Positions 1 through 64,000 of a stretch of 64,000 bases of DNA are shown one piece after another. Location of the stretch: assembly GCF_030732065.1 (NCBI RefSeq), contig NZ_JAVBHX010000003.1:186001-250000 (forward strand), read 5' to 3'. The position numbers were made by a program, and so were the translations under genes. The stretch is from Oceanimonas aquatica. GTDB taxonomy: Bacteria; Pseudomonadota; Gammaproteobacteria; Enterobacterales; Aeromonadaceae. Numbering within the stretch: position 1 is the stretch's first letter; every line of letters starts with the position of its first letter. Below the pieces are notes generated by a model. The model ran no database searches. It saw nothing but the letters and a program-made list of their open reading frames with translations, and was not told the DNA's origin.

Positions 1-2
1 CT

Positions 3-518
3 CATTTATGGCTGATCACCCTGCATCCTTTTGATGATGGCAACGGCCGGGTAACCAGAGCGGTTACCGACAGGGCGCTGGCCCAGGCCGAGGCCCGCTC
101 CGTGCGTTTTTATTCTCTGAGTGCGGCCATTATGGCCCGGCGTAATGGCTATTATGACCACCTCGAACAAACCCAGAAGGGCAATCTGGACATCACCATC
201 TGGCTGGCCTGGTTTCTGGACACTTTGCAAGAGGCACTGCAGCAGGCGCTGGCACGGGTTGATCGGGTACTGGAAAAGGCGCACTTCTGGCAGCGACATG
301 CAAAAACGCCCCTGAGTGAACGGCAGATAAAGGTACTTAACCGGCTGCTGGATAACGCGGGAGAAGAGTTTGAAAGCGGCATTAATGCTCGTAAATATCA
401 GGCTTTGGCCAAGGTGAGCAAGGCCACGGCCACCCGTGATCTGGCAGATCTGGTAGAAAAAGGATGTTTGCACAGCCTGCCGGGCGGTGGGCGCAGCACC
501 CGGTATGGTCTGCTTTAA
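3..518 (+). CDS. Fic family protein, C-terminal part (5' end outside window)
   Basis: The frame is open from the window edge and carries the Fic catalytic motif HPFDDGNGRVTR at about bases 24-59. Fic domains transfer AMP or related groups from nucleotides to protein hydroxyls, and the motif's His and the DGNGR segment bind and orient the nucleotide. After the Fic core the C-terminal ~45 residues look like a winged helix (KATATRDLADLVEKG), as in DUF4172-type Fic proteins with a DNA-binding tail. The N-terminus, including any inhibitory helix, is not in the window, so regulation and target cannot be judged. The next gene is 142 bases away and probably unrelated. Confidence 0.85.
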   Translation, partial: HLWLITLHPFDDGNGRVTRAVTDRALAQAEARSVRFYSLSAAIMARRNGYYDHLEQTQKGNLDITIWLAWFLDTLQEALQQALARVDRVLEKAHFWQRHAKTPLSERQIKVLNRLLDNAGEEFESGINARKYQALAKVSKATATRDLADLVEKGCLHSLPGGGRSTRYGLL

Positions 519-660
519 GCAAGTACGTTCACTCTGGTCTCCATGGTCCGGCAAAGGGAATAGTGGGCAGGTGTTCTGCATAAAGTCGTTCGCGCTGCTG
601 ACTGGAACGTGAAACACTATTCTTGTCAGGCCCTGTAACTCCGCCAGCAAGGAGGACGAC

Positions 661-942
661 ATGCATATTGGTATGCTGAGCATCACCTTTTCTCTGCCGG
701 GATGTGGCTCGTTAAAGGAAAAGCGCCAGCGCATGGGTGGCATGCATGAACGGTTCGGGCGCAACCCGTCGGTAGCCGTGTGTGAGAGTGGCGAACTCAA
801 CAGTCACGATGCCAGCGAATGGTCATTTGTGGTGGTGGCGGCCTCGCGACGGGAGCTTGAATCACTGTGCAGCCGCATCGAAGATAAGATACAGAGCACC
901 GTAGATGCACGCATCATCAGCGTCACCCGCGAATTCCTGTAG
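661..942 (+). CDS. DUF503 family (YlxP-like) small protein
   Basis: This 93-residue protein begins MHIGMLSITF and contains SLKEKRQ near residue 18, the conserved LKxKR signature of DUF503/YlxP. The family is a small ferredoxin-like fold found in many bacteria, sometimes beside ribosome-maturation genes, and its biochemical role is unsettled. A strong ribosome binding site (aaggagg) lies 6 bases before the ATG. It ends seven bases before the DsbA-family gene, so the two are probably cotranscribed. Length fits the family. No function is claimed beyond family membership. Confidence 0.75.
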   Translation: MHIGMLSITFSLPGCGSLKEKRQRMGGMHERFGRNPSVAVCESGELNSHDASEWSFVVVAASRRELESLCSRIEDKIQSTVDARIISVTREFL

Positions 943-949
943 GAGTGTT

Positions 950-1597
950 ATGAAAAAGATACACATAGATATCGTTTCCGATATTGCCTGCCCCTGGTGT
1001 GCCATTGGCTATGCCCGGCTGGCGCAGGCCATGGAACGGCTGGCGCCCGATTATGAATTCAGCGTGCAGTGGAAGGCATTTGAACTGAACCCGGAGCACA
1101 CCGGGCAAGGTGAGCCCATTTTGCCTGCCCTGGCCAGAAAATACGGGCGGAGCGAGCAGGAGATGCGGGAAAACCAGCAGCGCATGATGACCATTGCCAC
1201 CGAGCTTGGCCTCAACTTTGAGAAAATACAGGAGCGGTTAACCTGCAATACCTTTGATGCCCACCGGCTGGTGAAGTGGGCAGGGGAGGAGGGCCGGCAA
1301 ACCGCCATGAAACAGGCCCTGTTCGAGGTGTATTTTGGCAAGGCGATGGATGTGTCTGATCACGCTGTGCTGCTGAGTTGCGTTCAAGCCCTGGGGCTGG
1401 ACCGGGCAAAAGCCAGGCAGGTGCTGGACTCGGATCAATACGCCGACCTGGTGCGGGAAGAGGAAGCAATTTACCAGCAGGCCGGTGTCAGTTCCGTGCC
1501 CGCCTTTATTATCAATAACCAATACCTGATTGCTGGCGCCCAGGAGCCCGATGCCCTGGTGCAGGCCCTGCAAGAGATTGGCGCCGAATCTGCCTGA
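950..1597 (+). CDS. DsbA family oxidoreductase (FrnE-like)
   Basis: The 215-residue product starts MKKIHIDIVSD and has the thioredoxin-fold active site CPWC at residues 14-17, followed by a helical insertion and the cis-Pro segment SSVPAFI near residue 182. This architecture is the FrnE/2-hydroxychromene-isomerase-like branch of the DsbA superfamily, thought to act as a cytoplasmic disulfide oxidoreductase. No signal peptide is visible, which supports a cytoplasmic place. The ATG at 950 is chosen because aggag precedes it and the motif lies at the expected distance; the frame is open further upstream but would add residues outside the fold. Its substrate is unknown. Confidence 0.85.
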   Translation: MKKIHIDIVSDIACPWCAIGYARLAQAMERLAPDYEFSVQWKAFELNPEHTGQGEPILPALARKYGRSEQEMRENQQRMMTIATELGLNFEKIQERLTCNTFDAHRLVKWAGEEGRQTAMKQALFEVYFGKAMDVSDHAVLLSCVQALGLDRAKARQVLDSDQYADLVREEEAIYQQAGVSSVPAFIINNQYLIAGAQEPDALVQALQEIGAESA

Positions 1598-1616
1598 ATG
1601 CTCACGTTATCGCCAA

Positions 1617-1640
1617 GGGCCCGCACTGCGGGCCGTTTTT
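1617..1640 (+). terminator. Rho-independent terminator after the DsbA-family gene
   Basis: The stem ggcccgc/gcgggcc with a three-base loop is followed by a run of five T, 20 bases after the stop codon. It ends the DUF503-DsbA unit before the integron integrase, which reads in the opposite direction. Confidence 0.75.
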
Positions 1641-1770
1641 GTATAGGTCTCAATTGAAATAATATGCCAGCACGTCAGAATAGGACGCAAATTAACAGAG
1701 CTGCAATCAGGGTGATCGCCTGCAAGGTCCGGCGGTAGCGTGGGTGACGTTCAACTAAATGCGCATTCGG

Positions 1771-2748
1771 TTACTGTTTATCCACGCCGGCAAGAAAGTC
1801 GAGGGGGCTGTGTGTACCGGCAAAGTGCTGACCGAGCACATGGGTGTAAATCTGAGTGGTGCGCACATCGCTGTGCCCAAGCAGCTCCTGTACGGTTCTG
1901 ATATCGCGGCCGCTTTCAAGCAGGTGAGTGGCAAATGAATGGCGAAAGGTATGGCAACTGATGCGCTTGTTGCAGATGCCGGCCTGACGAACTGCCGCTT
2001 TAAGTGCCCTGCGTGGCACCGAGTCATGCAGATGATGGCGGCAAACCACGCCGGTAACGGGATGTTTGCACAGGCTGACGGACGGGAACACAAACATCCA
2101 GGCCGGTTGACGATAGGCATTAGGGTGTTTTTTGCCAATGGCGTAAGGCAGCGATGGGCCAACACCTTTCAGGTTATCTGCCTGCTGAACCGATAAAGCA
2201 CTCTCTATCTGCCGGTGCAGCAAGCCGTGAAGCCGCTCACTTAACATGGTTTTTCTGTCTTTGTTGCCCTTGCCGTTACGCACGGTAACAGAGCCGTCGT
2301 TAAAGCCAATGTCCTGTACTCTGAGCCGCAGGCATTCGGTGATTCTGAGGCCGCTGCCATACAGCAATGAAAAAATCAGTCGGTTGCGTTCATCCAGGTG
2401 TTTGAGGATTAACGCGACTTCAGCCTGAGTAAGCACAACGGGAAGGCGGCGATATTGACTTGCACGATGAAAATCCAGTTCGCCAAGCTCGATATTCAGC
2501 ACCTTGTGATACATAAAAGCCAGGGCATTAAGGGCGGTTTTTTGCGTGTTGACGGCAACATGGCAATCGGCGGCCAGCCAAGTAAGAAAGCGGCGCACCT
2601 CTGGTGCTCCCATGTCGGCCGGGTGGCGCAGCCGATGAAAGCGAATGAATCGCTTGATCCAGTGCAGGTAGGTTTTTTCAGTTCTCAGACTGTAGCCACC
2701 CAGGCGCAGCTCCCGGCGAATGCGATTCAAAAACGGACTGGCAGCCAT
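1771..2748 (-). CDS. intI: Integron integrase (tyrosine recombinase)
   Basis: The 325-residue protein is a tyrosine recombinase with Arg135 (GSGLRITE), His266-x-x-Arg269 (CHTFRHSF), His292 (LGHSD) and nucleophile Tyr301. Between the first Arg and the HxxR box it carries the extra segment LKGVGPSLPYAIGKKHPNAY (residues 193-212), the patch that separates IntI from XerC/D and lets it bind folded single-stranded attC. It catalyses attI x attC and attC x attC exchange of gene cassettes. The ATG at 2748 is chosen over a longer frame because the protein then begins like known IntI (SPFLNRIRRELRLGGYS) and gggaaa lies before it. The gene points away from the cassette array, as in most integrons, and has a LexA-like box upstream. 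Length matches chromosomal IntI. Confidence 0.95.
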   Translation of the reverse strand: MAASPFLNRIRRELRLGGYSLRTEKTYLHWIKRFIRFHRLRHPADMGAPEVRRFLTWLAADCHVAVNTQKTALNALAFMYHKVLNIELGELDFHRASQYRRLPVVLTQAEVALILKHLDERNRLIFSLLYGSGLRITECLRLRVQDIGFNDGSVTVRNGKGNKDRKTMLSERLHGLLHRQIESALSVQQADNLKGVGPSLPYAIGKKHPNAYRQPAWMFVFPSVSLCKHPVTGVVCRHHLHDSVPRRALKAAVRQAGICNKRISCHTFRHSFATHLLESGRDIRTVQELLGHSDVRTTQIYTHVLGQHFAGTHSPLDFLAGVDKQ

Positions 2749-2769
2749 GCTTTTCCCATTCCACGAATG

Positions 2770-2785
2770 CTGGTTATCTATACAG
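2770..2785 (-). promoter_or_regulatory. LexA-like operator at the intI promoter
   Basis: CTGG-N8-ACAG matches the gammaproteobacterial LexA consensus CTGT-N8-ACAG at seven of eight fixed bases. It lies 22-37 bases upstream of the intI start codon and overlaps a possible -10 (TATACT on the minus strand). SOS control of intI through such a box is established for Vibrio and class 1 integrons; here it is inferred from sequence alone. Confidence 0.6.
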
Positions 2786-2952
2786 TATATTGTAAGCCCT
2801 GAGGTTTGCATGCGCGTTATCAACAACAAGTGCTCGTGTGCAACAGGCAAGGGCAGAAAAGACCAGTAGATAGAAGGGCTTGGGTTATGATGATGTAGAT
2901 AACTAGCAAAGCCGTGTAGATATTGAGCATGCTCATTTTGATCACGGAGTGA

Positions 2953-2984
2953 TTGCTCTAAAAGAGAGAAAATGATTTTATAAT
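2953..2984 (+). promoter_or_regulatory. Candidate cassette promoter (Pc)
   Basis: A perfect TATAAT lies at 2979-2984, about 70 bases before the attI junction and reading toward the cassettes. The best -35 (TTGCTC at 2953) leaves a long 20-base spacer, so strength is doubtful. The rest of 2749-3050 holds no gene; it contains the palindrome TGAGCATGCTCA near 2926 and the attI arm. Confidence 0.3.
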
Positions 2985-3044
2985 CAGAGTATTATGAAAT
3001 TTACTGAGCGCGAGTATCTGAACATATATGCGCATGCTCACTAT

Positions 3045-3058
3045 TAAAATGTTATGCA
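3045..3058 (+). other. attI-like recombination junction
   Basis: The core GTTATGC at 3051-3057 marks where the first cassette joins the integron platform, with the crossover between G3051 and T3052. Its place upstream of intI and just before the first cassette gene is the standard attI position. The full attI extends an unknown distance upstream. The bases TTATGC that begin cassette 1 are complementary to GCATAA at the start of the attC of the same cassette. Confidence 0.65.
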
Positions 3059-3080
3059 CACAAAGTATTTAAGGTGAATT

Positions 3081-3419
3081 ATGAAGCATATTGATTGGGG
3101 TGATTTTCAAAAAGTTGATATCCGCGTTGGAACCATTGTCGAAGTTGAAGACTTTCCAGAGGCTCGCCGACCTGCTTACAAGTTAAAAGTGGATTTTGGA
3201 GAAGAGCTTGGTATCAAAAAATCTAGCGCGCAGATCACTGATTTATACGCCAAAGAAGATTTGTTGGGTAAGCAGGTGCTGGCAGTCGTAAACTTCCCAC
3301 CAAAACAAATTGGCCCCATCATGTCTGAATGTTTGGTCACTGGGTTGCACCGGCCTGATGGTTCAGTTGTGCTTTCAACCGTTGATATGGAATTGCCAAA
3401 TGGAGCTCGGCTGGCATAA
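3081..3419 (+). CDS. CsaA-like tRNA-binding protein (cassette 1)
   Basis: The 112-residue product matches the stand-alone tRNA-binding OB-fold family (CsaA/YgjH): it opens with WGDFQKVDIRVGTIVEVEDF and ends with the typical PNGARLA. Such proteins dimerise and bind tRNA; CsaA has also been described as chaperone-like, and the true role is uncertain. A ribosome binding site (aaggtg) precedes the ATG. The stop codon TAA lies in the first core of the following attC, as is usual for cassettes. It is the first gene after attI, so it should be the best transcribed of the array if Pc is active. Base composition is clearly more AT-rich than the host genes. Confidence 0.85.
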   Translation: MKHIDWGDFQKVDIRVGTIVEVEDFPEARRPAYKLKVDFGEELGIKKSSAQITDLYAKEDLLGKQVLAVVNFPPKQIGPIMSECLVTGLHRPDGSVVLSTVDMELPNGARLA

Positions 3420-3506
3420 CAAGCCGCTCAAATTCGTTCCGGCTGCAACAAAAACGCAGCCTACACCGGACTCGCTAACGCTCGCCGTTTAGCGGGGGTG
3501 TTAGCC
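3415..3506 (+). other. attC site of cassette 1
   Basis: It begins GCATAACAAGCCGCT and ends AGCGGGGGTGTTAGCC, with imperfect inverted repeats (CCGCT against AGCGG) round a central stem region. The crossover falls in GTTAGCC at 3500-3506. Its first core GCATAAC is the exact complement of the cassette start (G)TTATGC at 3051, which closes cassette 1 as the unit 3052-3500. Confidence 0.85.
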
Positions 3507-3540
3507 ACTCTAGTCATTAACGTCATGTAGTTTTAGGAAA

Positions 3541-3807
3541 ATGGAAAAACACCTAACTTCAATAATTAAACATAGCGATCCAACACGTTTTACAAGAGAT
3601 GATTGGAAGCTAGCAACAGAAGCCGCATTTACACCATATTTTCGACGTAAAAACTTTCTCAAAAAAAATATTGATTCGTTCATGTTCGAGTTGCGCAATT
3701 TGGCAAAATTCGCCACAGATCCTGAGTACCTTGAACTTATGGAGTGGTGCTTAGCACTTCACCGTAGTGTTCTCAGAGTTGATCGGCTGGTGCATACCGA
3801 GAAATGA
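3541..3807 (+). CDS. Unrecognised 88-residue protein (cassette 2, first gene)
   Basis: I do not recognise this family. The protein is small, soluble-looking and rich in Phe, Leu and basic residues, with no signal peptide or membrane segment; the middle (FRRKNFLKKNIDSFMFELRN) is basic and likely helical. It starts 41 bases after the cassette boundary. Its TGA stop overlaps the ATG of the next gene (ATGA), so the two are translationally coupled. That arrangement, in a cassette next to defence genes, would suit a two-part toxin-antitoxin or defence module, but no motif proves this. The region is AT-rich, unlike the host chromosome. Confidence 0.6.
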   Translation: MEKHLTSIIKHSDPTRFTRDDWKLATEAAFTPYFRRKNFLKKNIDSFMFELRNLAKFATDPEYLELMEWCLALHRSVLRVDRLVHTEK

Positions 3808-4130
3808 ATAAGCTTTTTGCTAACACGATGGCATCCGACGAAAATTGGCTTAATTTATTTCAAATGACAACGCCATTGCCAAAGAATGCGGAACCAAGAG
3901 ATAAAGCCTATCAGTTATTTCAAACTATTGATGGCGTTGGCGAGGGTTGTTTTAAGCCTCAATTACAGATTATTTACGCATTTGCTCACAAGGAAGCGAA
4001 AGGGACATGGCCTGAGGATGTTTGCGGAAAAAACTTTGGTTCGCTAGTTGGTGGTTTCCCAATAACTAAAATAAGTCCACCATCAATCTTTCTTCGAGAT
4101 CCTGAAGTGAATATCTCAGTGAACCAGTAG
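3804..4130 (+). CDS. Unrecognised 108-residue protein (cassette 2, second gene)
   Basis: No family is recognised. The protein has no obvious membrane segment or catalytic motif. It starts inside the stop codon of the 88-residue gene, which implies coupled translation and a shared role. It ends at TAG 4128-4130, and the same reading frame then stays open, without a further stop, all the way to 4727. The downstream frame at 4254 may therefore be the rest of an interrupted longer protein of about 307 residues, or a separate gene. It lies inside cassette 2, whose ends at 3501 and 4758 are mutually complementary. Confidence 0.55.
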   Translation: MNKLFANTMASDENWLNLFQMTTPLPKNAEPRDKAYQLFQTIDGVGEGCFKPQLQIIYAFAHKEAKGTWPEDVCGKNFGSLVGGFPITKISPPSIFLRDPEVNISVNQ

Positions 4131-4253
4131 CGTAACATATCAGCGCATAAGTCTTTTAAGCTGGTTGGTCCCCAAACGATACTTGCTACTTATGGTAAAG
4201 CTCCAAAACTAAAAGAACAAAAAATTGGTCTCCACCGACTGAGGCGAGTTTCG

Positions 4254-4727
4254 GTGTGGTTAATTAAGGTCCATTGCGCAGTACGTTTAGCGAATACAAT
4301 TACATTTGTAGAACATATACAGGAGATCACAAAAATACAGCAGCTTGATTCAGAGCGTTCTCTTTCGTCATCGCTATTAGGTATAGTACATAACCTTACG
4401 ACAGTTGGCTTTGAGAGTTCAGGTTGGGAAGTAAATAGTCGAGAAGGTATGCTAACTGTGGTCGATAAGTTAAACCGAGATTCTATTGAAGCATTAATTC
4501 ACTCATCCCAGCAACTTATCGAATTGTCGGTTGGTGTGTTGCAAGATGTAGCAACATCATCGAAAATCTCAAAAGTCAGTATCCAGCTTAAATTACCAGA
4601 TGGTAGTTTATTCGGTAAAGCTAGAGTACTTGTCAAAGATGCAGATGCGTTTAGCCTCGGTAAGATAAGTCTCAATGAATATATGGATTGCGTCGAATGG
4701 GTTGTAGAGTCGGAGTCGAGTGGCTAA
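4254..4727 (+). CDS. Unrecognised 157-residue protein (cassette 2, third frame)
   Basis: The product is not recognised. The only usable start I see is GTG 4254, with a weak gaggcgag about 7 bases before it; there is no ATG before residue 60. The frame continues upstream without stop to TAG 4128, so it could be the 3' part of a gene split by a nonsense mutation. The C-terminal half (VSIQLKLPDGSLFGKARVLV and following) looks like compact beta structure. The stop TAA lies within the first attC core GGCTAAC, the normal position for a cassette gene, which favours a coding role for this frame. Confidence 0.5.
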   Translation: MWLIKVHCAVRLANTITFVEHIQEITKIQQLDSERSLSSSLLGIVHNLTTVGFESSGWEVNSREGMLTVVDKLNRDSIEALIHSSQQLIELSVGVLQDVATSSKISKVSIQLKLPDGSLFGKARVLVKDADAFSLGKISLNEYMDCVEWVVESESSG

Positions 4728-4765
4728 CAAACTAATTAATCGTAGAAATTTTAGGGCGTTAGGGC
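4721..4765 (+). other. Short attC site of cassette 2
   Basis: The site is only about 45 bases: TGGCTAAC, a short arm ctaattaat paired with aattttag, then GCGTTAGGGC with the crossover at GTTAGGG 4758-4764. The first core TGGCTAA is the exact complement of TTAGCCA at 3501, so cassette 2 spans 3501-4758 as one unit holding three open frames. Confidence 0.75.
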
Positions 4766-4799
4766 TCTATGGAACAAAGAACAAATTTAGGACTTTATA

Positions 4800-5891
4800 G
4801 TGAAAGAATGGATTAAAAGTAGATTTTTGAAAGTAAACGCCTTTCTCGATAAGAGATACCCAAAGTTTGAGGCGTTATTTACTGATGCTAAAACCGATCA
4901 AGTTGGCTCGTCTCTAAATAAAGTCCTTTTTAAGATCATATCTAGTGCAGTTATTGTCGCTGGATTTTTGCTGGTAATAAACCTGTTACTGATAACTTTT
5001 ACTGATAGAGGTGGAGTGTTTGGCGATTTTTTAGGCGGAGTTCTTAACCCTATTCTTACGTTTTTTACTCTGTTTGGACTAATCGTAACAATTATAATCC
5101 AACGACAAGAGCTTCGCCTCGCTAGGAATGAATACGAAAAAACAGCAGACGCATTAAGTACCTCTGCGATTGAAACTACATTCTTTAATATTATTGATCT
5201 TCACCATAATATTGTTGATAACTTAAAGGTGGATCTTGAGGAGTTAAGTGATAAAGCCGAAGCGCAGAAAGTAATTAAGGGGATATCTTCTTCAATACTA
5301 AAGGCACAAATCGGAGCAAGCTTTGCATCAAAATCTTTAAAAGCTCAGGGCCGTCCCGTTTTCGAAGAAATTCTAAATTATCTTTCTATAGAGGCTAAGT
5401 CGCCAGAGGAATCATTGGAGCGGTATAAGTATATTCAAAACAACCACAACCATATTCTCGGTCATTACTTTAGAAATTTATATCAGGCGCTTAAAGTTAT
5501 CCATAACTACGATGAAGAAAAGCTTCAGCCTGAAGAAAAGAGAAAATATACTAGTATACTAAGAGCTCAGCTATCCACCAAAGAGTTAGCCTTGCTCTTT
5601 ATGAACTGCATTGAGGGCGTGGCTGATAGTGGGCAATTTAAAAACCTATTAATTGAATTTCAAATGCTTGAGCATCTACCTATCTCTGAAATCAATGGAG
5701 GATATTCATTGGCTGGATCTAAAACTCCATTGGCTAGTGATGAAATGTTCCTTCAATATAAACACAAAAAAGATTTAGGCCTTGATCTTCAGAAGTACTA
5801 TGGCGGTGCTTTCGGTCAAAATAGAGGTGTGCCCTATAGTCTACGCCCTAACAAGTCAATCCAGCAGACCGCTGAAGCGGCGGCTGATTGA
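4800..5891 (+). CDS. PutAbiC-type abortive-infection membrane protein (cassette 3)
   Basis: The 363-residue protein matches the putative phage abortive-infection family PutAbiC. Two membrane segments lie at about residues 43-66 and 79-100, the second within GDFLGGVLNPILTFFTLFGL, the family's hallmark. A cytoplasmic helical domain follows with FFNIIDLHHNIV near 127 and NHNHILGHYFRNLYQ near 213, then the RAQLSTKELALLFMNC segment. Members are thought to kill or halt infected cells; the mechanism is unknown. Translation starts at GTG 4800 with agga seven bases upstream. The last dozen or so codons run into the attC hairpin, so the C-terminal tail (QQTAEAAAD) is encoded by attC sequence. AT-rich like the neighbouring cassettes. 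Confidence 0.8.
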   Translation: MKEWIKSRFLKVNAFLDKRYPKFEALFTDAKTDQVGSSLNKVLFKIISSAVIVAGFLLVINLLLITFTDRGGVFGDFLGGVLNPILTFFTLFGLIVTIIIQRQELRLARNEYEKTADALSTSAIETTFFNIIDLHHNIVDNLKVDLEELSDKAEAQKVIKGISSSILKAQIGASFASKSLKAQGRPVFEEILNYLSIEAKSPEESLERYKYIQNNHNHILGHYFRNLYQALKVIHNYDEEKLQPEEKRKYTSILRAQLSTKELALLFMNCIEGVADSGQFKNLLIEFQMLEHLPISEINGGYSLAGSKTPLASDEMFLQYKHKKDLGLDLQKYYGGAFGQNRGVPYSLRPNKSIQQTAEAAAD

Positions 5892-5902
5892 GACGTTAGG
5901 GC
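5845..5902 (+). other. attC site of cassette 3
   Basis: A compact, nearly perfect palindrome: GCCCTAAC and GTTAGGGC as outer cores, with arms TCAATCCAGCAGACCGC and CGGCGGCTGATTGA round a short TGAAG loop. The crossover is at GTTAGGG 5895. The opening core complements the cassette start TTAGGGC at 4759, giving cassette 3 the limits 4759-5895. The PutAbiC stop codon at 5889 is inside it. Confidence 0.9.
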
Positions 5903-5968
5903 GAGTAAGCGCTGTCGAAAGCCGTACAGTTAACCGAAGGATGCAGGGGCACTAATAGCGAGAATGAT

Positions 5969-6982
5969 ATGCCTGATTTAAACTACCAAAAACAAGCGCA
6001 GGAATTCTATGGAAAGGCACCTGTCATAATTATGGGCAGCGGGGCCTCGGCTGCGCACGGCATGTCAGGGATGGGGGCACTTGCAAAGTATCTCGTGGCG
6101 CACACTGACGTTTCCGGTCTGTCAGCTCCTGAACTGGAGGTCTGGGAAAAGTTCTGCCAGGTTTTGGGCGACGGCGTAGACCTAGAGTCTGCCCTACACC
6201 AGGTAGCAGCTTCTGAAGAACTAACGTCCAGAATCGTTAAAGCTACCTGGGCGCTAATTTACTCTGAAGACATAGAAATCTTTCAGAAGAGTCTTCAGGA
6301 TAATGCGATGTTTCCATTGAGTCGCCTTCTTGAGCATATGTTCAGAAGCAGCCTCAAAAGGATAAATATTATCACTACAAATTATGATCGCCTAGCGGAG
6401 TATGCCTGCGATCAGAGGCGCATTCATCATTACACCGGATTTACGCACGGCTTCTTCCGCCAACTCGCGGCCCCTACAGAAATCACCTCTGCTCGCAGGG
6501 TTAATATCTGGAAGGTCCATGGATCTCTAGATTGGTTTCAGACCCCTCTGGAAGATACTGTAGCCCTCTCAAATATCCAAGGGATACCAGATAACTATCA
6601 ACCGCAGATCGTGACCCCTGGCACTCAAAAATATCAAAAAACACATCTGGAGCCGTTCCGCTCCATTATCAATAACGCTGATCTAGCTATCAATGAAGCT
6701 GGTTCTTACCTTTGTATTGGCTACGGTTTTAATGACGAACATATTCAACCGAAGCTGATGGTGAAGTGCCTTAGACAGAAGACACCTGTAACCATTATTA
6801 CTTATGCGCTTTCTGACTCAGCAAAAAAGCTTATTCTTGATGGTAAAGCACAGAACTACCTAGCAATCGAACGGGGTGAAACAGACGATCAATCCATCGT
6901 CTATTCCTCTCTGGATAAGGATCCGCTTAAGGTAGAAATGAATATCTGGAGCCTTGAAGGCTACCTGTCACTAATCATATAG
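5969..6982 (+). CDS. SIR2-domain NADase of the SIR2-HerA defence system (cassette 4)
   Basis: This 337-residue protein has the SIR2-like NAD-binding signature GSGAS at residues 23-27, TTNYDR with Asn138 and Asp140, and KVHGSLDWF with His184, the residues expected for NAD+ binding and hydrolysis. It lacks the zinc-finger cysteines of deacetylase sirtuins, as in defence SIR2 proteins. In characterised SIR2-HerA (Nezha-type) systems the SIR2 subunits assemble with a HerA hexamer and deplete NAD+ on phage infection. The herA gene starts 10 bases downstream, so they form one operon. The pair starts 73 bases after the cassette boundary. A more distant reading as a general metabolic sirtuin is unlikely given the partner. 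Confidence 0.9.
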   Translation: MPDLNYQKQAQEFYGKAPVIIMGSGASAAHGMSGMGALAKYLVAHTDVSGLSAPELEVWEKFCQVLGDGVDLESALHQVAASEELTSRIVKATWALIYSEDIEIFQKSLQDNAMFPLSRLLEHMFRSSLKRINIITTNYDRLAEYACDQRRIHHYTGFTHGFFRQLAAPTEITSARRVNIWKVHGSLDWFQTPLEDTVALSNIQGIPDNYQPQIVTPGTQKYQKTHLEPFRSIINNADLAINEAGSYLCIGYGFNDEHIQPKLMVKCLRQKTPVTIITYALSDSAKKLILDGKAQNYLAIERGETDDQSIVYSSLDKDPLKVEMNIWSLEGYLSLII

Positions 6983-6991
6983 GAAGAAGAC

Positions 6992-8722
6992 ATGCCGATT
7001 TTTGCATTTGAGGATGAAGAAGCGCTTGGAAAGGTTGCATCAGTCGATACTACAAATGTGATCGTAGAGGTGGAGAACATCGACCAGCTCAAAAGGTTGC
7101 AGGTTAACCATCTCGCTGTGCTGCAAAGCAGCAGACTCGGGCAACACCTCATTGGTCTCATTACACAGGTGACCCGCAAACGTGGCATCGAAGACATTAT
7201 CAATGACGGTATCAACGGCCACGCGCCAGAGTTAAATCTGTGCCGTATCGCCCTGATTGGCACCATGCTGGATCGTGACGGGGAAAAGGAAAACGTATTC
7301 CGTCGTACCCTCGAAAGTGTTCCCGAAATTGACGCGAACTGTTTCTCGCTCGAAGGTGATAACCTCACGGGTTTCATGCGTACCCTTTCAAGCGTATCAG
7401 CCGACGGGAATGCTCTGACTCTCGGTAAATACACGCTGGATGAGCATGCTGTTGCCTATCTAAACGGCAACAAATTTTTCCAACGTCACGCCTTTATTGG
7501 TGGCAGTACCGGTTCTGGTAAATCGTGGACGACTGCCAAAATTATCGAGCAGATGGCGGGACTCGCGACCGCTAACGCTATCGTCTTTGACCTCCATGGC
7601 GAATATGCTCCTTTGGTGGGAGAAGGCATTCAACACTTCAAGGTTGCCGGTCCTGCAGACGTTGAAGCCAAACGTACCATTGATGATGATGTGATTTACC
7701 TTCCTTACTGGCTGCTTTCTTATGAAGCACTCGTGTCCATGTTCGTCGATCGTAGTGACCAGAATGCTCCCAATCAGGCCATGATTATGGCGCGCGAAAT
7801 CAACCGAGCGAAGCAAAAGTACTTGGAGGAAAATGGTCAGCAAGAAGTATTGAAGCATTTCACCGTAGATAGCCCAGTTCCGTTTGATTTAGATGTCCTT
7901 ATGGAGCGACTGAATGAGATCAACGTTGAAATGGTTCCTGGAGCGGGTGGCAGAGAGAAACAAGGTGATTTCTTCGGAAAACTCGCCCGCATGATTTCCC
8001 GTCTTGAGAACAAAATCTCCGATAGGCGTCTTGGCTTTATGTTCAATGGCGGTGGCGGCCTGCTCGATTTCACTTGGCTCGAAAAATTCACTACTGCGGT
8101 ACTCGGGAGCACAGGTGAGAATGGCAAGGCCGGGATTAAAATCATTAACTTTTCAGAAGTTCCTTCGGACGTTCTCCCTTTGATTGTATCTCTGGTAGCA
8201 AGGGTTACGTTCTCGATCCAACAATGGACGCCATCGCAGCTACGTCATCCTATTGCGTTGCTGTGTGATGAGGCGCACCTTTACATGCCACAGCGCAACA
8301 TGGCCGATTCTGCCGACGACATCTCGCTTGATATTTTCGAGCGTATCGCGAAGGAAGGCCGTAAATACGGCGTCAGCTTGGTGGTGATAAGTCAACGTCC
8401 GTCCGAAGTAAATAAGACGATGCTTAGCCAGTGCAGCAATTTTGTATCCATGAGGTTAACCAACGCCGAGGATCAGGGGGTTATCAAACGTCTACTTCCA
8501 GATAGTCTTGGCGGGTTTAGCGACATTTTGCCGACACTCGATACTGGTGAAGCACTTGTTGTTGGCGATGCTAGTCTATTACCAAGCAGGATCAGAATTG
8601 ATGAACCTCAGAATAAGCCAAATAGTGGCACGGTTGATTTTTGGGATGAATGGCAAAAACCAGTCAAAGATAAGCGGTTATCAATTGCGGTTGATAACTG
8701 GCGTAAGCAGAACATTCAATAG
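6992..8722 (+). CDS. herA: HerA-like hexameric ATPase of the SIR2-HerA system (cassette 4)
   Basis: The 576-residue protein has an N-terminal HAS-barrel-like region (residues 1-90) and a FtsK/HerA ATPase core with Walker A GSTGSGKSW at 171-179, Walker B IALLCDEAHLYMP near 425 and the GVSLVVISQRPSEVNKT segment near 466. HerA proteins form hexamers that move DNA; in defence loci they scaffold and activate an effector, here SIR2. Good ribosome binding (aggaagaag) precedes the ATG. It is 10 bases behind the SIR2 gene. The archaeal-style partner NurA is absent, so a role in end resection is unlikely. The gene ends 23 bases before the start of an attC. Confidence 0.9.
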   Translation: MPIFAFEDEEALGKVASVDTTNVIVEVENIDQLKRLQVNHLAVLQSSRLGQHLIGLITQVTRKRGIEDIINDGINGHAPELNLCRIALIGTMLDRDGEKENVFRRTLESVPEIDANCFSLEGDNLTGFMRTLSSVSADGNALTLGKYTLDEHAVAYLNGNKFFQRHAFIGGSTGSGKSWTTAKIIEQMAGLATANAIVFDLHGEYAPLVGEGIQHFKVAGPADVEAKRTIDDDVIYLPYWLLSYEALVSMFVDRSDQNAPNQAMIMAREINRAKQKYLEENGQQEVLKHFTVDSPVPFDLDVLMERLNEINVEMVPGAGGREKQGDFFGKLARMISRLENKISDRRLGFMFNGGGGLLDFTWLEKFTTAVLGSTGENGKAGIKIINFSEVPSDVLPLIVSLVARVTFSIQQWTPSQLRHPIALLCDEAHLYMPQRNMADSADDISLDIFERIAKEGRKYGVSLVVISQRPSEVNKTMLSQCSNFVSMRLTNAEDQGVIKRLLPDSLGGFSDILPTLDTGEALVVGDASLLPSRIRIDEPQNKPNSGTVDFWDEWQKPVKDKRLSIAVDNWRKQNIQ

Positions 8723-8745
8723 AATGGAATTTATCGAGCCAATAA

Positions 8746-8771
8746 GCCCTAACAAACGCATGTTGCCGGAC
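8746..8771 (+). other. Left half of the attC after SIR2-HerA, cut by the IS
   Basis: GCCCTAACAAACGCATG begins a typical attC. Its core is the exact complement of TTAGGGC at 5896, the first bases of the SIR2-HerA cassette, so it is that cassette's own attC and the operon is a true cassette of at least 2.87 kb. The element is interrupted by the IS3-family insertion at 8772. Confidence 0.8.
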
Positions 8772-8799
8772 TGTGTAGTTCCCCCGTTTTAGTGGACAC
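8772..8799 (+). repeat. Left terminal inverted repeat of the IS3-family element
   Basis: TGTGTAGTTCCCCCGTTTTA then GTGGACAC; pairs with the right end at 10017-10044. The exact outer end could be two bases further in (8774), because IS3 ends usually begin TG. Confidence 0.75.
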
Positions 8800-8826
8800 C
8801 TCAGTCAAACGAAGACGAGGTGAGAA

Positions 8827-9168
8827 ATGCCAGCGTACAAGAACCAGAAGAAGACTCGGCAGTACACGAATGAGTTCAAGGTCAGAGCTGTTAGGCTGAC
8901 GCACCTGAGCGGAGCGAGTGTGAAGGGAGTGGCGGAGTCTCTGGACATTCATCCCTTCATGTTGTCACGATGGCGTAAAGAGTACCGAGAGGGAAAGATC
9001 GTGGCGGATAAACGCAGGAAAGCTGAGAGTAAGCCGAAGGTCCTGAGCGAAAACGAACGGATCCGAAAGCTGGAAAAGCAGGTTGCTGACCTGAAGGAGG
9101 AAAACGACCTGCTAAAAAAGTGGCAACGGTTTCTCGCGGAGGAACGCAAGCGCGGTTCCAGTTCGTAG
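8827..9168 (+). CDS. IS3-family OrfA (helix-turn-helix DNA-binding subunit)
   Basis: The 113-residue protein has an N-terminal helix-turn-helix of the transposase_8 type (residues about 8-55, with VKGVAESLDIHPFMLSRWRK) and a C-terminal leucine-zipper coiled coil (IRKLEKQVADLKEENDLLKK). OrfA binds the element's ends and multimerises. The A AAA AAG heptamer at 9114-9120 is in the correct phase for a -1 slip into orfB, giving the full OrfAB transposase. A good ribosome binding site (gaggtgag) precedes the ATG. Confidence 0.92.
   Translation: MPAYKNQKKTRQYTNEFKVRAVRLTHLSGASVKGVAESLDIHPFMLSRWRKEYREGKIVADKRRKAESKPKVLSENERIRKLEKQVADLKEENDLLKKWQRFLAEERKRGSSS
9114..9120 (+). promoter_or_regulatory. 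Programmed -1 frameshift site of the IS3 transposase
   Basis: A AAA AAG sits in the orfA zero frame as X XXY YYZ, in the overlap of orfA and orfB. Slippage of one base back joins the two frames. Confidence 0.75.
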
Positions 9169-10007
9169 CTCAGCACCGTGCTCGCTATGGTGTACGTTGT
9201 TTGTGTCGCTTTCTGAAGGTATCTGCCAGTGGCTTTTATGCTTGGCTGCAACGTAAAACGAGCCAGCGTGACCAGGCCAATGCGGAGCTGATAGAGCAAA
9301 TAAAACGGGTTTTCACTGCCAGCAGAGAAACTTATGGAAGTCCGAGGGTGCATCAAGCCCTGAAGCGACAAGGCATTCATGTCGGCAGAAAGCGTGTTGA
9401 GCGGCTGATGCGGGAAGCCGGATTGAAAGCGCGCGTCGCCCGGGTTTATCGCAAGGTGGCTGGCCTGCACCGCTTTTATCAGAAATCGGTAAACCTACGT
9501 AAAGACCAGCCAAAGCCGACTGCTCCCAATCAACATTGGACAGCCGATCTGACCTACATCCGAGTTGGCTCTCGCTGGCTGTACCTTGCCGCAGTCATCG
9601 ACCTGTATTCTCGTCGTGTCGTGGGATGGTTACTGGGTAAGCGTAAAACGGTATCTCTTACGCAAGCATCTCTGCAGATGGCGTTGAGAAACCGCCGGCC
9701 GGAACCTGGTCTGATCTTCCATACGGATCGAGGAGTCGAATATCGTGCTCATGAGTTACAGCGCTTGCTGATACGACACGGGATCAGAGCCAGTACTAAT
9801 CGGCCGGGTATGTGCACTGACAACGCAGAGATGGAATCGTTTTTCCATACCCTGAAGGGTGAGCTGATTAAAGAAAACCGTTTTCATGGAGAGATGCATC
9901 TGCGGGATAAACTGGCCGGATACATCCAGCATTTTTATAATCGATTTCGACTGCACTCAAGTCTGAATTATATGAGTCCAGTCGAATATGAAGCCCTGGT
10001 GGCGTAG
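9120..10007 (+). CDS. IS3-family OrfB (DDE integrase core)
   Basis: The 295-residue frame contains the IS3 HTH_21 region (GSPRVHQALKRQGIHVGRKR near residue 73) and the rve/DDE core: the first Asp in HWTADLTYI, the second in IFHTDRG and the catalytic Glu in DNAEMESFFHTLK. It is in the -1 frame relative to orfA, so the main active product is the OrfAB fusion; a separate OrfB could start at GTG 9120. No internal stop or deletion is seen, so the element could still move. Confidence 0.93.
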   Translation: MATVSRGGTQARFQFVAQHRARYGVRCLCRFLKVSASGFYAWLQRKTSQRDQANAELIEQIKRVFTASRETYGSPRVHQALKRQGIHVGRKRVERLMREAGLKARVARVYRKVAGLHRFYQKSVNLRKDQPKPTAPNQHWTADLTYIRVGSRWLYLAAVIDLYSRRVVGWLLGKRKTVSLTQASLQMALRNRRPEPGLIFHTDRGVEYRAHELQRLLIRHGIRASTNRPGMCTDNAEMESFFHTLKGELIKENRFHGEMHLRDKLAGYIQHFYNRFRLHSSLNYMSPVEYEALVA

Positions 10008-10016
10008 TGGAAGAGC

Positions 10017-10044
10017 GTGTCCGATTTATCGGGGGAAGATCACA
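10017..10044 (-). repeat. Right terminal inverted repeat of the IS3-family element
   Basis: Read on the minus strand it begins TGTGATCTTCCCCCGATAAA then TCGGACAC; pairs with 8772-8799. A similar end recurs at 10544-10570. Confidence 0.75.
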
Positions 10045-10117
10045 ATAACACGTGGGCTCCCGTCACTTCGTTCCGTATTATAGCTACGTGTTACTGTCCC
10101 TTCTTGGGGCGTTAGCC
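10045..10117 (+). other. Right half of an attC, with crossover core
   Basis: The segment ends CTTGGGGCGTTAGCC, with the core GTTAGCC at 10111-10117, and begins the HNH cassette. Its inner arm (TTGGGG) does not complement the left half at 8746-8771 (CGCATG), so the two halves probably came from different attC sites brought together through the IS. Confidence 0.65.
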
Positions 10118-10132
10118 GTATTAAGGATGAGT

Positions 10133-10513
10133 ATGAAACCTGATGATATAGTGGAACAACTTTTAGCTACTGGATTATGGGGAGAACCCGACGCTAGTAT
10201 GGGGTTAGCGGCAGATTTTAGATGCCAATATTGTGGTAAAGATTTACTTGCCTCTGTTGATAATTACAAAGAATGGCAAACAGATCATTTGGTTCCATCA
10301 AGTAGTGGTGGTTTAGATGAAATTAGTAATTATGTTATTTGTTGCAGAACCTGTAACTTTATAAAAGGTCGTTGGAATCCACAAAGCGAGTACGTAGGTG
10401 TAATACCAACAAGAGAACAATTAATTATATCTGCTAAAAAGTATATTTCTGAAAAGCGTCATGAAAATGAAAGCGTAGTTCATGAGCTAAGAAAGATAGT
10501 TGGTCGTATATAA
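10133..10513 (+). CDS. HNH endonuclease (cassette 5)
   Basis: The 126-residue protein has CQYCG near residue 31, TDHLVPSSSGGLDEISNYVI and CRTCNFIKG, that is two zinc-binding CxxC pairs round the DH...N..HNH-type metal finger (here D-H, N and N positions). Such small HNH proteins cut DNA and occur in phages, mobile elements and defence loci; the target is unknown. The ATG at 10133 is chosen because aagga precedes it by five bases; an ATG six bases upstream is in frame but overlaps that site. It begins 21 bases after the cassette boundary. Low GC, unlike the host. A restriction-type or anti-phage nuclease role is an inference from context. Confidence 0.85.
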   Translation: MKPDDIVEQLLATGLWGEPDASMGLAADFRCQYCGKDLLASVDNYKEWQTDHLVPSSSGGLDEISNYVICCRTCNFIKGRWNPQSEYVGVIPTREQLIISAKKYISEKRHENESVVHELRKIVGRI

Positions 10514-10517
10514 ATAA

Positions 10518-10543
10518 TGCTAACAAATTGCTTAAGTGGACGC
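10518..10543 (+). other. Start of the attC after the HNH cassette, truncated
   Basis: TGCTAACAAATTGCTTAAG is a typical attC opening, placed six bases after the HNH stop codon. The second half is missing, replaced by an IS end. It is complementary to the cassette start (TTAGCCG) only in the inner TTAGC, so either it has drifted or the left end belongs to another cassette. Confidence 0.65.
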
Positions 10544-10570
10544 TGGATCTCACCCGCTTTAACGGACACC
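10544..10570 (+). repeat. Solitary IS3-type terminal repeat (IS remnant)
   Basis: TGGATCTCACCCGCTTTAAC then GGACACC resembles the ends of the intact IS at 8772-10044 (shared GATCT, CCCG, CGGACAC). No transposase remains beside it. It marks the decayed right edge of the integron. The rest, 10571-10700, holds no gene I can support. Confidence 0.6.
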
Positions 10571-10702
10571 CCGCGATAACGCAGATAGATGATCCAAGCC
10601 GGCTTACAATAGCGGGCCAACGTATTGTGCCTTGAATAAAGAAATTTTCTATTATTCCGGCGGCAGATGCAATGCCTATGGTCGTCAGCACAGTTATAAA
10701 GA

Positions 10703-10727
10703 GAGGTGTTCAATGGTAAAACACCTC
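10703..10727 (-). terminator. Probable terminator of the oxidoreductase operon
   Basis: GAGGTGTT and AACACCTC form an 8-base stem with a 9-base loop, 13 bases beyond the minus-strand stop at 10741, followed by TCTTTAT. The T tract is weak. Confidence 0.5.
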
Positions 10728-10740
10728 CTGCTCGCGGACG

Positions 10741-11604
10741 CTAGCTGTCACGCTCTGCTTGTGTGAGCGGCTGTGGGTTGCGAATACGATGTTTGCGGGA
10801 AAAGGTCCCGTTTTCCGCTTTCTCCACCTGTTTAAGCGCAGACTCGGCTACGGATGCAGGCGAGGCCAGGCCGAGTGCCTGCAACGCTGCTTCCGCGCTG
10901 GCTGCCCGTGCTTCAAAGGCGTGCAAAGCGGTCAGGGTCTTTTCATCGAGGCGACCCTTGAACTCGAAGTACTTCAGTCGCGGATAGCGGCCTGCCAGTG
11001 CCACTCCCCAGTTAAGGGCAGGGTTCCACCATGAGTTGATTTCACGCCCTTTGCCGGTCTGGTGCTGCGCTATCACGTCATCCAGTGCGCCGTTCAGCAG
11101 TTTCAGGTCGAAGTCGGTGCCTGGTACAGGGGCATCACCATAGGCGTTAACGCCGGTTTTTGAGGGGCCGGTGCGGGTATCGCGATAGCGGGCGAGGGTC
11201 ATCATGTCGCTTGCCAGCACGGGTTCGTTCACCGGCAGGCGAACCGCCTCGGGGTCACCCATCAGCTGGCCCCAGGACATACGAATAAAGGTGTGCTGAT
11301 CTTCCATGCCGGGATGGGTGCATCTCAGGCCAATGGCATAGGCTTCCAGGTCTTCCTGCATAAACTGAAATCCGGTGTAGCGGGCCCAGCGCACCACGAG
11401 AAACTCATGAGGCGCGGCGCCGGGCAGATGAAAGTTCACCTCCTGCAGGTAGTCCTGCACTATTCGCACCTGTTCGTCCGACAGCTCAATATCCTCATGC
11501 AGCGGATACATACCTTCAAAGGTGTTGCGCACCGGTCTGGGTCGCGCGGCCATGTAAGCATCCAGCTCGGCCTGGGTACGTGGCCGTGTTTTTTTCAGGG
11601 TCAT
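10741..11604 (-). CDS. Unrecognised 287-residue protein of the molybdopterin oxidoreductase operon
   Basis: I do not recognise this family. The protein looks soluble, has no signal peptide and no clear metal motif; it is rich in Arg, Glu and aromatic residues (SWGQLMGD, SWWNPALNWGVALAGRYPRL) and has a mixed C-terminal helix (residues about 225-265). It begins 30 bases after the cytochrome b/molybdopterin gene and is the third gene of that minus-strand operon, so a role in assembling, electron-coupling or substrate handling for that enzyme is the natural guess. Nothing in the sequence shows it directly. Confidence 0.65.
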   Translation of the reverse strand: MTLKKTRPRTQAELDAYMAARPRPVRNTFEGMYPLHEDIELSDEQVRIVQDYLQEVNFHLPGAAPHEFLVVRWARYTGFQFMQEDLEAYAIGLRCTHPGMEDQHTFIRMSWGQLMGDPEAVRLPVNEPVLASDMMTLARYRDTRTGPSKTGVNAYGDAPVPGTDFDLKLLNGALDDVIAQHQTGKGREINSWWNPALNWGVALAGRYPRLKYFEFKGRLDEKTLTALHAFEARAASAEAALQALGLASPASVAESALKQVEKAENGTFSRKHRIRNPQPLTQAERDS

Positions 11605-11634
11605 AAAACAGCTTCCTTTTCTTTTCGCGAACGG

Positions 11635-13152
11635 TCAGATCAACTGGTTGCGGTCGAAGAAGTCGGTGTCCTCAAAGTAGCCACCGCGGCCTTCAAGGAT
11701 AATGTCGTAGCGGTTAACCACCTCAATACGTTCCAGCCACTTCAGGCTGCGAAATCCGGTTGAGGTTTCCAGGCGCAGCCGCACCGGCGCGCCATTTTTG
11801 GCCGGGATCTCGCCTTCGTCATTAAGCTCAAAGGCAATCATTGTCTGGGGCATGCGCGCTTCAACCATGGGGGTGGACTCGTAGTAGGTTCCCCCCTCAT
11901 ACAGGGCATCATCGCGGCCCATGTTCTGAAAGCTGGTGTACACCACGTCGGTCGCGCCGGGCAGGGGCCGAACCAGATCCAACAGGTCCGACACGGTAAT
12001 GCCGCGCCAACGCCCAATCGAGCTGAAGCCCTGCACACAGTGGTGCAGGGTGGTTTGTGAGTGGCCCGCGGCAAGCTCGCGCAGCTCTGCAAGGGTCAGC
12101 GTCATCGGGCGTTCAACGTAACCCCCAATCTCAAGTACGTAGTCGTCCTCAAAGCAGTTGGCCATCAGTGCCAGGTACTCGGGGGTTTCTGGTGGCCGTC
12201 CGCTGCCACGGAAGTTGTGGGTGGCGTTATCAAGCCCCACGTCTTTGCCTGTGATATTGGAGCGGTCGTAATGCATGCGCGCGGGCAGTTTGTACAGCAG
12301 ATTCGACCATGGCCGTACAATCCGGTTATGCAACTTCTCAACGGCACGGCCGTCCGCCAGGGTCCAGCGCGTGGCAACCACATGCAGAGCAATAACGAGA
12401 GCGAGGCCGAGGGTGAAAATGACGCCGCCTAAAACCGGGTTGTTGGAGTGGCCCAACACCATTTTTGAGGTTTCGTGCAGGTAGCCGTGAAGAAAGACCA
12501 GGGGCAGGTGGACGGCAAAGAAGGCGACATAGCCAACCAGGCACAGAAAGTGCGTGCTGCGGATCACCTGGCGGCCACCAAGCAGTCGGGTAATGCGTGA
12601 AAAATGGTTGGCAATGGCCGGAGACTGAAAGGCGCCGGTCAGAATGACCAAAGGCGTGAGTATTAATACCACAAAACCGTAAGAGAGTTGCTGCAGGGCA
12701 TTAAACACCATGCCATCGGCGGGGTGGGGCATGGTGAAGGCAAGGTAGGCCAGCATATCGTGGCCCGCCTGAGCAAAGGTGTCCCAGCTGGTGGGCACAT
12801 AGCGCCGCCACTGACCAGTAACCAGCAGTAATACAAAGTAAATGACCCAGCAGCTAACAAAGCCGGTAACGGTCATAAAGTGCCAGTAACGCCCCAAACC
12901 CAGCAGGCGATGCCCGGGGAGGGAAATACGGGGAGAGTAGTCACTGTCTTCGCCGCCCACCGTGTAGTATTTGTGCTTGGGCTCTTGCTGAACCGTAAAC
13001 TTGGCCCAGGATGAGCCAGGCACAGTGTGCTGGGAGCGGTAAAGCTTGGGGTAGGTACCCAGAATCTCCAGGCCCGAGCGAACAAGAAACGAAATAAAGA
13101 TGATGTTGAGGAAGTGCTCCACACGAAGCCACCACGGAAATCCGAGATCCAT
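11635..13152 (-). CDS. Cytochrome b561-molybdopterin oxidoreductase fusion
   Basis: The 505-residue protein joins an N-terminal membrane di-haem cytochrome b domain (residues 1-265; helices with candidate haem ligands His13, His91, His201 and His214) to a C-terminal sulfite-oxidase-fold molybdopterin domain (residues about 330-490). Cys372 in HHCVQGFSSIGRWRGI is the expected molybdenum ligand, corresponding to the active-site Cys of sulfite oxidase and MsrP. No Tat signal is present; the catalytic domain follows the last membrane helix. Electrons would pass between the quinone pool and the molybdenum centre. The substrate is unknown; the usual arrangement splits these into two proteins (MsrP/MsrQ), so the fusion is notable. 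Confidence 0.85.
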   Translation of the reverse strand: MDLGFPWWLRVEHFLNIIFISFLVRSGLEILGTYPKLYRSQHTVPGSSWAKFTVQQEPKHKYYTVGGEDSDYSPRISLPGHRLLGLGRYWHFMTVTGFVSCWVIYFVLLLVTGQWRRYVPTSWDTFAQAGHDMLAYLAFTMPHPADGMVFNALQQLSYGFVVLILTPLVILTGAFQSPAIANHFSRITRLLGGRQVIRSTHFLCLVGYVAFFAVHLPLVFLHGYLHETSKMVLGHSNNPVLGGVIFTLGLALVIALHVVATRWTLADGRAVEKLHNRIVRPWSNLLYKLPARMHYDRSNITGKDVGLDNATHNFRGSGRPPETPEYLALMANCFEDDYVLEIGGYVERPMTLTLAELRELAAGHSQTTLHHCVQGFSSIGRWRGITVSDLLDLVRPLPGATDVVYTSFQNMGRDDALYEGGTYYESTPMVEARMPQTMIAFELNDEGEIPAKNGAPVRLRLETSTGFRSLKWLERIEVVNRYDIILEGRGGYFEDTDFFDRNQLI

Positions 13153-13165
13153 TGATAAAGCCTTG

Positions 13166-13699
13166 TCAGTCTAAAAAGTGTTGGTTGTCGGGAGCGGCGA
13201 CGATCATGCCATAGCGCAGTGCCCCAAAAAGCACCATGTATGCCAGGGAGGCCAGCAGCGTGAGGTTCCAGATGGCGGCGGAAACAACACTGGCCCCGTT
13301 CCAGACGTAGGGCGCATTGCCCAGCAGGCCGCCAAGGTAGATCAGCAGTGAAAGCAGTGCGATGAGCAAGCCCCAGGTCCAGATGCGGGCAGAGGTCATT
13401 AAACCCACGGCAACGAACAGGGCTGCAGCCCCGAACACACTCCACAACGCCTGGGTCGCGAACAGAAAGGGCTCATGGTTGGATAACGCAACAGACGCGG
13501 AAGCCCCGCCGATAACGGCAATGACCGCGATAAGCAGCAGACGGGTGGTGCGCGGCAGGTTGATGCGAATGTAGCGCAAAAACGGAGCGCGCTTTTTGCC
13601 CGGTTTTATGTGCTCAAGCACTGGCTGAGTCGCGTTTGGGGTGCCCCGAAAGTCTACCCCGGCGCGCAGCGCAGGGGAGTTTTCGTCTTCCATTGCCAT
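13166..13699 (-). CDS. Membrane protein of the molybdopterin oxidoreductase operon
   Basis: The 177-residue protein has a hydrophilic N-terminus of about 48 residues and then four hydrophobic helices (about 53-70, 80-103, 107-128 and 138-163). It is the first gene of the operon, 13 bases ahead of the cytochrome b/molybdopterin gene, with a strong ribosome binding site (ggagg) before ATG 13699. I do not recognise a named family; it could be a membrane anchor or an extra subunit. No metal ligands stand out. Confidence 0.75.
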   Translation of the reverse strand: MAMEDENSPALRAGVDFRGTPNATQPVLEHIKPGKKRAPFLRYIRINLPRTTRLLLIAVIAVIGGASASVALSNHEPFLFATQALWSVFGAAALFVAVGLMTSARIWTWGLLIALLSLLIYLGGLLGNAPYVWNGASVVSAAIWNLTLLASLAYMVLFGALRYGMIVAAPDNQHFLD

Positions 13700-13823
13700 A
13701 TACTGCCTCCATCAAAAATCAATTATCGCCGGCTGCTGTTGAGCACAGCCGACAAGGTTAAAAAATAGCCCCTGCCTGTTAATTCACCAGTCTTTCGCTG
13801 GTGTCATTTGAAAACATGTTATC

Positions 13824-15167
13824 ATGAGTAAAATTAAAATCTACGGGATAACGATGAAAGTGTTTGCATGGATAGGTATTTCGTTATTGATATTGGTTGC
13901 TGCTTATTGTTTGGTGGTGTTTGCTTTCTCTTCTTATGTGAGCAGCCCTGGTTCATATAACGCTACTGCTTATAACAGCAAGCTGAGTAATCAGTATTAC
14001 AAGCAGGATGGAAAAGTCATTTATGTGCTGGATGGTAACTTTTTTCAGGTTGGAGGCACAGAAGTAGCAGGAGCGGATCCTGATACGTTTACGGTAATAG
14101 ACAAGTTCTACGCCAAAGATAGCAACAACATCTATTACAACGGTGAGCCTGTTGCAGGTGTCAGCCCTGGATCAGTAACGTCTGTTGCACTTGGATTTGA
14201 TAAAAAAGCTGTCGATACGGGTTACCTTATCAGTAATGAAAAGGTCTTTTGCTACGGTGAGGTCATTGCAGGCGCTGACGCGGAATCTTTCCTTTACCTT
14301 CATGGTTCCTACTCCATGGATAAGGATTATCTGTATCACTACATTGATAATAAAACTCCGCTTACAACAAAACCTGCAGCTATTTCCAGGGCCAACGACC
14401 GCTACATCAGGCATGGTGAACAGGTGTTGTATCTCGGAAAAGTGATCAGTCATGACGCCAGCAGTTTTAACATTATTGATGACGAATACGCCAAAGATGC
14501 ACTCCATGTTTACTCTAATGGTGACTTTGTTGAAGGCATGGTGCCCGAGGGTTTTACTGTTATCTCGCCTTATTACAGAAAAGATAAAAATCAGGCTTAT
14601 TACTTTAATACGCCCATTCCTGACAGTGATCCTGCCAGCTTCAAGGTGCTGAATAATGCCGTTTCAAAGGATAAGAGTAATGTTTATTATAATGGCTATA
14701 TTGTTGAAAACAAAAAACCATTGGAAGTAGCGCGCTCTGAAGCTGATGATCTGCAAAAATTATGGAAGTGGAGAGCACTACACCTGAACGCGACCACTGT
14801 GATACTGGTTCCCAGTGACGATGTTACAGATATTACCAACGATTATTATGTCTATAACAATGAAGTTTATTCCAGAGCTGAAAAGCTGGCTGGCATTAAT
14901 CCTGAGGATGTTATCGTTCTGGATGAGAATGACAAGGCATTTGTCCGCATAGATGATCAGGTGTTTTATTATGGTACTGTTATTTCAGGTGCAGATCCAA
15001 AAACCTTTACTGTCATCTCGAATCGTTTTTCAAAAGATGCCAGTCACGTGTATTGGAGCGAGCACAGAGTAACAGATGCCAACCCAGCAACCTTTGAATA
15101 TAAAGATAATTTGTATGCAGGTGAAAACGAAGCGGGTGAGTATGTTTTAAAAATGGCGGAGTATTAA
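13824..15167 (+). CDS. DKNYY-repeat protein with N-terminal membrane anchor
   Basis: The 447-residue product has one hydrophobic segment near residues 11-33 and then a long array of DKNYY-family repeats: units of roughly 40-50 residues such as FYAKDSNNIYYNGEPVAG and RFSKDASHVYWSEHRV, each with K/D-x-x-x-V/I-Y-Y. DKNYY proteins are surface-type proteins of unknown function. The second Met (13854) gives a signal-anchor start directly and may be the true one; neither start has a strong ribosome binding site. It is more AT-rich than its neighbours and stands alone, which suggests recent acquisition. Confidence 0.8.
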   Translation: MSKIKIYGITMKVFAWIGISLLILVAAYCLVVFAFSSYVSSPGSYNATAYNSKLSNQYYKQDGKVIYVLDGNFFQVGGTEVAGADPDTFTVIDKFYAKDSNNIYYNGEPVAGVSPGSVTSVALGFDKKAVDTGYLISNEKVFCYGEVIAGADAESFLYLHGSYSMDKDYLYHYIDNKTPLTTKPAAISRANDRYIRHGEQVLYLGKVISHDASSFNIIDDEYAKDALHVYSNGDFVEGMVPEGFTVISPYYRKDKNQAYYFNTPIPDSDPASFKVLNNAVSKDKSNVYYNGYIVENKKPLEVARSEADDLQKLWKWRALHLNATTVILVPSDDVTDITNDYYVYNNEVYSRAEKLAGINPEDVIVLDENDKAFVRIDDQVFYYGTVISGADPKTFTVISNRFSKDASHVYWSEHRVTDANPATFEYKDNLYAGENEAGEYVLKMAEY

Positions 15168-15262
15168 GAGTTTGAATTTCGAGCATAAGAAAAATCTGCG
15201 GTGTTACAATGCCGCCCAGGTGGCGGCGGTGTGTGCGGCCATTGATTATGTGTTGGCTTCCC

Positions 15263-15757
15263 ATGATTAAGCCCATTACTCGCCTGGAGTTTGACGCCTT
15301 CTGGCCTGTGTTCTCTCGGGTTATTCAGGCTCAGGAGACCTATGCCTTTGACCAGAATATGACGCCGGAACAGGCGTATCGGCTGTGGTGCGAGTTGCCG
15401 CTGAACACCTTTGTGTATGTGGAGCAGGGTGAGGTACTGGGCTCTTATTACATCAAGGCCAATGCCGCCGGGCCAGGCAGCCATGTGTGCAACTGCGGTT
15501 ATATGGTGTCCGAACAGGCAAGAGGCAAGGGCATTGCCCGCGCACTGTGTGAGCATTCCCAGCAGCAGGCGCTGGCGCTCGGCTTTGAGGCCATGCAGTT
15601 TAACAGTGTGGTTTCCACTAACGAGGTGGCTGTACGGCTGTGGCAAAAGCTCGGCTTTGAGATTATCGGCCGGGTGCCCAAAGCGTACCGGCACGCCCGG
15701 TTCGGTTATGTGGATACCTTTGTGATGTACAAATGGCTGGCTGACGATGCAGGTTGA
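15263..15757 (+). CDS. GNAT family N-acetyltransferase
   Basis: The 164-residue protein shows the GNAT acetyl-CoA pyrophosphate loop in VSEQARGKGIARALCEHS (Q/R-x-x-G-x-G/A near residue 91) and the late KLGFEIIGRVPKAYRH segment. The start at ATG 15263 gives the usual family length; the frame is open upstream without a better start. It overlaps the next GNAT gene by 11 bases, so they are cotranscribed and translationally coupled. The acceptor substrate cannot be predicted from sequence. Confidence 0.8.
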   Translation: MIKPITRLEFDAFWPVFSRVIQAQETYAFDQNMTPEQAYRLWCELPLNTFVYVEQGEVLGSYYIKANAAGPGSHVCNCGYMVSEQARGKGIARALCEHSQQQALALGFEAMQFNSVVSTNEVAVRLWQKLGFEIIGRVPKAYRHARFGYVDTFVMYKWLADDAG

Positions 15758-16157
15758 AACCTTAACCGTTGAAGAGGTGTTGCCGGTGCGCCATGAAGTG
15801 CTGTGGCCGAACGAGTCGATGGCGTTTTGCCGTGTGGCGAATGACGATGCCGGTGAGCACTTTGGCGTGCGGAAAAACGGCGAGGTGGTCTGTGTGGCCT
15901 CGGTGTTTTTTAAGGGTGACAGGGCGCGGTTACGCAAGTTTGCCACCAGAACCGCCTGTCAGGGGCAGGGAGTTGGCTCTACGGTGCTTGAGTTTTTGAT
16001 TGCGCATTTGCGTGCACAGGGTGTGAAGCTGTTCTGGTTTGATGCCCGAGCATCGGCCATTGCGTTTTATGAACAATTTGGCTTTGCGGTGGACGGGGAG
16101 CGGTTTTACAAACATGGGGTGGCGTATTTTCGGATGAGCCGGGTTTTGCAGGGTTAA
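15747..16157 (+). CDS. GNAT family N-acetyltransferase (ElaA-like size)
   Basis: The 136-residue protein has the acetyl-CoA loop CQGQGVGSTVLEFLI near residue 72 and ends with ASAIAFYEQFGFAVDGERFYKHG, the typical GNAT C-terminal motif (FYEQFGF). Its start lies inside the preceding GNAT gene. It is a compact single-domain enzyme of the type that acetylates small amines or proteins. Substrate unknown. Confidence 0.8.
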   Translation: MQVETLTVEEVLPVRHEVLWPNESMAFCRVANDDAGEHFGVRKNGEVVCVASVFFKGDRARLRKFATRTACQGQGVGSTVLEFLIAHLRAQGVKLFWFDARASAIAFYEQFGFAVDGERFYKHGVAYFRMSRVLQG

Positions 16158-16208
16158 AGGGTTTTATTTTACATAAAAAATGGTGGGGCGAAATTGTTTT
16201 GAGTGACA

Positions 16209-16254
16209 GGTTGCCGCGTTGCGGCAATTTGCGGGCTGGCAGCCCGCGCTCCAG
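16209..16254 (+). repeat. Intergenic palindromic repeat, copy 1
   Basis: A 46-base unit made of two hairpins (TTGCCGC/GCGGCAA and GCGGGCT/AGCCCGC) that recurs exactly at 16512-16557. The gene-free stretch 16158-16563 consists of these copies, one further palindrome and unassigned sequence. Confidence 0.85.
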
Positions 16255-16480
16255 TGATTGGGGTTGTTTTTGTTAGCAGTATGCACTTCAGCCAGATGCG
16301 CATGAGCTTATGGAGGAGGGCAAAGGGTCCGCGCCAGCGACCCTCTGCGCCAAGGATGGCGCAGCGGAGCCTCCACGGATGGATTCACGGCGTGTCGCTG
16401 GAGTGGCTCTTTGTGCGACGAAGTTACACGCTCCTGCAGGCGACTTGCGATGGTTTAAGCGGCGGGGGAGTTTGGGTATG

Positions 16481-16505
16481 CATTCCCACGCGGAGCGTGG
16501 GAATG
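16481..16505 (+). repeat. Perfect 11-base-arm palindrome
   Basis: CATTCCCACGC and GCGTGGGAATG round GGA. This is like the CATTCCCACGC repeats scattered through many gammaproteobacterial genomes. Confidence 0.8.
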
Positions 16506-16511
16506 GGTGGA

Positions 16512-16557
16512 GGTTGCCGCGTTGCGGCAATTTGCGGGCTGGCAGCCCGCGCTCCAG
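16512..16557 (+). repeat. Intergenic palindromic repeat, copy 2
   Basis: Identical over 46 bases to 16209-16254 and ending seven bases before the hisI stop codon; it may also serve as the 3' structure of the his transcript. Confidence 0.85.
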
Positions 16558-16563
16558 ATTTAG

Positions 16564-17164
16564 TTACTTGCTGTGGCGCTCCTTGAGCTTGGCCATCACG
16601 TCGGCCAGCTCCAGGCCTTCCTGTTGCAGCAGCACGGTGAGGTGGTAGAGCAGATCGGCAGATTCGTTCACCAGCTCGTCCTTGTCATGCACGGTGGCGG
16701 CCAATGCGGTCTCCACACCTTCTTCACCAACCTTTTGCGCAATGCGCTTGGTGCCTCTGGCATACAGGCTGGCGGTGTAGCTGGACTCCGGATCGGCACC
16801 CTTGCGGCTGGCAATCACCTGTTCCAGCTCGGCGAAAAAGGTCAGCGCCGGGGCCTGCTGCTCGTTAAAGCAGGACACGGTGCCCAGGTGGCAGGTGGGA
16901 CCCACCGGCTCGGCCTGCACCAGCAGGGTGTCGTTGTCGCAGTCGGTGCAAATGTCTTTCAGCTTCAGCACATGGCCGGAGCTTTCGCCCTTGGTCCACA
17001 GTCGGTTTTTGGTGCGGCTGAAAAAGGTAACATGACCGGTTTCCTGGGTTTTGGTCAAGGCCTCATGGTTCATGTAGCCCAGCATCAGCACCCGGCCGGA
17101 CTGGCCGTCCTGCACAATCACCGGCATCAGGCCGTCTACCTTGTCCCAGTCCAGCTTGCTTGCA

Positions 17165-17172
<8 letters not shown>
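16564..17172 (-). CDS. hisI: Bifunctional phosphoribosyl-AMP cyclohydrolase / phosphoribosyl-ATP pyrophosphatase
   Basis: The 202-residue HisI(E) carries the cyclohydrolase domain first (residues 1-115, with [16 protein letters not shown] and the metal-binding CDNDTLLV) and the all-alpha pyrophosphatase domain second (EEGVETALA near 148). It performs steps 2 and 3 of histidine synthesis. It is the last gene of the operon and overlaps hisF by eight bases. Length and domain order match enterobacterial HisI. Confidence 0.97.
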
Positions 17173-19243
<2,071 letters not shown>

Positions 19244-19247
<4 letters not shown>

Positions 19248-20314
19248 AATACCCCCTTGCTCGACGGCAGCTCGTTACCTTCCACCCGAATGGCCTGGCG
19301 CAGGGCGCGGCCAAAGCTCTTGAACACGCTTTCCACCATGTGGTGGGTGTTGTCGCCGGTCACCTTGAGGTGAATGTTGGCGGCCAGGCTGTCGCTCAAG
19401 CTACGGAAGAAGTGCGGCACCATTTCCACGGTGAGATCGCCGGCCTTGGGCTGCTTGAACTCGCCTTCAAACTTCATGTAGGGGCGGCCCGAGAGATCCA
19501 GGGTCACTGCCGCTTCACACTCGTCCATGGGCAGCACAAAACCAAAACGGCCAATGCCACGCTTGTTGCCCAGTGCCTTGCGCAGGGCCTCACCCAGGGC
19601 CAGGGCGGTGTCTTCCACCGTGTGGTGATCGTCAATGTGCAGATCGCCGTCCACTTTTACGTTGAGGCGAAAACCGCCGTGGGTGGCGATCTGATCCAGC
19701 ATGTGATCAAAAAAGTGCAGGCCGGTGCTGATCTGGCTACCGCCGCTCTGATCGAGATCCAGCCCCACGTGAATGTCGGTTTCCTTGGTGGTGCGGGTCA
19801 CTTCGGCGGTGCGGCCGCGGCTGGTGAGCCGGGCTACAATCTCGTTCCAGCCCAGATCGTTGTGGCCGTAGTGCAGGCCGGGCAGACCCATGTTCTCGGC
19901 CAGCTGCATGTCGGTGTGGCGATCGCCAATGACCCAGGAGTCGGTAAAGTCGATTTTGCCCTGCTGCAGATAGTCTTTTACCAGGCCCAGACGCGGCTTG
20001 CGGCAGGCGCAGTCATCGTGCTGAAAGTGGGGGCAGATCAGCACGTCATCAAAGCGCACGCCCTGCGAGGTGAGGATCTGCATCATCAGGTTGTGGGGGG
20101 CGTCAAAGTCTTCCTGGGGGAAGCTGTCGGTGCCCAGGCCGTCCTGGTTGGTAACCATCACCAGCCGGTAACCGGCGTTTTGCAGGGTCAGCAGGGCAGG
20201 GATCACGTTGGGCAAAAACGCCAGCTTGTCGAGACGGTCCAGCTGCTTGTCGACCGGCGGCTCTTCCACCATGGTGCCATCACGGTCAATAAAAAGAATG
20301 CGTTCCTTAGACAC
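19244..20314 (-). CDS. hisB: Bifunctional histidinol-phosphatase / imidazoleglycerol-phosphate dehydratase
   Basis: The 356-residue fusion has an N-terminal HAD phosphatase ([13 protein letters not shown] at residues 7-19, four zinc-type ligands in [14 protein letters not shown]) and a C-terminal IGPD domain ([13 protein letters not shown], the [10 protein letters not shown] metal motif). The fusion is typical of gammaproteobacteria. It starts directly at the end of hisC with no gap. Confidence 0.98.
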
Positions 20315-21373
20315 TTATTGCTCCTTTTGCAGTACGTCGAGTACCGCGTCCATTTCGGCACGGCTGCCGATAGTAATGCGAATGCAGTCGGCCAGGCCGG
20401 GCTTGCTTGCAAAGTCGCGCAATATGATACCGGCCCGACTCATTCGGGCAAACATTTCACTGCCGGGGGTAAAGCGCACCAGCAGGTAGTTGCCGTTGGG
20501 GGCGTACACGTCCTGTACCTGGGCATGCTGCGAAAGCTCCTCGGCCAGCTCGGTCTTGAGCCGGTTGATTTCGTCCACTCGGCTGCGCATCAGCACCAGG
20601 CCCTGATCGCTCAGGGCCTGAGCGGCAATCTGGGCCACCGGCTCGGCCACCGGGTAGGGGGCAATGACCTTCAGCAGCAGGCCAATCACTTCCGGGCTGG
20701 CCAGAGTAAAGCCGCAGCGAATGCCCGCCAGACCAAAGGCCTTGGACAGGGTGCGAATGATCACCAGCTCGTCAAAGTCGGTCAGCAGATCCACCTGGCT
20801 GTGTTCGGGGCAAAACTCGATGTAGGCCTCGTCCACCACCACCAGGGCACGGCCCTTGGCGGCGTTCAGCAAGCGCACCAGGCCGTCTCTGTCCACCAGA
20901 TCCCCGGTGGGGTTGTTGGGGGAGCAGAGGAAGACAATCTTGACCTCTTCGAGGCGTTCAATGATGGCGTCAAAGTCCGGCTGGCGGCTGTCGGTCAGGG
21001 GCACTTCCACCACGTTCACACCATTGGTTTCGGCGCTGATGGCATACATGCCATAGGTGGGCGGGCAGATCAGCACGCTGTCGGTGCCCGGCTCGCAAAA
21101 GGTACGGATCAGCAGCTCAATGCCCTCGTCACCGCCCCGGCTCACCAGTACCCGCTCGGCATCCACACCGGCATAGGCGGCATAGCGCTCAATCACCTGA
21201 GGCGGCTGGCACTCGGGGTAGCGGTTGAGGCGGGCGCAGTCCAGATTGAACTGGCCGCTGTCGGCGGCCTCGTTGGCGTTCAGCCAGATGTGACCCTGGC
21301 CGCCAATGCGGCGGGCGGACTGATAGGGAGTCAGTTGCTGCACTCTGGCCCGGGCCAGTTTAGTCAGGCTCAT
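20315..21373 (-). CDS. hisC: Histidinol-phosphate aminotransferase
   Basis: This 352-residue fold type I PLP enzyme has the Asp-x-x-Tyr segment [10 protein letters not shown] and the PLP lysine in [17 protein letters not shown]. It transaminates imidazole acetol phosphate with glutamate. Its start overlaps the end of hisD by four bases. Length is that of enteric HisC. Confidence 0.98.
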
Positions 21374-22662
21374 GCTTGCTTCTCCAGTTTCGCCAGGCGC
21401 AGGGTCACGGCGTTTTTGTGGGCATCCAGGGTTTCGGTGGCGGCCAGCAGCTCCACTGCCGGGCCAATGGCGCGCAGCCCCTGCGGGCTCAGTTCCTGCA
21501 CGGTATAGCGGCGCTGGTAGTCGGCCAGCCCCAGGCTGGAATAGGTCCGAGCATAACCATAGGTGGGCAGGGTGTGGTTGGTACCACTGGCGTAGTCGCC
21601 CACCGACTCCGGGGTCCAGGCGCCGAGAAAGATAGAGCCGGCGTTTTTCAGTTTCGGCAGCAGGGCGCGGGGGTTTTCGGTCTGCACGATCAGGTGTTCG
21701 GGCGCGTAGGCATTGGAAATGATCGCCGCCTGCTCCAGGTTGTCGCAGATAAAGGTGCGGCTTTCACTCAGGGCCTGGCGGGCAATATCGGCCCGCGACA
21801 GCTCGGCCAGCTGGCGCTCGAGGGCCTCGTCCACCCTGTCGGCAAAGTCCGTGCTCGGGGTCACCAGGATCACCTGGGAGTCGGGACCGTGCTCGGCCTG
21901 TGACAACAAGTCCGAGGCAATAAAGTCGGCGTCGGCAAATTCGTCGGCAATCACCAGCACCTCGGACGGCCCGGCGGGCATGTCGATAGCGGCGCCGTTC
22001 ACATCGGAAGACACCTGCTGCTTGGCCTCGGTCACCCAGGCATTACCCGGGCCGAAAATCTTGTCGACCTTGGTCACGGTCTCGCTGCCGTAGGCCATGG
22101 CCGCCACCGCCTGAGCGCCACCAAGCGTATAGATGGCGTCTACACCGCAGCGCTGGGCGGTATAAACAATGGCATCGTTGATGGGGGGCGGTGAACACAG
22201 CACCACCCGCTCGCAACCGGCAAGGCGCGCCGGAATGGCCAGCATCATCACGGTAGACACCAGGGGCGCGCTGCCGCCGGGCACGTACAGACCCACATTG
22301 GTGATGGGCTGAAAGTGCAGCTCGCAGCGTACGCCGGGCGCGGTGTCCTGGATCACGGCCTCGGGCAGCTGGGCACGGTGAAAGGTCTCGATGTTAGTGA
22401 TGGCCAGCTCAATGGCGGCCTTCAGCTCGTCACTGACCCGCTCGCCGGCGACGGCGATTTCCGCTTCGGTCAGTTGCAGGCTGTCGCGCTCGGCTTTATC
22501 CAGGGTGCGGGTGAGTTCCAGCAGGGCGGCGTCGCCACCGTCACGGACCTTGGTGATAATGTCGGCCACCTGGGCCTCGCGGCCACTCTGCTCCAGGGCG
22601 GGCCGGCGCAGGGCAGCGGCCTGCTCGGCCGCGCTCAGTTGATTCCAGTCCAGGGTTTTCAT
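21370..22662 (-). CDS. hisD: Histidinol dehydrogenase
   Basis: The 430-residue zinc enzyme makes two NAD-dependent oxidations from histidinol to histidine. It shows [19 protein letters not shown], the [12 protein letters not shown] nucleotide region and the [12 protein letters not shown] metal segment, then YAPEHL with the catalytic Glu-His. It lies three bases after hisG. Standard length. Confidence 0.98.
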
Positions 22663-22665
22663 GGC

Positions 22666-23568
22666 TTACTCCATCATTTTCTCAATGGGCAGCACCAGAA
22701 TGGAAGAGGCGCCCAGGGCCTTGAGGCCTTCCATGGTTTCCCAGAACATGTCTTCGCTGCTCACCATGTGAATGGCCACCTGGTTGCTGTCGCCGGCCAG
22801 CTGCATGATGGTGGGGCGCTCGGCGCCGGGCAGCAGGTTGATCACGTCTTCCAGCTTGTCCTTGGGCGCGTGCAGCATGATGTATTTGCTTTCCCGCGCC
22901 TGTTGCAGACCCTGAATGCGGGGCAGCAGCTTGTCGATGATCTGTTGCTTGCCGGCGGCCAGGGGCGTGCCGTTCTGGATCAGTACCGCCTTTGAGCGGA
23001 AAATCACATCGGTTTCGACCAGGCCGTTGGCTTCCAGGGTGGCACCGGTGGACACCAGGTCACAGATGGCATCGGCCACGCCGGCGCGGGGGGCCACTTC
23101 CACCGAGCCGTTCAGCATCACGCTCTTGAACTTCACGCCCTGCTTGTCCATAAAGCGCTTCAGCAGCCAGGGGTAGGAAGTGGCGATGCGCTTGCCTTCC
23201 AGGCTTTGCGGGCCCTGGTAGTCAAAGTCGTCGGCCACCGCCAGCGACAGCCGGCAACCGCCAAAGTCCAGGCGCTTGAGCTCGTTGTACTCGGCGGTTT
23301 CACCGGTGGCCTGGCGCTCCATCAGGGTTTCTTCCAGCACGTTTTCACCGACCACGCCCAGATCGACCACGCCGTCCATCACCAGGCCGGGAATGTCGTC
23401 GTCCCGTACCAGCAGCAGATCGATGGGCATGTTTTCGGCATGGGCGATCAGTCGCTGCTCACGAATGTTGAGCTTGACGCCGCAGCCTTTCAGCAGCTTC
23501 TGGCATTCCTTGCTGAGACGACCGGATTTCTGAATCGCGATACGAAGACGGGTGTTATCCAAAGTCAT
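22666..23568 (-). CDS. hisG: ATP phosphoribosyltransferase (long form)
   Basis: At 300 residues this is the long HisG with the C-terminal ACT-like regulatory domain, so it should not need HisZ. It opens [19 protein letters not shown], and contains the PRPP-binding [14 protein letters not shown]. It is the first committed enzyme of the pathway and is normally inhibited by histidine. The ATG follows aaggaac. It is the first structural gene after the leader and attenuator. Confidence 0.98.
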
Positions 23569-23603
23569 AAGCTGTGTTCCTTGTTGGTGATGTTGATCCT
23601 GAA

Positions 23604-23637
23604 AACGAAAAACCCCCGAAAGCGATGCTTCCGGGGG
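23604..23637 (-). terminator. his operon attenuator
   Basis: On the minus strand CCCCCGGAAGC and GCTTTCGGGGG form an 11-pair stem with an ATC loop, followed by TTTTTCGTTTT. It lies between the His-rich leader peptide and hisG, the position of the classic transcription attenuator. Confidence 0.93.
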
Positions 23638-23701
23638 TCATATATTCTGTCCTGCTGGAAGCCGCCAAGCGCAAGGTCTTCCAGAAAATCATTCTGAAAG
23701 A

Positions 23702-23749
23702 CTAGAGATGATGATGATGGTGATGCTTGGCGTTGTGCAGGAAGTTCAT
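23702..23749 (-). CDS. hisL: his operon leader peptide
   Basis: The 15-residue peptide MNFLHNAKHHHHHHL has seven histidines, six in a row. Stalling of the ribosome on the His codons when charged tRNA-His is scarce lets the downstream RNA fold as an antiterminator and allows transcription of hisGDCBHAFI. It resembles E. coli HisL in design but not in flanking residues. It is too short for ordinary gene finders. Confidence 0.93.
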   Translation of the reverse strand: MNFLHNAKHHHHHHL

Positions 23750-23789
23750 GATGCTGTATGGGCTCGTTCAATTCGTTGAAAACGCCATC

Positions 23790-23818
23790 ACCATAACAAG
23801 CCGGCACGACTTTGCCAA
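23790..23818 (-). promoter_or_regulatory. his operon promoter
   Basis: TTGGCA and TATGGT separated by exactly 17 bases, about 40 bases before the hisL start codon. The match to the sigma-70 consensus is good (five and four of six). Confidence 0.65.
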
Positions 23819-23819
23819 C

Positions 23820-24231
23820 CCCGGACAACAAGAAACTTTCCGGCACAAGAGAGCCTAAACATCCGCCAGGGGGGGGGCGTCGGACGGTGTCATGATTCAC
23901 TATTCTGGAAATAGGGTTTTTAGCAGTAATTATGAATACTTATTCAAAATGGCGTGGTGATATATATTGTATTCACTCGGGATGTGTCTTCTGTGCCGTT
24001 GGTGATCTTTCATTGCCGGGCCCATTGGCATGGAGCTTCAAACCGGCTTTGACTAAGGTTAACAGGCAAGGTTTTGTACAAAAAACAATCATTCCATGGA
24101 GGGGAGACCATTGAAGGACGAGTCGCACTGTCGTTGACCGCCACACTCAATGCCTTGAACCGCGAGAATTGCGCGGGGCTTGCCGCTTGGGGCGAACCTG
24201 CTGGTGGTAGTCAGGCAGGAGGAGAATCAGT
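23820..24231. other. Gene-free stretch between his promoter and porin
   Basis: No convincing gene is seen. It contains a run of nine G near 23870 and AT-rich sequence at 23900-23970. TTGACT near 24051 is a possible -35 for the porin, without a good -10 at normal distance. A ribosome binding site (aggagga) precedes the porin ATG. Confidence 0.4.
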
Positions 24232-25458
24232 ATGACATATCAAAAAACACTGGTGGCCACGGCCATCACGCTTGTGATGGCCGGCACCCCCTTCACGGTG
24301 CTTGCCGACACTCAGGAGCTGGAACAACTCAAGCGCCAGCTGGGTACCCTGCTCGATCGGGTCGAACAGCTGGAAGCCCAGGCCCGGGATGCCGAGGCGC
24401 GGGCCGATGCCGCCGAGGCCCGGTCCGGCAGTGTAAGCACGTCGTCGCCGGCCATCAGTTCGGGCAACGATAAAATACGGGTCTCGGTATCCGGCCACGT
24501 CAACCGGGCCATGCTGGTGGTAGACGATGGTGAAGAAACCGAACTCTACCATGTGGACAATGACAGCTCGTCCACCCGCTTAAGGGTGATCGGGGAAGGG
24601 GATGTCTCACCCGAGCTGACTGTAGGGACGGCCATTGAGGTGCAACTGGAGTCGAACTCTTCCTTTGCCGTCAGCCAGGACGACGAATCGCCGAGTGGCG
24701 ATACCATCTCCGACCGCCGGCTCGAAGTGTATTTCGACCATGAGAGGCTGGGTAAACTGTGGGTCGGTAAGGGCTGGACCGCCAGTGACAACAGCTCGGA
24801 AATGGACTTGTCCGGCACAGCGCTGGTCGGCTACTCCTCCACCGCCGATATCGCCGGCGGCATCAAGTTTCGGGATGATGCTGGTGACCTGAGCGATTCA
24901 ACCGTGGGTGACAGCTTTATCAACCTGGATGGCCTGGGCCGGGCAGACCGCCTGCGCTACGACACCCCCAGCTTTGGTGGTGCCAAACTGGCGGTCAGTG
25001 CCGTTGAAGACAGCGCCTGGGATGCGGCGCTCAGTTATTCCGCCGATTATCGCTATGGTAGCCTGGCCGCCGCCGTGGCGTATTCGGATCAGGAAAGCAA
25101 TGACGGCCAGGTCAATGGCTCGGCGTCGTTTCTGCACACCAGTGGCGTCAGCCTGACCGTGGCCGCCGGCGAGCGGGATGCCGGTGAGCAGGATCCCAAT
25201 TTTGTCTACGGCAAGCTGGGCTATCAGAACCAGTGGTTCAGTGCCGGCAATACTGCCATGTCCGTGGATTATCATGTCGCCAATCATGCCGAGTTCAGAA
25301 GCGACAAGGCCAGGTCGGTGGGGGTTCAGCTGGTGCAGAATGTCGACGACTGGGCGACCGAGCTCTATGTGGGCTATCGCAACTACGATCTTGAGCGGGC
25401 CGACGAGTCACTGGATGATGTCGATGCCCTGATTGCCGGTGCCCGGCTCAAATTCTAG
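24232..25458 (+). CDS. Outer-membrane porin with N-terminal coiled coil
   Basis: The 408-residue protein has a signal peptide (MTYQKTLVATAITLVMAGTP, cleavage about residue 25 after VLA), then a coiled coil of heptads (LEQLKRQLGTLLDRVEQLEA) rich in Ala/Arg, followed by a beta-barrel domain of alternating strands with GxY/F patterns and a C-terminal Phe (GARLKF), the outer-membrane insertion signal. This matches the DcaP-like/porin group with an N-terminal periplasmic coiled coil. The substrate is not predictable. It is followed five bases later by a small lipoprotein gene, so they form an operon. Confidence 0.8.
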   Translation: MTYQKTLVATAITLVMAGTPFTVLADTQELEQLKRQLGTLLDRVEQLEAQARDAEARADAAEARSGSVSTSSPAISSGNDKIRVSVSGHVNRAMLVVDDGEETELYHVDNDSSSTRLRVIGEGDVSPELTVGTAIEVQLESNSSFAVSQDDESPSGDTISDRRLEVYFDHERLGKLWVGKGWTASDNSSEMDLSGTALVGYSSTADIAGGIKFRDDAGDLSDSTVGDSFINLDGLGRADRLRYDTPSFGGAKLAVSAVEDSAWDAALSYSADYRYGSLAAAVAYSDQESNDGQVNGSASFLHTSGVSLTVAAGERDAGEQDPNFVYGKLGYQNQWFSAGNTAMSVDYHVANHAEFRSDKARSVGVQLVQNVDDWATELYVGYRNYDLERADESLDDVDALIAGARLKF

Positions 25459-25463
25459 GAGTC

Positions 25464-25607
25464 ATGATGAAAACAGGCATTTTGCTGCTTTTGCTGGCGC
25501 TGGCCGGCTGCAATGGCACTCCGGCTCAGTACCACAGCGAGCGGGAAATTCCTGAAGGTCCCGGCTTGCTGACCGGGGAGGATGGCGCCTACTTGTATCA
25601 GCGGTAG
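25464..25607 (+). CDS. Small lipoprotein
   Basis: The 47-residue product has a signal peptide MMKTGILLLLLALAGCN with lipobox LAGC, so the lipid-bearing Cys is residue 16, leaving a mature peptide of only about 32 residues. It follows the porin stop by five bases (taggagtc gives a ribosome binding site) and was probably missed by length filters. It may be a porin-associated peptide; no known family is recognised. The second ATG (25467) is an equally possible start. Confidence 0.7.
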   Translation: MMKTGILLLLLALAGCNGTPAQYHSEREIPEGPGLLTGEDGAYLYQR

Positions 25608-25745
25608 GCGTCTTCAAGAGCCGCCACGTTAACAGCTTTTTTTGCTGGCGGTGCTGCCCCTGCTGGGATGCGGGCCAGCCGGCGCCGTTGTTTGGGCTGA
25701 TGTGGCGGGAGTGTCCCGGGCCGCCCCGGGACGGTGCTGCTTGGT

Positions 25746-25949
25746 TTAGTCTTTATTTTGTTCTTCAAATTCCTTTATCTGCTGTTCGGCTTCGTCCTTG
25801 CTGATGCCGTAGGCTTCCTGGAGCTTGCCCGCCAGCTCTTCGCGTTTGCCGGCAATGACGTCGAGTTGATCGTCGGTCAGCTTGCCCCATTGCGTCTGGA
25901 CCTTGCCCTTGAACTGCTTCCAGTTGCCTTCCACGATATCCCAGTTCAT
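25746..25949 (-). CDS. CsbD family stress-response protein
   Basis: The 67-residue protein begins MNWDIVEGNWKQFKGKVQTQWGKLTDDQLDVIAGKREEL, the CsbD/YjbJ signature. Members are abundant, helical, general-stress proteins of unknown biochemical function. A ribosome binding site (ggagtg) precedes the ATG. It reads toward the lipoprotein gene. Confidence 0.92.
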   Translation of the reverse strand: MNWDIVEGNWKQFKGKVQTQWGKLTDDQLDVIAGKREELAGKLQEAYGISKDEAEQQIKEFEEQNKD

Positions 25950-26021
25950 ATGTCACTCCTGTATTGATGGATGAGCCCGCCGGCACCAGGGCCGGCAAGG
26001 CCGGGGGGTAACCATGCCGCT

Positions 26022-26474
26022 TCAAGTCGCGGTCCACAGGCTACACCAACCGGTATTACTGATGTTGCCAGCCACCAACCGGCAACTGTTTGACTCGGCG
26101 ATAAAGTGCTCGCACTGGCTGCACTGCCTGCCTTCGTTGGGATGGACTTGGTATTGCACACTGGCCTGCGGAACCTTGGCCGCCTGGGGAGTGGCGGGGG
26201 TGTCGTCCGCCCCCCGGGACGGGATCTCCGGTTTGGGTTCACAGCCTACCAGGGCGACGGGGATCAACAGACTGCAGCCCATGACCAGAGCGTTACGCAA
26301 GACTTTCCTGCGGTCCGGGTATTCGGCGGCCTGGGCCTTGTCCCCGACGTTGTGTGTCGCCCCTGTGCGGTGTGAAGGTGGGTGCAATTCCGGTTCATAT
26401 CGCCTCCTGTGGCGGTGCGGCCGGTCGAGTTCCAAGTGCGGTTTCCCGTGTTCGTCATGATGGTGGTACCGCAT
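26022..26474 (-). CDS. High-potential iron-sulfur protein (HiPIP), start uncertain
   Basis: The C-terminal ~45 residues carry the HiPIP cluster-binding pattern: RQCSQCEHFIAESNSCRLVAG and GWCSLW, four Cys for one [4Fe-4S]. Upstream is a Tat-like signal DRRKVLRNALVMGCSLLIP, so the mature protein would be a periplasmic electron carrier. The start is unresolved: the best ribosome binding site (aggagg at 26403-26408) serves an ATG at 26398 in a different frame, which suggests a frameshift near the 5' end or an unusual start. The coordinates use the in-frame ATG at 26474; the mature domain is certain, the first 50 residues are not. Confidence 0.75.
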   Translation of the reverse strand: MRYHHHDEHGKPHLELDRPHRHRRRYEPELHPPSHRTGATHNVGDKAQAAEYPDRRKVLRNALVMGCSLLIPVALVGCEPKPEIPSRGADDTPATPQAAKVPQASVQYQVHPNEGRQCSQCEHFIAESNSCRLVAGNISNTGWCSLWTAT

Positions 26475-26786
26475 GTACGACATCGCCATGGTCAACATGG
26501 TCGACGCCGCCAAGTACAAGATTATTCATCCGGTTAGGGGCTGTCTGTGCGATGGCGTACATAGCATCGAAACAGGTCTGGCGGTCCGTGTGCGCTAACG
26601 AACAGACGATGTTTTCAGTGAGAGTAAAGTGGGAGTCAGGTGATGATGACCGAGTGCCATGCTGGTCGTTCAGTTATCGGTATCACCCGAACGGCGTGGC
26701 AGGCAATGTCCGTCGCTGCGCCCGCAAACGGGGTTCGGCATCTGCCGACATCCTTGTTGGTCACCTGCCAGGAGGCATCGCATATT

Positions 26787-26939
26787 ATGGGTACCATTCT
26801 GTTAATCCTGCTGGTCTTGCTGTTGATCGGCGTCATTCCAAGCTGGCCTTACAGCCGTAATTGGGGCTTCGCTCCGAGCGGGGTACTGGGGGTTGTGCTG
26901 GTTATTGTGGTGGTGTTGCTGTTGCTGGGGCGGATCTGA
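26787..26939 (+). CDS. DUF3309 family small membrane protein
   Basis: The 50-residue peptide MGTILLILLVLLLIGVIPSW then PYSRNWGFAPSGVLGVVLVIVVVLLLLGRI is two hydrophobic helices joined by a short polar turn, the DUF3309 pattern. An aggagg lies 11 bases upstream of ATG 26787. Function unknown; such peptides occur in stress-induced envelope clusters, as here. Confidence 0.85.
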   Translation: MGTILLILLVLLLIGVIPSWPYSRNWGFAPSGVLGVVLVIVVVLLLLGRI

Positions 26940-27104
26940 CCGCAAGCACTACGCCACTGAAGAAGCCATCGTTATGGCTCGTGACGGCGGGGGATTCCAA
27001 GGCAGCGCGCTATATAGCAATGCACGAAGTACCCCGCCGGTTGGATGCATCAATGACGATAGCTTCAGCCCCCTTGGGGGATGTTCTGTGAAGGAGTAAT
27101 GATT

Positions 27105-27665
27105 ATGTACAGCCTACAACGCAATGTGTTCGCGCTCATCCTGGCGGCGGCTTTCTTCGTCCTGCCGGCGGCGAATAATCAGGCCGTCGCGGCCACTGCG
27201 GAAGATCTGGACAGGGATTCCCGTCAGGCGCTGCAGACCCTGTATCGCACCGAGCCTATCGCCGAGAGCCTTTCGCACACGGCCAAGGGGGTACTGGTAT
27301 TCCCGAATATGGTGAAGGCGGGGCTGGTCTTTGGCGGCAGCTATGGGGAAGGCGTGCTGATAAAAGGTGACTCGACCGTCGATTATTACAACTCGGTTTC
27401 AGGATCCTGGGGGCTGCAAATCGGTGCCCAGACGTATGGCTATGCAGTGTTTCTGATGACCGAGGAGGCAGTGCGCTATGTTGAAGATACCCAAGGCTGG
27501 GAGCTGGGTGTTGGTCCCACCGTGGTGGTGGTGGACGAAGGGGTCGCAAAAAACCTGTCGACCTCGTCCCTGCAACATGATGCCTATGCGTTTATTTTCA
27601 GCCAGCAGGGACTGATGGCGGGACTCAGCATAGAAGGCACCAAGATTTCTCGTATCAATCGGTAG
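27105..27665 (+). CDS. SYLF/YSC84 lipid-binding domain protein
   Basis: The 186-residue protein has a signal peptide ending near residue 30 (AVAA) and a SYLF domain: KGVLVFPNMVKAGLVFGGSY, then GPTVVVVDEG and AYAFIFSQQGLMAGLSIEGTKI. SYLF domains bind phosphoinositides in eukaryotes; bacterial members are periplasmic, perhaps membrane-associated. ATG 27105 is chosen because aaggag lies eight bases before it; an in-frame ATG two codons earlier is too close to that site. Confidence 0.88.
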   Translation: MYSLQRNVFALILAAAFFVLPAANNQAVAATAEDLDRDSRQALQTLYRTEPIAESLSHTAKGVLVFPNMVKAGLVFGGSYGEGVLIKGDSTVDYYNSVSGSWGLQIGAQTYGYAVFLMTEEAVRYVEDTQGWELGVGPTVVVVDEGVAKNLSTSSLQHDAYAFIFSQQGLMAGLSIEGTKISRINR

Positions 27666-27730
27666 ACTGGCCCTGACGGTAGCTTTTATACCAACAGGCT
27701 ATACCGGATTTATCTCACAGGAGAGTCCTC

Positions 27731-27919
27731 ATGCCACTTATTAACCTGGTTATCGTGCTGATTGTGGTGGGTGTTCTGCTTTGGCTGGTTAACGCTTACA
27801 TTCCCATGGATCGCAAGATCAAAAATATCCTTAATATCGTTGTCGTTATTGCCGTGGTCATCTGGCTGTTGCAGGCGTTCGGCGTTCTGGGCGCCCTGGA
27901 CGGCATACGTGTTGGCTGA
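27731..27919 (+). CDS. Thivi_2564-type small membrane protein
   Basis: The 62-residue product has two hydrophobic helices (MPLINLVIVLIVVGVLLWLV and NILNIVVVIAVVIWLLQAFG) joined by a polar turn with IPMDRKIK, matching the Thivi_2564 family by pattern. A ribosome binding site (caggaga) precedes the ATG. Function unknown; likely inner membrane. Confidence 0.8.
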   Translation: MPLINLVIVLIVVGVLLWLVNAYIPMDRKIKNILNIVVVIAVVIWLLQAFGVLGALDGIRVG

Positions 27920-28141
27920 GGCGCTCGAATAGTAAAATTAACATGTGTCCTTGGGGTCATCAGGCCCCGGGGCATTTTCCTCGTCCCTGGTCTGCCAACC
28001 CATCCTTTACATGCATCAGATGCAGTTCAGCAAGTATTTCCCGTTATGCGCGACAACGTACCGACGCCGTACCGATTCCCTGTCATTGTTACCTTGTAGC
28101 CAGCCCGCAATATCGCGGACGGTTAACACTCCGAGGTTATT

Positions 28142-28333
28142 ATGGACAAGTCACACAAACCCAACCAACCCGAGCAGCCCGGCAAAAAAACGGCTCCCCA
28201 GGATCCCCAGCAACAGCGCAAACTGGGCGAAGAGCAACAAGAACCCCGTAAAGCGCAGGGTCAGCAAGAGCCTCAAGCGCAGGCGCAGGGCCAGCAAGAG
28301 CCCAAGCCGCAACGCCCCGAAGCCAAGAAGTAG
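28142..28333 (+). CDS. Low-complexity Gln/Pro/Lys-rich protein
   Basis: The 63-residue product consists of a disordered Q, P, E and K-rich chain with the repeated unit GQQEP (three copies) and no hydrophobic segment. It follows a possible ribosome binding site (cgagg) and lies on the same strand as its neighbours. It may be a disordered stress protein; the low complexity makes coding status less certain. Confidence 0.5.
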   Translation: MDKSHKPNQPEQPGKKTAPQDPQQQRKLGEEQQEPRKAQGQQEPQAQAQGQQEPKPQRPEAKK

Positions 28334-28497
28334 AGGCCGATAAAAAGGGGCTCGAGGTCGCAGGGCGGTACCAGTCCATGGACGGAGCGGATGATAACGC
28401 CCTGCGATCGTTAACCCCGGCCATGCCGCCTCAGCGGCGTGGCCGGGTCCGGTAGCGGAACACAGGCTTTCGTATTGGTTTATTCCGGAGAAAGGCC

Positions 28498-29346
28498 ATG
28501 TATATTTTCCATATACAGTATCAACAGTTGAAATTAATGATGGCGTTGGGCGGGTTACTGCTGCTCGCCGTTTTTAGTGCTTCGCTCTGTGCACAAACCC
28601 AGACCCGGCCCTATGAAATGTCTGATATCAGGATGGAAACCCAGATTTGGACCACCTATATCCTGAGCCCCTATTTGCGGGCCAACGATCTGCTGGTGGT
28701 GGTTCAAGACGGCGAGGCGACCCTTACCGGCGTGGTGGACGAGGCCGTCAATAAAGAGCTGGCCGAGGAGATTGCCCTGGGGGTGGAGGGGATCACCTCC
28801 GTTAACAACGATATCCAGGTGAAGGCAGGTTATGCGCTGCCGGCGCCGACCGGCGCGCGCAGTTATGGCGAGCGGGTCGATGACATCTCCATGACCGCGG
28901 CGGTCAAGTCTAAGCTGTTGTGGAGCAAGCATGCCGACGGCCTGGCCGTGGAAGTGACAACCGAAAGAGGCAAGGTCACACTGAAGGGAGCGGCCGGCAG
29001 CGTCGAAGCCAAGGAATTCGCCGAGAGGCAGGCCGCGAGCACCCGCGGCGTGCTGGGCGTGGACAACCAGCTGCGGATAGATCCGAATATCACCAAAAAC
29101 GAGCCCAAAGAGACGGGAAAAGGGGCCGGGCACGGGATGTCCGACAGCTGGATCACCATGAAGGTGAAGGCGACCTTTATGTATTCCAGCAATGTCAGCA
29201 GCTCCGATATAGCGGTTACCACGGAAGACGGCGTGGTCCATCTCAGTGGCAAGGTACACAGTGGCGCCGAACGGGCGCTGGCCATCGAACATGCCCAGAA
29301 TATACGTGGGGTCAAGAGTGTTGAGGCCAAGGCGCTCACTTTTTAA
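28498..29346 (+). CDS. BON-domain periplasmic protein (OsmY-like)
   Basis: The 282-residue protein has a signal peptide (cleavage about residue 32, SLCAQ) and three BON domains at about residues 43-105, 125-190 and 215-282, each with the LTGVV.../VTLKGAAGSVEAKEFAERQA-type Gly pattern. BON domains bind phospholipid membranes; OsmY is an osmotic-stress periplasmic chaperone. Ribosome binding: ggagaaagg. It is the last of the stress-protein run and is followed by a terminator. Confidence 0.88.
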   Translation: MYIFHIQYQQLKLMMALGGLLLLAVFSASLCAQTQTRPYEMSDIRMETQIWTTYILSPYLRANDLLVVVQDGEATLTGVVDEAVNKELAEEIALGVEGITSVNNDIQVKAGYALPAPTGARSYGERVDDISMTAAVKSKLLWSKHADGLAVEVTTERGKVTLKGAAGSVEAKEFAERQAASTRGVLGVDNQLRIDPNITKNEPKETGKGAGHGMSDSWITMKVKATFMYSSNVSSSDIAVTTEDGVVHLSGKVHSGAERALAIEHAQNIRGVKSVEAKALTF

Positions 29347-29370
29347 TCTCCTGACGCGCTGGTCAGGGTG

Positions 29371-29407
29371 CCGTCGTGCAATCCGGTTAGGGGCACGGCG
29401 GTTTTTT
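29371..29407 (+). terminator. Terminator after the BON-domain gene
   Basis: CCGTCGTGC and GCACGGCGG form a nine-pair stem with a 13-base loop, followed by six T. It overlaps the stop codon of the convergent Crp/Fnr gene. Confidence 0.75.
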
Positions 29408-30128
29408 ATGAGCTGGTCGGCGACATGGCCAGCAGCCGGTCGGTTTCCTTCTTGACCACGGCATAGCATTCGCAGCTGAGTTGTTCCAGCTTGGTGCGGT
29501 CCAGCACAGTGATATGGCCGCGATGGTACTCGATAACACCGAGCTGCTGCAGCTTGCCGGCGGCAATGGTGACCCCTTCCCGGCGTACCCCCAGCATGTT
29601 GGCTATCAGCTCCTGGGTCATGGTCAGGCGGTTATCCGGCAACCGATCCAGAGACAGCAGCAGCCAGCGGCATAGCTGCTGATCGACCGAATGATGGCGG
29701 TTGCATACTGCCGTCTGGGCCATCTGGGTGATCAGTGCCTGGGTGTAGCGCAGCATCAGCAACCGCATGGTCGCATCACGATTGAATTCTTCCTTGAGTC
29801 GCACGCTGGCCAGCCGGTAGGCGTGGCCGGCGCTTTGCACCAGTGCCCGGCTGGGAGTACTTTCGCCCCCCATAAAGACGGCAATACCAATGATTCCCTC
29901 GTTACCAACCACCGAAATCTCTGCCGATGCGCCGTCCTGCATTACATAGAGCAGCGAAATGATGGCATCGGTGGGAAAGTAGACGTAACGCAGTTGACTT
30001 CCTGATTCATACAAGACCTTTCCCAATGGCAGCGACACCAACTCGAGAAAGGGAAACAGGCGCTCCTTGACTTCGTCGGGTAAGGCGGACAGCAGATGAT
30101 TCTGCGCAGGGGTGGGTGAGTTGGACAT
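29406..30128 (-). CDS. Crp/Fnr family transcriptional regulator
   Basis: The 240-residue protein has a cyclic-nucleotide-binding-type beta domain (residues about 25-140, YFPTDAIISLLYVMQDG) and a C-terminal winged helix (MTQELIANMLGVRREGVTIAAGKL near 185). It has neither the FNR cysteine cluster nor a full cAMP-binding arginine/serine pair, so its ligand is unknown. ATG 30128 is chosen because ggagg precedes it. Homologues of this type sit beside stress genes; control of the neighbouring 24-29 kb cluster is an inference. Confidence 0.85.
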   Translation of the reverse strand: MSNSPTPAQNHLLSALPDEVKERLFPFLELVSLPLGKVLYESGSQLRYVYFPTDAIISLLYVMQDGASAEISVVGNEGIIGIAVFMGGESTPSRALVQSAGHAYRLASVRLKEEFNRDATMRLLMLRYTQALITQMAQTAVCNRHHSVDQQLCRWLLLSLDRLPDNRLTMTQELIANMLGVRREGVTIAAGKLQQLGVIEYHRGHITVLDRTKLEQLSCECYAVVKKETDRLLAMSPTSS

Positions 30129-30356
30129 CTCAGCCTCCATGAGATCGACAGCCGTTGACTATTTTGTTTTGTTGTAAACAGAGAATAGCGCAACGTTGCC
30201 TCACGAGGTGCTGAACACTTCTTGCCCGTTTGAATCTGTGCGAGAATATTCACTACGTATTTGTGCATTTGCCCACAGGGATGGGTGAGCTCCCTTTAGC
30301 CGGCTTTGACGCCGTACCGGGACGTTCACTCACCGGCCAGGAGAGGTCTATCTATC

Positions 30357-31304
30357 ATGGAACGCCGTCGTTTTCTTACCGGCCTCGCCAGCCTGGCGGC
30401 ATTGCCGCTGCTCGGATGTGGAGTATCGCCACTGCGGGTTGGTATTCATGCCTGGATTGGTTACGAAACCCTGTATCTTGCCCGCAATCTTAACTGGTTG
30501 CCCGACAGCGTAAAGCTGGTGTCGGGGGCCAATGCCACCGACTCCCTCAAGGGCCTGCGCAACGGCGAGCTGGATGCGGCCTGCCTGACCCTGGACGAGG
30601 TATTGCTGGCGCGCAGTCAGGGTATTCCGCTGACCATTGCTACCGTGTTCAATGTGTCGGCGGGCGCCGACATGCTGGTGGCCCGTACCGGTATTCAGCA
30701 GCTGGATCAGCTGGCGGGCAAGCGGCTGGGGGTGGAGTCCACCGCCCTGGGTGCCCTGATGCTGAACCGCATACTGCACAGCGCCGGCCTGCCGCGCTCG
30801 GCGGTCCGGCTGGTGGAGCTGGCTCCCGACGAACAGCTGGCGGCCTGGCAACAGGAACGCGTTGACGCCGTGATCACCTACGAGCCCACCGCCGGACGCT
30901 TGCTGGCACAGGGCGGCACACGGCTGTTCGACAGCCGCAGCCTGCCCGATACCATCTTCGACGTGCTGGCCTTGCGCACCGATGCGTCCGGCACCGGCTC
31001 GCTGGCCGCACTGGTGAACAACCATTTTCGGGCGCTGGAGCACATTCGTACCAACCGTCAGGATGCGCTCTACCGTATTGCCGGCCGGCAGAATGTATCG
31101 CTGCCCCAGGTGGAGCAGGCGCTGGCCGGGGTGGTAATGCCCAATCTCACGGCCAACCGCCGCTATCTGGATGAACAGGACAGCCGCCTGGCTCAGGCGG
31201 CCCATCAGTTGCACGATATTATGCTGGATCATGGTCTGCTGCTGCGGCCCGACCGGCTGCAACATCTGTTCAGCCCTCGCTGGCTTCCCGAGGAGAGGGA
31301 ATGA
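30357..31304 (+). CDS. ABC-type substrate-binding lipoprotein (NitT/TauT-like)
   Basis: The 315-residue protein begins MERRRFLTGLASLAALPLLG with lipobox LLGC, then a periplasmic binding fold of the SsuA/NMT1 type (WIGYETLYLA near 35, LGVESTALGALMLNRIL, ITYEPTAGRLL). No permease or ATPase gene is adjacent. Its TGA overlaps the ATG of the downstream diguanylate cyclase (ATGA), so the binding protein is more likely a sensory partner of that protein than a transporter part. Confidence 0.82.
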   Translation: MERRRFLTGLASLAALPLLGCGVSPLRVGIHAWIGYETLYLARNLNWLPDSVKLVSGANATDSLKGLRNGELDAACLTLDEVLLARSQGIPLTIATVFNVSAGADMLVARTGIQQLDQLAGKRLGVESTALGALMLNRILHSAGLPRSAVRLVELAPDEQLAAWQQERVDAVITYEPTAGRLLAQGGTRLFDSRSLPDTIFDVLALRTDASGTGSLAALVNNHFRALEHIRTNRQDALYRIAGRQNVSLPQVEQALAGVVMPNLTANRRYLDEQDSRLAQAAHQLHDIMLDHGLLLRPDRLQHLFSPRWLPEERE

Positions 31305-34009
31305 GTTTGTATTGCCGCGCATTGTTCTTGTTGTGTCTGCTGGCGTTGCCGGCGCGGGCGGAGCAGATGCTGACCCTGGGCGTGTTTGCCTACCGCCCCA
31401 AACCCATGATGATCACCATGTATCAGCCTCTCGCCGATTACCTGAGTGAACAATTGCCCGGTACCCAGGTGCGGCTGCGGGTCCTGAACCAGGACGAAAT
31501 GGAAACCGAGCTGTCCCGCAATGGGCTGGATCTGGTCTTTACCAACCCCAGCCACTATTTGTTGCTGCGCAGTCATAATGCCCTGACCGGGGTACTGGCC
31601 ACCAAGATCAGCCGCGAACAGGGCGAGGCCACCAGTGCCCTTGGCGGCGTGATCCTGACGCGCCGGGAGCGCAGTGATCTGAATACCCTTGAGGATCTGC
31701 GCAACCGCCATATCGCCATTCCCGGAAAACGCTTTCTGGGGGGCTATCAGACCCAGGCGCTGGAGCTGCTGGAGGCCGGCATTCGCCTGGGCAAGGACAC
31801 CACCCTGTCTGCCGTGGGCGGCCACGACGGGGTGATCGCCACCCTGTTGGAAGGGCGGGCCGATGCCGGCTTTGTTCGCACCGGGATCCTTGAAAGCCTG
31901 CCTGAGGTGCAGCAACGCCGGTTCCGGGTGCTGAATGCCCAGCACCTGCCCGGTTTTCCTTACGCGGTTTCAACCCGGCTTTATCCCGAGTGGCCTTTTC
32001 TGGCCCTGCCACGGGTATCCATGCCGCATGTTCGCCGCATTGCCAGTGCCCTGATGGCCCTGGAGCACGATCATCCCGCCGCCCTGGCCGCGGGCATTGA
32101 GGGCTTTGCCCCGCCCGGGGATTACCTGCCGGTGGAAAACCTGGCCCGGCGCCTGCGCCAGCCGCCCTTTGATGCGGAAGAAGAGCCCAGTCTGCTGGCC
32201 CTGTGGCGATTTTACGGGCCCTGGCTGGTGTTTGTGTCTGTGCTGATGCTGCTGCTCAGCCTCAGCCTGGTGGCGCTGTTTGGCAAGCATTATCAGGTGC
32301 GTCAGAGCCGCCGTGCCTACAAGGAGCAGAGCCGCAAGCTGGAAGAAGTGATCTGGGGCACCGGCATTGGCACCTGGGAATGGCAACCGGCTCAGGACCG
32401 CCTGTATTGCAGTGAGCAATGTGCCGGCCCTGCCGGTTACCACCGGGCCTGGCCCGGGCCCTTCAGCGCAAATCAGCTGCGTGCCCTGTTTCATGCTCAG
32501 GATCTGGCCACGCTGAAGCAGGCCTGGCAGCGCGTGCTGGAAGGACGGCTTGAGCACCTTGAACTGGAGCTTCGCCTGCGTCATCGCCGGGGAGGTTATG
32601 CCTGGGTACTGATCAAGGGCAGAGTGCTGGAACGCAACACCACGGGCCGGGTGGTGCGCATGTCGGGCACTTTGCATGACATCAGTTACCGCAAGCAGCA
32701 GCAGGCGGAGATTGCCGATAACGAAGAGCGGCTGCGCACCATAGTGGCCTTTTTGCCCATGGGCATTGCCCTGACCGACCGCAAGGGAATGATAGTGCAT
32801 TGCAATGCCGCCGCCGAGAGCATGCTGGGCATACGCCCCCGGCACCGGCTGGAAGACGTATATGACAATCAGGGCTGGCAGGTGCTGCGGGAAGACGGCA
32901 GTGCCATGCCCAAAAGCGAGTTCGCCAGCTCCCGGGCGCTGGCCGAAGACCGGCCGGTGCACGATGTGGTGATGTCGCTGCAGTCGGCAGCCGGTCAACG
33001 CTGGCTGAACGTCAGTGCCACCCCCCTGGGGCACAGCCGGTACAGCCTGGTGGTGGCCTTTGCCGATATTACCGCTCAGCGCCGGGCCGATCTCGACCTG
33101 CGACTGGCGGCGAGCGTATTCAGCCACACTCGGGAAGCCATCATGATCACCGATGAAGCCGGCACCATTCTCGATGTGAACGAGGCCTTTACCCGCATTA
33201 CCGGTTATGAGCGCGACAAGGTGCTGGGCAACAATGCCACCCTGCTGCATTCCGGGCGTCATTCTTCGGGCTTTTATGCCGAGATCTGGCAGGCGCTGGC
33301 CTGTCATGGCTACTGGCAGGGCGAGGTGTGGAGCCGGCGCCAGTGCGGCGAGCAGTATGCCCAGATGCTGAACGTCAGCCGGGTGCAGGATGAAGCCGGC
33401 CATTCCCGCCATTTCGTGTCCATGTTCTCGGACATTACCCCGCTGTTGGATCAGCAGGAAAAACTGGAGCGCATTGCCCATTACGATGCCCTGACCGGTC
33501 TGCCCAACCGCCTGCTGCTGGCCGACCGGCTGCAGCAGGCGCTGGCCGCCTGTCGCCGTCAGGGCGGGGCGGTGGGACTGGTGTTTCTCGATCTGGACGG
33601 TTTCAAGGCGGTCAACGATACCCATGGCCATGACGCCGGCGACGAACTGCTCAGGCAATTGGGGGCGTGCATGCAGCACTGCCTGCGGGAAAACGACACT
33701 CTGGCGCGCATGGGCGGCGACGAGTTTGTGGCGGTGCTGGCCGGCATGGCCGGCCCCGACGATGGCGACGAGGTAATGGAGCGACTGCTGGCCGCTGCCA
33801 GCGCACCCGTCGACATTGCAGGCATCAGGGTGCGAGTGTCCGCCAGCCTCGGCCTGGCGGTATACCCAAAGGACGGCGTTGACGCCGACAAGCTGATGCG
33901 CCGGGCGGATCTGGCCATGTACGCCGCCAAGCAGGCAGGCAAAAACCGCTGGCAGCGTTTTGCCGAGCTGGGCGAAGAGCAGCTGGAATACGAGTTGGGT
34001 GAGGCCTGA
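31301..34009 (+). CDS. PhnD-like sensor, PAS and GGDEF diguanylate cyclase
   Basis: The 902-residue protein has a signal peptide (residues 1-20), a periplasmic PhnD/phosphonate-binding-like domain (about 22-280: LGVFAYRPKPMMITMYQPLA, LVFTNPSHYLLLR), a membrane helix near 305-327, three PAS regions (about 340-460, 475-590 and 600-715) and a C-terminal GGDEF domain. The catalytic GGDEF is intact at 805-809 and the inhibitory I-site RxxD (RENDT) lies five residues before it. It should make cyclic-di-GMP in response to a periplasmic ligand. Translation is coupled to the substrate-binding lipoprotein gene. Confidence 0.9.
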   Translation: MSLYCRALFLLCLLALPARAEQMLTLGVFAYRPKPMMITMYQPLADYLSEQLPGTQVRLRVLNQDEMETELSRNGLDLVFTNPSHYLLLRSHNALTGVLATKISREQGEATSALGGVILTRRERSDLNTLEDLRNRHIAIPGKRFLGGYQTQALELLEAGIRLGKDTTLSAVGGHDGVIATLLEGRADAGFVRTGILESLPEVQQRRFRVLNAQHLPGFPYAVSTRLYPEWPFLALPRVSMPHVRRIASALMALEHDHPAALAAGIEGFAPPGDYLPVENLARRLRQPPFDAEEEPSLLALWRFYGPWLVFVSVLMLLLSLSLVALFGKHYQVRQSRRAYKEQSRKLEEVIWGTGIGTWEWQPAQDRLYCSEQCAGPAGYHRAWPGPFSANQLRALFHAQDLATLKQAWQRVLEGRLEHLELELRLRHRRGGYAWVLIKGRVLERNTTGRVVRMSGTLHDISYRKQQQAEIADNEERLRTIVAFLPMGIALTDRKGMIVHCNAAAESMLGIRPRHRLEDVYDNQGWQVLREDGSAMPKSEFASSRALAEDRPVHDVVMSLQSAAGQRWLNVSATPLGHSRYSLVVAFADITAQRRADLDLRLAASVFSHTREAIMITDEAGTILDVNEAFTRITGYERDKVLGNNATLLHSGRHSSGFYAEIWQALACHGYWQGEVWSRRQCGEQYAQMLNVSRVQDEAGHSRHFVSMFSDITPLLDQQEKLERIAHYDALTGLPNRLLLADRLQQALAACRRQGGAVGLVFLDLDGFKAVNDTHGHDAGDELLRQLGACMQHCLRENDTLARMGGDEFVAVLAGMAGPDDGDEVMERLLAAASAPVDIAGIRVRVSASLGLAVYPKDGVDADKLMRRADLAMYAAKQAGKNRWQRFAELGEEQLEYELGEA

Positions 34010-34061
34010 GGCCGGCACCCACGGCAAACAATCAATAATAATCACACATCAGGAGCACACC

Positions 34062-34793
34062 ATGACCGACGTTATGATGATGATCGTCTTTACATTGCTG
34101 GCGGGACTGGCCATGCCGGCCGGGGCCCTGCTGGCGCGCATCGAGCGCATTCATCCCGACTGGCTGGAAAACGAGTTGCGTCATTCGGTGGTGGCTTTTG
34201 GCGGTGGAGCCCTGCTGTCGGCGGTGGCTTTGGTGCTGGTGCCGGAAGGGGCGGCGCGGCTCACTGCCAGCAGCGCGGCCCTGTGTTTTGCCGGCGGCGG
34301 CCTGGCCTTTATGGCGCTGGATGTGCTGCTCGACCGGTTTAAAACCCGGGCCGGGCAGCTGGCGGCCATGCTGTCGGACTTTATTCCCGAATCCCTGGCA
34401 CTGGGGGCGGCCTTTGCCTATGGCAGCAAGAGTGGTGCCCTGTTGCTGGCCGGACTGATGGCGTTGCAGAACCTGCCGGAAGGCTTTAATGCCTACCGGG
34501 AGCTGTCCGCTACCGCCAGGCCCGGCAATGGCCGGGGGCGGGCGGTGAAATCCTTTGTGGGCATGGCGTTGCTGGGGCCGGCGGCGGCACTGGCGGGCTA
34601 TTTCTGGCTGGCGGCCAACCCGCCGCTGGTGTCGGGCATCATGCTGTTTGCCGCCGGTGGCATTTTGTATTCGGTGTTTCAGGACATTGCCCCTCAGGCG
34701 GTGCTGGAACGCCACTGGGCTCCGCCCATGGGCGCCGTGCTTGGCTTTCTGCTGGGTATTCTGGGACACATGCTGATCACTCACGGCGCCTGA
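34062..34793 (+). CDS. ZIP family metal transporter
   Basis: The 243-residue membrane protein has about eight helices. The fifth region holds ALQNLPEGFNAY, and SDFIPESLALGAAF precedes it; together these give the metal-binding H/N-x-P-E-G/S motifs of ZIP proteins, here with Asn and Ile/Pro replacing the usual His in part. It probably moves zinc, iron or manganese inward. ATG 34062 has aggag upstream. The ORF begins 52 bases after the diguanylate cyclase stop. Confidence 0.78.
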   Translation: MTDVMMMIVFTLLAGLAMPAGALLARIERIHPDWLENELRHSVVAFGGGALLSAVALVLVPEGAARLTASSAALCFAGGGLAFMALDVLLDRFKTRAGQLAAMLSDFIPESLALGAAFAYGSKSGALLLAGLMALQNLPEGFNAYRELSATARPGNGRGRAVKSFVGMALLGPAAALAGYFWLAANPPLVSGIMLFAAGGILYSVFQDIAPQAVLERHWAPPMGAVLGFLLGILGHMLITHGA

Positions 34794-34812
34794 ATAAAAC
34801 CCCGCACCGCCT

Positions 34813-34832
34813 GCCGCCGGTGGGCGGCTTTT
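34813..34832 (+). terminator. Terminator after the ZIP gene
   Basis: GCCGCC and GGCGGC with a GGTG loop, then TTTTGG, 20 bases after the stop. Confidence 0.6.
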
Positions 34833-34869
34833 GGTATGATTCTCTTTTTCGCCAACGGAACCGCCGCCT

Positions 34870-36789
34870 GTGGAGCCTACCGACAGTACCGTACTCTTTG
34901 ACCCCGAAGGACCGCTCGCCCAGGCGATAGAGGGTTTCAGCCCCCGTGCCGCCCAGGTGGAGATGTCGGCGGCGGTGGCCCGGGCCATGACCGATCGCAT
35001 TCCGCTGGTGGTGGAGGCGGGCACCGGCACCGGCAAGACCTATGCCTATCTGGCGCCGGCCCTGGCCGCCGGCAAAAAGGTGGTGGTGAGCACCGGCTCG
35101 CGCAACCTGCAGGAGCAGCTCTATCACCGTGACCTGCCCACCCTGGTCAAGGCGCTGGGCTACAGTCATCCGGTGGCCCTGCTCAAGGGCCGGGCCAATT
35201 ATCTGTGCATTGAACGACTGGGCCGGCTTAATGATACCGTGCCCGGCCTGTCTTCCGAGGCGCTGGCCGATCTGCAAGTGGTCAAACGCTTTGCGCCGCT
35301 CACCACCACCGGTGACGTGGGCGACATTCCCGGGCTGCCCGAGCGCAGCGACATATTGCCGCTGGTGACCAGCACCAACGACAACTGTGCCGGCCGCGAT
35401 TGCGCCCATTATCAGGATTGTTACCTGGTCAGGGCCCGCAACAAGGCCATGGAGGCCCAGGTGGTGGTGGTCAATCATCATCTGTTTTTTGCCGACATGG
35501 CGGTGCGCGACACCGGCTTTGGCCAGCTGATCCCCGACGCCGAGGTGTGTATTCTCGACGAGGCCCACCAGTTGCCCGAGATTGCCGGCCAGTATTTTGG
35601 CCAGAGTCAGTCGAGCCGGCAGTTTACCGAATTGTCGCGGGATCTCAGGCTGGCCCAGAAAACCGAGGCCCGTGACATGGCCCAGCTGGGCAAGGCGGCG
35701 GATCAGCTGGAGCGCTGCGCCCAGGATTTTCGCCTGGCCTTTGGCCTGGACACCGGCCGCGGCCAGCTCAGGCCGGCGCTGGGCCGGCCACAAGTGGCGC
35801 AGGCCCTGGCCCGGCTGAACGACAGCCTGGCCTTTACTCACGAGGTGCTGAAGCTGGCACTCGGCCGGGGCGAGCAACTCGACCAGTGCTTTGAGCGGCT
35901 GATTGGCCTGCGCACCCAGCTTGAAGGCCTGACCCGGGTCGAGGAAAACGGTTATTCCTTCTGGTATGACTGCAGCCGGCTGCACGTGGCCCTGCACAAG
36001 ACGCCGCTGTCGGTGGCCGAGCGTTTTGCCAGCGAGCTGGCCCGGGAAGAAACCAGCTGGGTGTTTACCTCGGCCACCCTGGCCGTGGGCACCAGTTTTG
36101 CGCACTTTTGCGCCGATCTCGGACTCACCGAGTGTCGCACCTTGCAATTGGACAGCCCTTTTGATTACCCTCGCCAGTCGCGCCTGTGCGTACCCCGCTA
36201 CCTGCCCGAGACCAGCGGTGCGGGCCGGGGCAAACTGCTGGCCAACAGCCTGCTCGACACCCTTGCCCGGGTACCCGGTGGTTCCTTTTTTCTGTGCACC
36301 AGTTATCAGGTGATGCGAGAAGTGGCCGAGGTGCTGCGCGCCCGTCTGGATCGCACCGTGCTGATGCAGGGGGAAGACAACAAGGTACGGCTGCTGGAGC
36401 GGTTCAGCCAGGACGGCCGCGCCGTGCTGGTGGCCACCAGCAGTTTCTGGGAGGGGATCGACGTGCGCGGCCGTGCCCTGCAGTGCGTGGTGATCGACAA
36501 GCTGCCCTTTGCTGCCCCGGACGACCCTCTGCTCAGTGCCCGGCTGGAAGACTGCCGCCGCCGGGGCGAAGACGGTTTTGCCCGGGTGCAGTTGCCCAAG
36601 GCCATCATTACCCTCAAGCAGGGGGTGGGCCGGCTGATCCGTGACGTGGAAGACAGGGGGGTGCTGGTGATCACCGACGCCCGCCTGGTGAACCGGGCCT
36701 ATGGCGCCGACTTTATCGCCAGCCTGCCGGCCATGCCACGCACCCGCAGCCTGCCGCAACTGAACGAATTTTTGTCAAATCTGGAGTAA
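34870..36789 (+). CDS. yoaA: DinG/XPD-family ATP-dependent DNA helicase YoaA
   Basis: The 639-residue superfamily 2 helicase has Walker A EAGTGTGKTYAYL (49-61), an iron-sulfur domain with Cys113, Cys173, Cys178 and Cys184, DEAH at 230-233 and motif VI GVGRLIRD near the C-terminus. YoaA acts with the polymerase III chi subunit in repair of stalled forks. The start is GTG 34870, giving the same N-terminal length as E. coli YoaA. tsaB follows five bases later, the same order as in E. coli. Confidence 0.93.
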   Translation: MEPTDSTVLFDPEGPLAQAIEGFSPRAAQVEMSAAVARAMTDRIPLVVEAGTGTGKTYAYLAPALAAGKKVVVSTGSRNLQEQLYHRDLPTLVKALGYSHPVALLKGRANYLCIERLGRLNDTVPGLSSEALADLQVVKRFAPLTTTGDVGDIPGLPERSDILPLVTSTNDNCAGRDCAHYQDCYLVRARNKAMEAQVVVVNHHLFFADMAVRDTGFGQLIPDAEVCILDEAHQLPEIAGQYFGQSQSSRQFTELSRDLRLAQKTEARDMAQLGKAADQLERCAQDFRLAFGLDTGRGQLRPALGRPQVAQALARLNDSLAFTHEVLKLALGRGEQLDQCFERLIGLRTQLEGLTRVEENGYSFWYDCSRLHVALHKTPLSVAERFASELAREETSWVFTSATLAVGTSFAHFCADLGLTECRTLQLDSPFDYPRQSRLCVPRYLPETSGAGRGKLLANSLLDTLARVPGGSFFLCTSYQVMREVAEVLRARLDRTVLMQGEDNKVRLLERFSQDGRAVLVATSSFWEGIDVRGRALQCVVIDKLPFAAPDDPLLSARLEDCRRRGEDGFARVQLPKAIITLKQGVGRLIRDVEDRGVLVITDARLVNRAYGADFIASLPAMPRTRSLPQLNEFLSNLE

Positions 36790-36793
36790 TGCC

Positions 36794-37474
36794 ATGAGCC
36801 TGTTAATGGCCATCGACACCGCCACCGAAGCCTGCTCTGCCGCCCTCTGGCAGGACGGAAACGTGCTCAGCCGCTACCAGGTGGCGCCACGGGGCCATAC
36901 CGAATTGATCCTGCCCATGGTGGAAGAACTGCTGGCCGAGGCCGGCGTCACCCTGACGCAGCTGGACGGACTGGCCTTTGGCCGCGGGCCCGGCTCCTTT
37001 ACCGGGGTGCGCATTACTCTTGGGGTGGCCCAGGGGCTGGCCTTTGGCGCCGATCTGCCGCTGTTTGGGGTGTCCAACCTGCAGGCCCTGGCCCAGGGCG
37101 TGCACCGCCACACCGGCTGTGACACCGTGCTGGCCACCATTGATGCCCGCATGGGCGAAATCTATGCCGGTGGTTTTGCCCTTGAGCAGGGGGTCATGAC
37201 CGGCACCCGGCCCGAGGCCGTACTGCCGCCGGCGGAGTTTCTTGCCAACTGCCAGGACCAGTGGCAACAGGGCGCCGGCAGCGGCTTTGTCACCTATCCT
37301 GAACTGACGGAGCGGGTGAAGGCGTTGTGCGAGGCGGTGCCCTTTCCCGAGGCCCAGGACATGCTGCCTCAGGCGCTCAAGGATCTGGCCGCCGGCCGTG
37401 GTGTGAGTGCCGCCGAGGCCAGACCGGTGTATTTGCGAGACAAGGTGACCTGGCAAAAGCTGCCCGGTCGCTGA
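36794..37474 (+). CDS. tsaB: tRNA threonylcarbamoyladenosine biosynthesis protein TsaB
   Basis: The 226-residue ASKHA-fold protein begins MSLLMAIDTATEACSAALWQ and contains GRGPGSFTGVRITLGVAQGLAF. It lacks the metal-binding His pair of TsaD and serves as its platform partner in making t6A37 of tRNA. Good ribosome binding (ggagtaatgcc). Confidence 0.96.
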   Translation: MSLLMAIDTATEACSAALWQDGNVLSRYQVAPRGHTELILPMVEELLAEAGVTLTQLDGLAFGRGPGSFTGVRITLGVAQGLAFGADLPLFGVSNLQALAQGVHRHTGCDTVLATIDARMGEIYAGGFALEQGVMTGTRPEAVLPPAEFLANCQDQWQQGAGSGFVTYPELTERVKALCEAVPFPEAQDMLPQALKDLAAGRGVSAAEARPVYLRDKVTWQKLPGR

Positions 37475-37483
37475 GGAGTCGGG

Positions 37484-37630
37484 GTGACCATCTTTTATTC
37501 GTTTACCCGGGAAGACACGCCGCTGATGTTTCCGCAGCGGCCCTATCACCGAACACGCCATTGCCAGCGGCAACGCCAGCGTCAGCGCCAGCGCCTGCTG
37601 CGCCAGTGGCACCGGCAACGACGCCGCTGA
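37484..37630 (+). CDS. Possible 48-residue Arg/Gln-rich peptide between tsaB and rnd
   Basis: GTG 37484 has aggag five bases upstream, nine bases after tsaB. The product is unusual: a short ordered start (VTIFYSFTREDTPLMFPQRP) and then a QR-repeat tail (RHCQRQRQRQRQRLLRQWHR). In E. coli this interval holds yeaY (slp). The tail reflects a CAG/CGC-rich repeat, so the coding claim is weak and this may be the debris of a lost gene. Confidence 0.35.
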   Translation: MTIFYSFTREDTPLMFPQRPYHRTRHCQRQRQRQRQRLLRQWHRQRRR

Positions 37631-37684
37631 ACGATCACCCATTTTTGCGCCCGGCCGAACCGGGCCAATGCTGACAGAGCCTGC

Positions 37685-38779
37685 ATGACTTATACATATA
37701 TTGCCGATAATCAGACCCTGGCAGAGTTTTGCCAGACCGACGCCACCCTGCTGGCGGTAGATACCGAGTTTGTACGAACCCGCACCTTTTATGCCCGTCC
37801 CGGCCTGTACCAGCTGCACGACGGTGAGCGCACCGCGCTGATAGATCCCCAGGCCGTTACCGATCTGAGCCCCCTGTGGCGCTTGCTGCACGATTCAAAC
37901 CGGATCTGTCTGCTGCATGCCGGGGGAGAGGATCTGGAGCTGTTTCAGCATCAGAGCGGCGCGCTGCCCGCCCGGGTGCACGACACTCAGCTGGCGGCGG
38001 CGTTTCTGGGCCTGGGTGCCCAGCTCGGCTTTGCGCCCCTGGTGGAACAACTGCTCTGCGTCAGCCTCGACAAGGCCCATGCCCGTACCGACTGGCTGGC
38101 CCGGCCGTTGTCGGCGGCCCAGCTCAGCTATGCCGCCGATGACGTGATTTATCTGTACCCGCTGTACCAGAAGCTGCACGAACAACTGGCGCAAAGGGGC
38201 CTGCTCGACTGGTTTGAGCAGGAATGCGAGTGGGCGGTTAAACGCCGGGCTGTGAGCGTGGAGCCGGCGCTGGCTTATCTGGACGTTAAAAACGCCTGGA
38301 CCCTGGACCGTCAGGCCCTGGGGATTTTGCAACGGCTGTGCGAATGGCGGCTGAACGAGGCACGCAAGCGGGATCTGGCGGTCAATTTTGTGGTGCGCGA
38401 AGCTCATCTGTTCCGGGTAGCCGAGCGGGCCCCCCTAAGCCTGAGTGATCTCAACCGGCTGGGGCTGGAGCCGATGGAGATCAAGCGCCACGGCCAGACC
38501 CTGCTGGGCTTTGTGCAACAGGCGCTGGCGGCCCCGGAAACCTGGCCTGAGCCGGTCAGGCGGCTGGTGGATTACCCCGGTTACAAGGCGGAGCTCAAGC
38601 GCATTCGCGGTCTGGTGGAGCAGGCGGGTGAGGAGTCCGGTGTACCGGCCGAGCTGATTGCCTCGAAGCGGCTGATCCACCAGTACCTGAGCTGGAAATG
38701 GCGGCTGGAAGAATGCGAAAACAACCAACCTGCGCTGTTGCAGGGATGGCGCGGTGAGCTGTTACAAAGCCGGCTATAA
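37685..38779 (+). CDS. rnd: Ribonuclease D
   Basis: The 364-residue 3'-5' exonuclease trims tRNA precursors. The DEDDy core has VDTEF at residues 26-30 (Asp27, Glu29), HDTQLAAAFLG near 100 and the Tyr/Asp motif YAADDVIYL near 150, then the HRDC domains in the C-terminal half. It follows the tsaB region as in E. coli (where fadD intervenes). A terminator lies downstream. Confidence 0.96.
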   Translation: MTYTYIADNQTLAEFCQTDATLLAVDTEFVRTRTFYARPGLYQLHDGERTALIDPQAVTDLSPLWRLLHDSNRICLLHAGGEDLELFQHQSGALPARVHDTQLAAAFLGLGAQLGFAPLVEQLLCVSLDKAHARTDWLARPLSAAQLSYAADDVIYLYPLYQKLHEQLAQRGLLDWFEQECEWAVKRRAVSVEPALAYLDVKNAWTLDRQALGILQRLCEWRLNEARKRDLAVNFVVREAHLFRVAERAPLSLSDLNRLGLEPMEIKRHGQTLLGFVQQALAAPETWPEPVRRLVDYPGYKAELKRIRGLVEQAGEESGVPAELIASKRLIHQYLSWKWRLEECENNQPALLQGWRGELLQSRL

Positions 38780-38892
38780 TTTTTCATCAGCTGCTACTTA
38801 ACCGTCACCCCGCGAAGGAACGTCATGAAGGTGGGGATGAGGGGTCATCGCAGAGAGCAGTGTCTTCGGCGGAATTCACCGCCATCTGCAGA

Positions 38893-38921
38893 ATGGATTC
38901 CGGCTCGAGGGCCGGAATGAC
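38893..38921 (+). repeat. REP-like palindrome, copy 1
   Basis: ATTCCGGC and GCCGGAAT round TCGAGG, preceded by tctgcagaatgg. A near-identical unit lies at 42371-42405. Bases 38780-38950 hold no gene. Confidence 0.75.
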
Positions 38922-38950
38922 CACAGTGGATCCATAACGCTGTGCAGACA

Positions 38951-38990
38951 AAAAAAACAGTGCCGCATTTTAAGTGGCACTGTTTTAATT
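38951..38990. terminator. Bidirectional terminator between rnd and minE
   Basis: AAAACAGTGCC and GGCACTGTTTT flank an 11-base loop, with A and T tracts on both sides so it works for rnd (+) and minE (-). Confidence 0.8.
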
Positions 38991-39005
38991 CTTCCAGCTT
39001 TCAGC

Positions 39006-39281
39006 TTACGAGCTGGGTTTGTCGTCCTGCTCGGGCAGCATGATATTCAGCTCCAGCACCGAGAGGTTGTCTCCTTTCTGATCGAGCTGAACCGAAATCT
39101 GCTCCAGCTCGATACTGACATACTTGCGAATGACTTCCAGAATATCCTGTTTCATTTGCGGCAGGTAATCGGGGGTATCCCGCTGGCTGCGCTCATGGGC
39201 CACGATGATCTGCAGTCGCTCCTTCGCCAGTTTGGCGCTGCTCTGGTTCTTTCTTGAACGGAAATAGTCCAGTAGAGACAT
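39006..39281 (-). CDS. minE: Cell division topological specificity factor MinE
   Basis: The 91-residue protein opens [24 protein letters not shown], with the membrane-targeting and anti-MinCD helix, then the dimer domain. It drives MinD off the membrane at mid-cell, producing pole-to-pole oscillation. It is three bases after minD. Confidence 0.98.
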
Positions 39282-39284
39282 GAG

Positions 39285-40097
39285 TTAACTCCCAAAAAGT
39301 CGGCTGAAAAATCCCTTCTTCCCTTCTTCGAGGAAACGAAACTCCCGCTCTTCGCCGAGCAGGCGAGCCACGGTATCGGTGTAGCACTGACCGGCGTCGG
39401 ATTCGCTGTCCAGGATCACCGGCTCACCGGCGTTGGACGCCTTGAGCACGGCCTGGGACTCGGGGATCACGCCCAGCAGCGGAATGGCCAGGATTTCCTG
39501 CACGTCTTCTACGCTCAGCATGTCGCCCCGGTTGACTCGCTCGGGGGAGTAGCGGGTCAGCAGCAGGTGCTCCTTGATGGGCTCCAGGCCCTGTTCGGCC
39601 CGGCGGGATTTGGAGGAAAGAATACCCAGAATGCGGTCGGAGTCGCGCACCGAGGACACTTCCGGGTTGGTGGTTACAATGGCCTCGTCGGCAAAGTACA
39701 GCGCCATCAGGGCGCCGCTTTCAATGCCGGCGGGCGAATCACAGATGATGTAGTCAAAGCCCATCTCGTTCAGGTCGTTGATGATCTTTTCCACGCCATC
39801 CCGGGTGAGGGCGTCCTTGTCGCGGGTTTGCGAGGCGGGCAGAATGTAGAGCTGCTCCACCCGCTTGTCGCGGATCAGGGCCTGATTGAGGTTGGCGTCA
39901 CCATTGATGACGTTGACGAAGTCGTAGACCACGCGGCGTTCGCAGCCCATGATCAAATCGAGATTACGCAGACCGATATCGAAATCGATGACCACCGTTT
40001 TGTGGCCCAGTTTGGCCAGACCGGTGCTGATGGCTGCGCTGGAGGTGGTTTTACCTACTCCGCCCTTACCAGAAGTGACGACGATTATCCGTGCCAT
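39285..40097 (-). CDS. minD: Septum site-determining ATPase MinD
   Basis: The 270-residue ParA/MinD ATPase has the deviant Walker A GKGGVGKTT (residues 10-18), switch II DSPAGIESGAL and the C-terminal membrane-binding amphipathic helix EEGKKGFFSRLFG. It recruits MinC to the membrane. Second gene of minCDE. Confidence 0.99.
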   Translation of the reverse strand: MARIIVVTSGKGGVGKTTSSAAISTGLAKLGHKTVVIDFDIGLRNLDLIMGCERRVVYDFVNVINGDANLNQALIRDKRVEQLYILPASQTRDKDALTRDGVEKIINDLNEMGFDYIICDSPAGIESGALMALYFADEAIVTTNPEVSSVRDSDRILGILSSKSRRAEQGLEPIKEHLLLTRYSPERVNRGDMLSVEDVQEILAIPLLGVIPESQAVLKASNAGEPVILDSESDAGQCYTDTVARLLGEEREFRFLEEGKKGFFSRLFGS

Positions 40098-40126
40098 AGA
40101 AATATGTTCCTAAGTCGTAAAAAAAA

Positions 40127-40810
40127 TCAGATCCTGTCCAGCTTGAGCTGTTCGCCCGCCAGAGAAATGCTGACCGGTTGTTCCCATTGCTCGCCCTGCA
40201 GCCCGTCACTGAGCTGATAGTGTCCGGCGATGGACACCAGCTCGGGCATTAGTTGCTGGCAGTAAATACGTGCGTTGTCATTACCCTTGGCGCCGGCCAC
40301 GGCGCGTCCCCGTAATGCCCCGTAAACATGAATGCTGTCGTCGGCGATGACTTCGGCGCCGTTACTGACGGCCCCCAGTACCACCAGAGAGCCATTCTGG
40401 GCATAGATCTGCTGGCCGGAGCGCACCGGGCCACGATGGACACGGGTGCCGGGCTGATTAAGCAGGGCAGGAGAAGGAGACGGCTCGGGAGCGGGGGCAG
40501 ACACCTTGCCGGTGGTCATCACCGCCAGGCCGGCTGCGCGGGCGGCGGCACGACCGCTGTCGTCGAGAATGCCACTGACACCCACCGGCACCAGTTCCAG
40601 CTCGCGCACGGCCGATGCCAGGGCGGAAAAATCCGGAATCTCCGGCAGTTTTTCGATATTGATAACCAGTGGTGCGGCGCGAAAAAACTCCGGCGCCTGT
40701 GCGATTTTTTCCAGCAGTTGTTGTTTTACCTGTTCAATGTCTGCCGAGGTAATATGCAACACCGACAGGGTAAAGCTGCTGCCTTTCAATTCAATGCCAC
40801 GCTCCGCCAT
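40127..40810 (-). CDS. minC: Septum site-determining protein MinC
   Basis: The 227-residue FtsZ inhibitor has the N-terminal domain (MAERGIELKGSSFTLSVLHI) and a C-terminal beta-helix starting near residue 125 (GTRVHRGPVRSGQQIYAQNG) that binds MinD. ATG 40810 is chosen over a longer frame because it gives the standard N-terminus. First gene of the minus-strand minCDE operon. Confidence 0.97.
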   Translation of the reverse strand: MAERGIELKGSSFTLSVLHITSADIEQVKQQLLEKIAQAPEFFRAAPLVINIEKLPEIPDFSALASAVRELELVPVGVSGILDDSGRAAARAAGLAVMTTGKVSAPAPEPSPSPALLNQPGTRVHRGPVRSGQQIYAQNGSLVVLGAVSNGAEVIADDSIHVYGALRGRAVAGAKGNDNARIYCQQLMPELVSIAGHYQLSDGLQGEQWEQPVSISLAGEQLKLDRI

Positions 40811-40916
40811 AAGCGGCTGTCCCCCAAGGAAAGTGATCCTTTTTGTTATTGGTCGTGCTGATGTTATAGTTTGCCATCCAGACTGGCAATAAACCCGACG
40901 GATTATAGCAATTTCC

Positions 40917-41207
40917 ATGTTGTGTGCAGTGTATAAAAGCCCCAAAAAGGCAGAGACCTATTTGTTTGTTGAACGGCGCGACGATTTTTCGCGTGTTCCC
41001 GCTCCCCTGATGGCCACCTTTGGTACGCCGCAACTGGCCATGGTGATCAATCTGGCCACCAAAACCAGACTGGCGCTGTCGGATATCGACAAGGTGCGGG
41101 AAGGCCTGCGTACCCAGGGCTATTTCCTGCAGTTGCCGCCGCCGCCGGAAAACCTGCTCAAGGAGCATCTTGCCCGCCAGGCCGCCGAGCGCGGCGATCA
41201 GGAATAA
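40917..41207 (+). CDS. ycgL: YcgL domain protein
   Basis: The 96-residue protein starts MLCAVYKSPKKAETYLFVER and contains the GTPQLAMVINL segment of the YcgL family, whose function is unknown. It shares its upstream region with the divergent minC, as in other gammaproteobacteria. ycgM follows nine bases later. Confidence 0.92.
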   Translation: MLCAVYKSPKKAETYLFVERRDDFSRVPAPLMATFGTPQLAMVINLATKTRLALSDIDKVREGLRTQGYFLQLPPPPENLLKEHLARQAAERGDQE

Positions 41208-41216
41208 GAGTCCAGC

Positions 41217-41879
41217 ATGTATCAGCATATCGATCAGGAAGGCTTTGTACTGCCCTATGCCACCGGCAAAGTGGTGTGCGTTGGCCGCAGCTACCGGGAT
41301 CATGCCGAAGAGCTGAACAACCCGGTGCCCGATGCACCGCTGTTGTTTATCAAGCCCGCCACCAGCCTGGCCCCCCTTGACGAGCCGCTGCTGTTGCCCG
41401 CAGATCAGGGGCCGGTGCACCATGAGGTGGAAGTTGCGTTGCTGGTGGGGCGCCGGTTGTGCAAGGCAAGCCCTGCGGAGGCGCTGAACGCCGTGGCCGG
41501 TGTGGGGCTGGCGCTGGATCTGACCCTGCGCGCGCTACAGGATGAGCTTAAAGCCAAGGGGCAGCCTTGGGAACGGGCCAAGGCCTTTGACGGCAGTTGC
41601 CCCATGGGCCCGTTTGTGTCACCGGATTTGCTGGCGCCGCTGCAGCAGCTGGATTTTTCGCTCACAGTGAATGGCCAGCCCCGGCAGACGGGCAATACCA
41701 AACTGATGATGTGGTCTCTGGGCGAGTTGCTGGCGGAGATCAGCGGGTGCTTTACCCTGATGCCCGGCGACATCGTGCTTACCGGTACACCCAAGGGGGT
41801 CGGGGAGCTGAACGCGGGTGACGAACTTACGTTAACCCTGGACAACAAGTTCGCCTTTACGGCGAAGGTAGCAAAATAA
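41217..41879 (+). CDS. ycgM: Fumarylacetoacetate hydrolase family protein YcgM
   Basis: The 220-residue FAH-fold protein has VCVGRSYRDHAEEL near residue 20, HHEVEVALLVGRRL near 62 with the metal-binding Glu pair, and TGTPKGVGELNAGDEL near 188. Family members act as acylpyruvate hydrolases or oxaloacetate decarboxylases. It stops one base before ycgN starts. Confidence 0.9.
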   Translation: MYQHIDQEGFVLPYATGKVVCVGRSYRDHAEELNNPVPDAPLLFIKPATSLAPLDEPLLLPADQGPVHHEVEVALLVGRRLCKASPAEALNAVAGVGLALDLTLRALQDELKAKGQPWERAKAFDGSCPMGPFVSPDLLAPLQQLDFSLTVNGQPRQTGNTKLMMWSLGELLAEISGCFTLMPGDIVLTGTPKGVGELNAGDELTLTLDNKFAFTAKVAK

Positions 41880-42314
41880 ATGCAGGCAAACTTCTGGCAG
41901 ACCAAGACCCTCGACGAGATGACCGACGACGAGTGGGAGGCCCTGTGTGACGGCTGCGGCAAGTGCTGCCTCAACAAGCTGATCGATGAAGACACCGATG
42001 AGCTGGTGCACACCAACGTGGCCTGCGAGCTGCTCAATACCCACAGCTGCGCCTGCAGCGATTACCCCAACCGCTTTGCCCGGGTGCCCGACTGCCTGAA
42101 GATCACCCGTGACAAGCTGAGCGAGTTTTACTGGCTGCCGTCCACCTGTGCCTACCGGGTGCTGGCGGAAGGCAAGTCACTGCCGTCCTGGCACCCGCTG
42201 CGTACCGGCTCCAAGAGTGCCATGCACCGTGCCGGCCAGTCGGTGCGAGGCAAGGTGGTGCCCGAATCCAAGGCCGGCGACTGGGAAGATCACATCATTA
42301 CCTGGGCCAGCTGA
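41880..42314 (+). CDS. ycgN: YcgN family cysteine-cluster protein
   Basis: The 144-residue protein contains CDGCGKCC near residue 23 and further Cys in [14 protein letters not shown] and STCAYR, the zinc- or iron-sulfur-cluster pattern of the YkgJ/YcgN group. Its function is unknown. It starts immediately after the ycgM stop, closing the ycgL-ycgM-ycgN operon. Confidence 0.92.
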
Positions 42315-42370
42315 TAAGGTACCGTCACTCCGGGCTTGACCCGGAGTCTGGGGTAGGTCGGGCCTTTGTC

Positions 42371-42405
42371 TGCAAAATGGATTCCGGCTCAAGGGCCGGA
42401 ATGAC
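42371..42405 (+). repeat. REP-like palindrome, copy 2
   Basis: ATTCCGGC and GCCGGAAT round TCAAGG, preceded by tgcaaaatgg; pairs with the copy at 38893. Another hairpin, CTCCGGG/CCCGGAG, lies just upstream near 42328-42346. Confidence 0.75.
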
Positions 42406-42410
42406 TAGGT

Positions 42411-42911
42411 TTAACGTCTTGCCGCCACGCGCACGCCAATAAACAATACCGCCAGCCCGGCCAGCACCGCGAAAATTCCCATCAGCCATTGCGGCATGCT
42501 CAGCCCCAGCCATTGCCAGTCGATGGAAGAGCAGTCACCGGTGGGATAAAACATGGCCGGCCACCAGACCTCCAGCTGAAACCAGGCGGGAAATTCGGCG
42601 ACCGTGGAGCACTGGTGAAAGGGCGAAGGGTTCAGCTGATAGCCCACATGTTCTCTGGCCAGCAAAAAACCTTCTACCGAGGCCGCCAGCCAGCCTGCCA
42701 GGGCCAGGCCACTCACCACTGCATTTTGGGGGGCCAGCCAGCCCAGCAGGCCCGACAGCATCACGCCCCACAAGGCCGCGCGCTGGTAAACGCACATCAC
42801 GCAGGGGGCGTAATCTTCCACATACTGGTAGTAAAGGGCCGCCAGCAGCAGCGCCGTGCTGCCCAGGGTCAGCAGGGCCCAGGCCAGGCGAGAGCGGGAA
42901 AACTGGTTCAC
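42411..42911 (-). CDS. dsbB: Disulfide bond formation protein DsbB
   Basis: The 166-residue four-helix quinone-linked membrane oxidoreductase has the first active Cys pair in [16 protein letters not shown] (Cys37, Cys40) and a second pair in the periplasmic loop ([11 protein letters not shown] and TGDCSSIDW). It re-oxidises DsbA. It is divergent from fadR. Confidence 0.95.
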
Positions 42912-43032
42912 GGAGAAATCCTCGTCGATTGATGTGCAAGGAAGGCGGGGTTGCTTGTGGGAGACTGGTCCGCTCTGTTATCATTTTTCGCGTTTTTTAC
43001 CATTTGTAACATTCCAGAGACAGAGTGATTTC

Positions 43033-43746
43033 ATGGTCATCAAGGCACAAAGCCCCGCCGGTTTTGCGGAAGAATATATCATCGAGTCCATCTGGAACAG
43101 TCGCTTTCCTCCCGGCTCCATTTTACCCGCCGAGCGGGAGCTGTCGGAGCTGATTGGCGTGACCCGTACTACGCTGCGGGAAGTGTTGCACCGGCTGGCC
43201 CGGGACGGCTGGCTGACCATCAAGCACGGCAAGCCCACCCGGGTAAACAACTTCTGGGAAACCTCCGGCCTGAATATTCTGGAAACCCTGGCGCGGCTCG
43301 ATGCCGACAAGACCCCCGAGCTGATTGGGCATCTGTTATCGGCCCGCACTCATATCAGCAGCATCTTTATTCGTGGTGCCATTCGTCATGATTCCGCGGC
43401 GGTAGAGGAGGTAGTGGCCGGGCTAGAACGGCTGGCCGATGACGCCGATGCCTATGCCGCCTTTGACTACGAGCTGCACCATCGTCTGGCCTTTGCCTCC
43501 GGCAATCCTATTTATGGGTTGATCCTGAATGGCTTCAAGGGTTTGTATTGCCGGGTAGGGCGCTATTATTTCTCCCGTGCCGGTGCCCGGGCCCTGGCGG
43601 CGGACTATTACCGGGGGCTGGCGGAGCACGCCCGCACCGGCCGGGCGGAAGAGGTGGTGGAGCTGGTGCGGGACTACGGCAAGGCGTCGGGCCGGCTGTG
43701 GCAGGAAATGCGCGAGCATCTGCCCGATACCCTGGTTCATCAATAA
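43033..43746 (+). CDS. fadR: Fatty acid metabolism regulator FadR
   Basis: The 237-residue GntR-family protein has an N-terminal winged helix ([38 protein letters not shown], written in parts: [20 protein letters not shown]) and a C-terminal acyl-CoA-binding domain ([20 protein letters not shown]). FadR represses beta-oxidation and activates fabA/fabB until long-chain acyl-CoA releases it. ATG 43033 gives the E. coli N-terminus. Adjacent to dsbB as in several relatives. Confidence 0.96.
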
Positions 43747-43777
43747 ACAAGTGCAACAGTAACAAGTGCAGTAGTGA

Positions 43778-43807
43778 AAAAAACGCCTCTCATCGAGAGG
43801 CGTTTTT
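43778..43807. terminator. Bidirectional terminator between fadR and spoVR
   Basis: AAAAACGCCTCTC and GAGAGGCGTTTTT with an ATC loop, a 13-base perfect stem whose arms supply T tracts in both directions. Confidence 0.88.
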
Positions 43808-43810
43808 GAC

Positions 43811-45331
43811 TCAGCTTTCTTCCGGTTTGGGCGGGCAGCGGCTGAGCAAGGTACCGCTGCCATCGGCTTCTTCCTGCTCCAGCAGGACGTCGAATCCCCA
43901 CAGCCGGTGCACGTGCTTGACCACCTCGTGACAGGAGTCCGATAGCGGAATACGGTTATGAGGCACATGACGCAGGGTCAGCGACCGGTCGCCCTTTACC
44001 TCCACGTTATAGACCTGAATGTTGGGCTCCAGGTTGGACAGGTTGTACTGGTTTGACAGGGTCTGCCGCAATTGGTGGTAGCCCAGATCGTCGTGAATGG
44101 CCGAAATTTCCAGGTAATTGCGGGTGTCGTCGTCGGCCACCGCAAACAGGTGGAAGTCCCGCATCACCTTGGGTGAGAGGAACTGGCTGACAAAGCTCTC
44201 GTCCTTGAAGTTCTCCATGGCAAAGTGCAGGGCCTTGACCCAGTCGGAGCCGGCAATATCCGGAAACCAGGCCTTGTCTTCCTCGGTGGGATCCTCGCAG
44301 ATGCGGCGAATGTCCTGAAACATGGCAAACCCCAGGGCATAGGGATTGATGCCCGAGTAGTACTTGCTGTTGTAGGGGGGCTGAAATACCACATTGGTGT
44401 GGCTGTGCAGTATCTCCATCATGAATTTGTCGGTGACCAAGCCCTCGTCGTACATGTGCTGGCAAATGGTGTAATGCCAGAAGGTGGCCCAGCCCTCGTT
44501 CATCACCTGGGTCTGCTTTTGCGGGTAAAAATACTGGCTTATCTTGCGCACGATACGCACCACTTCCCGCTGCCAGGGCTCCAGCAGGGGCGCGTGTTTT
44601 TCAATGAAATACAGCAGGTTTTCTTCCGGCTCTTTGGGGTAGCGCAGTTTCTGCTTTTGCTTTTCGTCTTCCATGCGCGGCAAGGTTCGCCACAGCTCGT
44701 TGACCTGAGTTTGCAGATAGGCCTCGCGCGCCTTCTGACGGCGTCGTTCTTCCGCCAGTGACAGTTTTTGCGGCCGCTTGTAGCGGTCGACCCCGTAGTT
44801 CATCAGGGCATGGCAGCTGTCGAGCAGGTTCTCCACTTCCGAAATGCCGTACTTTTCCTCGCACTCGTTAATGTAGTGCTTGGCAAACAGCAGGTAGTCG
44901 ATGATCGATTCGGCATCGGTCCAGGTTTTGAACAGGTAGTTGTTCTTGAAAAAGGAATTGTGGCCGTAGCAGGCATGGGCGATGACCAGCGCCTGCATGG
45001 GCATGGTGTTTTCCTCCATCAGATAGGCGATGCAGGGGTTGGAGTTAATCACAATCTCGTAGGCCAGGCCCATCTGGCCGCGCTTGTAATTCTGCTCGGT
45101 CTGAATAAATTTTTTGCCGTAAGACCAGTGATGGTAGCCAATGGGCATGCCGATGCTGGAATAGGCATCCATCATCTGTTCGCCGGTGATCACCTCTATC
45201 TGGTTGGGATAGGTGCTGAGCCCGTAGTGTTCGGCGATACGGGCAATTTCCTTGTGATAGGCCTCGAGCAGGTCAAAGGTCCAGTCCGGTCCGTCACTCA
45301 GCGGCCGGCATTTTTTCAGTGCTTGCGCCAT
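43811..45331 (-). CDS. ycgB: SpoVR family protein (YcgB)
   Basis: The 506-residue protein opens with PDWTFDLLEAYHKEIARIAE, then contains HACYGHNSFFKNNYLF and NEGWATFWHY, with His/Glu positions characteristic of SpoVR. The family is of unknown biochemical role but accompanies PrkA and YeaH in stress and spore biology. It begins eight bases after yeaH, so it is the last gene of the operon. Confidence 0.95.
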   Translation of the reverse strand: MAQALKKCRPLSDGPDWTFDLLEAYHKEIARIAEHYGLSTYPNQIEVITGEQMMDAYSSIGMPIGYHHWSYGKKFIQTEQNYKRGQMGLAYEIVINSNPCIAYLMEENTMPMQALVIAHACYGHNSFFKNNYLFKTWTDAESIIDYLLFAKHYINECEEKYGISEVENLLDSCHALMNYGVDRYKRPQKLSLAEERRRQKAREAYLQTQVNELWRTLPRMEDEKQKQKLRYPKEPEENLLYFIEKHAPLLEPWQREVVRIVRKISQYFYPQKQTQVMNEGWATFWHYTICQHMYDEGLVTDKFMMEILHSHTNVVFQPPYNSKYYSGINPYALGFAMFQDIRRICEDPTEEDKAWFPDIAGSDWVKALHFAMENFKDESFVSQFLSPKVMRDFHLFAVADDDTRNYLEISAIHDDLGYHQLRQTLSNQYNLSNLEPNIQVYNVEVKGDRSLTLRHVPHNRIPLSDSCHEVVKHVHRLWGFDVLLEQEEADGSGTLLSRCPPKPEES

Positions 45332-45339
45332 AGGTCACC

Positions 45340-46608
45340 TCACGCCGCCTGTTTTCTGAACAGCTCCCGGAATACGGGATAGATATCCTCCACCGAGCGG
45401 ATGTGCTCCATGGCAAAGGCCGGAAACTGCCGGGCAATGGGTTCATATTCGTGCCACAAACTCTGGTGAGCCCGGTTGGTGATCTCGATATAGGTGAAGT
45501 AACGCACCAGCGGCATGATGTCCTTTTGCAGCAGTTGCCGGCACAGGGGAGAATCGTCGGCCCAGTTGTCGCCATCGGACGCCTGGGCGGCATAGATATT
45601 CCACTGATCCGATGGGTAGCGCTCATTCATTACTTCCTTCATCAGCTGCAGTGCGCTGGAGACAATGGTGCCCCCGGTTTCCTGAGAGTAGAAAAACTCC
45701 TGTTCGTCCACTTCCTTGGCCTGAGTGTGGTGGCGGATAAACACCACGTCCACGTTCTTGTAGCTGCGGGTCAGAAACAGATAGAGCAGCAGGTAAAAGC
45801 GCTTGGCCATGTCCTTGGTGGCCTGATCCATCGAGCCGGACACGTCCATCAGGCAGAACATTACCGCCTGGGTAGAAGGCACCGGCCGTTTGACGAAGTT
45901 GTTGTAGCGTAAATCAAAGGTGTCGATAAAGGGCACCGCCGCAATGCGGCGTTTGAGCTCGCTGATTTCGTCCTCCAGCTCCTGAATGCGCGCGTAGTTT
46001 TCCGCCGGGCGCTTGCCCAGGTCTGCCAGCTCCTGTTCCAACTCGGCCACGGTACGCTTTTTACCCGCCTGCAGGGCGGTACGCCGGGCCAGAGACTGGC
46101 GCAATGAACGCACCACGTTGATGTTGGCCGGCACGCCGTCGGCAGTGTAGCCGGCCCGAAAGGTTTTCATTTCGCTGATCTTGTTGAGCTTGTTCTTCTC
46201 CAGATTGGGCAACTCCAGGCCGTCGAACAGCAAATCCAGGTATTCGTCCTTGGAGATCTGGAACACGAAATCGTCCTGACCTTCTCCCTGATTGCTGGCC
46301 TCGCCCTGGCCGCTGCCGCCACCGCCACCACCGGAGGGACGGTCAACCTTGTCACCCTTGACGAACTGGTCGTTACCCGGATGAACCTGATCCCGGTGGC
46401 CTCCCTTGCCGTGATGAAAGAAGGGCTCGGAGATGTCCCGGGTAGGAATGGAGACACTCTCGCCCTTGTCGATATCCTGAATGCTGCGTTTGAGCACCGC
46501 ATCCGACACCGCCTTTTTAAGCTGTTGTTTGTAGCGGCGGATGAAACGCTGCCGGTTGACAGCGCTCTTGTTACGGCCATTCAGTCGTCTGTCGATAAAA
46601 TGCGCCAT
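45340..46608 (-). CDS. yeaH: YeaH/YhbH family protein with VWA domain
   Basis: The 422-residue protein has an N-terminal basic region ([20 protein letters not shown]), a Gly-rich linker near residue 95 and a C-terminal von Willebrand A-type domain with the metal-binding DVSGSMDQ. It is the usual partner of PrkA and SpoVR. It starts 21 bases after prkA. Confidence 0.95.
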
Positions 46609-46629
46609 GGTTCCCCCAACTGATGCCTA

Positions 46630-48552
46630 TCAGCTTGACTTGCGTACCCGCAGGTACCACTCGGACAGCAAACGAACCTGCTTGCGGGTATAGCCTTTTT
46701 CCATCATGCGGTCCACGAAGTCGTCGTGCTTTTTCTGCTCGTCGGCACTGGTTTTCGCATTGAAGGAGATGACCGGCAGCAGCTCTTCGGTATTGGAGAA
46801 CATTTTCTTCTCGATAACGGTTCTGAGCTTCTCGTAGCTGGTCCAGTTGGGGTTCTTGCCGGCGTTGTTGGCCCGGGCCCGCAGCACGAAGTTGACGATT
46901 TCGTTGCGGAAGTCCTTGGGGTTGCTGATGCCGGCGGGCTTTTCGATTTTCTCCAGTTCGGCATTGAGCGCAGAGCGGTCAAACAGCTGGCCGGTGTCCG
47001 GATCCCGGTATTCCTGATCCTGAATCCAGAAGTCGGCGTAGGTGACATAACGGTCAAAGATGTTCTGGCCGTACTCGGAGTAGGACTCGAGGTAGGCAGT
47101 CTGAATTTCCTTGCCGATGAACTCCACGTATTTGGGGATCAGGTAACCCTTGATGAACTCCAGATAACGGTCATGTACTTCCTGAGCGTACTGTTCCCGT
47201 TCGATTTGCTGCTCAAGCACGTAGAACAGGTGCACCGGGTTGGCCGCCACTTCGGCGTGGTCGAAGTTGAACACCCGGGACAGGATCTTGAACGCGAAAC
47301 GGGTAGACAGGCCGGTCATGCCCTCATCGACCCCGGCGTAGTCCCGGTATTCCTGGTAGGACTTGGCCTTGGGATCCGTGTCTTTCAGGGTTTCGCCGTC
47401 GTACACCCGCATCTTGGAATAAATGCTGGAGTTTTCCGGATCCTTGATGCGGGAGAGCACGGTGAACTGCGCCAGGGTTTCCAGGGTGCCGGGGGCACAC
47501 TTGGCGGTGGACAGTTCACTGTTGGCCAGCAGCTTCTTGTAGATCTCCACTTCTTCGGTAATGCGCAGACAATAGGGCACCTTGACGATATAGACCCGGT
47601 CAAGGAAGGCCTCATTATTCTTGTTATGCTTGAAGTGCTGCCATTCCGACTCGTTGGAGTGAGCCAGAATAATGCCGTCAAAGGGCAGGGCGGACAGCCC
47701 CTCGGTACCGTTGTAGTTGCCTTCCTGGGTGGCGGTCAGCAGCGGGTGAAGTACCTTGATGGGAGCCTTGAACATTTCCACGAATTCCATCATGCCCTGA
47801 TTGGCCTTGCACAGGGCGCCGGAATAGGAGTAAGCGTCGGCATCGTCCTGGGCATAATGCTCCAGCTTGCGAATATCGACCTTGCCCACCAGGGAGGAAA
47901 TATCCTGGTTATTGTCATCACCGGGTTCGGTTTTGGCCACGGCGATCTGGTCGAGCACCGAGGGGTACACCTTTTCTACCCGAAAACGGGTGATATCGCC
48001 GCCGTATTCATGCAGGCGTTTTACCGCCCAGGGCGACATGATGGGCCGCAGGTACCGGCGCGGAATGCCGTATTCCTGTTCCAGAATGGGGCCGTCTTCG
48101 TTCGAGTCGAACAGGCAGAAGGGATGGTCGTTGACCGGCGAGCCCTTGATGCGATAGATAGGCACTTTTTGCATCAGCGCCTTCAGGCACTCGGCCAGGG
48201 ATGACTTACCACCCCCTACCGGGCCCAGCAGGTAGAGGATCTGTTTCTTTTCTTCCAGCCCCTGAGCGGCGTGCTTGAGGTAGGAAACAATCTGCTCGAT
48301 GCTGTCTTCCATGCCATAGAAGTCGGCAAAGGCAGGATAGCGGGCAATTACCCGGTTGGAGAACAGCCGGCTGTATCTGGGCACCTGGGCGGTGTCGATC
48401 ATTTCCGGCTCACCGATGGCCATCAGCAGCCGCTCGGAGGCGGATGCGTAACAGCCCTTGTCTTCGCGGCAAAGGTCGAGAAATTCCTGCAGGCTGTATT
48501 CCTCTTCCTTGGCTTTTTCATAGCGCGTTTGATAGTGCTCGAAAATACCCAT
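46630..48552 (-). CDS. yeaG: PrkA family serine protein kinase YeaG
   Basis: The 640-residue AAA+-like kinase has Walker A in LGPVGGGKSSLAE near residue 105 and is highly similar in blocks (ANPVHLFYVLEQQIEREQYA, YTRKQVRLLSEWYLRVRKSS) to E. coli YeaG, which is involved in nitrogen and stationary-phase stress. ATG 48552 is preferred to the one six bases upstream because ggggg then lies at normal distance. First gene of yeaG-yeaH-ycgB. Confidence 0.96.
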   Translation of the reverse strand: MGIFEHYQTRYEKAKEEEYSLQEFLDLCREDKGCYASASERLLMAIGEPEMIDTAQVPRYSRLFSNRVIARYPAFADFYGMEDSIEQIVSYLKHAAQGLEEKKQILYLLGPVGGGKSSLAECLKALMQKVPIYRIKGSPVNDHPFCLFDSNEDGPILEQEYGIPRRYLRPIMSPWAVKRLHEYGGDITRFRVEKVYPSVLDQIAVAKTEPGDDNNQDISSLVGKVDIRKLEHYAQDDADAYSYSGALCKANQGMMEFVEMFKAPIKVLHPLLTATQEGNYNGTEGLSALPFDGIILAHSNESEWQHFKHNKNNEAFLDRVYIVKVPYCLRITEEVEIYKKLLANSELSTAKCAPGTLETLAQFTVLSRIKDPENSSIYSKMRVYDGETLKDTDPKAKSYQEYRDYAGVDEGMTGLSTRFAFKILSRVFNFDHAEVAANPVHLFYVLEQQIEREQYAQEVHDRYLEFIKGYLIPKYVEFIGKEIQTAYLESYSEYGQNIFDRYVTYADFWIQDQEYRDPDTGQLFDRSALNAELEKIEKPAGISNPKDFRNEIVNFVLRARANNAGKNPNWTSYEKLRTVIEKKMFSNTEELLPVISFNAKTSADEQKKHDDFVDRMMEKGYTRKQVRLLSEWYLRVRKSS

Positions 48553-48817
48553 GGTCATTCCCCCTGATTACTAACGGCTCTTAATAAAAGACAGAGCCGT
48601 GCGCACACACATTTCACATCCTGTAGTGATAAGGTTAGTCACGGTTCTGCTATTGCGCTCGTGTAACACACGGAAAAAACTGACATTTATATAAAACGTG
48701 AAGGGGATTTCCCTGAGACCGGCAAGCGAAAAAGCCGGATTCTGCGATGCCGGCAGCACCAGCAGCAGGGGCTGGCGCCGTTCAAGACCGCTGGCAATGA
48801 AAAATACTGACCATAAC

Positions 48818-48881
48818 GTCAACGTAAATAATGGAAGTGCGGCGCTAAATCCGGGAGTGTTTTATGGCTTTTTACGTTGAC
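48818..48881. promoter_or_regulatory. Inverted 11-base motif, candidate operator pair
   Basis: GTCAACGTAAA at 48818-48828 is the exact reverse complement of TTTACGTTGAC at 48871-48881. A third, one-mismatch copy, TTTACGTTAAC, lies near 49051. Sites of the ACGT-N2-ACGT kind are used by some MerR-family acyl-CoA regulators, but the regulator here is unknown. Confidence 0.5.
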
Positions 48882-48983
48882 TTCACATTTTGCTCCGGTT
48901 ACATTGAATCAGCATCACGGTCTAGCCACTTGCTACATGTTAATGAAAGCAACTTGTTAGGTGAGATGCGTAGCTCTGTTTAA
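48864..48983 (+). CDS. Possible 39-residue small protein
   Basis: ATG 48864, with gggag six to seven bases upstream, opens a frame MAFYVDFTFCSGYIESASRS then SHLLHVNESNLLGEMRSSV. A terminator follows 19 bases after the stop, which supports a short transcription unit in this otherwise empty 660-base interval. No family is recognised; it could also be a small RNA rather than a protein. Confidence 0.35.
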   Translation: MAFYVDFTFCSGYIESASRSSHLLHVNESNLLGEMRSSV

Positions 48984-49002
48984 GCACGTTTCCGTTTGTT
49001 TG

Positions 49003-49030
49003 ACCCTCGCCAGTCGAGGGTTTTCTTTTA
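49003..49030 (+). terminator. Terminator in the prkA-azoR interval
   Basis: CCCTCG and CGAGGG round CCAGT, then TTTTCTTTT. It ends an unannotated plus-strand transcript, presumably the small gene at 48864. The rest of 49031-49223 holds the azoR upstream region and no gene. Confidence 0.7.
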
Positions 49031-49181
49031 TCTGCCCCTTGTCATTCCCTTTACGTTAACGTCATGCGTTCGCTTGTGGTTTATTCGAATATTTTGAACG
49101 TGTCGGCCACGATTTTCCGGTTTTTCTCGGCTGTTGCCTGTCTTATGCTGATTCCAATTCGATAAACATCGGCACTTTTAA

Positions 49182-49814
<633 letters not shown>

Positions 49815-49833
49815 CCGCCAATGGCAACAGGTG

Positions 49834-49861
49834 AAAAGGGCTGCAAATGCAGCCCTTTTTG
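49834..49861. terminator. Terminator between azoR and the aminotransferase
   Basis: AAAAGGGCTGC and GCAGCCCTTTTT with an AAAT loop; usable in both directions between convergent genes. Confidence 0.85.
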
Positions 49862-49862
49862 T

Positions 49863-51167
49863 TTAGCCGAACTGCTTTCGAATACAGCGCTCCAGGATCC
49901 CGATGGTCTGATCAACATGTTCCTTCTCGATAACAAGGGGCGGTGACATGGCGATGGCGTTACCCAGAGAGCGCAGCATCAGCCCTTGCTCCCAGGCCAA
50001 ACTCTGGATATCGGCACCGGCGGGGGTGTCGAACTCCACGGCAGCAATCAGGGAGTAGTTGCGAATATCGATGACGCCGGGCAGGCCTTTCAGGCTGTGC
50101 AGCCCTTGTTCAAAGTAGCGGCTGATCTCGCCGTCGGCGGCCCCGCGATGATACAGGCCGTCCTGCTCGTACACATCCAGGGTCGCCATGGCGGCGGCGC
50201 AGGCCAGGGGGTGGGCGGAATAGGTATAACCGTGGAAGAACTCCACACCGCTGGCGCTGGCTTCCATCACGGCATCATGAATGTGGTCGCCGGCCAGTAC
50301 GGCGCCCATGGGGGCGGCGCCGTTGGTCAGGCCCTTGGCGGTGGTCATGATGTCGGGCTGAACCTCAAAGGTCTGGCTGGCAAAGACATTGCCGGTTCGG
50401 CCAAAGCCGCAGATCACTTCATCAAAAATAAGCACAATGCCGTGCTCATCGCAGATTTCCCGAATGCGCTGCAAATAGCCCAGCGGCGGCGGCAGCACGC
50501 CACCGGCCCCGGTGATGGGCTCGATGATGACGGCGGCGATGCGGCTGGCATCGTGCAGTTTAATCAGCCCTTCCAGCTCGTTGGCCATTTCCACACCGCC
50601 GTGAAGGGGCAGGCCGCGAGAGAAGGCGTTGCGTTCCAGATCCTGGGTATGAGAGAGATGATCGGTGGGCAGCCACTGACCAAAGGCCTTGTAGTTGCTG
50701 GTGATACCGCCGACCGAAATGCCCCCGAAGTTCACTCCGTGGTAGCCGCGCTCGCGACCGATAAACAGCTGGCGCCCGGCCTCACCCCGGGCATGGTGGT
50801 AGGCCAGGGCCATTTTCAATGCGGTTTCCACCGATTCGGAGCCGGAATTGGTATAGAACACCCGGTTCAGGTTGCCCGGCGCCAGTTCGGCCAGGCGCTC
50901 CGACAGCTCAAAGGCCAGCTGGTGGCCAAAGCCAAAGCAGGGAGCATAGTCCAGCTCCCGGGCCTGGCGGGCGATGGCGTCGGCAATGTGCGGATGGCCG
51001 TGACCGGCATTGCAGCACCACAGACCGGCGGTCATGTCCAGCACCCGGCGGTTGTCGTCGGTGATCCAGTGCATGCCTTTGGCGCCGGTGAGCATACGCG
51101 GACTGGCCTTGAAGCCCTTGTTGGGGGTGAACGGCATCCAGTGGGTGTTTAACGCAGTATTGTTCAT
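49863..51167 (-). CDS. Beta-alanine--pyruvate (omega-amino acid) aminotransferase
   Basis: The 434-residue class III PLP aminotransferase shows TNSGSESVETALKMAL near residue 106, Asp249 in LIFDEVICGFGRTG and the PLP lysine Lys278 in TTAKGLTNG. The N-terminus HWMPFTPNKGFKASPRML is characteristic of beta-alanine:pyruvate transaminases. Likely roles are beta-alanine, taurine or polyamine catabolism. It stands alone, without a malonate-semialdehyde dehydrogenase beside it. Confidence 0.88.
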   Translation of the reverse strand: MNNTALNTHWMPFTPNKGFKASPRMLTGAKGMHWITDDNRRVLDMTAGLWCCNAGHGHPHIADAIARQARELDYAPCFGFGHQLAFELSERLAELAPGNLNRVFYTNSGSESVETALKMALAYHHARGEAGRQLFIGRERGYHGVNFGGISVGGITSNYKAFGQWLPTDHLSHTQDLERNAFSRGLPLHGGVEMANELEGLIKLHDASRIAAVIIEPITGAGGVLPPPLGYLQRIREICDEHGIVLIFDEVICGFGRTGNVFASQTFEVQPDIMTTAKGLTNGAAPMGAVLAGDHIHDAVMEASASGVEFFHGYTYSAHPLACAAAMATLDVYEQDGLYHRGAADGEISRYFEQGLHSLKGLPGVIDIRNYSLIAAVEFDTPAGADIQSLAWEQGLMLRSLGNAIAMSPPLVIEKEHVDQTIGILERCIRKQFG

Positions 51168-51417
51168 GCTGGCACTCTCTCAGACTCGGGTTATATGCGC
51201 TGTTGGGCGCTGTGATTAAGGCCAGTGTGAACAAAAGGTAATGAAGGGAAAATCACATCGTTTCAATGTTCAGTTTGGCCGGCTTCAACATGAGAGGCAT
51301 ATTCGGTGTCTCCCTGAAACTGAAACCTTGTGCATGCCCTGGCGTTAACAGGGGGTGACACAAACCGTCGTTCAGGACCGGCACAGTGATAATCGGGTTG
51401 GATGAGGGGAGTAGACC

Positions 51418-51495
51418 ATGTGGCTTGATCCGCACCAGGTGTTTTACGCTCTCTCTTTACTGGCAAAGAGCGTCATTTTTCATACCGGTGGTTGA
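51418..51495 (+). CDS. Possible 25-residue membrane peptide
   Basis: ATG 51418 has aggggag at good distance and encodes MWLDPHQVFYALSLLAKSVI then FHTGG, one possible membrane helix. The rest of 51168-51535 holds no other gene. It may be a genuine small protein or the start of a lost gene; the inverted repeat ACGCTCT/AGAGCGT lies within it. Confidence 0.3.
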   Translation: MWLDPHQVFYALSLLAKSVIFHTGG

Positions 51496-51535
51496 TTTAT
51501 GCCAACATACATAAATATCAAAGCACTTCAGACAG

Positions 51536-51567
51536 CAAAAAGCCCGCTCAAGGAGCGGGCTTTTTTA
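51536..51567 (-). terminator. Terminator of the tRNA-Val operon
   Basis: On the minus strand GCCCGCT and AGCGGGC with a CCTTG loop, then TTTTTGC, directly after the last tRNA. Confidence 0.88.
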
Positions 51568-51570
51568 AAC

Positions 51571-51647
51571 TGGTGCGTTCTAGTGGATTCGAACCACCGA
51601 CCCCCACCATGTCAAGGTGGTGCTCTAACCAACTGAGCTAAGAACGC
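51571..51647 (-). tRNA. tRNA-Val (GAC), third in operon
   Basis: A 77-base cloverleaf with encoded CCA: acceptor GCGTTCT/AGAACGC, anticodon loop TTGACAT giving anticodon GAC, and T arm GGTTCGAATCC. It reads valine GUC/GUU codons. Confidence 0.97.
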
Positions 51648-51661
51648 GTTGTATATTAATT

Positions 51662-51738
51662 TGGTGCGTCCTAGTGGATTCGAACCACCGACCCCTACCA
51701 TGTCAAGGTAGTGCTCTAACCAACTGAGCTAAGGACGC
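51662..51738 (-). tRNA. tRNA-Val (GAC), second in operon
   Basis: A 77-base cloverleaf with CCA; differs from its neighbours by compensated changes in the acceptor stem (GCGTCCT/AGGACGC) and anticodon stem (CTACC/GGTAG), so the structure is kept. Confidence 0.97.
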
Positions 51739-51752
51739 AAATAGTGCTGATT

Positions 51753-51829
51753 TGGTGCGTTCTAGTGGATTCGAACCACCGACCCCCACCATGTCAAGGT
51801 GGTGCTCTAACCAACTGAGCTAAGAACGC
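51753..51829 (-). tRNA. tRNA-Val (GAC), first in operon
   Basis: Identical to the copy at 51571-51647, with encoded CCA. It is the promoter-proximal gene of the three-tRNA transcript. Confidence 0.97.
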
Positions 51830-51851
51830 ATCGTGCCGTCAGGCGCTGCGT

Positions 51852-51880
51852 ATACTAGCCAAGGCCATCAGCCTCGGCAA
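51852..51880 (-). promoter_or_regulatory. tRNA-Val operon promoter
   Basis: TTGCCG and TAGTAT with a 17-base spacer, 22 bases before the first tRNA; a GC-rich discriminator follows, as in stable-RNA promoters. Confidence 0.65.
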
Positions 51881-51920
51881 GCCTTTTTTCTTTGATACCA
51901 ACCGGATGGAGAACAATTGC

Positions 51921-52952
51921 TCAGCCCGGTGAAAGATTGCACCGGTGTAAAAAGTCCTGCCAGGCCCTGGCGTGTTCCAGAGTCAGCTGCCGGTAGCGGG
52001 TGTAAATGAGGCTGTCGAGGCCGGAAGCATACCAGTGCCGGTACTCGTCCATGGCGTCATGGCCCGTGGATGGTGGGGTCAGGCTTTGTTGCAGCAAGGG
52101 TGCCAGCCGCACAAAGTGCCGGTCGAGCCGGCTTAACCGGGCCTGAATATCCTTGATGTAGTAATGCTCCATGGCGTTGCGCAGCCGCTCGGCATCGGCC
52201 TTGCCTGCCGGGCCACAGTTGAATTGTTCCAGACGGCCAAGAAAGGTGATGCTCTGGGCTAGATAATGGCTGGCACTGTGCAGTGAGTAATACAATTCAC
52301 CCAGGTAGTCATTGTTATAGAGTCCGCCCAGCCGTTCGTTAAAGCCGGCGCTGTCGATCACCGTCAGTTGCGGTGTGCCGGCGGCCTGATGGCGCAGACG
52401 GGCAAACAGGGAAAACGCGTTGAAGGTGGCCTGAAAGCCACGGTGATCATCGGGCACCGGACGCTGGCGAGGCGTGAGGGCGGCACGGATGTCTGGCTCG
52501 GCCACCATCATGTTCCAGTGATAGCCGGGCAGCAGCGGGGCCTTTTGTTGTTCCAGCCCGGTCAGCCAGGCTTGCAGTGCATTATCGTCCTGCTGAGCCC
52601 GACAGTCCTGCAACCCTTGCTGAAAGCGCAGATGATAAAGCAGCACGGCCCCGGCACTCTGGCTTTTGCCGATGGGGCTGTTGTGCTCGCCCACCAGGGC
52701 CAGTAGCCGGCATTCGCCGAGTTTAAGGGTATCTAGCAGGCCAGCGCTGATACGCGGTTGTTGCAGTTGCAGCCGGCGCTGGGCCGGCAGCGGAGGCAGG
52801 GGGGCCGGCTGGCCGAGGGCAGGGGGATCGGTGCCGAGCACATTGGCCACCCGGGCCAGGTAGGTGTCAAAGGCCGATTTCAGTGCCTGCCGGTCGTTAC
52901 AACCCGTCAACCAGAGGCAAGCCAGCGTTATCGCGATGATGGACCCTTTCAT
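51921..52952 (-). CDS. DUF3080 family lipoprotein
   Basis: The 343-residue protein has a lipoprotein signal MKGSIIAITLACLWLTGCND (Cys18) and the DUF3080 body (AGLLDTLKLGECRLLALVGE, ENDSPI-like NSPIGKSQSAG). Function is unknown; it is probably an outer-membrane or periplasmic lipoprotein. Its first 56 bases overlap the end of the MATE gene, which is unusual but required by the signal peptide. Confidence 0.87.
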   Translation of the reverse strand: MKGSIIAITLACLWLTGCNDRQALKSAFDTYLARVANVLGTDPPALGQPAPLPPLPAQRRLQLQQPRISAGLLDTLKLGECRLLALVGEHNSPIGKSQSAGAVLLYHLRFQQGLQDCRAQQDDNALQAWLTGLEQQKAPLLPGYHWNMMVAEPDIRAALTPRQRPVPDDHRGFQATFNAFSLFARLRHQAAGTPQLTVIDSAGFNERLGGLYNNDYLGELYYSLHSASHYLAQSITFLGRLEQFNCGPAGKADAERLRNAMEHYYIKDIQARLSRLDRHFVRLAPLLQQSLTPPSTGHDAMDEYRHWYASGLDSLIYTRYRQLTLEHARAWQDFLHRCNLSPG

Positions 52953-54285
52953 AAATCGTACGTAACCGCCGTATCAACAAACAAGCCGCTATGGTCAAGC
53001 CTACCAGAAAACCCAGCCAGAAGCCGTGGGGGCCCATGGCCGGCACCAGCCAGTCGGTGAGGCCCAGCACCATGCCTACGGGCAGGCCGCACAACCAGTA
53101 AGCCAGCAGCGTAATATAGAAAATGACCTGAGTATCCTTGTAGCCCCGCAGGGCGGCGGCGGTGATCACCTGTACCGAGTCGGAAATCTGATACAGCGAC
53201 GCCAGCAGCAGCAGGCTGGCGGCCAGCTCCAGCACATAGGTGTCATCGGTATAGATACCGCTGATCCAGTAGCGTGACAGAGCGGTGGCCAGTGCCGTGG
53301 CTACCGCCAGCAAGGCACCAAAACCAATGCCCGTCAGGCTGGCGATTCTGGCCTGGTCGGCCAGCCCTTCCCCCAGGCTGTGGCCCACGCGAATGGTCAG
53401 TGCCATGCCCAGGCTTAACGGCAGCATGAAGATCATGCTGGAGAAGTTGATGGCTATCTGGTGGCCGGCCACTACGTCGGCGCCAAGCGGTGCCAGCAGC
53501 AGGGCGACCACGGTAAACAGGGTCACTTCACAGAAAATGGCCATGGCAATGGGAAAGCCCAGTCGAAAGATGCGGCCGATGCGGGCCATGTCCGGCGCGC
53601 TGAGGGCGGCGAATACCGCAAAGCGGTTAAGCAAGGCCGAGCGTTGAGTGTAAACGACCATGGCGATCAGCATGGCCCAGAACACCAGCGCCGAGGCATA
53701 GCCACAGCCCACCCCGCCCAGCTGAGGCAGGCCGAGCTTGCCGTGGATCAGCACATAGTTGGCGGGCACGTTCACCGCCAGGCCAATAAAGCCGATCACC
53801 ATGGTTGGGCGAGTGTGCGACAGTCCTTCACTGAAATTGCGCAGCACCTGATAAAGGGCATAGGCGGGCATGCCCCAGAGAATGCCGTGCAGGTAGCCGG
53901 TGGTTTTTTCCGCCAGCAGGGGCTCCACGTCCATCCAGTGCAGCACCATGGGAGAAAAATACAGGGCCAGCCAGGCGGGAACCATCACCAGCAGCGTCAG
54001 CCAGAATCCCTGGTGTACGGCCCCGGCCACCTCGTCGTGGCGACGGGCGCCATTGAGTTGAGATATGATGGGGGTCAGTGCCATGACCACCCCCTGTACC
54101 AGCAGAATGATCGGCAGCCAGAAGCTGGTGGCCACCGCCACGGCCGCCATGTCGGTGGCACTGATCTGCCCGGCCATCACGGTATCCACAAAGCTCATGG
54201 TGGTTTGCGCCACCTGGGCCACCAGAATGGGGCCACATAGCCGCAGCAGGTGCCGGGTTTCGGCCAGAAAAGGGGTAAAGGACAT
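52897..54285 (-). CDS. MATE family multidrug efflux protein (NorM/MdtK-type)
   Basis: The 462-residue membrane protein has twelve helices, with VAQVAQTTMSFVDTVMAGQI near residue 19, GLAVNVPANYVLIHGKLGLP near 165 and the late QVITAAALRGYKDTQVIFYI. It resembles E. coli MdtK (NorM), a Na+/H+-coupled exporter of quinolones and cationic drugs. ATG 54285 is chosen to match the MdtK N-terminus; an ATG five codons earlier is also possible. Divergent from ribE. Confidence 0.9.
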   Translation of the reverse strand: MSFTPFLAETRHLLRLCGPILVAQVAQTTMSFVDTVMAGQISATDMAAVAVATSFWLPIILLVQGVVMALTPIISQLNGARRHDEVAGAVHQGFWLTLLVMVPAWLALYFSPMVLHWMDVEPLLAEKTTGYLHGILWGMPAYALYQVLRNFSEGLSHTRPTMVIGFIGLAVNVPANYVLIHGKLGLPQLGGVGCGYASALVFWAMLIAMVVYTQRSALLNRFAVFAALSAPDMARIGRIFRLGFPIAMAIFCEVTLFTVVALLLAPLGADVVAGHQIAINFSSMIFMLPLSLGMALTIRVGHSLGEGLADQARIASLTGIGFGALLAVATALATALSRYWISGIYTDDTYVLELAASLLLLASLYQISDSVQVITAAALRGYKDTQVIFYITLLAYWLCGLPVGMVLGLTDWLVPAMGPHGFWLGFLVGLTIAACLLIRRLRTIYERVHHRDNAGLPLVDGL

Positions 54286-54445
54286 GCGTCTTTCGCTCAT
54301 GAAAAAATGCCGTCGGCGTGAATGGCCGGCGCGAATGAATGACCGGAGAGTGGTACGATGTCGGGGAATCGCCACAGGCCGTGAATATAACGGTTGCCGG
54401 CGTTTTTTCCCATTATTTTAAACTGCTTTGATATGGATTTACGCG

Positions 54446-55054
54446 ATGTTTACCGGAATTGTGCAGGGGCAGGGCACCCTGCTGACCATCATTGAAAAAG
54501 CCGATTTTCGTACGCATGTGGTGGCCATGCCCGCCGAGCTGCTGCCCGGCCTGGCGTTGGGTGCCTCTGTAGCCCATAACGGCTGCTGCCTGACCGTGAC
54601 CGCCATCGATGGTGAACGGGTCAGTTTCGATCTGATGCAGGAAACCCTGAGGGTCACCAATCTGGGGCAGCTCAAAGAAGGAGACAGGGTTAATCTGGAG
54701 CGGGCGGCCCGCTTTGGTGATGATATTGGTGGTCATGCCATGTCGGGGCACATTATGGGCATGAGTGAGTTGCTGGAGCGCATTGACACCGACACCAATA
54801 CCACCCTGCGTTTTGCGGTGCCCGAAGACCTGGGCAAATACCTGTTTACCAAGGGGTATATCGGTATTGATGGCATTAGCCTGACGCTGGGAGAGGTGAG
54901 CGCCGAGCATTTTGTGGTACATCTTATTCCCGAAACCCTGGCCCGCACCAACCTGGGGGTGGTGCAGCCCGGCTACCGGGCCAATATTGAAGTAGATCCG
55001 CAAACCCAGGCCATTGTAGACACGGTGGAGCGGGTGCTCGCAAGCCAGAAATAA
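54446..55054 (+). CDS. ribE: Riboflavin synthase alpha subunit
   Basis: The 202-residue enzyme starts MFTGIVQGQGTLLTIIEKAD and is built from two lumazine-binding repeats, the second beginning near residue 97 (GGHAMSGHIMGMSELLE). It forms riboflavin and a pyrimidine from two lumazines. No FMN riboswitch is seen upstream. The gene is called ribC or ribE depending on the organism. Confidence 0.96.
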   Translation: MFTGIVQGQGTLLTIIEKADFRTHVVAMPAELLPGLALGASVAHNGCCLTVTAIDGERVSFDLMQETLRVTNLGQLKEGDRVNLERAARFGDDIGGHAMSGHIMGMSELLERIDTDTNTTLRFAVPEDLGKYLFTKGYIGIDGISLTLGEVSAEHFVVHLIPETLARTNLGVVQPGYRANIEVDPQTQAIVDTVERVLASQK

Positions 55055-55061
55055 GGTAAAG

Positions 55062-55085
55062 GCCGGGGTGAGCCCGGCTTTTTTT
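55062..55085 (+). terminator. Terminator after ribE
   Basis: GCCGGG and CCCGGC with a GTGAG loop, followed by seven T, eight bases after the stop codon. Confidence 0.85.
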
Positions 55086-55134
55086 ATCGCGGCATTATTA
55101 TGCCAACATAGAAACAGTGTTCTACACACATTTA

Positions 55135-55338
55135 CTAAAAATACTGCTCGTCGTCGGCATCCACCCGAACCTCAACTTCATCACTGTCTTCATGGCAGAC
55201 CAGCTTGATGTGCATGGCATTGCAGCAGGCCTGACAGTCTTCGTAGTAATCCTGATCACCCCCGGAGGCATCCACTTCAATACGGGTATGGTGACCGCAA
55301 TGAGGGCAGAGGATGGTTTGCTCAAAATAGTCACGCAT
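55135..55338 (-). CDS. CPXCG motif cysteine-rich protein
   Basis: The 67-residue protein reads MRDYFEQTILCPHCGHHTRI with the CPHCG motif, then DYYEDCQACCN, four Cys suited to one zinc. Its acidic tail (DEVEVRVDADDEQYF) is typical of the family, whose function is unknown. A ribosome binding site (aggagaa) precedes ATG 55338. It follows the SDR gene on the same strand. Confidence 0.92.
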   Translation of the reverse strand: MRDYFEQTILCPHCGHHTRIEVDASGGDQDYYEDCQACCNAMHIKLVCHEDSDEVEVRVDADDEQYF

Positions 55339-55363
55339 GGCGGTTCTCCTGATAATGGCGTGA

Positions 55364-56110
55364 TCAGGCCTCGGGCAGACTTTGACAGGAACGGCCGCCG
55401 TCCAGGGCGATGATCTGGCCGGTAAGGTAATCCGGCCCCTCAAGCAGGAAGGCGACGGTATCGGCAATTTCCTGAGGGCTGCCCAGCCGGCCCATGGGCA
55501 CCGAACCCAGCACCCGTCGCTTTTGCGCTTCATTGAGCTCGTGCTCGGGCCAGATAATGGGGCCGGGGGCAATGCCATTCACCCGTATATCGGGTGCCAG
55601 CTCGGCTGCCAGGGCTCGGGTCAGGGTGGCCAGCGCGTTTTTGGCCATGCTGTAGGGAAGGTGATGGCGCAGGCCGTTGGCGGCGTGAATATCCACCATG
55701 TTGACAATGGCGCCTTTTTCCCGTTTGAGGGCCGGGGTTAGTGCCTGACTCAGCAGCAGGGGCGCGGCGGCATTGGTGGCAGAAAGTTCCAGCCACTGGG
55801 CCGGCGTGATGTCACCAAAACGGCTGGGATAAAAAGCGGAGGCATTATTGACCAGAGCGCTGAGACGGCCAAAACAGCTCAGAGCCCGGTCGGCCATGGC
55901 GTTGATGTCGTCAAGGCGGGTCAGATCCTGCTGTAATAAACGAACACTGTCGGGGCGGGCCCGGTTAAGGCTGCTGGCCAGGGCGCTGGCGTCCTGTTCA
56001 CTGTGGTGATAGTGCATGATCAGGTTATAACCCTGAGCATGCAGGCAACGACTGATTTCCGCACCAATGCGCCTGGCGGCGCCGGTGATCAACACCACGG
56101 GTTGCGACAT
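55364..56110 (-). CDS. Pteridine-reductase-type short-chain dehydrogenase
   Basis: The 248-residue Rossmann enzyme has TGAARRIG at residues 9-16, NNASAFYPS near 88, the catalytic Asp and Tyr-x-x-x-Lys (YSMAK) and GIAPGPIIWPE near 180, the pattern of PTR1/FolM pteridine reductases. It probably reduces dihydrofolate or dihydrobiopterin. It starts eight bases after the fructosamine kinase gene. Confidence 0.9.
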   Translation of the reverse strand: MSQPVVLITGAARRIGAEISRCLHAQGYNLIMHYHHSEQDASALASSLNRARPDSVRLLQQDLTRLDDINAMADRALSCFGRLSALVNNASAFYPSRFGDITPAQWLELSATNAAAPLLLSQALTPALKREKGAIVNMVDIHAANGLRHHLPYSMAKNALATLTRALAAELAPDIRVNGIAPGPIIWPEHELNEAQKRRVLGSVPMGRLGSPQEIADTVAFLLEGPDYLTGQIIALDGGRSCQSLPEA

Positions 56111-56118
56111 GGCTTCTC

Positions 56119-56982
56119 CTAGCTGGCGATAATGTTTAACAGGCTGGCCTTGGCCTGTTTCAGGTAAGGCTGGCCAAACAGGTTAACGTGATTGAGCAGG
56201 TGGTAAAGGTTGTAGATTTCACGCCGGGCCCGGTAGCCTTCTTCCCGGGGCCAGACCGCGTCATAGCCCTGGTAGAACACGCTGGGGAACTGGCCAAACA
56301 GCTCGGTCATGGCGATATCGGTTTCACGATCACCAAAGTAACTGGCCGGATCAAACAACACTCCCTGTCGCTCACAAAAACCAAGGTTGCCACGCCACAA
56401 ATCCCCGTGCAACAGGCAAGCGGTGGGCTGGTGACTGGCCAGACGGTTCTTGATGGCTCCCACAATCTCCTCAATGTCGCCAAAGTGTATATTTTTGTCT
56501 TCCAGCAGTTGTAATTGCCAGCCGATACGTTGCTCGGCAAAAAAAGTGGCCCACTTCTTGTGCCAGGCGTTGGGCTGCACCGTGGTGCCGATAAAATTGT
56601 CTTCATCCCAGCCGTACATGGGCTGGGTGCTGCCCCGGTGCAGGTGAGCCAGTTGCCGGCCCAGCATGTGCCAGCCCTGCTCGTCGGCGTCACCGAGCTC
56701 CAGATATTCCAGTACCAGAAAGCTGCTGCTGACGGTGGTGCCGCAACAGACTGGCCGCGGCACTTTCAGGGTCTGGCTGTTGACCAGGTGCTCCAGGCTC
56801 ATCCATTCGGCGCGGAACATATCGACGGCGGCACGGTCATTGAGTTTAACGAAATAGCTGTTGTGGCCATTGCTGATGCGAAACGCCTGGTTGATATCGC
56901 CCCCGCTCAGGGGGGTACGCTCAACTATGCTGAATTCGGTATTGATGGCTTCGCTGATCTGACTGGCAATGACGGGCCACAT
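56119..56982 (-). CDS. Fructosamine kinase family protein (YniA-like)
   Basis: The 287-residue protein has an aminoglycoside-phosphotransferase-like kinase fold with FVKLNDRAAVDMFRAEWMSL near residue 34, LLHGDLWRGN (catalytic Asp) near 192 and DPASYFGDRETDIAMTELFG. It would phosphorylate glycated amines for deglycation. ATG 56982 is chosen because it gives the E. coli YniA length (286); the frame remains open upstream. Confidence 0.92.
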   Translation of the reverse strand: MWPVIASQISEAINTEFSIVERTPLSGGDINQAFRISNGHNSYFVKLNDRAAVDMFRAEWMSLEHLVNSQTLKVPRPVCCGTTVSSSFLVLEYLELGDADEQGWHMLGRQLAHLHRGSTQPMYGWDEDNFIGTTVQPNAWHKKWATFFAEQRIGWQLQLLEDKNIHFGDIEEIVGAIKNRLASHQPTACLLHGDLWRGNLGFCERQGVLFDPASYFGDRETDIAMTELFGQFPSVFYQGYDAVWPREEGYRARREIYNLYHLLNHVNLFGQPYLKQAKASLLNIIAS

Positions 56983-57072
56983 AGCAATTTCACTCCACGG
57001 TGCCGGGTTTTGCCACCAGTATAGGCTAAAAGCCGGCACGTCCGGGGCTGAGCGGCAACAAGGTGAATCATC

Positions 57073-57519
57073 ATGATAGAACGACTGAAACAATGGCTGG
57101 CGGGCGGCAAGGACGAGGAGCCCCTGCCGATGCAGGAAGAAGTGGCGGTGGCGGCGCTGCTGAGTGAAGTGATGCTGGCCGACGGTAAGGTCAGCGAGGT
57201 CGAGCGGCAACGGCTGGAGAGCCTGTTGGCCCGGTTATTCGGCCAGACCCAGAGCGAGGTGCACGACTGGCTGAAGCAGGGCAGGGCGCGGCAGGAGGAA
57301 GCGGTGTCACTGTATGAATTCACCTCTCATCTTAAGGAACTGCCAGTGCCCCAGCGGGAAGCCATTCTGCTGGCCCTGTGGCACATGGCCCTGGCCGATG
57401 GCGAGCTGGACCCTCAGGAAGAGGCCATTGTGCGTCAGGTGGCCGAGCTTCTTTACATTCCTCACAGCCGCTTTATTCGGCTCAAGCACCGGGCCGAAGA
57501 AGACCAGCCCGCCCGCTGA
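57073..57519 (+). CDS. TerB family protein
   Basis: The 148-residue, all-alpha protein has the TerB/DjlA N-terminal-type pattern with two acidic metal sites, SEVMLADGKVSEVERQRLES and HMALADGELDPQEEAIVRQV. Such proteins are linked to tellurite resistance or membrane chaperones; no ter genes are near, so this is a stand-alone family member. Confidence 0.88.
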   Translation: MIERLKQWLAGGKDEEPLPMQEEVAVAALLSEVMLADGKVSEVERQRLESLLARLFGQTQSEVHDWLKQGRARQEEAVSLYEFTSHLKELPVPQREAILLALWHMALADGELDPQEEAIVRQVAELLYIPHSRFIRLKHRAEEDQPAR

Positions 57520-57670
57520 CGTCCACGGCGCATGGCGGGCGTCCATGAATTCTGTTAATCTCTGCGCTCCCGACCTGTGCCGCCGGCTAGAACCCATTGC
57601 GTGCCAGGCTGGCCGAGTAACGCCAGATGGTCGGGATATCGAATGACACAACCGTTTTTCATACATACAT

Positions 57671-57691
57671 GTGCGCTTTGGTAGGGTGCAC
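57671..57691 (+). promoter_or_regulatory. Candidate tRNA-Thr-mimic operator upstream of thrS
   Basis: GTGCGC and GTGCAC close a 9-base loop TTTGGTAGG that contains TTGGTA, the anticodon loop of tRNA-Thr(GGU). It lies 19-39 bases before the thrS ATG, just before the Shine-Dalgarno aagga. In E. coli ThrRS represses its own translation by binding such a mimic; this is inferred here. Confidence 0.5.
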
Positions 57692-57709
57692 CACTGTCAA
57701 GGACATTTC

Positions 57710-59644
57710 ATGCCGACAATTACCCTTCCCGATGGCAGCCAACGCCATTTCGAGAACCCCGTTACCATCATGGACGTTGCCCAGGACATCGGTCCGGGCC
57801 TGGCCAAGGCCTGCATCGCCGGCCGCATCGACGGTGAGCTGGCGGATGCCTGTGAGCTGATCAGCCACGACGCCACCCTGTCGATCATTACTGCCCGGGA
57901 TCAGGATGGTCTGGAGATCATTCGCCATTCCTGCGCCCACCTGATGGGTCATGCCATCAAACAGCTGTGGCCCGAAACCCGCATGGCCATTGGCCCGGTG
58001 ATCGAAAACGGCTTCTATTACGATGTGGACCTCGAGCATACCCTGACCGAGGAAGACATTCAGAAGCTCGAAACCCGCATGCTGGAGCTGGCCAAAACCG
58101 AATATGCGGTGATCAAGAAAAAGGTCAGCTGGCAGGAAGCCCGGGATACCTTCGCCCGTCGGCATGAGTCTTATAAAATCGAGATCCTCGATCAGAACGT
58201 GAGCCAGAACGACAAGCCCGGTCTGTATCACCACGAGGAATACATCGACATGTGCCGGGGACCGCACGTGCCCAACATGCGCTTCTGCCAGCATTTCAAG
58301 CTGCAGAAAGTGTCCGGCGCCTACTGGCGCGGCGACTCCAAGAACAAGATGCTGCAGCGCATTTACGGTACCGCCTGGGGTGACAAGAAGGCACTCAAGT
58401 CCTACCTGGTGCAGCTGGAAGAAGCCGCCAAGCGCGACCACCGCAAGATCGGCAAGCAGCTCGACCTGTATCACATGCAGGAAGAAGCCCCGGGCATGGT
58501 GTTCTGGCACAACGACGGCTGGACCATCTTCCGCGAGCTGGAAACCTTTGTGCGCGACAAGCTGCGGGAATACCATTACGAAGAGGTGAAAGGCCCCTTC
58601 ATGATGGACCGGGTGCTGTGGGAAAAGTCCGGCCACTGGGACAAGTACGCCGAGAACATGTTCACCACCCATTCCGAGAGCCGGGACTACGCCATCAAGC
58701 CGATGAACTGCCCGGGTCACGTGCAGATCTTCAATCAGGGGCTCAAGTCCTACCGGGACCTGCCCCTGCGTATGGCCGAGTTCGGTTGCTGCCACCGCAA
58801 CGAGCCGAGCGGTGCCCTGCACGGCCTGATGCGGGTGCGTGGTTTTACTCAGGATGATGCCCATATCTTCTGTACCGAAGATCAAATCCAGAGCGAAGTG
58901 TCCGCCTGTATCAAGATGGTGTACGACACCTACGAGACCTTTGGCTTCACCAATATCGCGGTCAAGCTTTCCACCCGTCCGGAGCAGCGCATCGGCAACG
59001 ACGAGATCTGGGACAAGGCCGAGCTGGCCCTGGAAGAGGCACTCAAGGCCTACGGCATCGAATACGAGCTGCAGCCGGGCGAGGGCGCCTTCTATGGCCC
59101 CAAGATTGAGTTTACCCTGCACGACTGCCTCAACCGGGCCTGGCAGTGCGGTACCGTTCAGCTCGACTTCGCTCTGCCCGGACGTCTGGGTGCCAGCTAC
59201 GTGGGCGAAGACAACGAGCGCCATGTGCCGGTGATGATTCACCGCGCCATTCTGGGCTCCATCGAGCGGTTCATCGGTATTCTTATCGAAGAGTACGCCG
59301 GGCTGTTCCCGACCTGGCTGGCTCCCACCCAGGCGGTGGTGCTCAATATTACCGATAACCAGGCCGAATATGCGAAAAACCTGGTCGAGTCCCTCAATAA
59401 TGTTGGCATTCGGGCCAAGGCGGACTTGAGAAATGAGAAAATTGGCTTTAAAATCCGCGAGCATACTCTTAAGCGGGTACCTTTCATGCTGGTATGCGGC
59501 GACAAAGAAGTCGAAGCCGGCAAGGTAGCAGTTCGTACCCGAAAAGGGCAGGATCTGGGAACCTTTGATGTTGACGCGCTGACCGCGCTCATCAAGGAAG
59601 AGGTTCAGACCCGCGGAAAGAAAACAGTGGAGGATAGGTTATAA
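57710..59644 (+). CDS. thrS: Threonyl-tRNA synthetase
   Basis: The 644-residue class II synthetase has the TGS domain ([20 protein letters not shown]), editing domain (with the [10 protein letters not shown] and CRGPH motifs), the catalytic core with zinc Cys334 in MNCPGH, and a C-terminal anticodon-binding domain. ATG 57710 has aagga upstream. Its stop overlaps the start codon of infC. Confidence 0.98.
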
Positions 59645-60183
59645 AAGGCGCCAAAAAAGGGGGCAAGCCCGCTCCCCGTAATCGACTGAATGAAGAAATC
59701 CGACTGAAAGAAGTTCGTCTGGTCGGCCTGGAAGGTGAAGCATTGGGGGTCGTGTCCATCAATGAGGCACTGAGCGCTGCCAGCGAGGCGGGCGTCGATC
59801 TGGTGGAAATCAGTCCCAATGCCGAGCCTCCCGTTTGCCGAATTATGGATTACGGCAAGTTCCTTTACGAAAAAAGTAAAGCGACCAAGGAACAGAAGAA
59901 AAAGCAGAAACAAATCCAGGTCAAGGAAGTTAAATTCCGGCCCGGTACCGATGAAGGCGACTATCAGGTAAAGCTACGCAACCTGATTCGCTTTTTGGAA
60001 GAAGGCAACAAGGCCAAAGTCACGCTGCGTTTCCGCGGTCGTGAAATGGCGCACCAGGAGATCGGCTTTGATCTGCTTAACCGCATCAAGACCGAACTTG
60101 AAGAGCTGGCCGTGGTTGAATCCTTTCCCAAGCTGGAAGGTCGCCAGGCAGTGATGGTGCTTGCCCCTAAAAAGAAACAGTAA
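59641..60183 (+). CDS. infC: Translation initiation factor IF-3 (AUA start)
   Basis: The 180-residue IF-3 aligns with E. coli from the first residue, (M)[19 protein letters not shown]. The only possible start is ATA 59641-59643: a stop (TAG 59635) lies two codons upstream in frame, and ggagg sits seven bases before it. E. coli infC uses AUU, and rare starts allow IF-3 to reject its own mRNA. The start overlaps the thrS stop codon. N- and C-terminal domains are complete. Confidence 0.95.
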
Positions 60184-60255
60184 GGTCAACAAGTAGCCGG
60201 GCGCTGCGCCCGGCTCACCTTGCCTGTTGTTGTTATTAACAATGCGGAGTATTTC

Positions 60256-60453
60256 ATGCCTAAGATGAAATCCAACAAGGGCGCTGCAAAGCGCTTCAAG
60301 AAGACCGGCTCTGGTGGCTTTAAGCGCAAGCAGTCCCACCTGCGTCACATCCTCACCAAGAAAAGCACCAAGCGTAAGCGTCAGCTGCGCGGTAAGTGTC
60401 TGGTAGCGGCGTCTGACGTTGCCCAGATCAAATCCATGCTGCCCACCGCTTAA
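60256..60453 (+). CDS. rpmI: 50S ribosomal protein L35
   Basis: The 65-residue basic protein reads [20 protein letters not shown], the L35 signature, with the [15 protein letters not shown] segment. ATG 60256 gives the exact E. coli length. It lies between infC and rplT as in other gammaproteobacteria. Confidence 0.98.
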
Positions 60454-60467
60454 GAGGAGAGTGAACA

Positions 60468-61962
<1,495 letters not shown>

Positions 61963-61977
61963 GCGGCAGGAGCAATA

Positions 61978-64000
61978 ATGAAGTTTTCAAAATCATGGCT
62001 GGATGAATGGATCAACACCGGTCTTAACGCCGAGGCGCTTGCCGAGCAGATCACCATGGCCGGACTGGAAGTGGACGGAATCGAGCCGGTGGCCGGTGAC
62101 TTTTCTCAGGTAGTCGTAGGTGAGGTGGTGGAGTGCGGCCAGCACCCCGACGCCGACAAGCTGCGCGTGACCAAAATCAACGTGGGCGCCGACGAGCTGC
62201 TCGATATCGTCTGTGGCGCGCCCAACTGCCGCCAGGGCCTGAAAGTGGCAGTGGCCGTGGTCGGTGCCGTGCTGCCCGGCGACTTCAAGATCAAGAAGGC
62301 CAAGCTGCGCGGTCAGCCGTCTCACGGCATGCTGTGCTCCTACGGCGAGTTGGGCATTGACGTGGAATCCGACGGTATCATCGAACTGCCTGCCGATGCG
62401 CCTGTCGGTACCGACGTACGTGACTACCTGGCGCTGAACGATGTCACCATTGAAGTGGATCTGACTCCCAACCGCGCCGACTGCCTGAGCCTGGCCGGCC
62501 TGGCCCGGGAAGTGGGTGTACTCAACAACCAGGACGTGGCCTGGCCCGAGATCGCCGCCGTGCCGGCCAGCATCGATGACCGCCTCGACATTCGCCTGAA
62601 CGCGCCCGCCGCCTGCCCGCGTTACCTGGGCCGGGTAGTGAAGAACATCAACGTCAAGGCCGAAACCCCGCTGTGGATGCAGGAAAAACTGCGCCGCAGC
62701 GGTATTCGCAGCATCGATCCGGTGGTGGACATCACCAACTTCGTGCTGCTGGAATGGGGTCAGCCCATGCACGCCTTTGACCTCGCTACCCTGAAGGGCG
62801 GAATCACGGTTCGTCAGGCCGAGCAGGACGAAAAGCTGACCCTGCTCGACGGCAATGAAGTGAGCCTGAATGCCGATACCCTGGTGATCGCCGACAACGA
62901 ACGTCCGGTGGCCATGGCCGGCATCTTCGGTGGTGAAGCCACCGGTGTGACCGAGGCCACCCAGGACGTATTGCTGGAGTGCGCCTTCTTCAGCCCGCTG
63001 GCCATCACCGGCCGCGCCCGCAGCTATGGCCTGCACACCGATTCTTCCCACCGCTTTGAGCGTGGCGTCGATTACCGGCTGCAGCACAAGGTGATGGAAC
63101 GGGCCACCGCATTGCTGCTGGAGATCTGTGGCGGTGAAGCCGGCCCGGTGATTGAAGCCGTGTCAGAGGCCGATCTGCCCCAGGCCGCCACCGTGCCGCT
63201 GCGCCATGCCAAGCTGAACCGGCTGATCGGCATTGATATCGAGGCCGGTCAGGTCACCGAAATGCTGACCCGGCTGGGACTGGACGTCACCACCACCGCC
63301 GACGGCTGGAGCGTGCAGGTTCCGAGCTACCGCTTTGACATCGCCATCGAAGAAGACCTGGTGGAAGAAGTGGCCCGGATTTATGGCTACAACAATATTC
63401 CCGACGTGGCGCCGCGTGCCAGTCTGTCCATGTCATCCCACCGCGAAGCGCAACTGCCGCTGAACCGGCTGAAGGATGCCCTGGTCGATTTGGGCTACCA
63501 GGAAGCCATCACCTACAGTTTTGTGGATCCGGCTCAGCAGCAACTGCTGTTCCCGAACGCCGAGCACATGGTGCTGCCGAACCCCATCGCCGCCGACATG
63601 TCTGCCATGCGTCTGTCGCTGTGGCCGGGCCTTATTCAGGCGGCGGTGTACAACCAGAACCGTCAGCAGTCGCGGCTGCGCCTGTTTGAACAGGGGCTGA
63701 CCTTTGTGCCCGACGACACCGCTGAAAACGGCGTGCGCCAGACGCCGGTACTGGCCGGCCTGGTGCTGGGCCCGGTGGTGGACGAGCACTGGAGCATGAG
63801 CAGCCAAGGCGCCGACTTCTTTGATGTCAAGGGTGACGTGGAAAGCCTGCTGGCACTCAGTGCCGATGAGCTGGCCTTCAGCGTCGAGCGGGCCGAACTG
63901 TCTGCCCTGCACCCGGGCCAGTCTGCACGCCTGCTGCGCAACGGCCAGCCGGTAGGGCATTTTGGCGCCCTGCATCCGAGCCTGCTGAAAAAGCTGGGCC
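61978..64000 (+). CDS. pheT: Phenylalanyl-tRNA synthetase beta subunit, 5' part
   Basis: The frame starts [20 protein letters not shown] and is open to the window end, giving 674 residues of the usual ~795. It includes the OB-fold ([20 protein letters not shown]), the B3/B4 editing domain ([11 protein letters not shown]) and much of the catalytic-like core ([13 protein letters not shown]). The missing part is mainly the anticodon-recognising end. Confidence 0.97.

What the first reader, a model, noticed from the sequence alone, without database searches (positions are those of the whole stretch)
5896..8771. A complete SIR2-HerA anti-phage system carried as one integron cassette
Both genes, with intact NAD-binding (GSGAS, Asn138, His184) and ATPase motifs, fit between a cassette start TTAGGGC at 5896 and its complement GCCCTAA at 8746. 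Most cassettes hold one gene of under 1 kb; a two-gene, nearly 2.9 kb defence operon is unusual. It means SIR2-HerA can be mobilised by an integrase and switched by position relative to Pc.
Basis: partly seen in the sequence, partly recalled or inferred. Interest (0 to 1): 0.85.

Follow-up and report, generated by a model that had tools for sequence, protein, structure and literature searches.

The report
Two-gene SIR2-HerA defence integron cassette
A bacterial anti-virus gene pair (SIR2-HerA) travels between unrelated bacteria as one integron gene cassette, as its exact shared ends in other genomes show, but the copy in this window has lost the end of its recombination site to an inserted mobile element and is probably stuck.

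Summary
The window is from a Zobellella-like genome. It has an integron integrase (1771-2850, -) and cassettes running on the + strand. A complete attC (5845-5902) ends the preceding AbiC-like cassette, and the SIR2-HerA cassette starts at 5896. The same cassette lies in other contexts in Zobellella endophytica, a Halomonas sp. and a gammaproteobacterial MAG. Shared DNA begins at the attC core (5894/5895), and in each of them the cassette ends in a complete attC (2.92 kb in all). In the window, homology stops at 8773 because an IS3-family element (8774 to about 10042) lies inside the cassette's own attC. The right half of that attC is missing; half of a different attC follows the IS. So the lineage is a true, mobile two-gene defence cassette, but this copy is not complete and should not excise precisely. 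SIR2 and HerA are intact, match PADLOC models and solved SIR2-HerA complexes, and are not shortened compared with non-cassette relatives. Defence cassettes in integrons are already published, so this is a new member of a known kind. In passing: relatives of this IS sit 18-20 nt inside attC-like sites in one orientation, which suggests attC targeting.

The parts
1771..2850 (-). Integron integrase intI
   Evidence: TIGR02249 integrase_gron 405 bits, cut-off 265; only hit over the cut-off in this genome
3081..3419 (+). First cassette gene, CsaA-like tRNA-binding protein; attC-like sequence follows at about 3415-3507
   Evidence: NF007493 over cut-off; attC from sequence reading, fold weak (z -0.9)
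4723..4766 (+). Short attC-like site GGCTAAC...GTTAGGGC before the AbiC-like cassette
   Evidence: sequence reading; weak fold
4800..5891 (+). AbiC-like gene (putative abortive infection) in the preceding cassette
   Evidence: PF16872 putAbiC 5e-24; PADLOC AbiC 2e-12
5845..5902 (+). Complete attC of the AbiC-like cassette; its R' core G|TTAGGGC marks the left end of the SIR2-HerA cassette
   Evidence: nine-pair outer stem, bottom-strand z -5.4; homology to other genomes starts here
5896..8773 (+). SIR2-HerA cassette, truncated: 2878 of about 2917 bp
   Evidence: same span in L031, L032, L038; complete cassettes there end at G|TT about 39 bp further
5969..6982 (+). SIR2 NADase-type gene, 337 aa
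   Evidence: PADLOC SIR2 3e-142; AlphaFold pLDDT 89.8, the first 39 PDB matches all come from SIR2-HerA studies
6992..8722 (+). HerA ATPase gene, 576 aa
   Evidence: PADLOC HerA 3e-243; DUF87 1.5e-25
8746..8773 (+). Left half of the cassette's own attC (GCCCTAACAAACGCATGTTGCCGGACTG)
   Evidence: matches the first 28 bp of complete attCs in L031, L032, L038, L094
8774..10042 (+). IS3-family insertion sequence (orfA 8827-9168, orfB 9120-10007) inside the attC; no target duplication seen
   Evidence: HTH_Tnp_1 and rve domains; inverted-repeat ends defined by other copies
10043..10118 (+). Right half of a different attC, ending GTTAGCC
   Evidence: does not match the expected right half; the joined halves do not fold as an attC

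Best explanation
A SIR2-HerA anti-phage operon lives as a single integron gene cassette in a chromosomal integron of a Zobellella-like bacterium. Integrase recombination at G|TT of attC sites has moved this cassette between arrays of different gammaproteobacteria (the exact shared ends in unrelated flanks are shown; the integrase as agent is inferred from them). In this genome an IS3-family element entered the cassette's attC, and a deletion, most simply recombination with a second copy of the IS in another attC (inferred), removed the right half of the site, so this copy is now fixed. The proteins most likely work as other SIR2-HerA systems do: SIR2 and HerA assemble into a large complex, phage infection triggers NAD+ cleavage, and the cell stops growing or dies before phage release (inferred from family knowledge, not tested).
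For: Exact ends shared with L031, L032, L038 and no recognisable homology outside. Complete attC downstream in four other records, alignment scores 130-134 against a random maximum of 41. Different upstream attCs in L032, L038 and L041. IntI over the curated cut-off. L031 lies in an array with about five attC-like sites. Protein identity and fold. The IS inside the attC and mismatched attC halves.
Against: This copy lacks the end of its own attC, so mobility is inferred from relatives. No integron intI lies within the fetched flanks of L031, L032 or L038; Z. endophytica has one on another contig, and the Halomonas and the MAG have only sub-threshold matches. The NCBIfam equivalog scores are far below cut-off (SIR2 27.7 of 500, HerA 294.7 of 850), so this is a divergent subtype whose phage activity is untested. 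Some attC-like sites early in the array fold weakly.
Confidence: 0.88

Rival explanations
1. The pair sits between cassettes by other means (IS or homologous insertion) and is not itself a cassette.
For: The right end in this window is an IS, not an attC. Many relatives are outside integrons.
Against: Three genomes share exactly the interval from the attC core inward and carry a full attC on the right, followed by unrelated sequence.
Confidence: 0.04
2. The IS simply inserted into the attC, and the cassette can still be excised with a long loop.
For: A half attC with GTTAGCC follows the IS.
Against: The half after the IS does not match the expected sequence of this attC, the hybrid does not form the attC hairpin, and no target-site duplication is seen.
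Confidence: 0.05
3. The gene pair serves another role, such as plasmid exclusion or DNA repair, rather than phage defence.
For: HerA families also act in repair; no phage test was done. Relatives occur on plasmids.
Against: The SIR2 fold search returns chains from SIR2-HerA antiphage studies in the first 39 places. PADLOC models match both genes over full length.
Confidence: 0.1

Closest known systems
SIR2-HerA (Nezha) two-gene defence system, e.g. PDB 8sub, 8j4u, 8wld
   Same: SIR2 with conserved N and H next to a HerA ATPase; predicted SIR2 fold matches.
   Different: Low sequence identity (about 14-19% in the structural alignments), below NCBIfam equivalog cut-offs; carried in an integron cassette.
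Defence cassettes of chromosomal and mobile integrons (Darracq 2025, Kieffer 2025, Getz 2025, as cited in PMC12409362 and PMC12444791)
   Same: Anti-phage genes as integrase-mobile cassettes.
   Different: The reported trend is to streamlined, small systems (PMC12409362); here both genes are full size (337 and 576 aa, same as the medians outside cassettes). Whether SIR2-HerA is in those papers' lists could not be checked (full texts not held).
IS1111-attC insertion sequences (Tetu and Holmes 2008, Post and Hall 2009, as cited in PMC11187229)
   Same: IS inserted at a defined place in attC.
   Different: The element here is IS3-family (DDE, two overlapping ORFs), not IS1111/IS110.

Membership tests
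Integron gene cassette | Starts at G|TT of a preceding attC | tested here: met
   attC 5845-5902, homology starts at 5894/5895 in three genomes
Integron gene cassette | Carries its own complete attC at the 3' end | tested here: not met
   In this copy truncated at 8773 by an IS; met in L031, L032, L038, L094. The lineage qualifies; this copy is a broken member.
Integron gene cassette | Occurs as a unit in different contexts | tested here: met
   different flanks in Zobellella, Halomonas, gamma MAG
Integron gene cassette | Integrase can excise or insert it | not testable with these tools
   needs a recombination assay
Integron | intI of the integron type next to the array | tested here: met
   TIGR02249 405 bits over cut-off 265
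SIR2-HerA defence system | SIR2 fold with catalytic N and H | tested here: met
SIR2-HerA defence system | Adjacent HerA ATPase with Walker motifs | tested here: met
NCBIfam equivalogs of SIR2-HerA (NF042942, NF042943, NF042944), a narrower group than the system | Score above the curated cut-off | tested here: not met
   27.7 of 500, 158.4 of 800 and 294.7 of 850 bits: a divergent subtype. PADLOC models match full length.
SIR2-HerA defence system | Phage-triggered NAD+ loss | not testable with these tools
   experiment needed

The most novel reading that the evidence does not exclude
An IS3-family subgroup recognises attC sites and inserts 18-20 nt after the R'' AAC in one orientation. Copies in neighbouring attCs then act as direct repeats that delete cassettes and fix the survivors; here this froze a mobile SIR2-HerA defence cassette in the chromosome.
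Probability: 0.55. Interest if true: 0.6.

Novelty: new member of a known kind. Interest (0 to 1): 0.5.

Why it matters
It shows by sequence that a full-size, two-gene, probably NAD-depleting defence system can circulate as one integron cassette across genera. That qualifies the reported trend that integron defence systems are streamlined. Other lineages (Sulfurimonadaceae MAG L056 with attCs on both sides; Rhodocyclus L049 with attC-like sites) suggest more than one capture. It also gives a concrete set of cassettes and attCs for recombination and phage tests.

Tried and rejected
Rfam gave no attC match here. A generic attC scan has many chance hits; a stricter scan finds the 5845 site but misses degenerate ones and has some hits in control loci, so the attC claims rest on homology. 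The promoter scan found no more than chance (11 against 14.2), so nothing is claimed about Pc or an internal promoter. No phage record carries a relative of SIR2, and the attC pattern is absent from viral contigs; one viral contig has a 76% HerA relative (not followed). E. coli genomes hold only weak partial matches. The first alignment request failed because one reference (L040) has a stop. A wider search for the IS by its transposase in 369 genomes of the class gave no further close copies, and plasmids gave none at DNA level. The tree of 57 loci was a quick one; Thauera L081 and Nitrosomonas L033 fall in the same clade as cassette copies without an attC, so loss of attC or escape from arrays is likely.

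Full report
Setting. The window is G000:C18:186001-250000; the nearest named relative found is Zobellella endophytica, in the same genus. An integron integrase (TIGR02249, 405 bits, cut-off 265) lies at 1771-2850 on the minus strand. Cassettes follow on the plus strand: a CsaA-like gene, two or more small unknown genes, an AbiC-like gene (PF16872), SIR2-HerA, then an IS and an HNH-endonuclease gene.

Left end. The sequence GCCCTAAC...GTTAGGGC at 5845-5902 is a complete attC. Its bottom strand folds with a nine-pair outer stem, z = -5.4 against dinucleotide shuffles. By the integron rule (cut at G|TT), the SIR2-HerA cassette starts at T5896.

Independent proof of the ends. Loci with relatives of HerA were fetched and compared with the array. 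L031 (Z. endophytica), L032 (Halomonas sp.) and L038 (gammaproteobacterial MAG) match the window from 5894/5895 to 8773 at 97%, 98% and 82%, and not outside. In 25-bp bins, identity falls from 13-24 of 25 just inside the core to 4-11 of 25 just outside for L031, L032, L038 and L041. Upstream, L032, L038 and L041 show three different attCs.

Right end. In L031, L032, L038 and the Catenovulum plasmid record L094 the HerA stop is followed by a complete attC of about 72 bp (alignment scores 130-134; random maximum 41 in 2000 trials). The complete cassette is 2917 bp in L031 and L032 and 2925 bp in L038 (my arithmetic from the coordinates). In the window the match stops at 8773, 28 bp into this attC. 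There an IS3-family element begins. After the IS comes half of an attC that does not match the expected sequence, and the joined halves do not fold as an attC. No target duplication is visible. So the window copy has lost about 39 bp of its end, and precise excision is not expected.

Other cassettes of the same system. L041 (Arhodomonas) keeps an upstream attC and the first bases of the same downstream attC, then is interrupted. L056 (Sulfurimonadaceae MAG, short contig, binning uncertain) has different attCs on both sides. L049 (Rhodocyclus) and L046 (Shewanella) have attC-like sequences with a degenerate R'' downstream. On a quick tree of 57 loci the eight accepted cassette loci need at least four changes of state; this fits several captures or losses but does not separate them. 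Most relatives are outside integrons, for example Serratia pADAP and P. aeruginosa pF045_1. Cassette copies are not shorter: 334-337 and 575-577 aa against medians of 337 and 576.

Proteins. SIR2 matches PADLOC SIR2 at 3e-142 and HerA matches PADLOC HerA at 3e-243. G23, G25, N138 and H184 are conserved in all relatives with residues there. The AlphaFold model of SIR2 (pLDDT 89.8) finds chains from SIR2-HerA studies in the first 39 places of a PDB fold search. NCBIfam equivalogs are far below cut-off: a divergent subtype. NAD+ depletion and abortive infection are inferred from the family (Tang 2023 and Shen 2023, cited in PMC12409358), not shown.

Comparison with what is known. Papers held here report anti-phage cassettes in V. 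cholerae, V. parahaemolyticus, mobile integrons and Xanthomonas (PMC12409362, PMC12444791). [quoted passage not shown] A full-size two-gene system of 2.9 kb is at that upper limit. I found no held paper that describes a SIR2-HerA cassette, but the three primary 2025 papers are not held.

IS observation. In this genome and its relatives the left end of this IS subgroup is preceded by YAAC 18-20 nt upstream in eight of ten distinct insertions (window, L010, L113, L134, L135/L114, L116, L117, L118), always in the same orientation; the two exceptions (L126, L132) have CATAA at a similar place. A random point has such a motif in a 5-nt window 4.2% of the time (L116 and L118 read by eye). Several flanks are recognisable attC halves. 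This suggests attC targeting, which I know only for IS1111-type elements and group IIC introns. The number of copies is small and the motif was chosen after seeing the data.

Noticed in passing
window 8774-10042; L010, L113, L114/L135, L116, L117, L118, L134: IS3-family subgroup inserted 18-20 nt after the R'' AAC of attC-like sites in one orientation (8 of 10 insertions; 4.2% expected per site). Possible attC-targeting IS3 group.
   Followed up: partly
window 4800-5891: AbiC-like cassette directly before SIR2-HerA: two candidate defence cassettes side by side.
   Followed up: partly
window 10133-10513: HNH-endonuclease gene between two attC halves, with weak similarity to PtuB and Cas9/IscB HNH domains.
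   Followed up: no
window 10515-10580: attC-like left half (TGCTAACAAATTGCTTAAG) followed by a GGACACC-like IS end: another possible IS scar in an attC.
   Followed up: no
L094 (Catenovulum plasmid), 3906-6833: SIR2-HerA cassette with complete downstream attC but no attC upstream: looks like a solitary cassette at a non-integron site; the plasmid's best intI match has a stop codon.
   Followed up: partly
L033 (Nitrosomonas mobilis) and L068, just upstream of SIR2: GTTAGAG core-like sequence near the position of the cassette start although no attC remains downstream: possible relics of former cassettes.
   Followed up: no

What the first reader, a model, noticed from the sequence alone, without database searches (positions are those of the whole stretch)
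11635..13152. Single-chain cytochrome b561-molybdopterin oxidoreductase with unknown partners
The usual enzyme pairs a separate molybdenum subunit with a membrane cytochrome; here both are in one 505-residue chain lacking a Tat signal. The catalytic Cys372 is present. The flanking four-helix protein and the unrecognised 287-residue protein form one operon with it, so a novel respiratory or detoxifying complex is possible.
Basis: partly seen in the sequence, partly recalled or inferred. Interest (0 to 1): 0.5.

Follow-up and report, generated by a model that had tools for sequence, protein, structure and literature searches.

The report
Upside-down membrane molybdenum enzyme in mobile operon
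This bacterium carries a travelling three-gene operon whose main protein joins a membrane cytochrome to a molybdenum-enzyme domain, and its charge pattern suggests that it sits upside down compared with its two-part relatives, putting the active site inside the cell instead of outside.

Summary
In detail: one 505-residue chain holds a b561-type cytochrome and a sulfite-oxidase-family molybdenum domain with Cys372, in an operon with a 177-residue four-helix protein and a 287-residue protein of no known family. The same three genes in the same order occur in 24 of 24 related loci that reach all three, in Pseudomonadota and Actinomycetota, at up to 90% DNA identity between bacterial families, mostly with unrelated flanks: a horizontally moving cassette. 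The fusion belongs to a wider, ~35%-identical fused family. Its nearest non-fused homologues are two-gene pairs whose molybdenum subunit has a twin-arginine signal (27 of 27 examined, lipobox in 26). Loop charges give opposite orientations: positive bias in 27 of 27 split cytochromes and three E. coli controls, negative in 32 of 32 fused rows. The fused rows lack the twin-arginine before helix 5 of the known Sco3746-type fusion. I conclude that the molybdenum domain most likely faces the cytoplasm, with the cytochrome inverted, exchanging electrons with quinone. Substrate, electron direction and partner roles stay unknown. New variant of a known kind; topology is inferred, not measured.

The parts
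13166..13699 (-). first gene of the operon: 177-aa protein, four predicted membrane helices after a ~50-residue N-terminal part; no family
   Evidence: alignment A4 of 25; found in 6 of 120 relatives, the same six genomes that hold the fusion at over 90%
11635..13152 (-). 505-aa fusion of a five-helix b561-type cytochrome and a sulfite-oxidase-family molybdenum domain
12457..13140 (-). Ni_hydr_CYTB (cytochrome b561) domain, residues 5-232; candidate haem ligands His13, His91, His201, His215
   Evidence: Pfam; the four His in 32 of 32 fused rows
12379..12435 (-). fifth membrane helix (residues 240-258), absent from the split cytochromes; joins the cytochrome to the molybdenum domain; no RR/KR/RK pair before it
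11710..12150 (-). molybdenum domain (Oxidored_molyb, residues 335-481)
   Evidence: Pfam; PDB sequence match to 1xdq, E 1.7e-12 with the family profile
12037..12039 (-). codon of Cys372, presumed molybdenum ligand
   Evidence: invariant in 32 of 32 fused rows; aligned with a Cys of 1xdq
10741..11604 (-). third gene of the operon: 287-aa protein without an evident signal or membrane helix (by eye and in the model), no recognised family or fold
   Evidence: in 1 of 398 Pseudomonadota genomes, the window's own

Best explanation
The operon codes a quinone-linked, membrane-bound molybdenum oxidoreductase whose active site faces the cytoplasm. The b561 part carries two b haems (by their places in the helices, His91/His201 towards the molybdenum face and His13/His215 towards the other). 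It is inserted with its N-terminus outside, the reverse of its split relatives and of HyaC, FdnI and CybB. The extra fifth helix brings the chain back to the cytoplasmic face, where the molybdenum domain folds and takes up cofactor without needing Tat. Electrons pass between substrate, Mo (Cys372), two haems and quinone; the direction is not known. The 177-aa membrane protein and the 287-aa soluble protein are constant partners, most simply an extra membrane subunit and a cytoplasmic subunit or assembly factor. Shown by computation: domains, conserved residues, operon, opposite charge bias, no Tat motif, cross-phylum spread. Inferred: the orientation itself, haem pairing, quinone as partner, roles of the two small proteins.
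For: Both domains above Pfam cut-offs; haem His and Mo Cys invariant in 32 of 32 fused rows. Charge bias (K+R in odd minus even loops, plus = N inside): fused -5 to -15 in 32 of 32; split +7 to +15 in 27 of 27; controls HyaC +10, FdnI +18, CybB +5 (their N-inside orientation is recalled). Four fused relatives with an extra first helix score +10 to +15 overall, which again puts the shared core N-outside. No basic pair between helices 4 and 5 in 32 of 32 fused rows; RR in 27 of 27 split Mo subunits and a lipobox in 26 of 27 by a loose pattern. Helix 5 is the most hydrophobic of the five by Kyte-Doolittle in the window protein (2.43), unlike the weak Tat-dependent helix 5 of Sco3746 (PMC5449189, passages). 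The 287-aa partner shows no signal or membrane helix. The own genome holds MoaA and TatC.
Against: Positive-inside is a rule, not a measurement. When only 8 residues per helix end and the first four helices are counted, the two groups overlap (fused -3 to -1, split -2 to +2); they separate narrowly at 12 residues (fused up to -3, split down to -1). Many fused rows are near copies: 7 fused and 20 split representatives remain below 70% identity. Loop 1 is long, where the rule is weaker. By a rough insertion-energy scale helix 5 (-0.49) is second to helix 2 (-1.08). Positive charges after a last helix also occur in Tat-exported Sco3746. The AlphaFold model of the fusion is poor (mean pLDDT 44) and cannot support docking. 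Inverting a homologous cytochrome would be an unusual event.
Confidence: 0.6

Rival explanations
1. The fusion keeps the ancestral orientation (N inside, molybdenum domain in the periplasm) and exports the folded domain through Tat by a non-canonical signal before helix 5, like Sco3746.
For: Homologous split Mo subunits have Tat-type signals; Sco3746 shows that five-helix Mo fusions can be Sec-Tat dual targets and also carry positive charges after helix 5.
Against: No RR, KR or RK between helices 4 and 5 in 32 of 32; charge bias opposite in 32 of 32; helix 5 hydrophobic; relatives with an extra N-terminal helix fit the inverted core better.
Confidence: 0.2
2. It is a cytoplasm-facing, quinone-linked sulfite dehydrogenase, doing for the cell what SoeABC does with a different enzyme type.
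For: Sulfite-oxidase-family domain; a cytoplasmic face would suit sulfite made inside the cell (SoeABC recalled; only a search listing seen).
Against: Scores to SorA (41.4, cut-off 600) and SoxC (27.2, cut-off 420) are far below threshold; no sulfur-metabolism family among the 25 commonest families printed for 113 flanking ORFs.
Confidence: 0.2
3. It is a reductase fed by quinol (S-oxide, N-oxide or oxyanion), a cytoplasmic counterpart of MsrPQ.
For: Among NCBIfam models the molybdenum domain is nearest to MsrP (56.3 bits), and so are the split relatives L074 and L012 (110.9 and 76.5 bits) and the fused relatives L060 and L063 (66.9 and 86.3 bits).
Against: All below the 207-bit MsrP cut-off; partner is b561, not MsrQ; substrate pocket not modelled.
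Confidence: 0.3
4. The cytoplasmic molybdenum domain has lost catalysis and works as a redox sensor or structural part.
For: Partners are unknown and no family occurs in more than 4 of 113 flanking ORFs.
Against: Cys372, the G-x-P-x-R and K-W residues and four haem His are invariant in 32 of 32 rows from several phyla.
Confidence: 0.05

Closest known systems
Two-gene cytochrome b561 + Tat-type molybdenum subunit pairs (unnamed; e.g. Paraburkholderia plasmid NZ_CP099644, L066; L069-L087, L089-L096)
   Same: Both domains homologous; the window's cytochrome region is 24-34% identical to 20 split representatives; the four haem His are kept in 28, 28, 27 and 27 of 28 rows labelled split, the 28th (L088) being a cut-short fused gene; Mo domains join in one tree
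   Different: Separate genes; four helices; N-inside charge bias; Mo subunit with twin-arginine and mostly a lipobox
Sco3746-type polytopic Mo-cofactor protein (Tooke et al. 2017, PMC5449189; abstract, section 9 and passages read)
   Same: One chain, five helices, predicted haem-ligand His, C-terminal molybdenum domain
   Different: Conserved twin-arginine directly before helix 5, N-inside, C-terminal part exported by Tat; His reported in helices 2, 3 and 4, here in 1, 2 and 4. Its sequence was not compared here
MsrPQ (YedYZ)
   Same: Molybdenum domain of the same Pfam family; nearest NCBIfam model
   Different: Below the MsrP cut-off; MsrP is periplasmic with a Tat signal and MsrQ is a ferric-reductase-type membrane protein (both recalled), not b561
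SorA/SorT/SoxC sulfite dehydrogenases
   Same: Same molybdenum domain superfamily
   Different: All far below their cut-offs; no dimerisation-domain hit in Pfam
HyaC / FdnI / CybB cytochromes b
   Same: Four-helix b-type cytochromes compared here as controls; their membership of the same Pfam family is recalled
   Different: Those have N-inside bias; here opposite

Membership tests
Sulfite-oxidase-fold molybdenum proteins (Pfam Oxidored_molyb) | domain score above cut-off | tested here: met
   91.6 bits against 24
Sulfite-oxidase-fold molybdenum proteins (Pfam Oxidored_molyb) | Mo-ligating Cys | tested here: met
   Cys372 invariant in 32 of 32; aligned with a Cys of 1xdq
Sulfite-oxidase-fold molybdenum proteins (Pfam Oxidored_molyb) | bound molybdopterin and activity | not testable with these tools
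   needs protein
Cytochrome b561 / Ni_hydr_CYTB | domain score above cut-off and haem-ligand His | tested here: met
   43 bits against 30.1; His13, 91, 201, 215 in 32 of 32
Cytochrome b561 / Ni_hydr_CYTB | N-inside orientation as in HyaC, FdnI, CybB | tested here: not met
   charge bias -13 for the window protein against +5 to +18 for the controls; a prediction only, and not a condition of the Pfam family
Sco3746-type dual Sec-Tat Mo protein | twin-arginine directly before helix 5 | tested here: not met
   0 of 32 have RR, KR or RK there
Sco3746-type dual Sec-Tat Mo protein | five helices and C-terminal Mo domain | tested here: met
Sco3746-type dual Sec-Tat Mo protein | weakly hydrophobic helix 5 | tested here: inconclusive
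Sco3746-type dual Sec-Tat Mo protein | sequence relation to Sco3746 | not tested
   its sequence was not fetched
MsrP | NCBIfam NF003767 cut-off of 207 bits | tested here: not met
   56.3 bits
MsrP | Tat signal peptide | tested here: not met
   no RR in the first 60 residues of the window protein
SorA / SorT / SoxC | NCBIfam cut-offs | tested here: not met
   41.4 (cut-off 600), 17.2 (570), 27.2 (420) bits

The most novel reading that the evidence does not exclude
A single event fused a Tat-exported molybdenum subunit to its cytochrome and turned the whole electron-transfer unit upside down, so that the same Mo-haem-haem-quinone wire now serves a cytoplasmic substrate without Tat; one branch gained two unknown partner proteins and spread as a mobile cassette from Actinomycetota into marine Pseudomonadota.
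Probability: 0.5. Interest if true: 0.65.

Novelty: new variant of a known kind. Interest (0 to 1): 0.5.

Why it matters
If true, homologous respiratory modules exist in both membrane orientations, and fusion plus inversion is a second evolutionary answer, next to the Sec-Tat handover of Sco3746, to the problem of tying a cofactor-bearing domain to a membrane cytochrome. It makes a clear prediction that simple reporter fusions can test, and it names two protein families (177 and 287 aa) that I found only with this enzyme.

Tried and rejected
Structure: AlphaFold of the 287-aa protein gave mean pLDDT 67 and no PDB fold match (best E 0.27); of the fusion, pLDDT 44, molybdenum domain not modelled, so I ran no fold search with it. 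Profile searches of the PDB with the 287-aa and 177-aa families found nothing credible (best E 0.53, and no match). A weak Pfam match of the 287-aa family to AF_0587-like_pre-PUA (19 of 25 members, best E 0.029) and of the 177-aa family to RhaB_D2 (8 of 25, best E 0.0041) were judged chance. Gene neighbourhood: among 113 flanking ORFs no family occurs in more than 4 (25 of 113 families are printed), so no substrate hint. Plasmid tblastn with the 287-aa protein: no match at E 0.01. Literature: searches returned no paper; two searches listed 7 papers each, of which, by title and start of abstract, only Tooke et al. bears on such a fusion; Sco3746 is in two papers. The promoter and terminator scan gave fewer sites than shuffles.

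Full report
What is there. The window holds a three-gene operon on the minus strand: a 177-aa protein (13166-13699), the 505-aa fusion (11635-13152) and a 287-aa protein (10741-11604), with gaps of 13 and 30 bases. The fusion carries Ni_hydr_CYTB (residues 5-232) and Oxidored_molyb (335-481), both over Pfam's cut-offs; the 287-aa protein matches no Pfam or NCBIfam family, and the 177-aa protein only DUF2070 at E 0.28, far below cut-off. The fusion has five hydrophobic helices, near residues 14-32, 93-111, 156-174, 203-221 and 240-258. The genome has two other Oxidored_molyb proteins, by eye an MsrP-like and a SoxC-like one, two other Ni_hydr_CYTB proteins, and MoaA and TatC.

The operon is real and travels. 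A scan of genome contigs gave 25 loci. In 24 of 24 that reach all three genes the order 177-fusion-287 is kept; L059 ends inside the fusion; in L045 a transposase gene lies between the second and third genes. Hosts are Pseudomonadota (Oceanimonas, Oceanisphaera, Marinobacterium, Marinobacter, Halomonas, Marinomonas, Denitrificimonas and others) and Actinomycetota (Humibacillus, Ornithinimicrobium, Mobilicoccus, Actinomycetaceae). Fusion identity to the window in the 24 is 58-96%. DNA identity over most of the operon is 90% to Oceanimonas (L054), 90% to Marinobacterium (L035; another family), 84% to Denitrificimonas (L044) and 74% to Humibacillus (L049); operon G+C departs from the flanks in several hosts (0.57 against 0.44 in L044 and L052) but not in all (for example L035 and L056). 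Of the 23 genomes of the window's genus listed, 6 have it at over 90%, and G017 has a 36% relative instead. The 177-aa gene is found in 6 of 120 relatives, those same six genomes; the 287-aa gene in 1 of 398 Pseudomonadota genomes, the window's own, and in no plasmid record at E 0.01. Flanks are shared between close relatives (L041 and L042; the DKNYY gene in the window and L054), and 7 Actinomycetota loci share a ~95-aa membrane protein; otherwise nothing recurs consistently. Some loci and G genomes seem to be the same genomes, judged from matching coordinates; by the same token the window's genus takes in Oceanimonas and Oceanisphaera.

Wider family. Among 265 plasmid records with a match, 24 of the 40 listed rows are single-piece fused relatives at 31-37% identity, in Rhodococcus, Curtobacterium, Variovorax, rhizobia, Corynebacterium, haloarchaea and others; the neighbours of the seven that I looked at differ. 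In 398 Pseudomonadota genomes 55 have a match at E <= 1e-30; two are full-length fused (own and G326), one (G505, L088) is a cut-short or interrupted fused relative, and the 27 other loci that I examined are two-gene pairs of cytochrome and molybdenum subunit. So the split form is the commoner one there.

Orientation. All 27 split molybdenum ORFs have RR within 70 residues before the domain and 26 match a lipobox pattern (both patterns are loose, but the sequences look like Tat signals by eye): hence periplasmic. Charge bias, K+R in odd minus even loops, is +7 to +15 for 27 of 27 split cytochromes and +10, +18 and +5 for HyaC, FdnI and CybB, whose N-inside orientation I recall from the literature; for the fused form it is -5 to -15 in 32 of 32 rows, -13 in the window. 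The 32 rows are the window, the 24 loci, six plasmid relatives and L011, which was cut to start at its core. A 28th row labelled split, L088, was left out because it is the cut-short fused gene. Of the two other Ni_hydr_CYTB loci of the own genome, L105 gave a likely protein with +6; L106 passed no filter of the script. Four fused relatives have an extra first helix and score +10 to +15 overall, which puts the shared core the same way round as in the short ones. Between helices 4 and 5 none of 32 fused rows has RR, KR or RK. Two of 32 fused rows have an RR in their first 60 residues (L062, L065), not the window protein. The result weakens when only the first four helices and short loop ends are counted: at 8 residues the groups overlap, at 12, 15 and 25 they do not. 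Only 7 fused and 20 split rows are below 70% identity. In both forms the molybdenum unit would lie on the face of loops 1 and 3 of the cytochrome, so the electron path could be kept while the whole unit is flipped; the fifth helix is what a fusion needs to reach that face. This last step is inference.

Phylogeny. In a tree of 65 molybdenum domains, the 33 fused rows form one side of a branch (92/90, not starred), the 25 cassette rows a clade (100/100), and Actinomycetota rows lie at its base with the 17 Pseudomonadota rows nested inside (91/86, not starred). Three MsrP rows stand apart (100/100) and serve as outgroup, the drawn root being at the midpoint; L065, L012 and L063 have long branches, and the bootstrap had not settled. 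A single fusion from a split ancestor and a later move from Actinomycetota to Pseudomonadota fit, but are not proven.

Against known systems. Tooke et al. 2017 (PMC5449189; abstract, section 9 and passages read) describe Sco3746, a five-helix Mo-cofactor fusion with two predicted b haems; export of its C-terminal part, tested with reporters, needs Tat, guided by a conserved twin-arginine directly before helix 5. The present family has the five helices and the domain but not the motif. I did not compare sequences. Inverted homologous membrane proteins are known in other families, for example YdgE/YdgF and YdgQ/YdgL (PMC3962082, passages). My searches found no paper on this fusion beyond Tooke et al.; the library lacks most subscription journals.

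Function. NCBIfam scores put the domain nearest to MsrP, but far below its cut-off, and further from SorA, SoxC and SorT. No neighbour family that I saw suggests a substrate. I commit to a quinone-linked, cytoplasm-facing molybdenum oxidoreductase, leaning slightly to a reductase; the orientation carries about 0.6, the chemistry much less.

Noticed in passing
window 5969-8722 (+): A SIR2-like gene (5969-6982) and a HerA helicase gene (6992-8722) side by side match PADLOC SIR2 and HerA models strongly: a likely SIR2-HerA anti-phage defence pair.
   Followed up: partly
window 4800-5891 (+): Putative AbiC-type phage abortive infection protein (Pfam putAbiC).
   Followed up: no
window 1771-2850 (-) and 8827-10007 (+): A phage-type integrase and an IS3-like transposase pair near the operon, so a mobile or defence island may adjoin it.
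   Followed up: no
window 10052-10513 (+): Small HNH endonuclease whose HNH part resembles those of Cas9d and IscB, below their cut-offs.
   Followed up: no
window 13824-15167 (+): DKNYY-repeat protein beside the operon, kept at the same place in L054 (76% identity).
   Followed up: no
L048, L049, L053, L055-L058: Seven Actinomycetota loci carry one or two ~95-aa membrane proteins near the operon; none clustered with them in the proteobacterial loci. The one copy scanned has no Pfam match.
   Followed up: partly
L045:7838-9280: A DDE transposase gene sits between the fusion and the 287-aa gene, whose frame stays open from residue 18 of the window protein on.
   Followed up: partly
fusion residue 257 (window 12382-12384): His257 in helix 5 is invariant in the 25 cassette rows but not in the wider fused family; possibly a ligand or quinone-site residue.
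   Followed up: no
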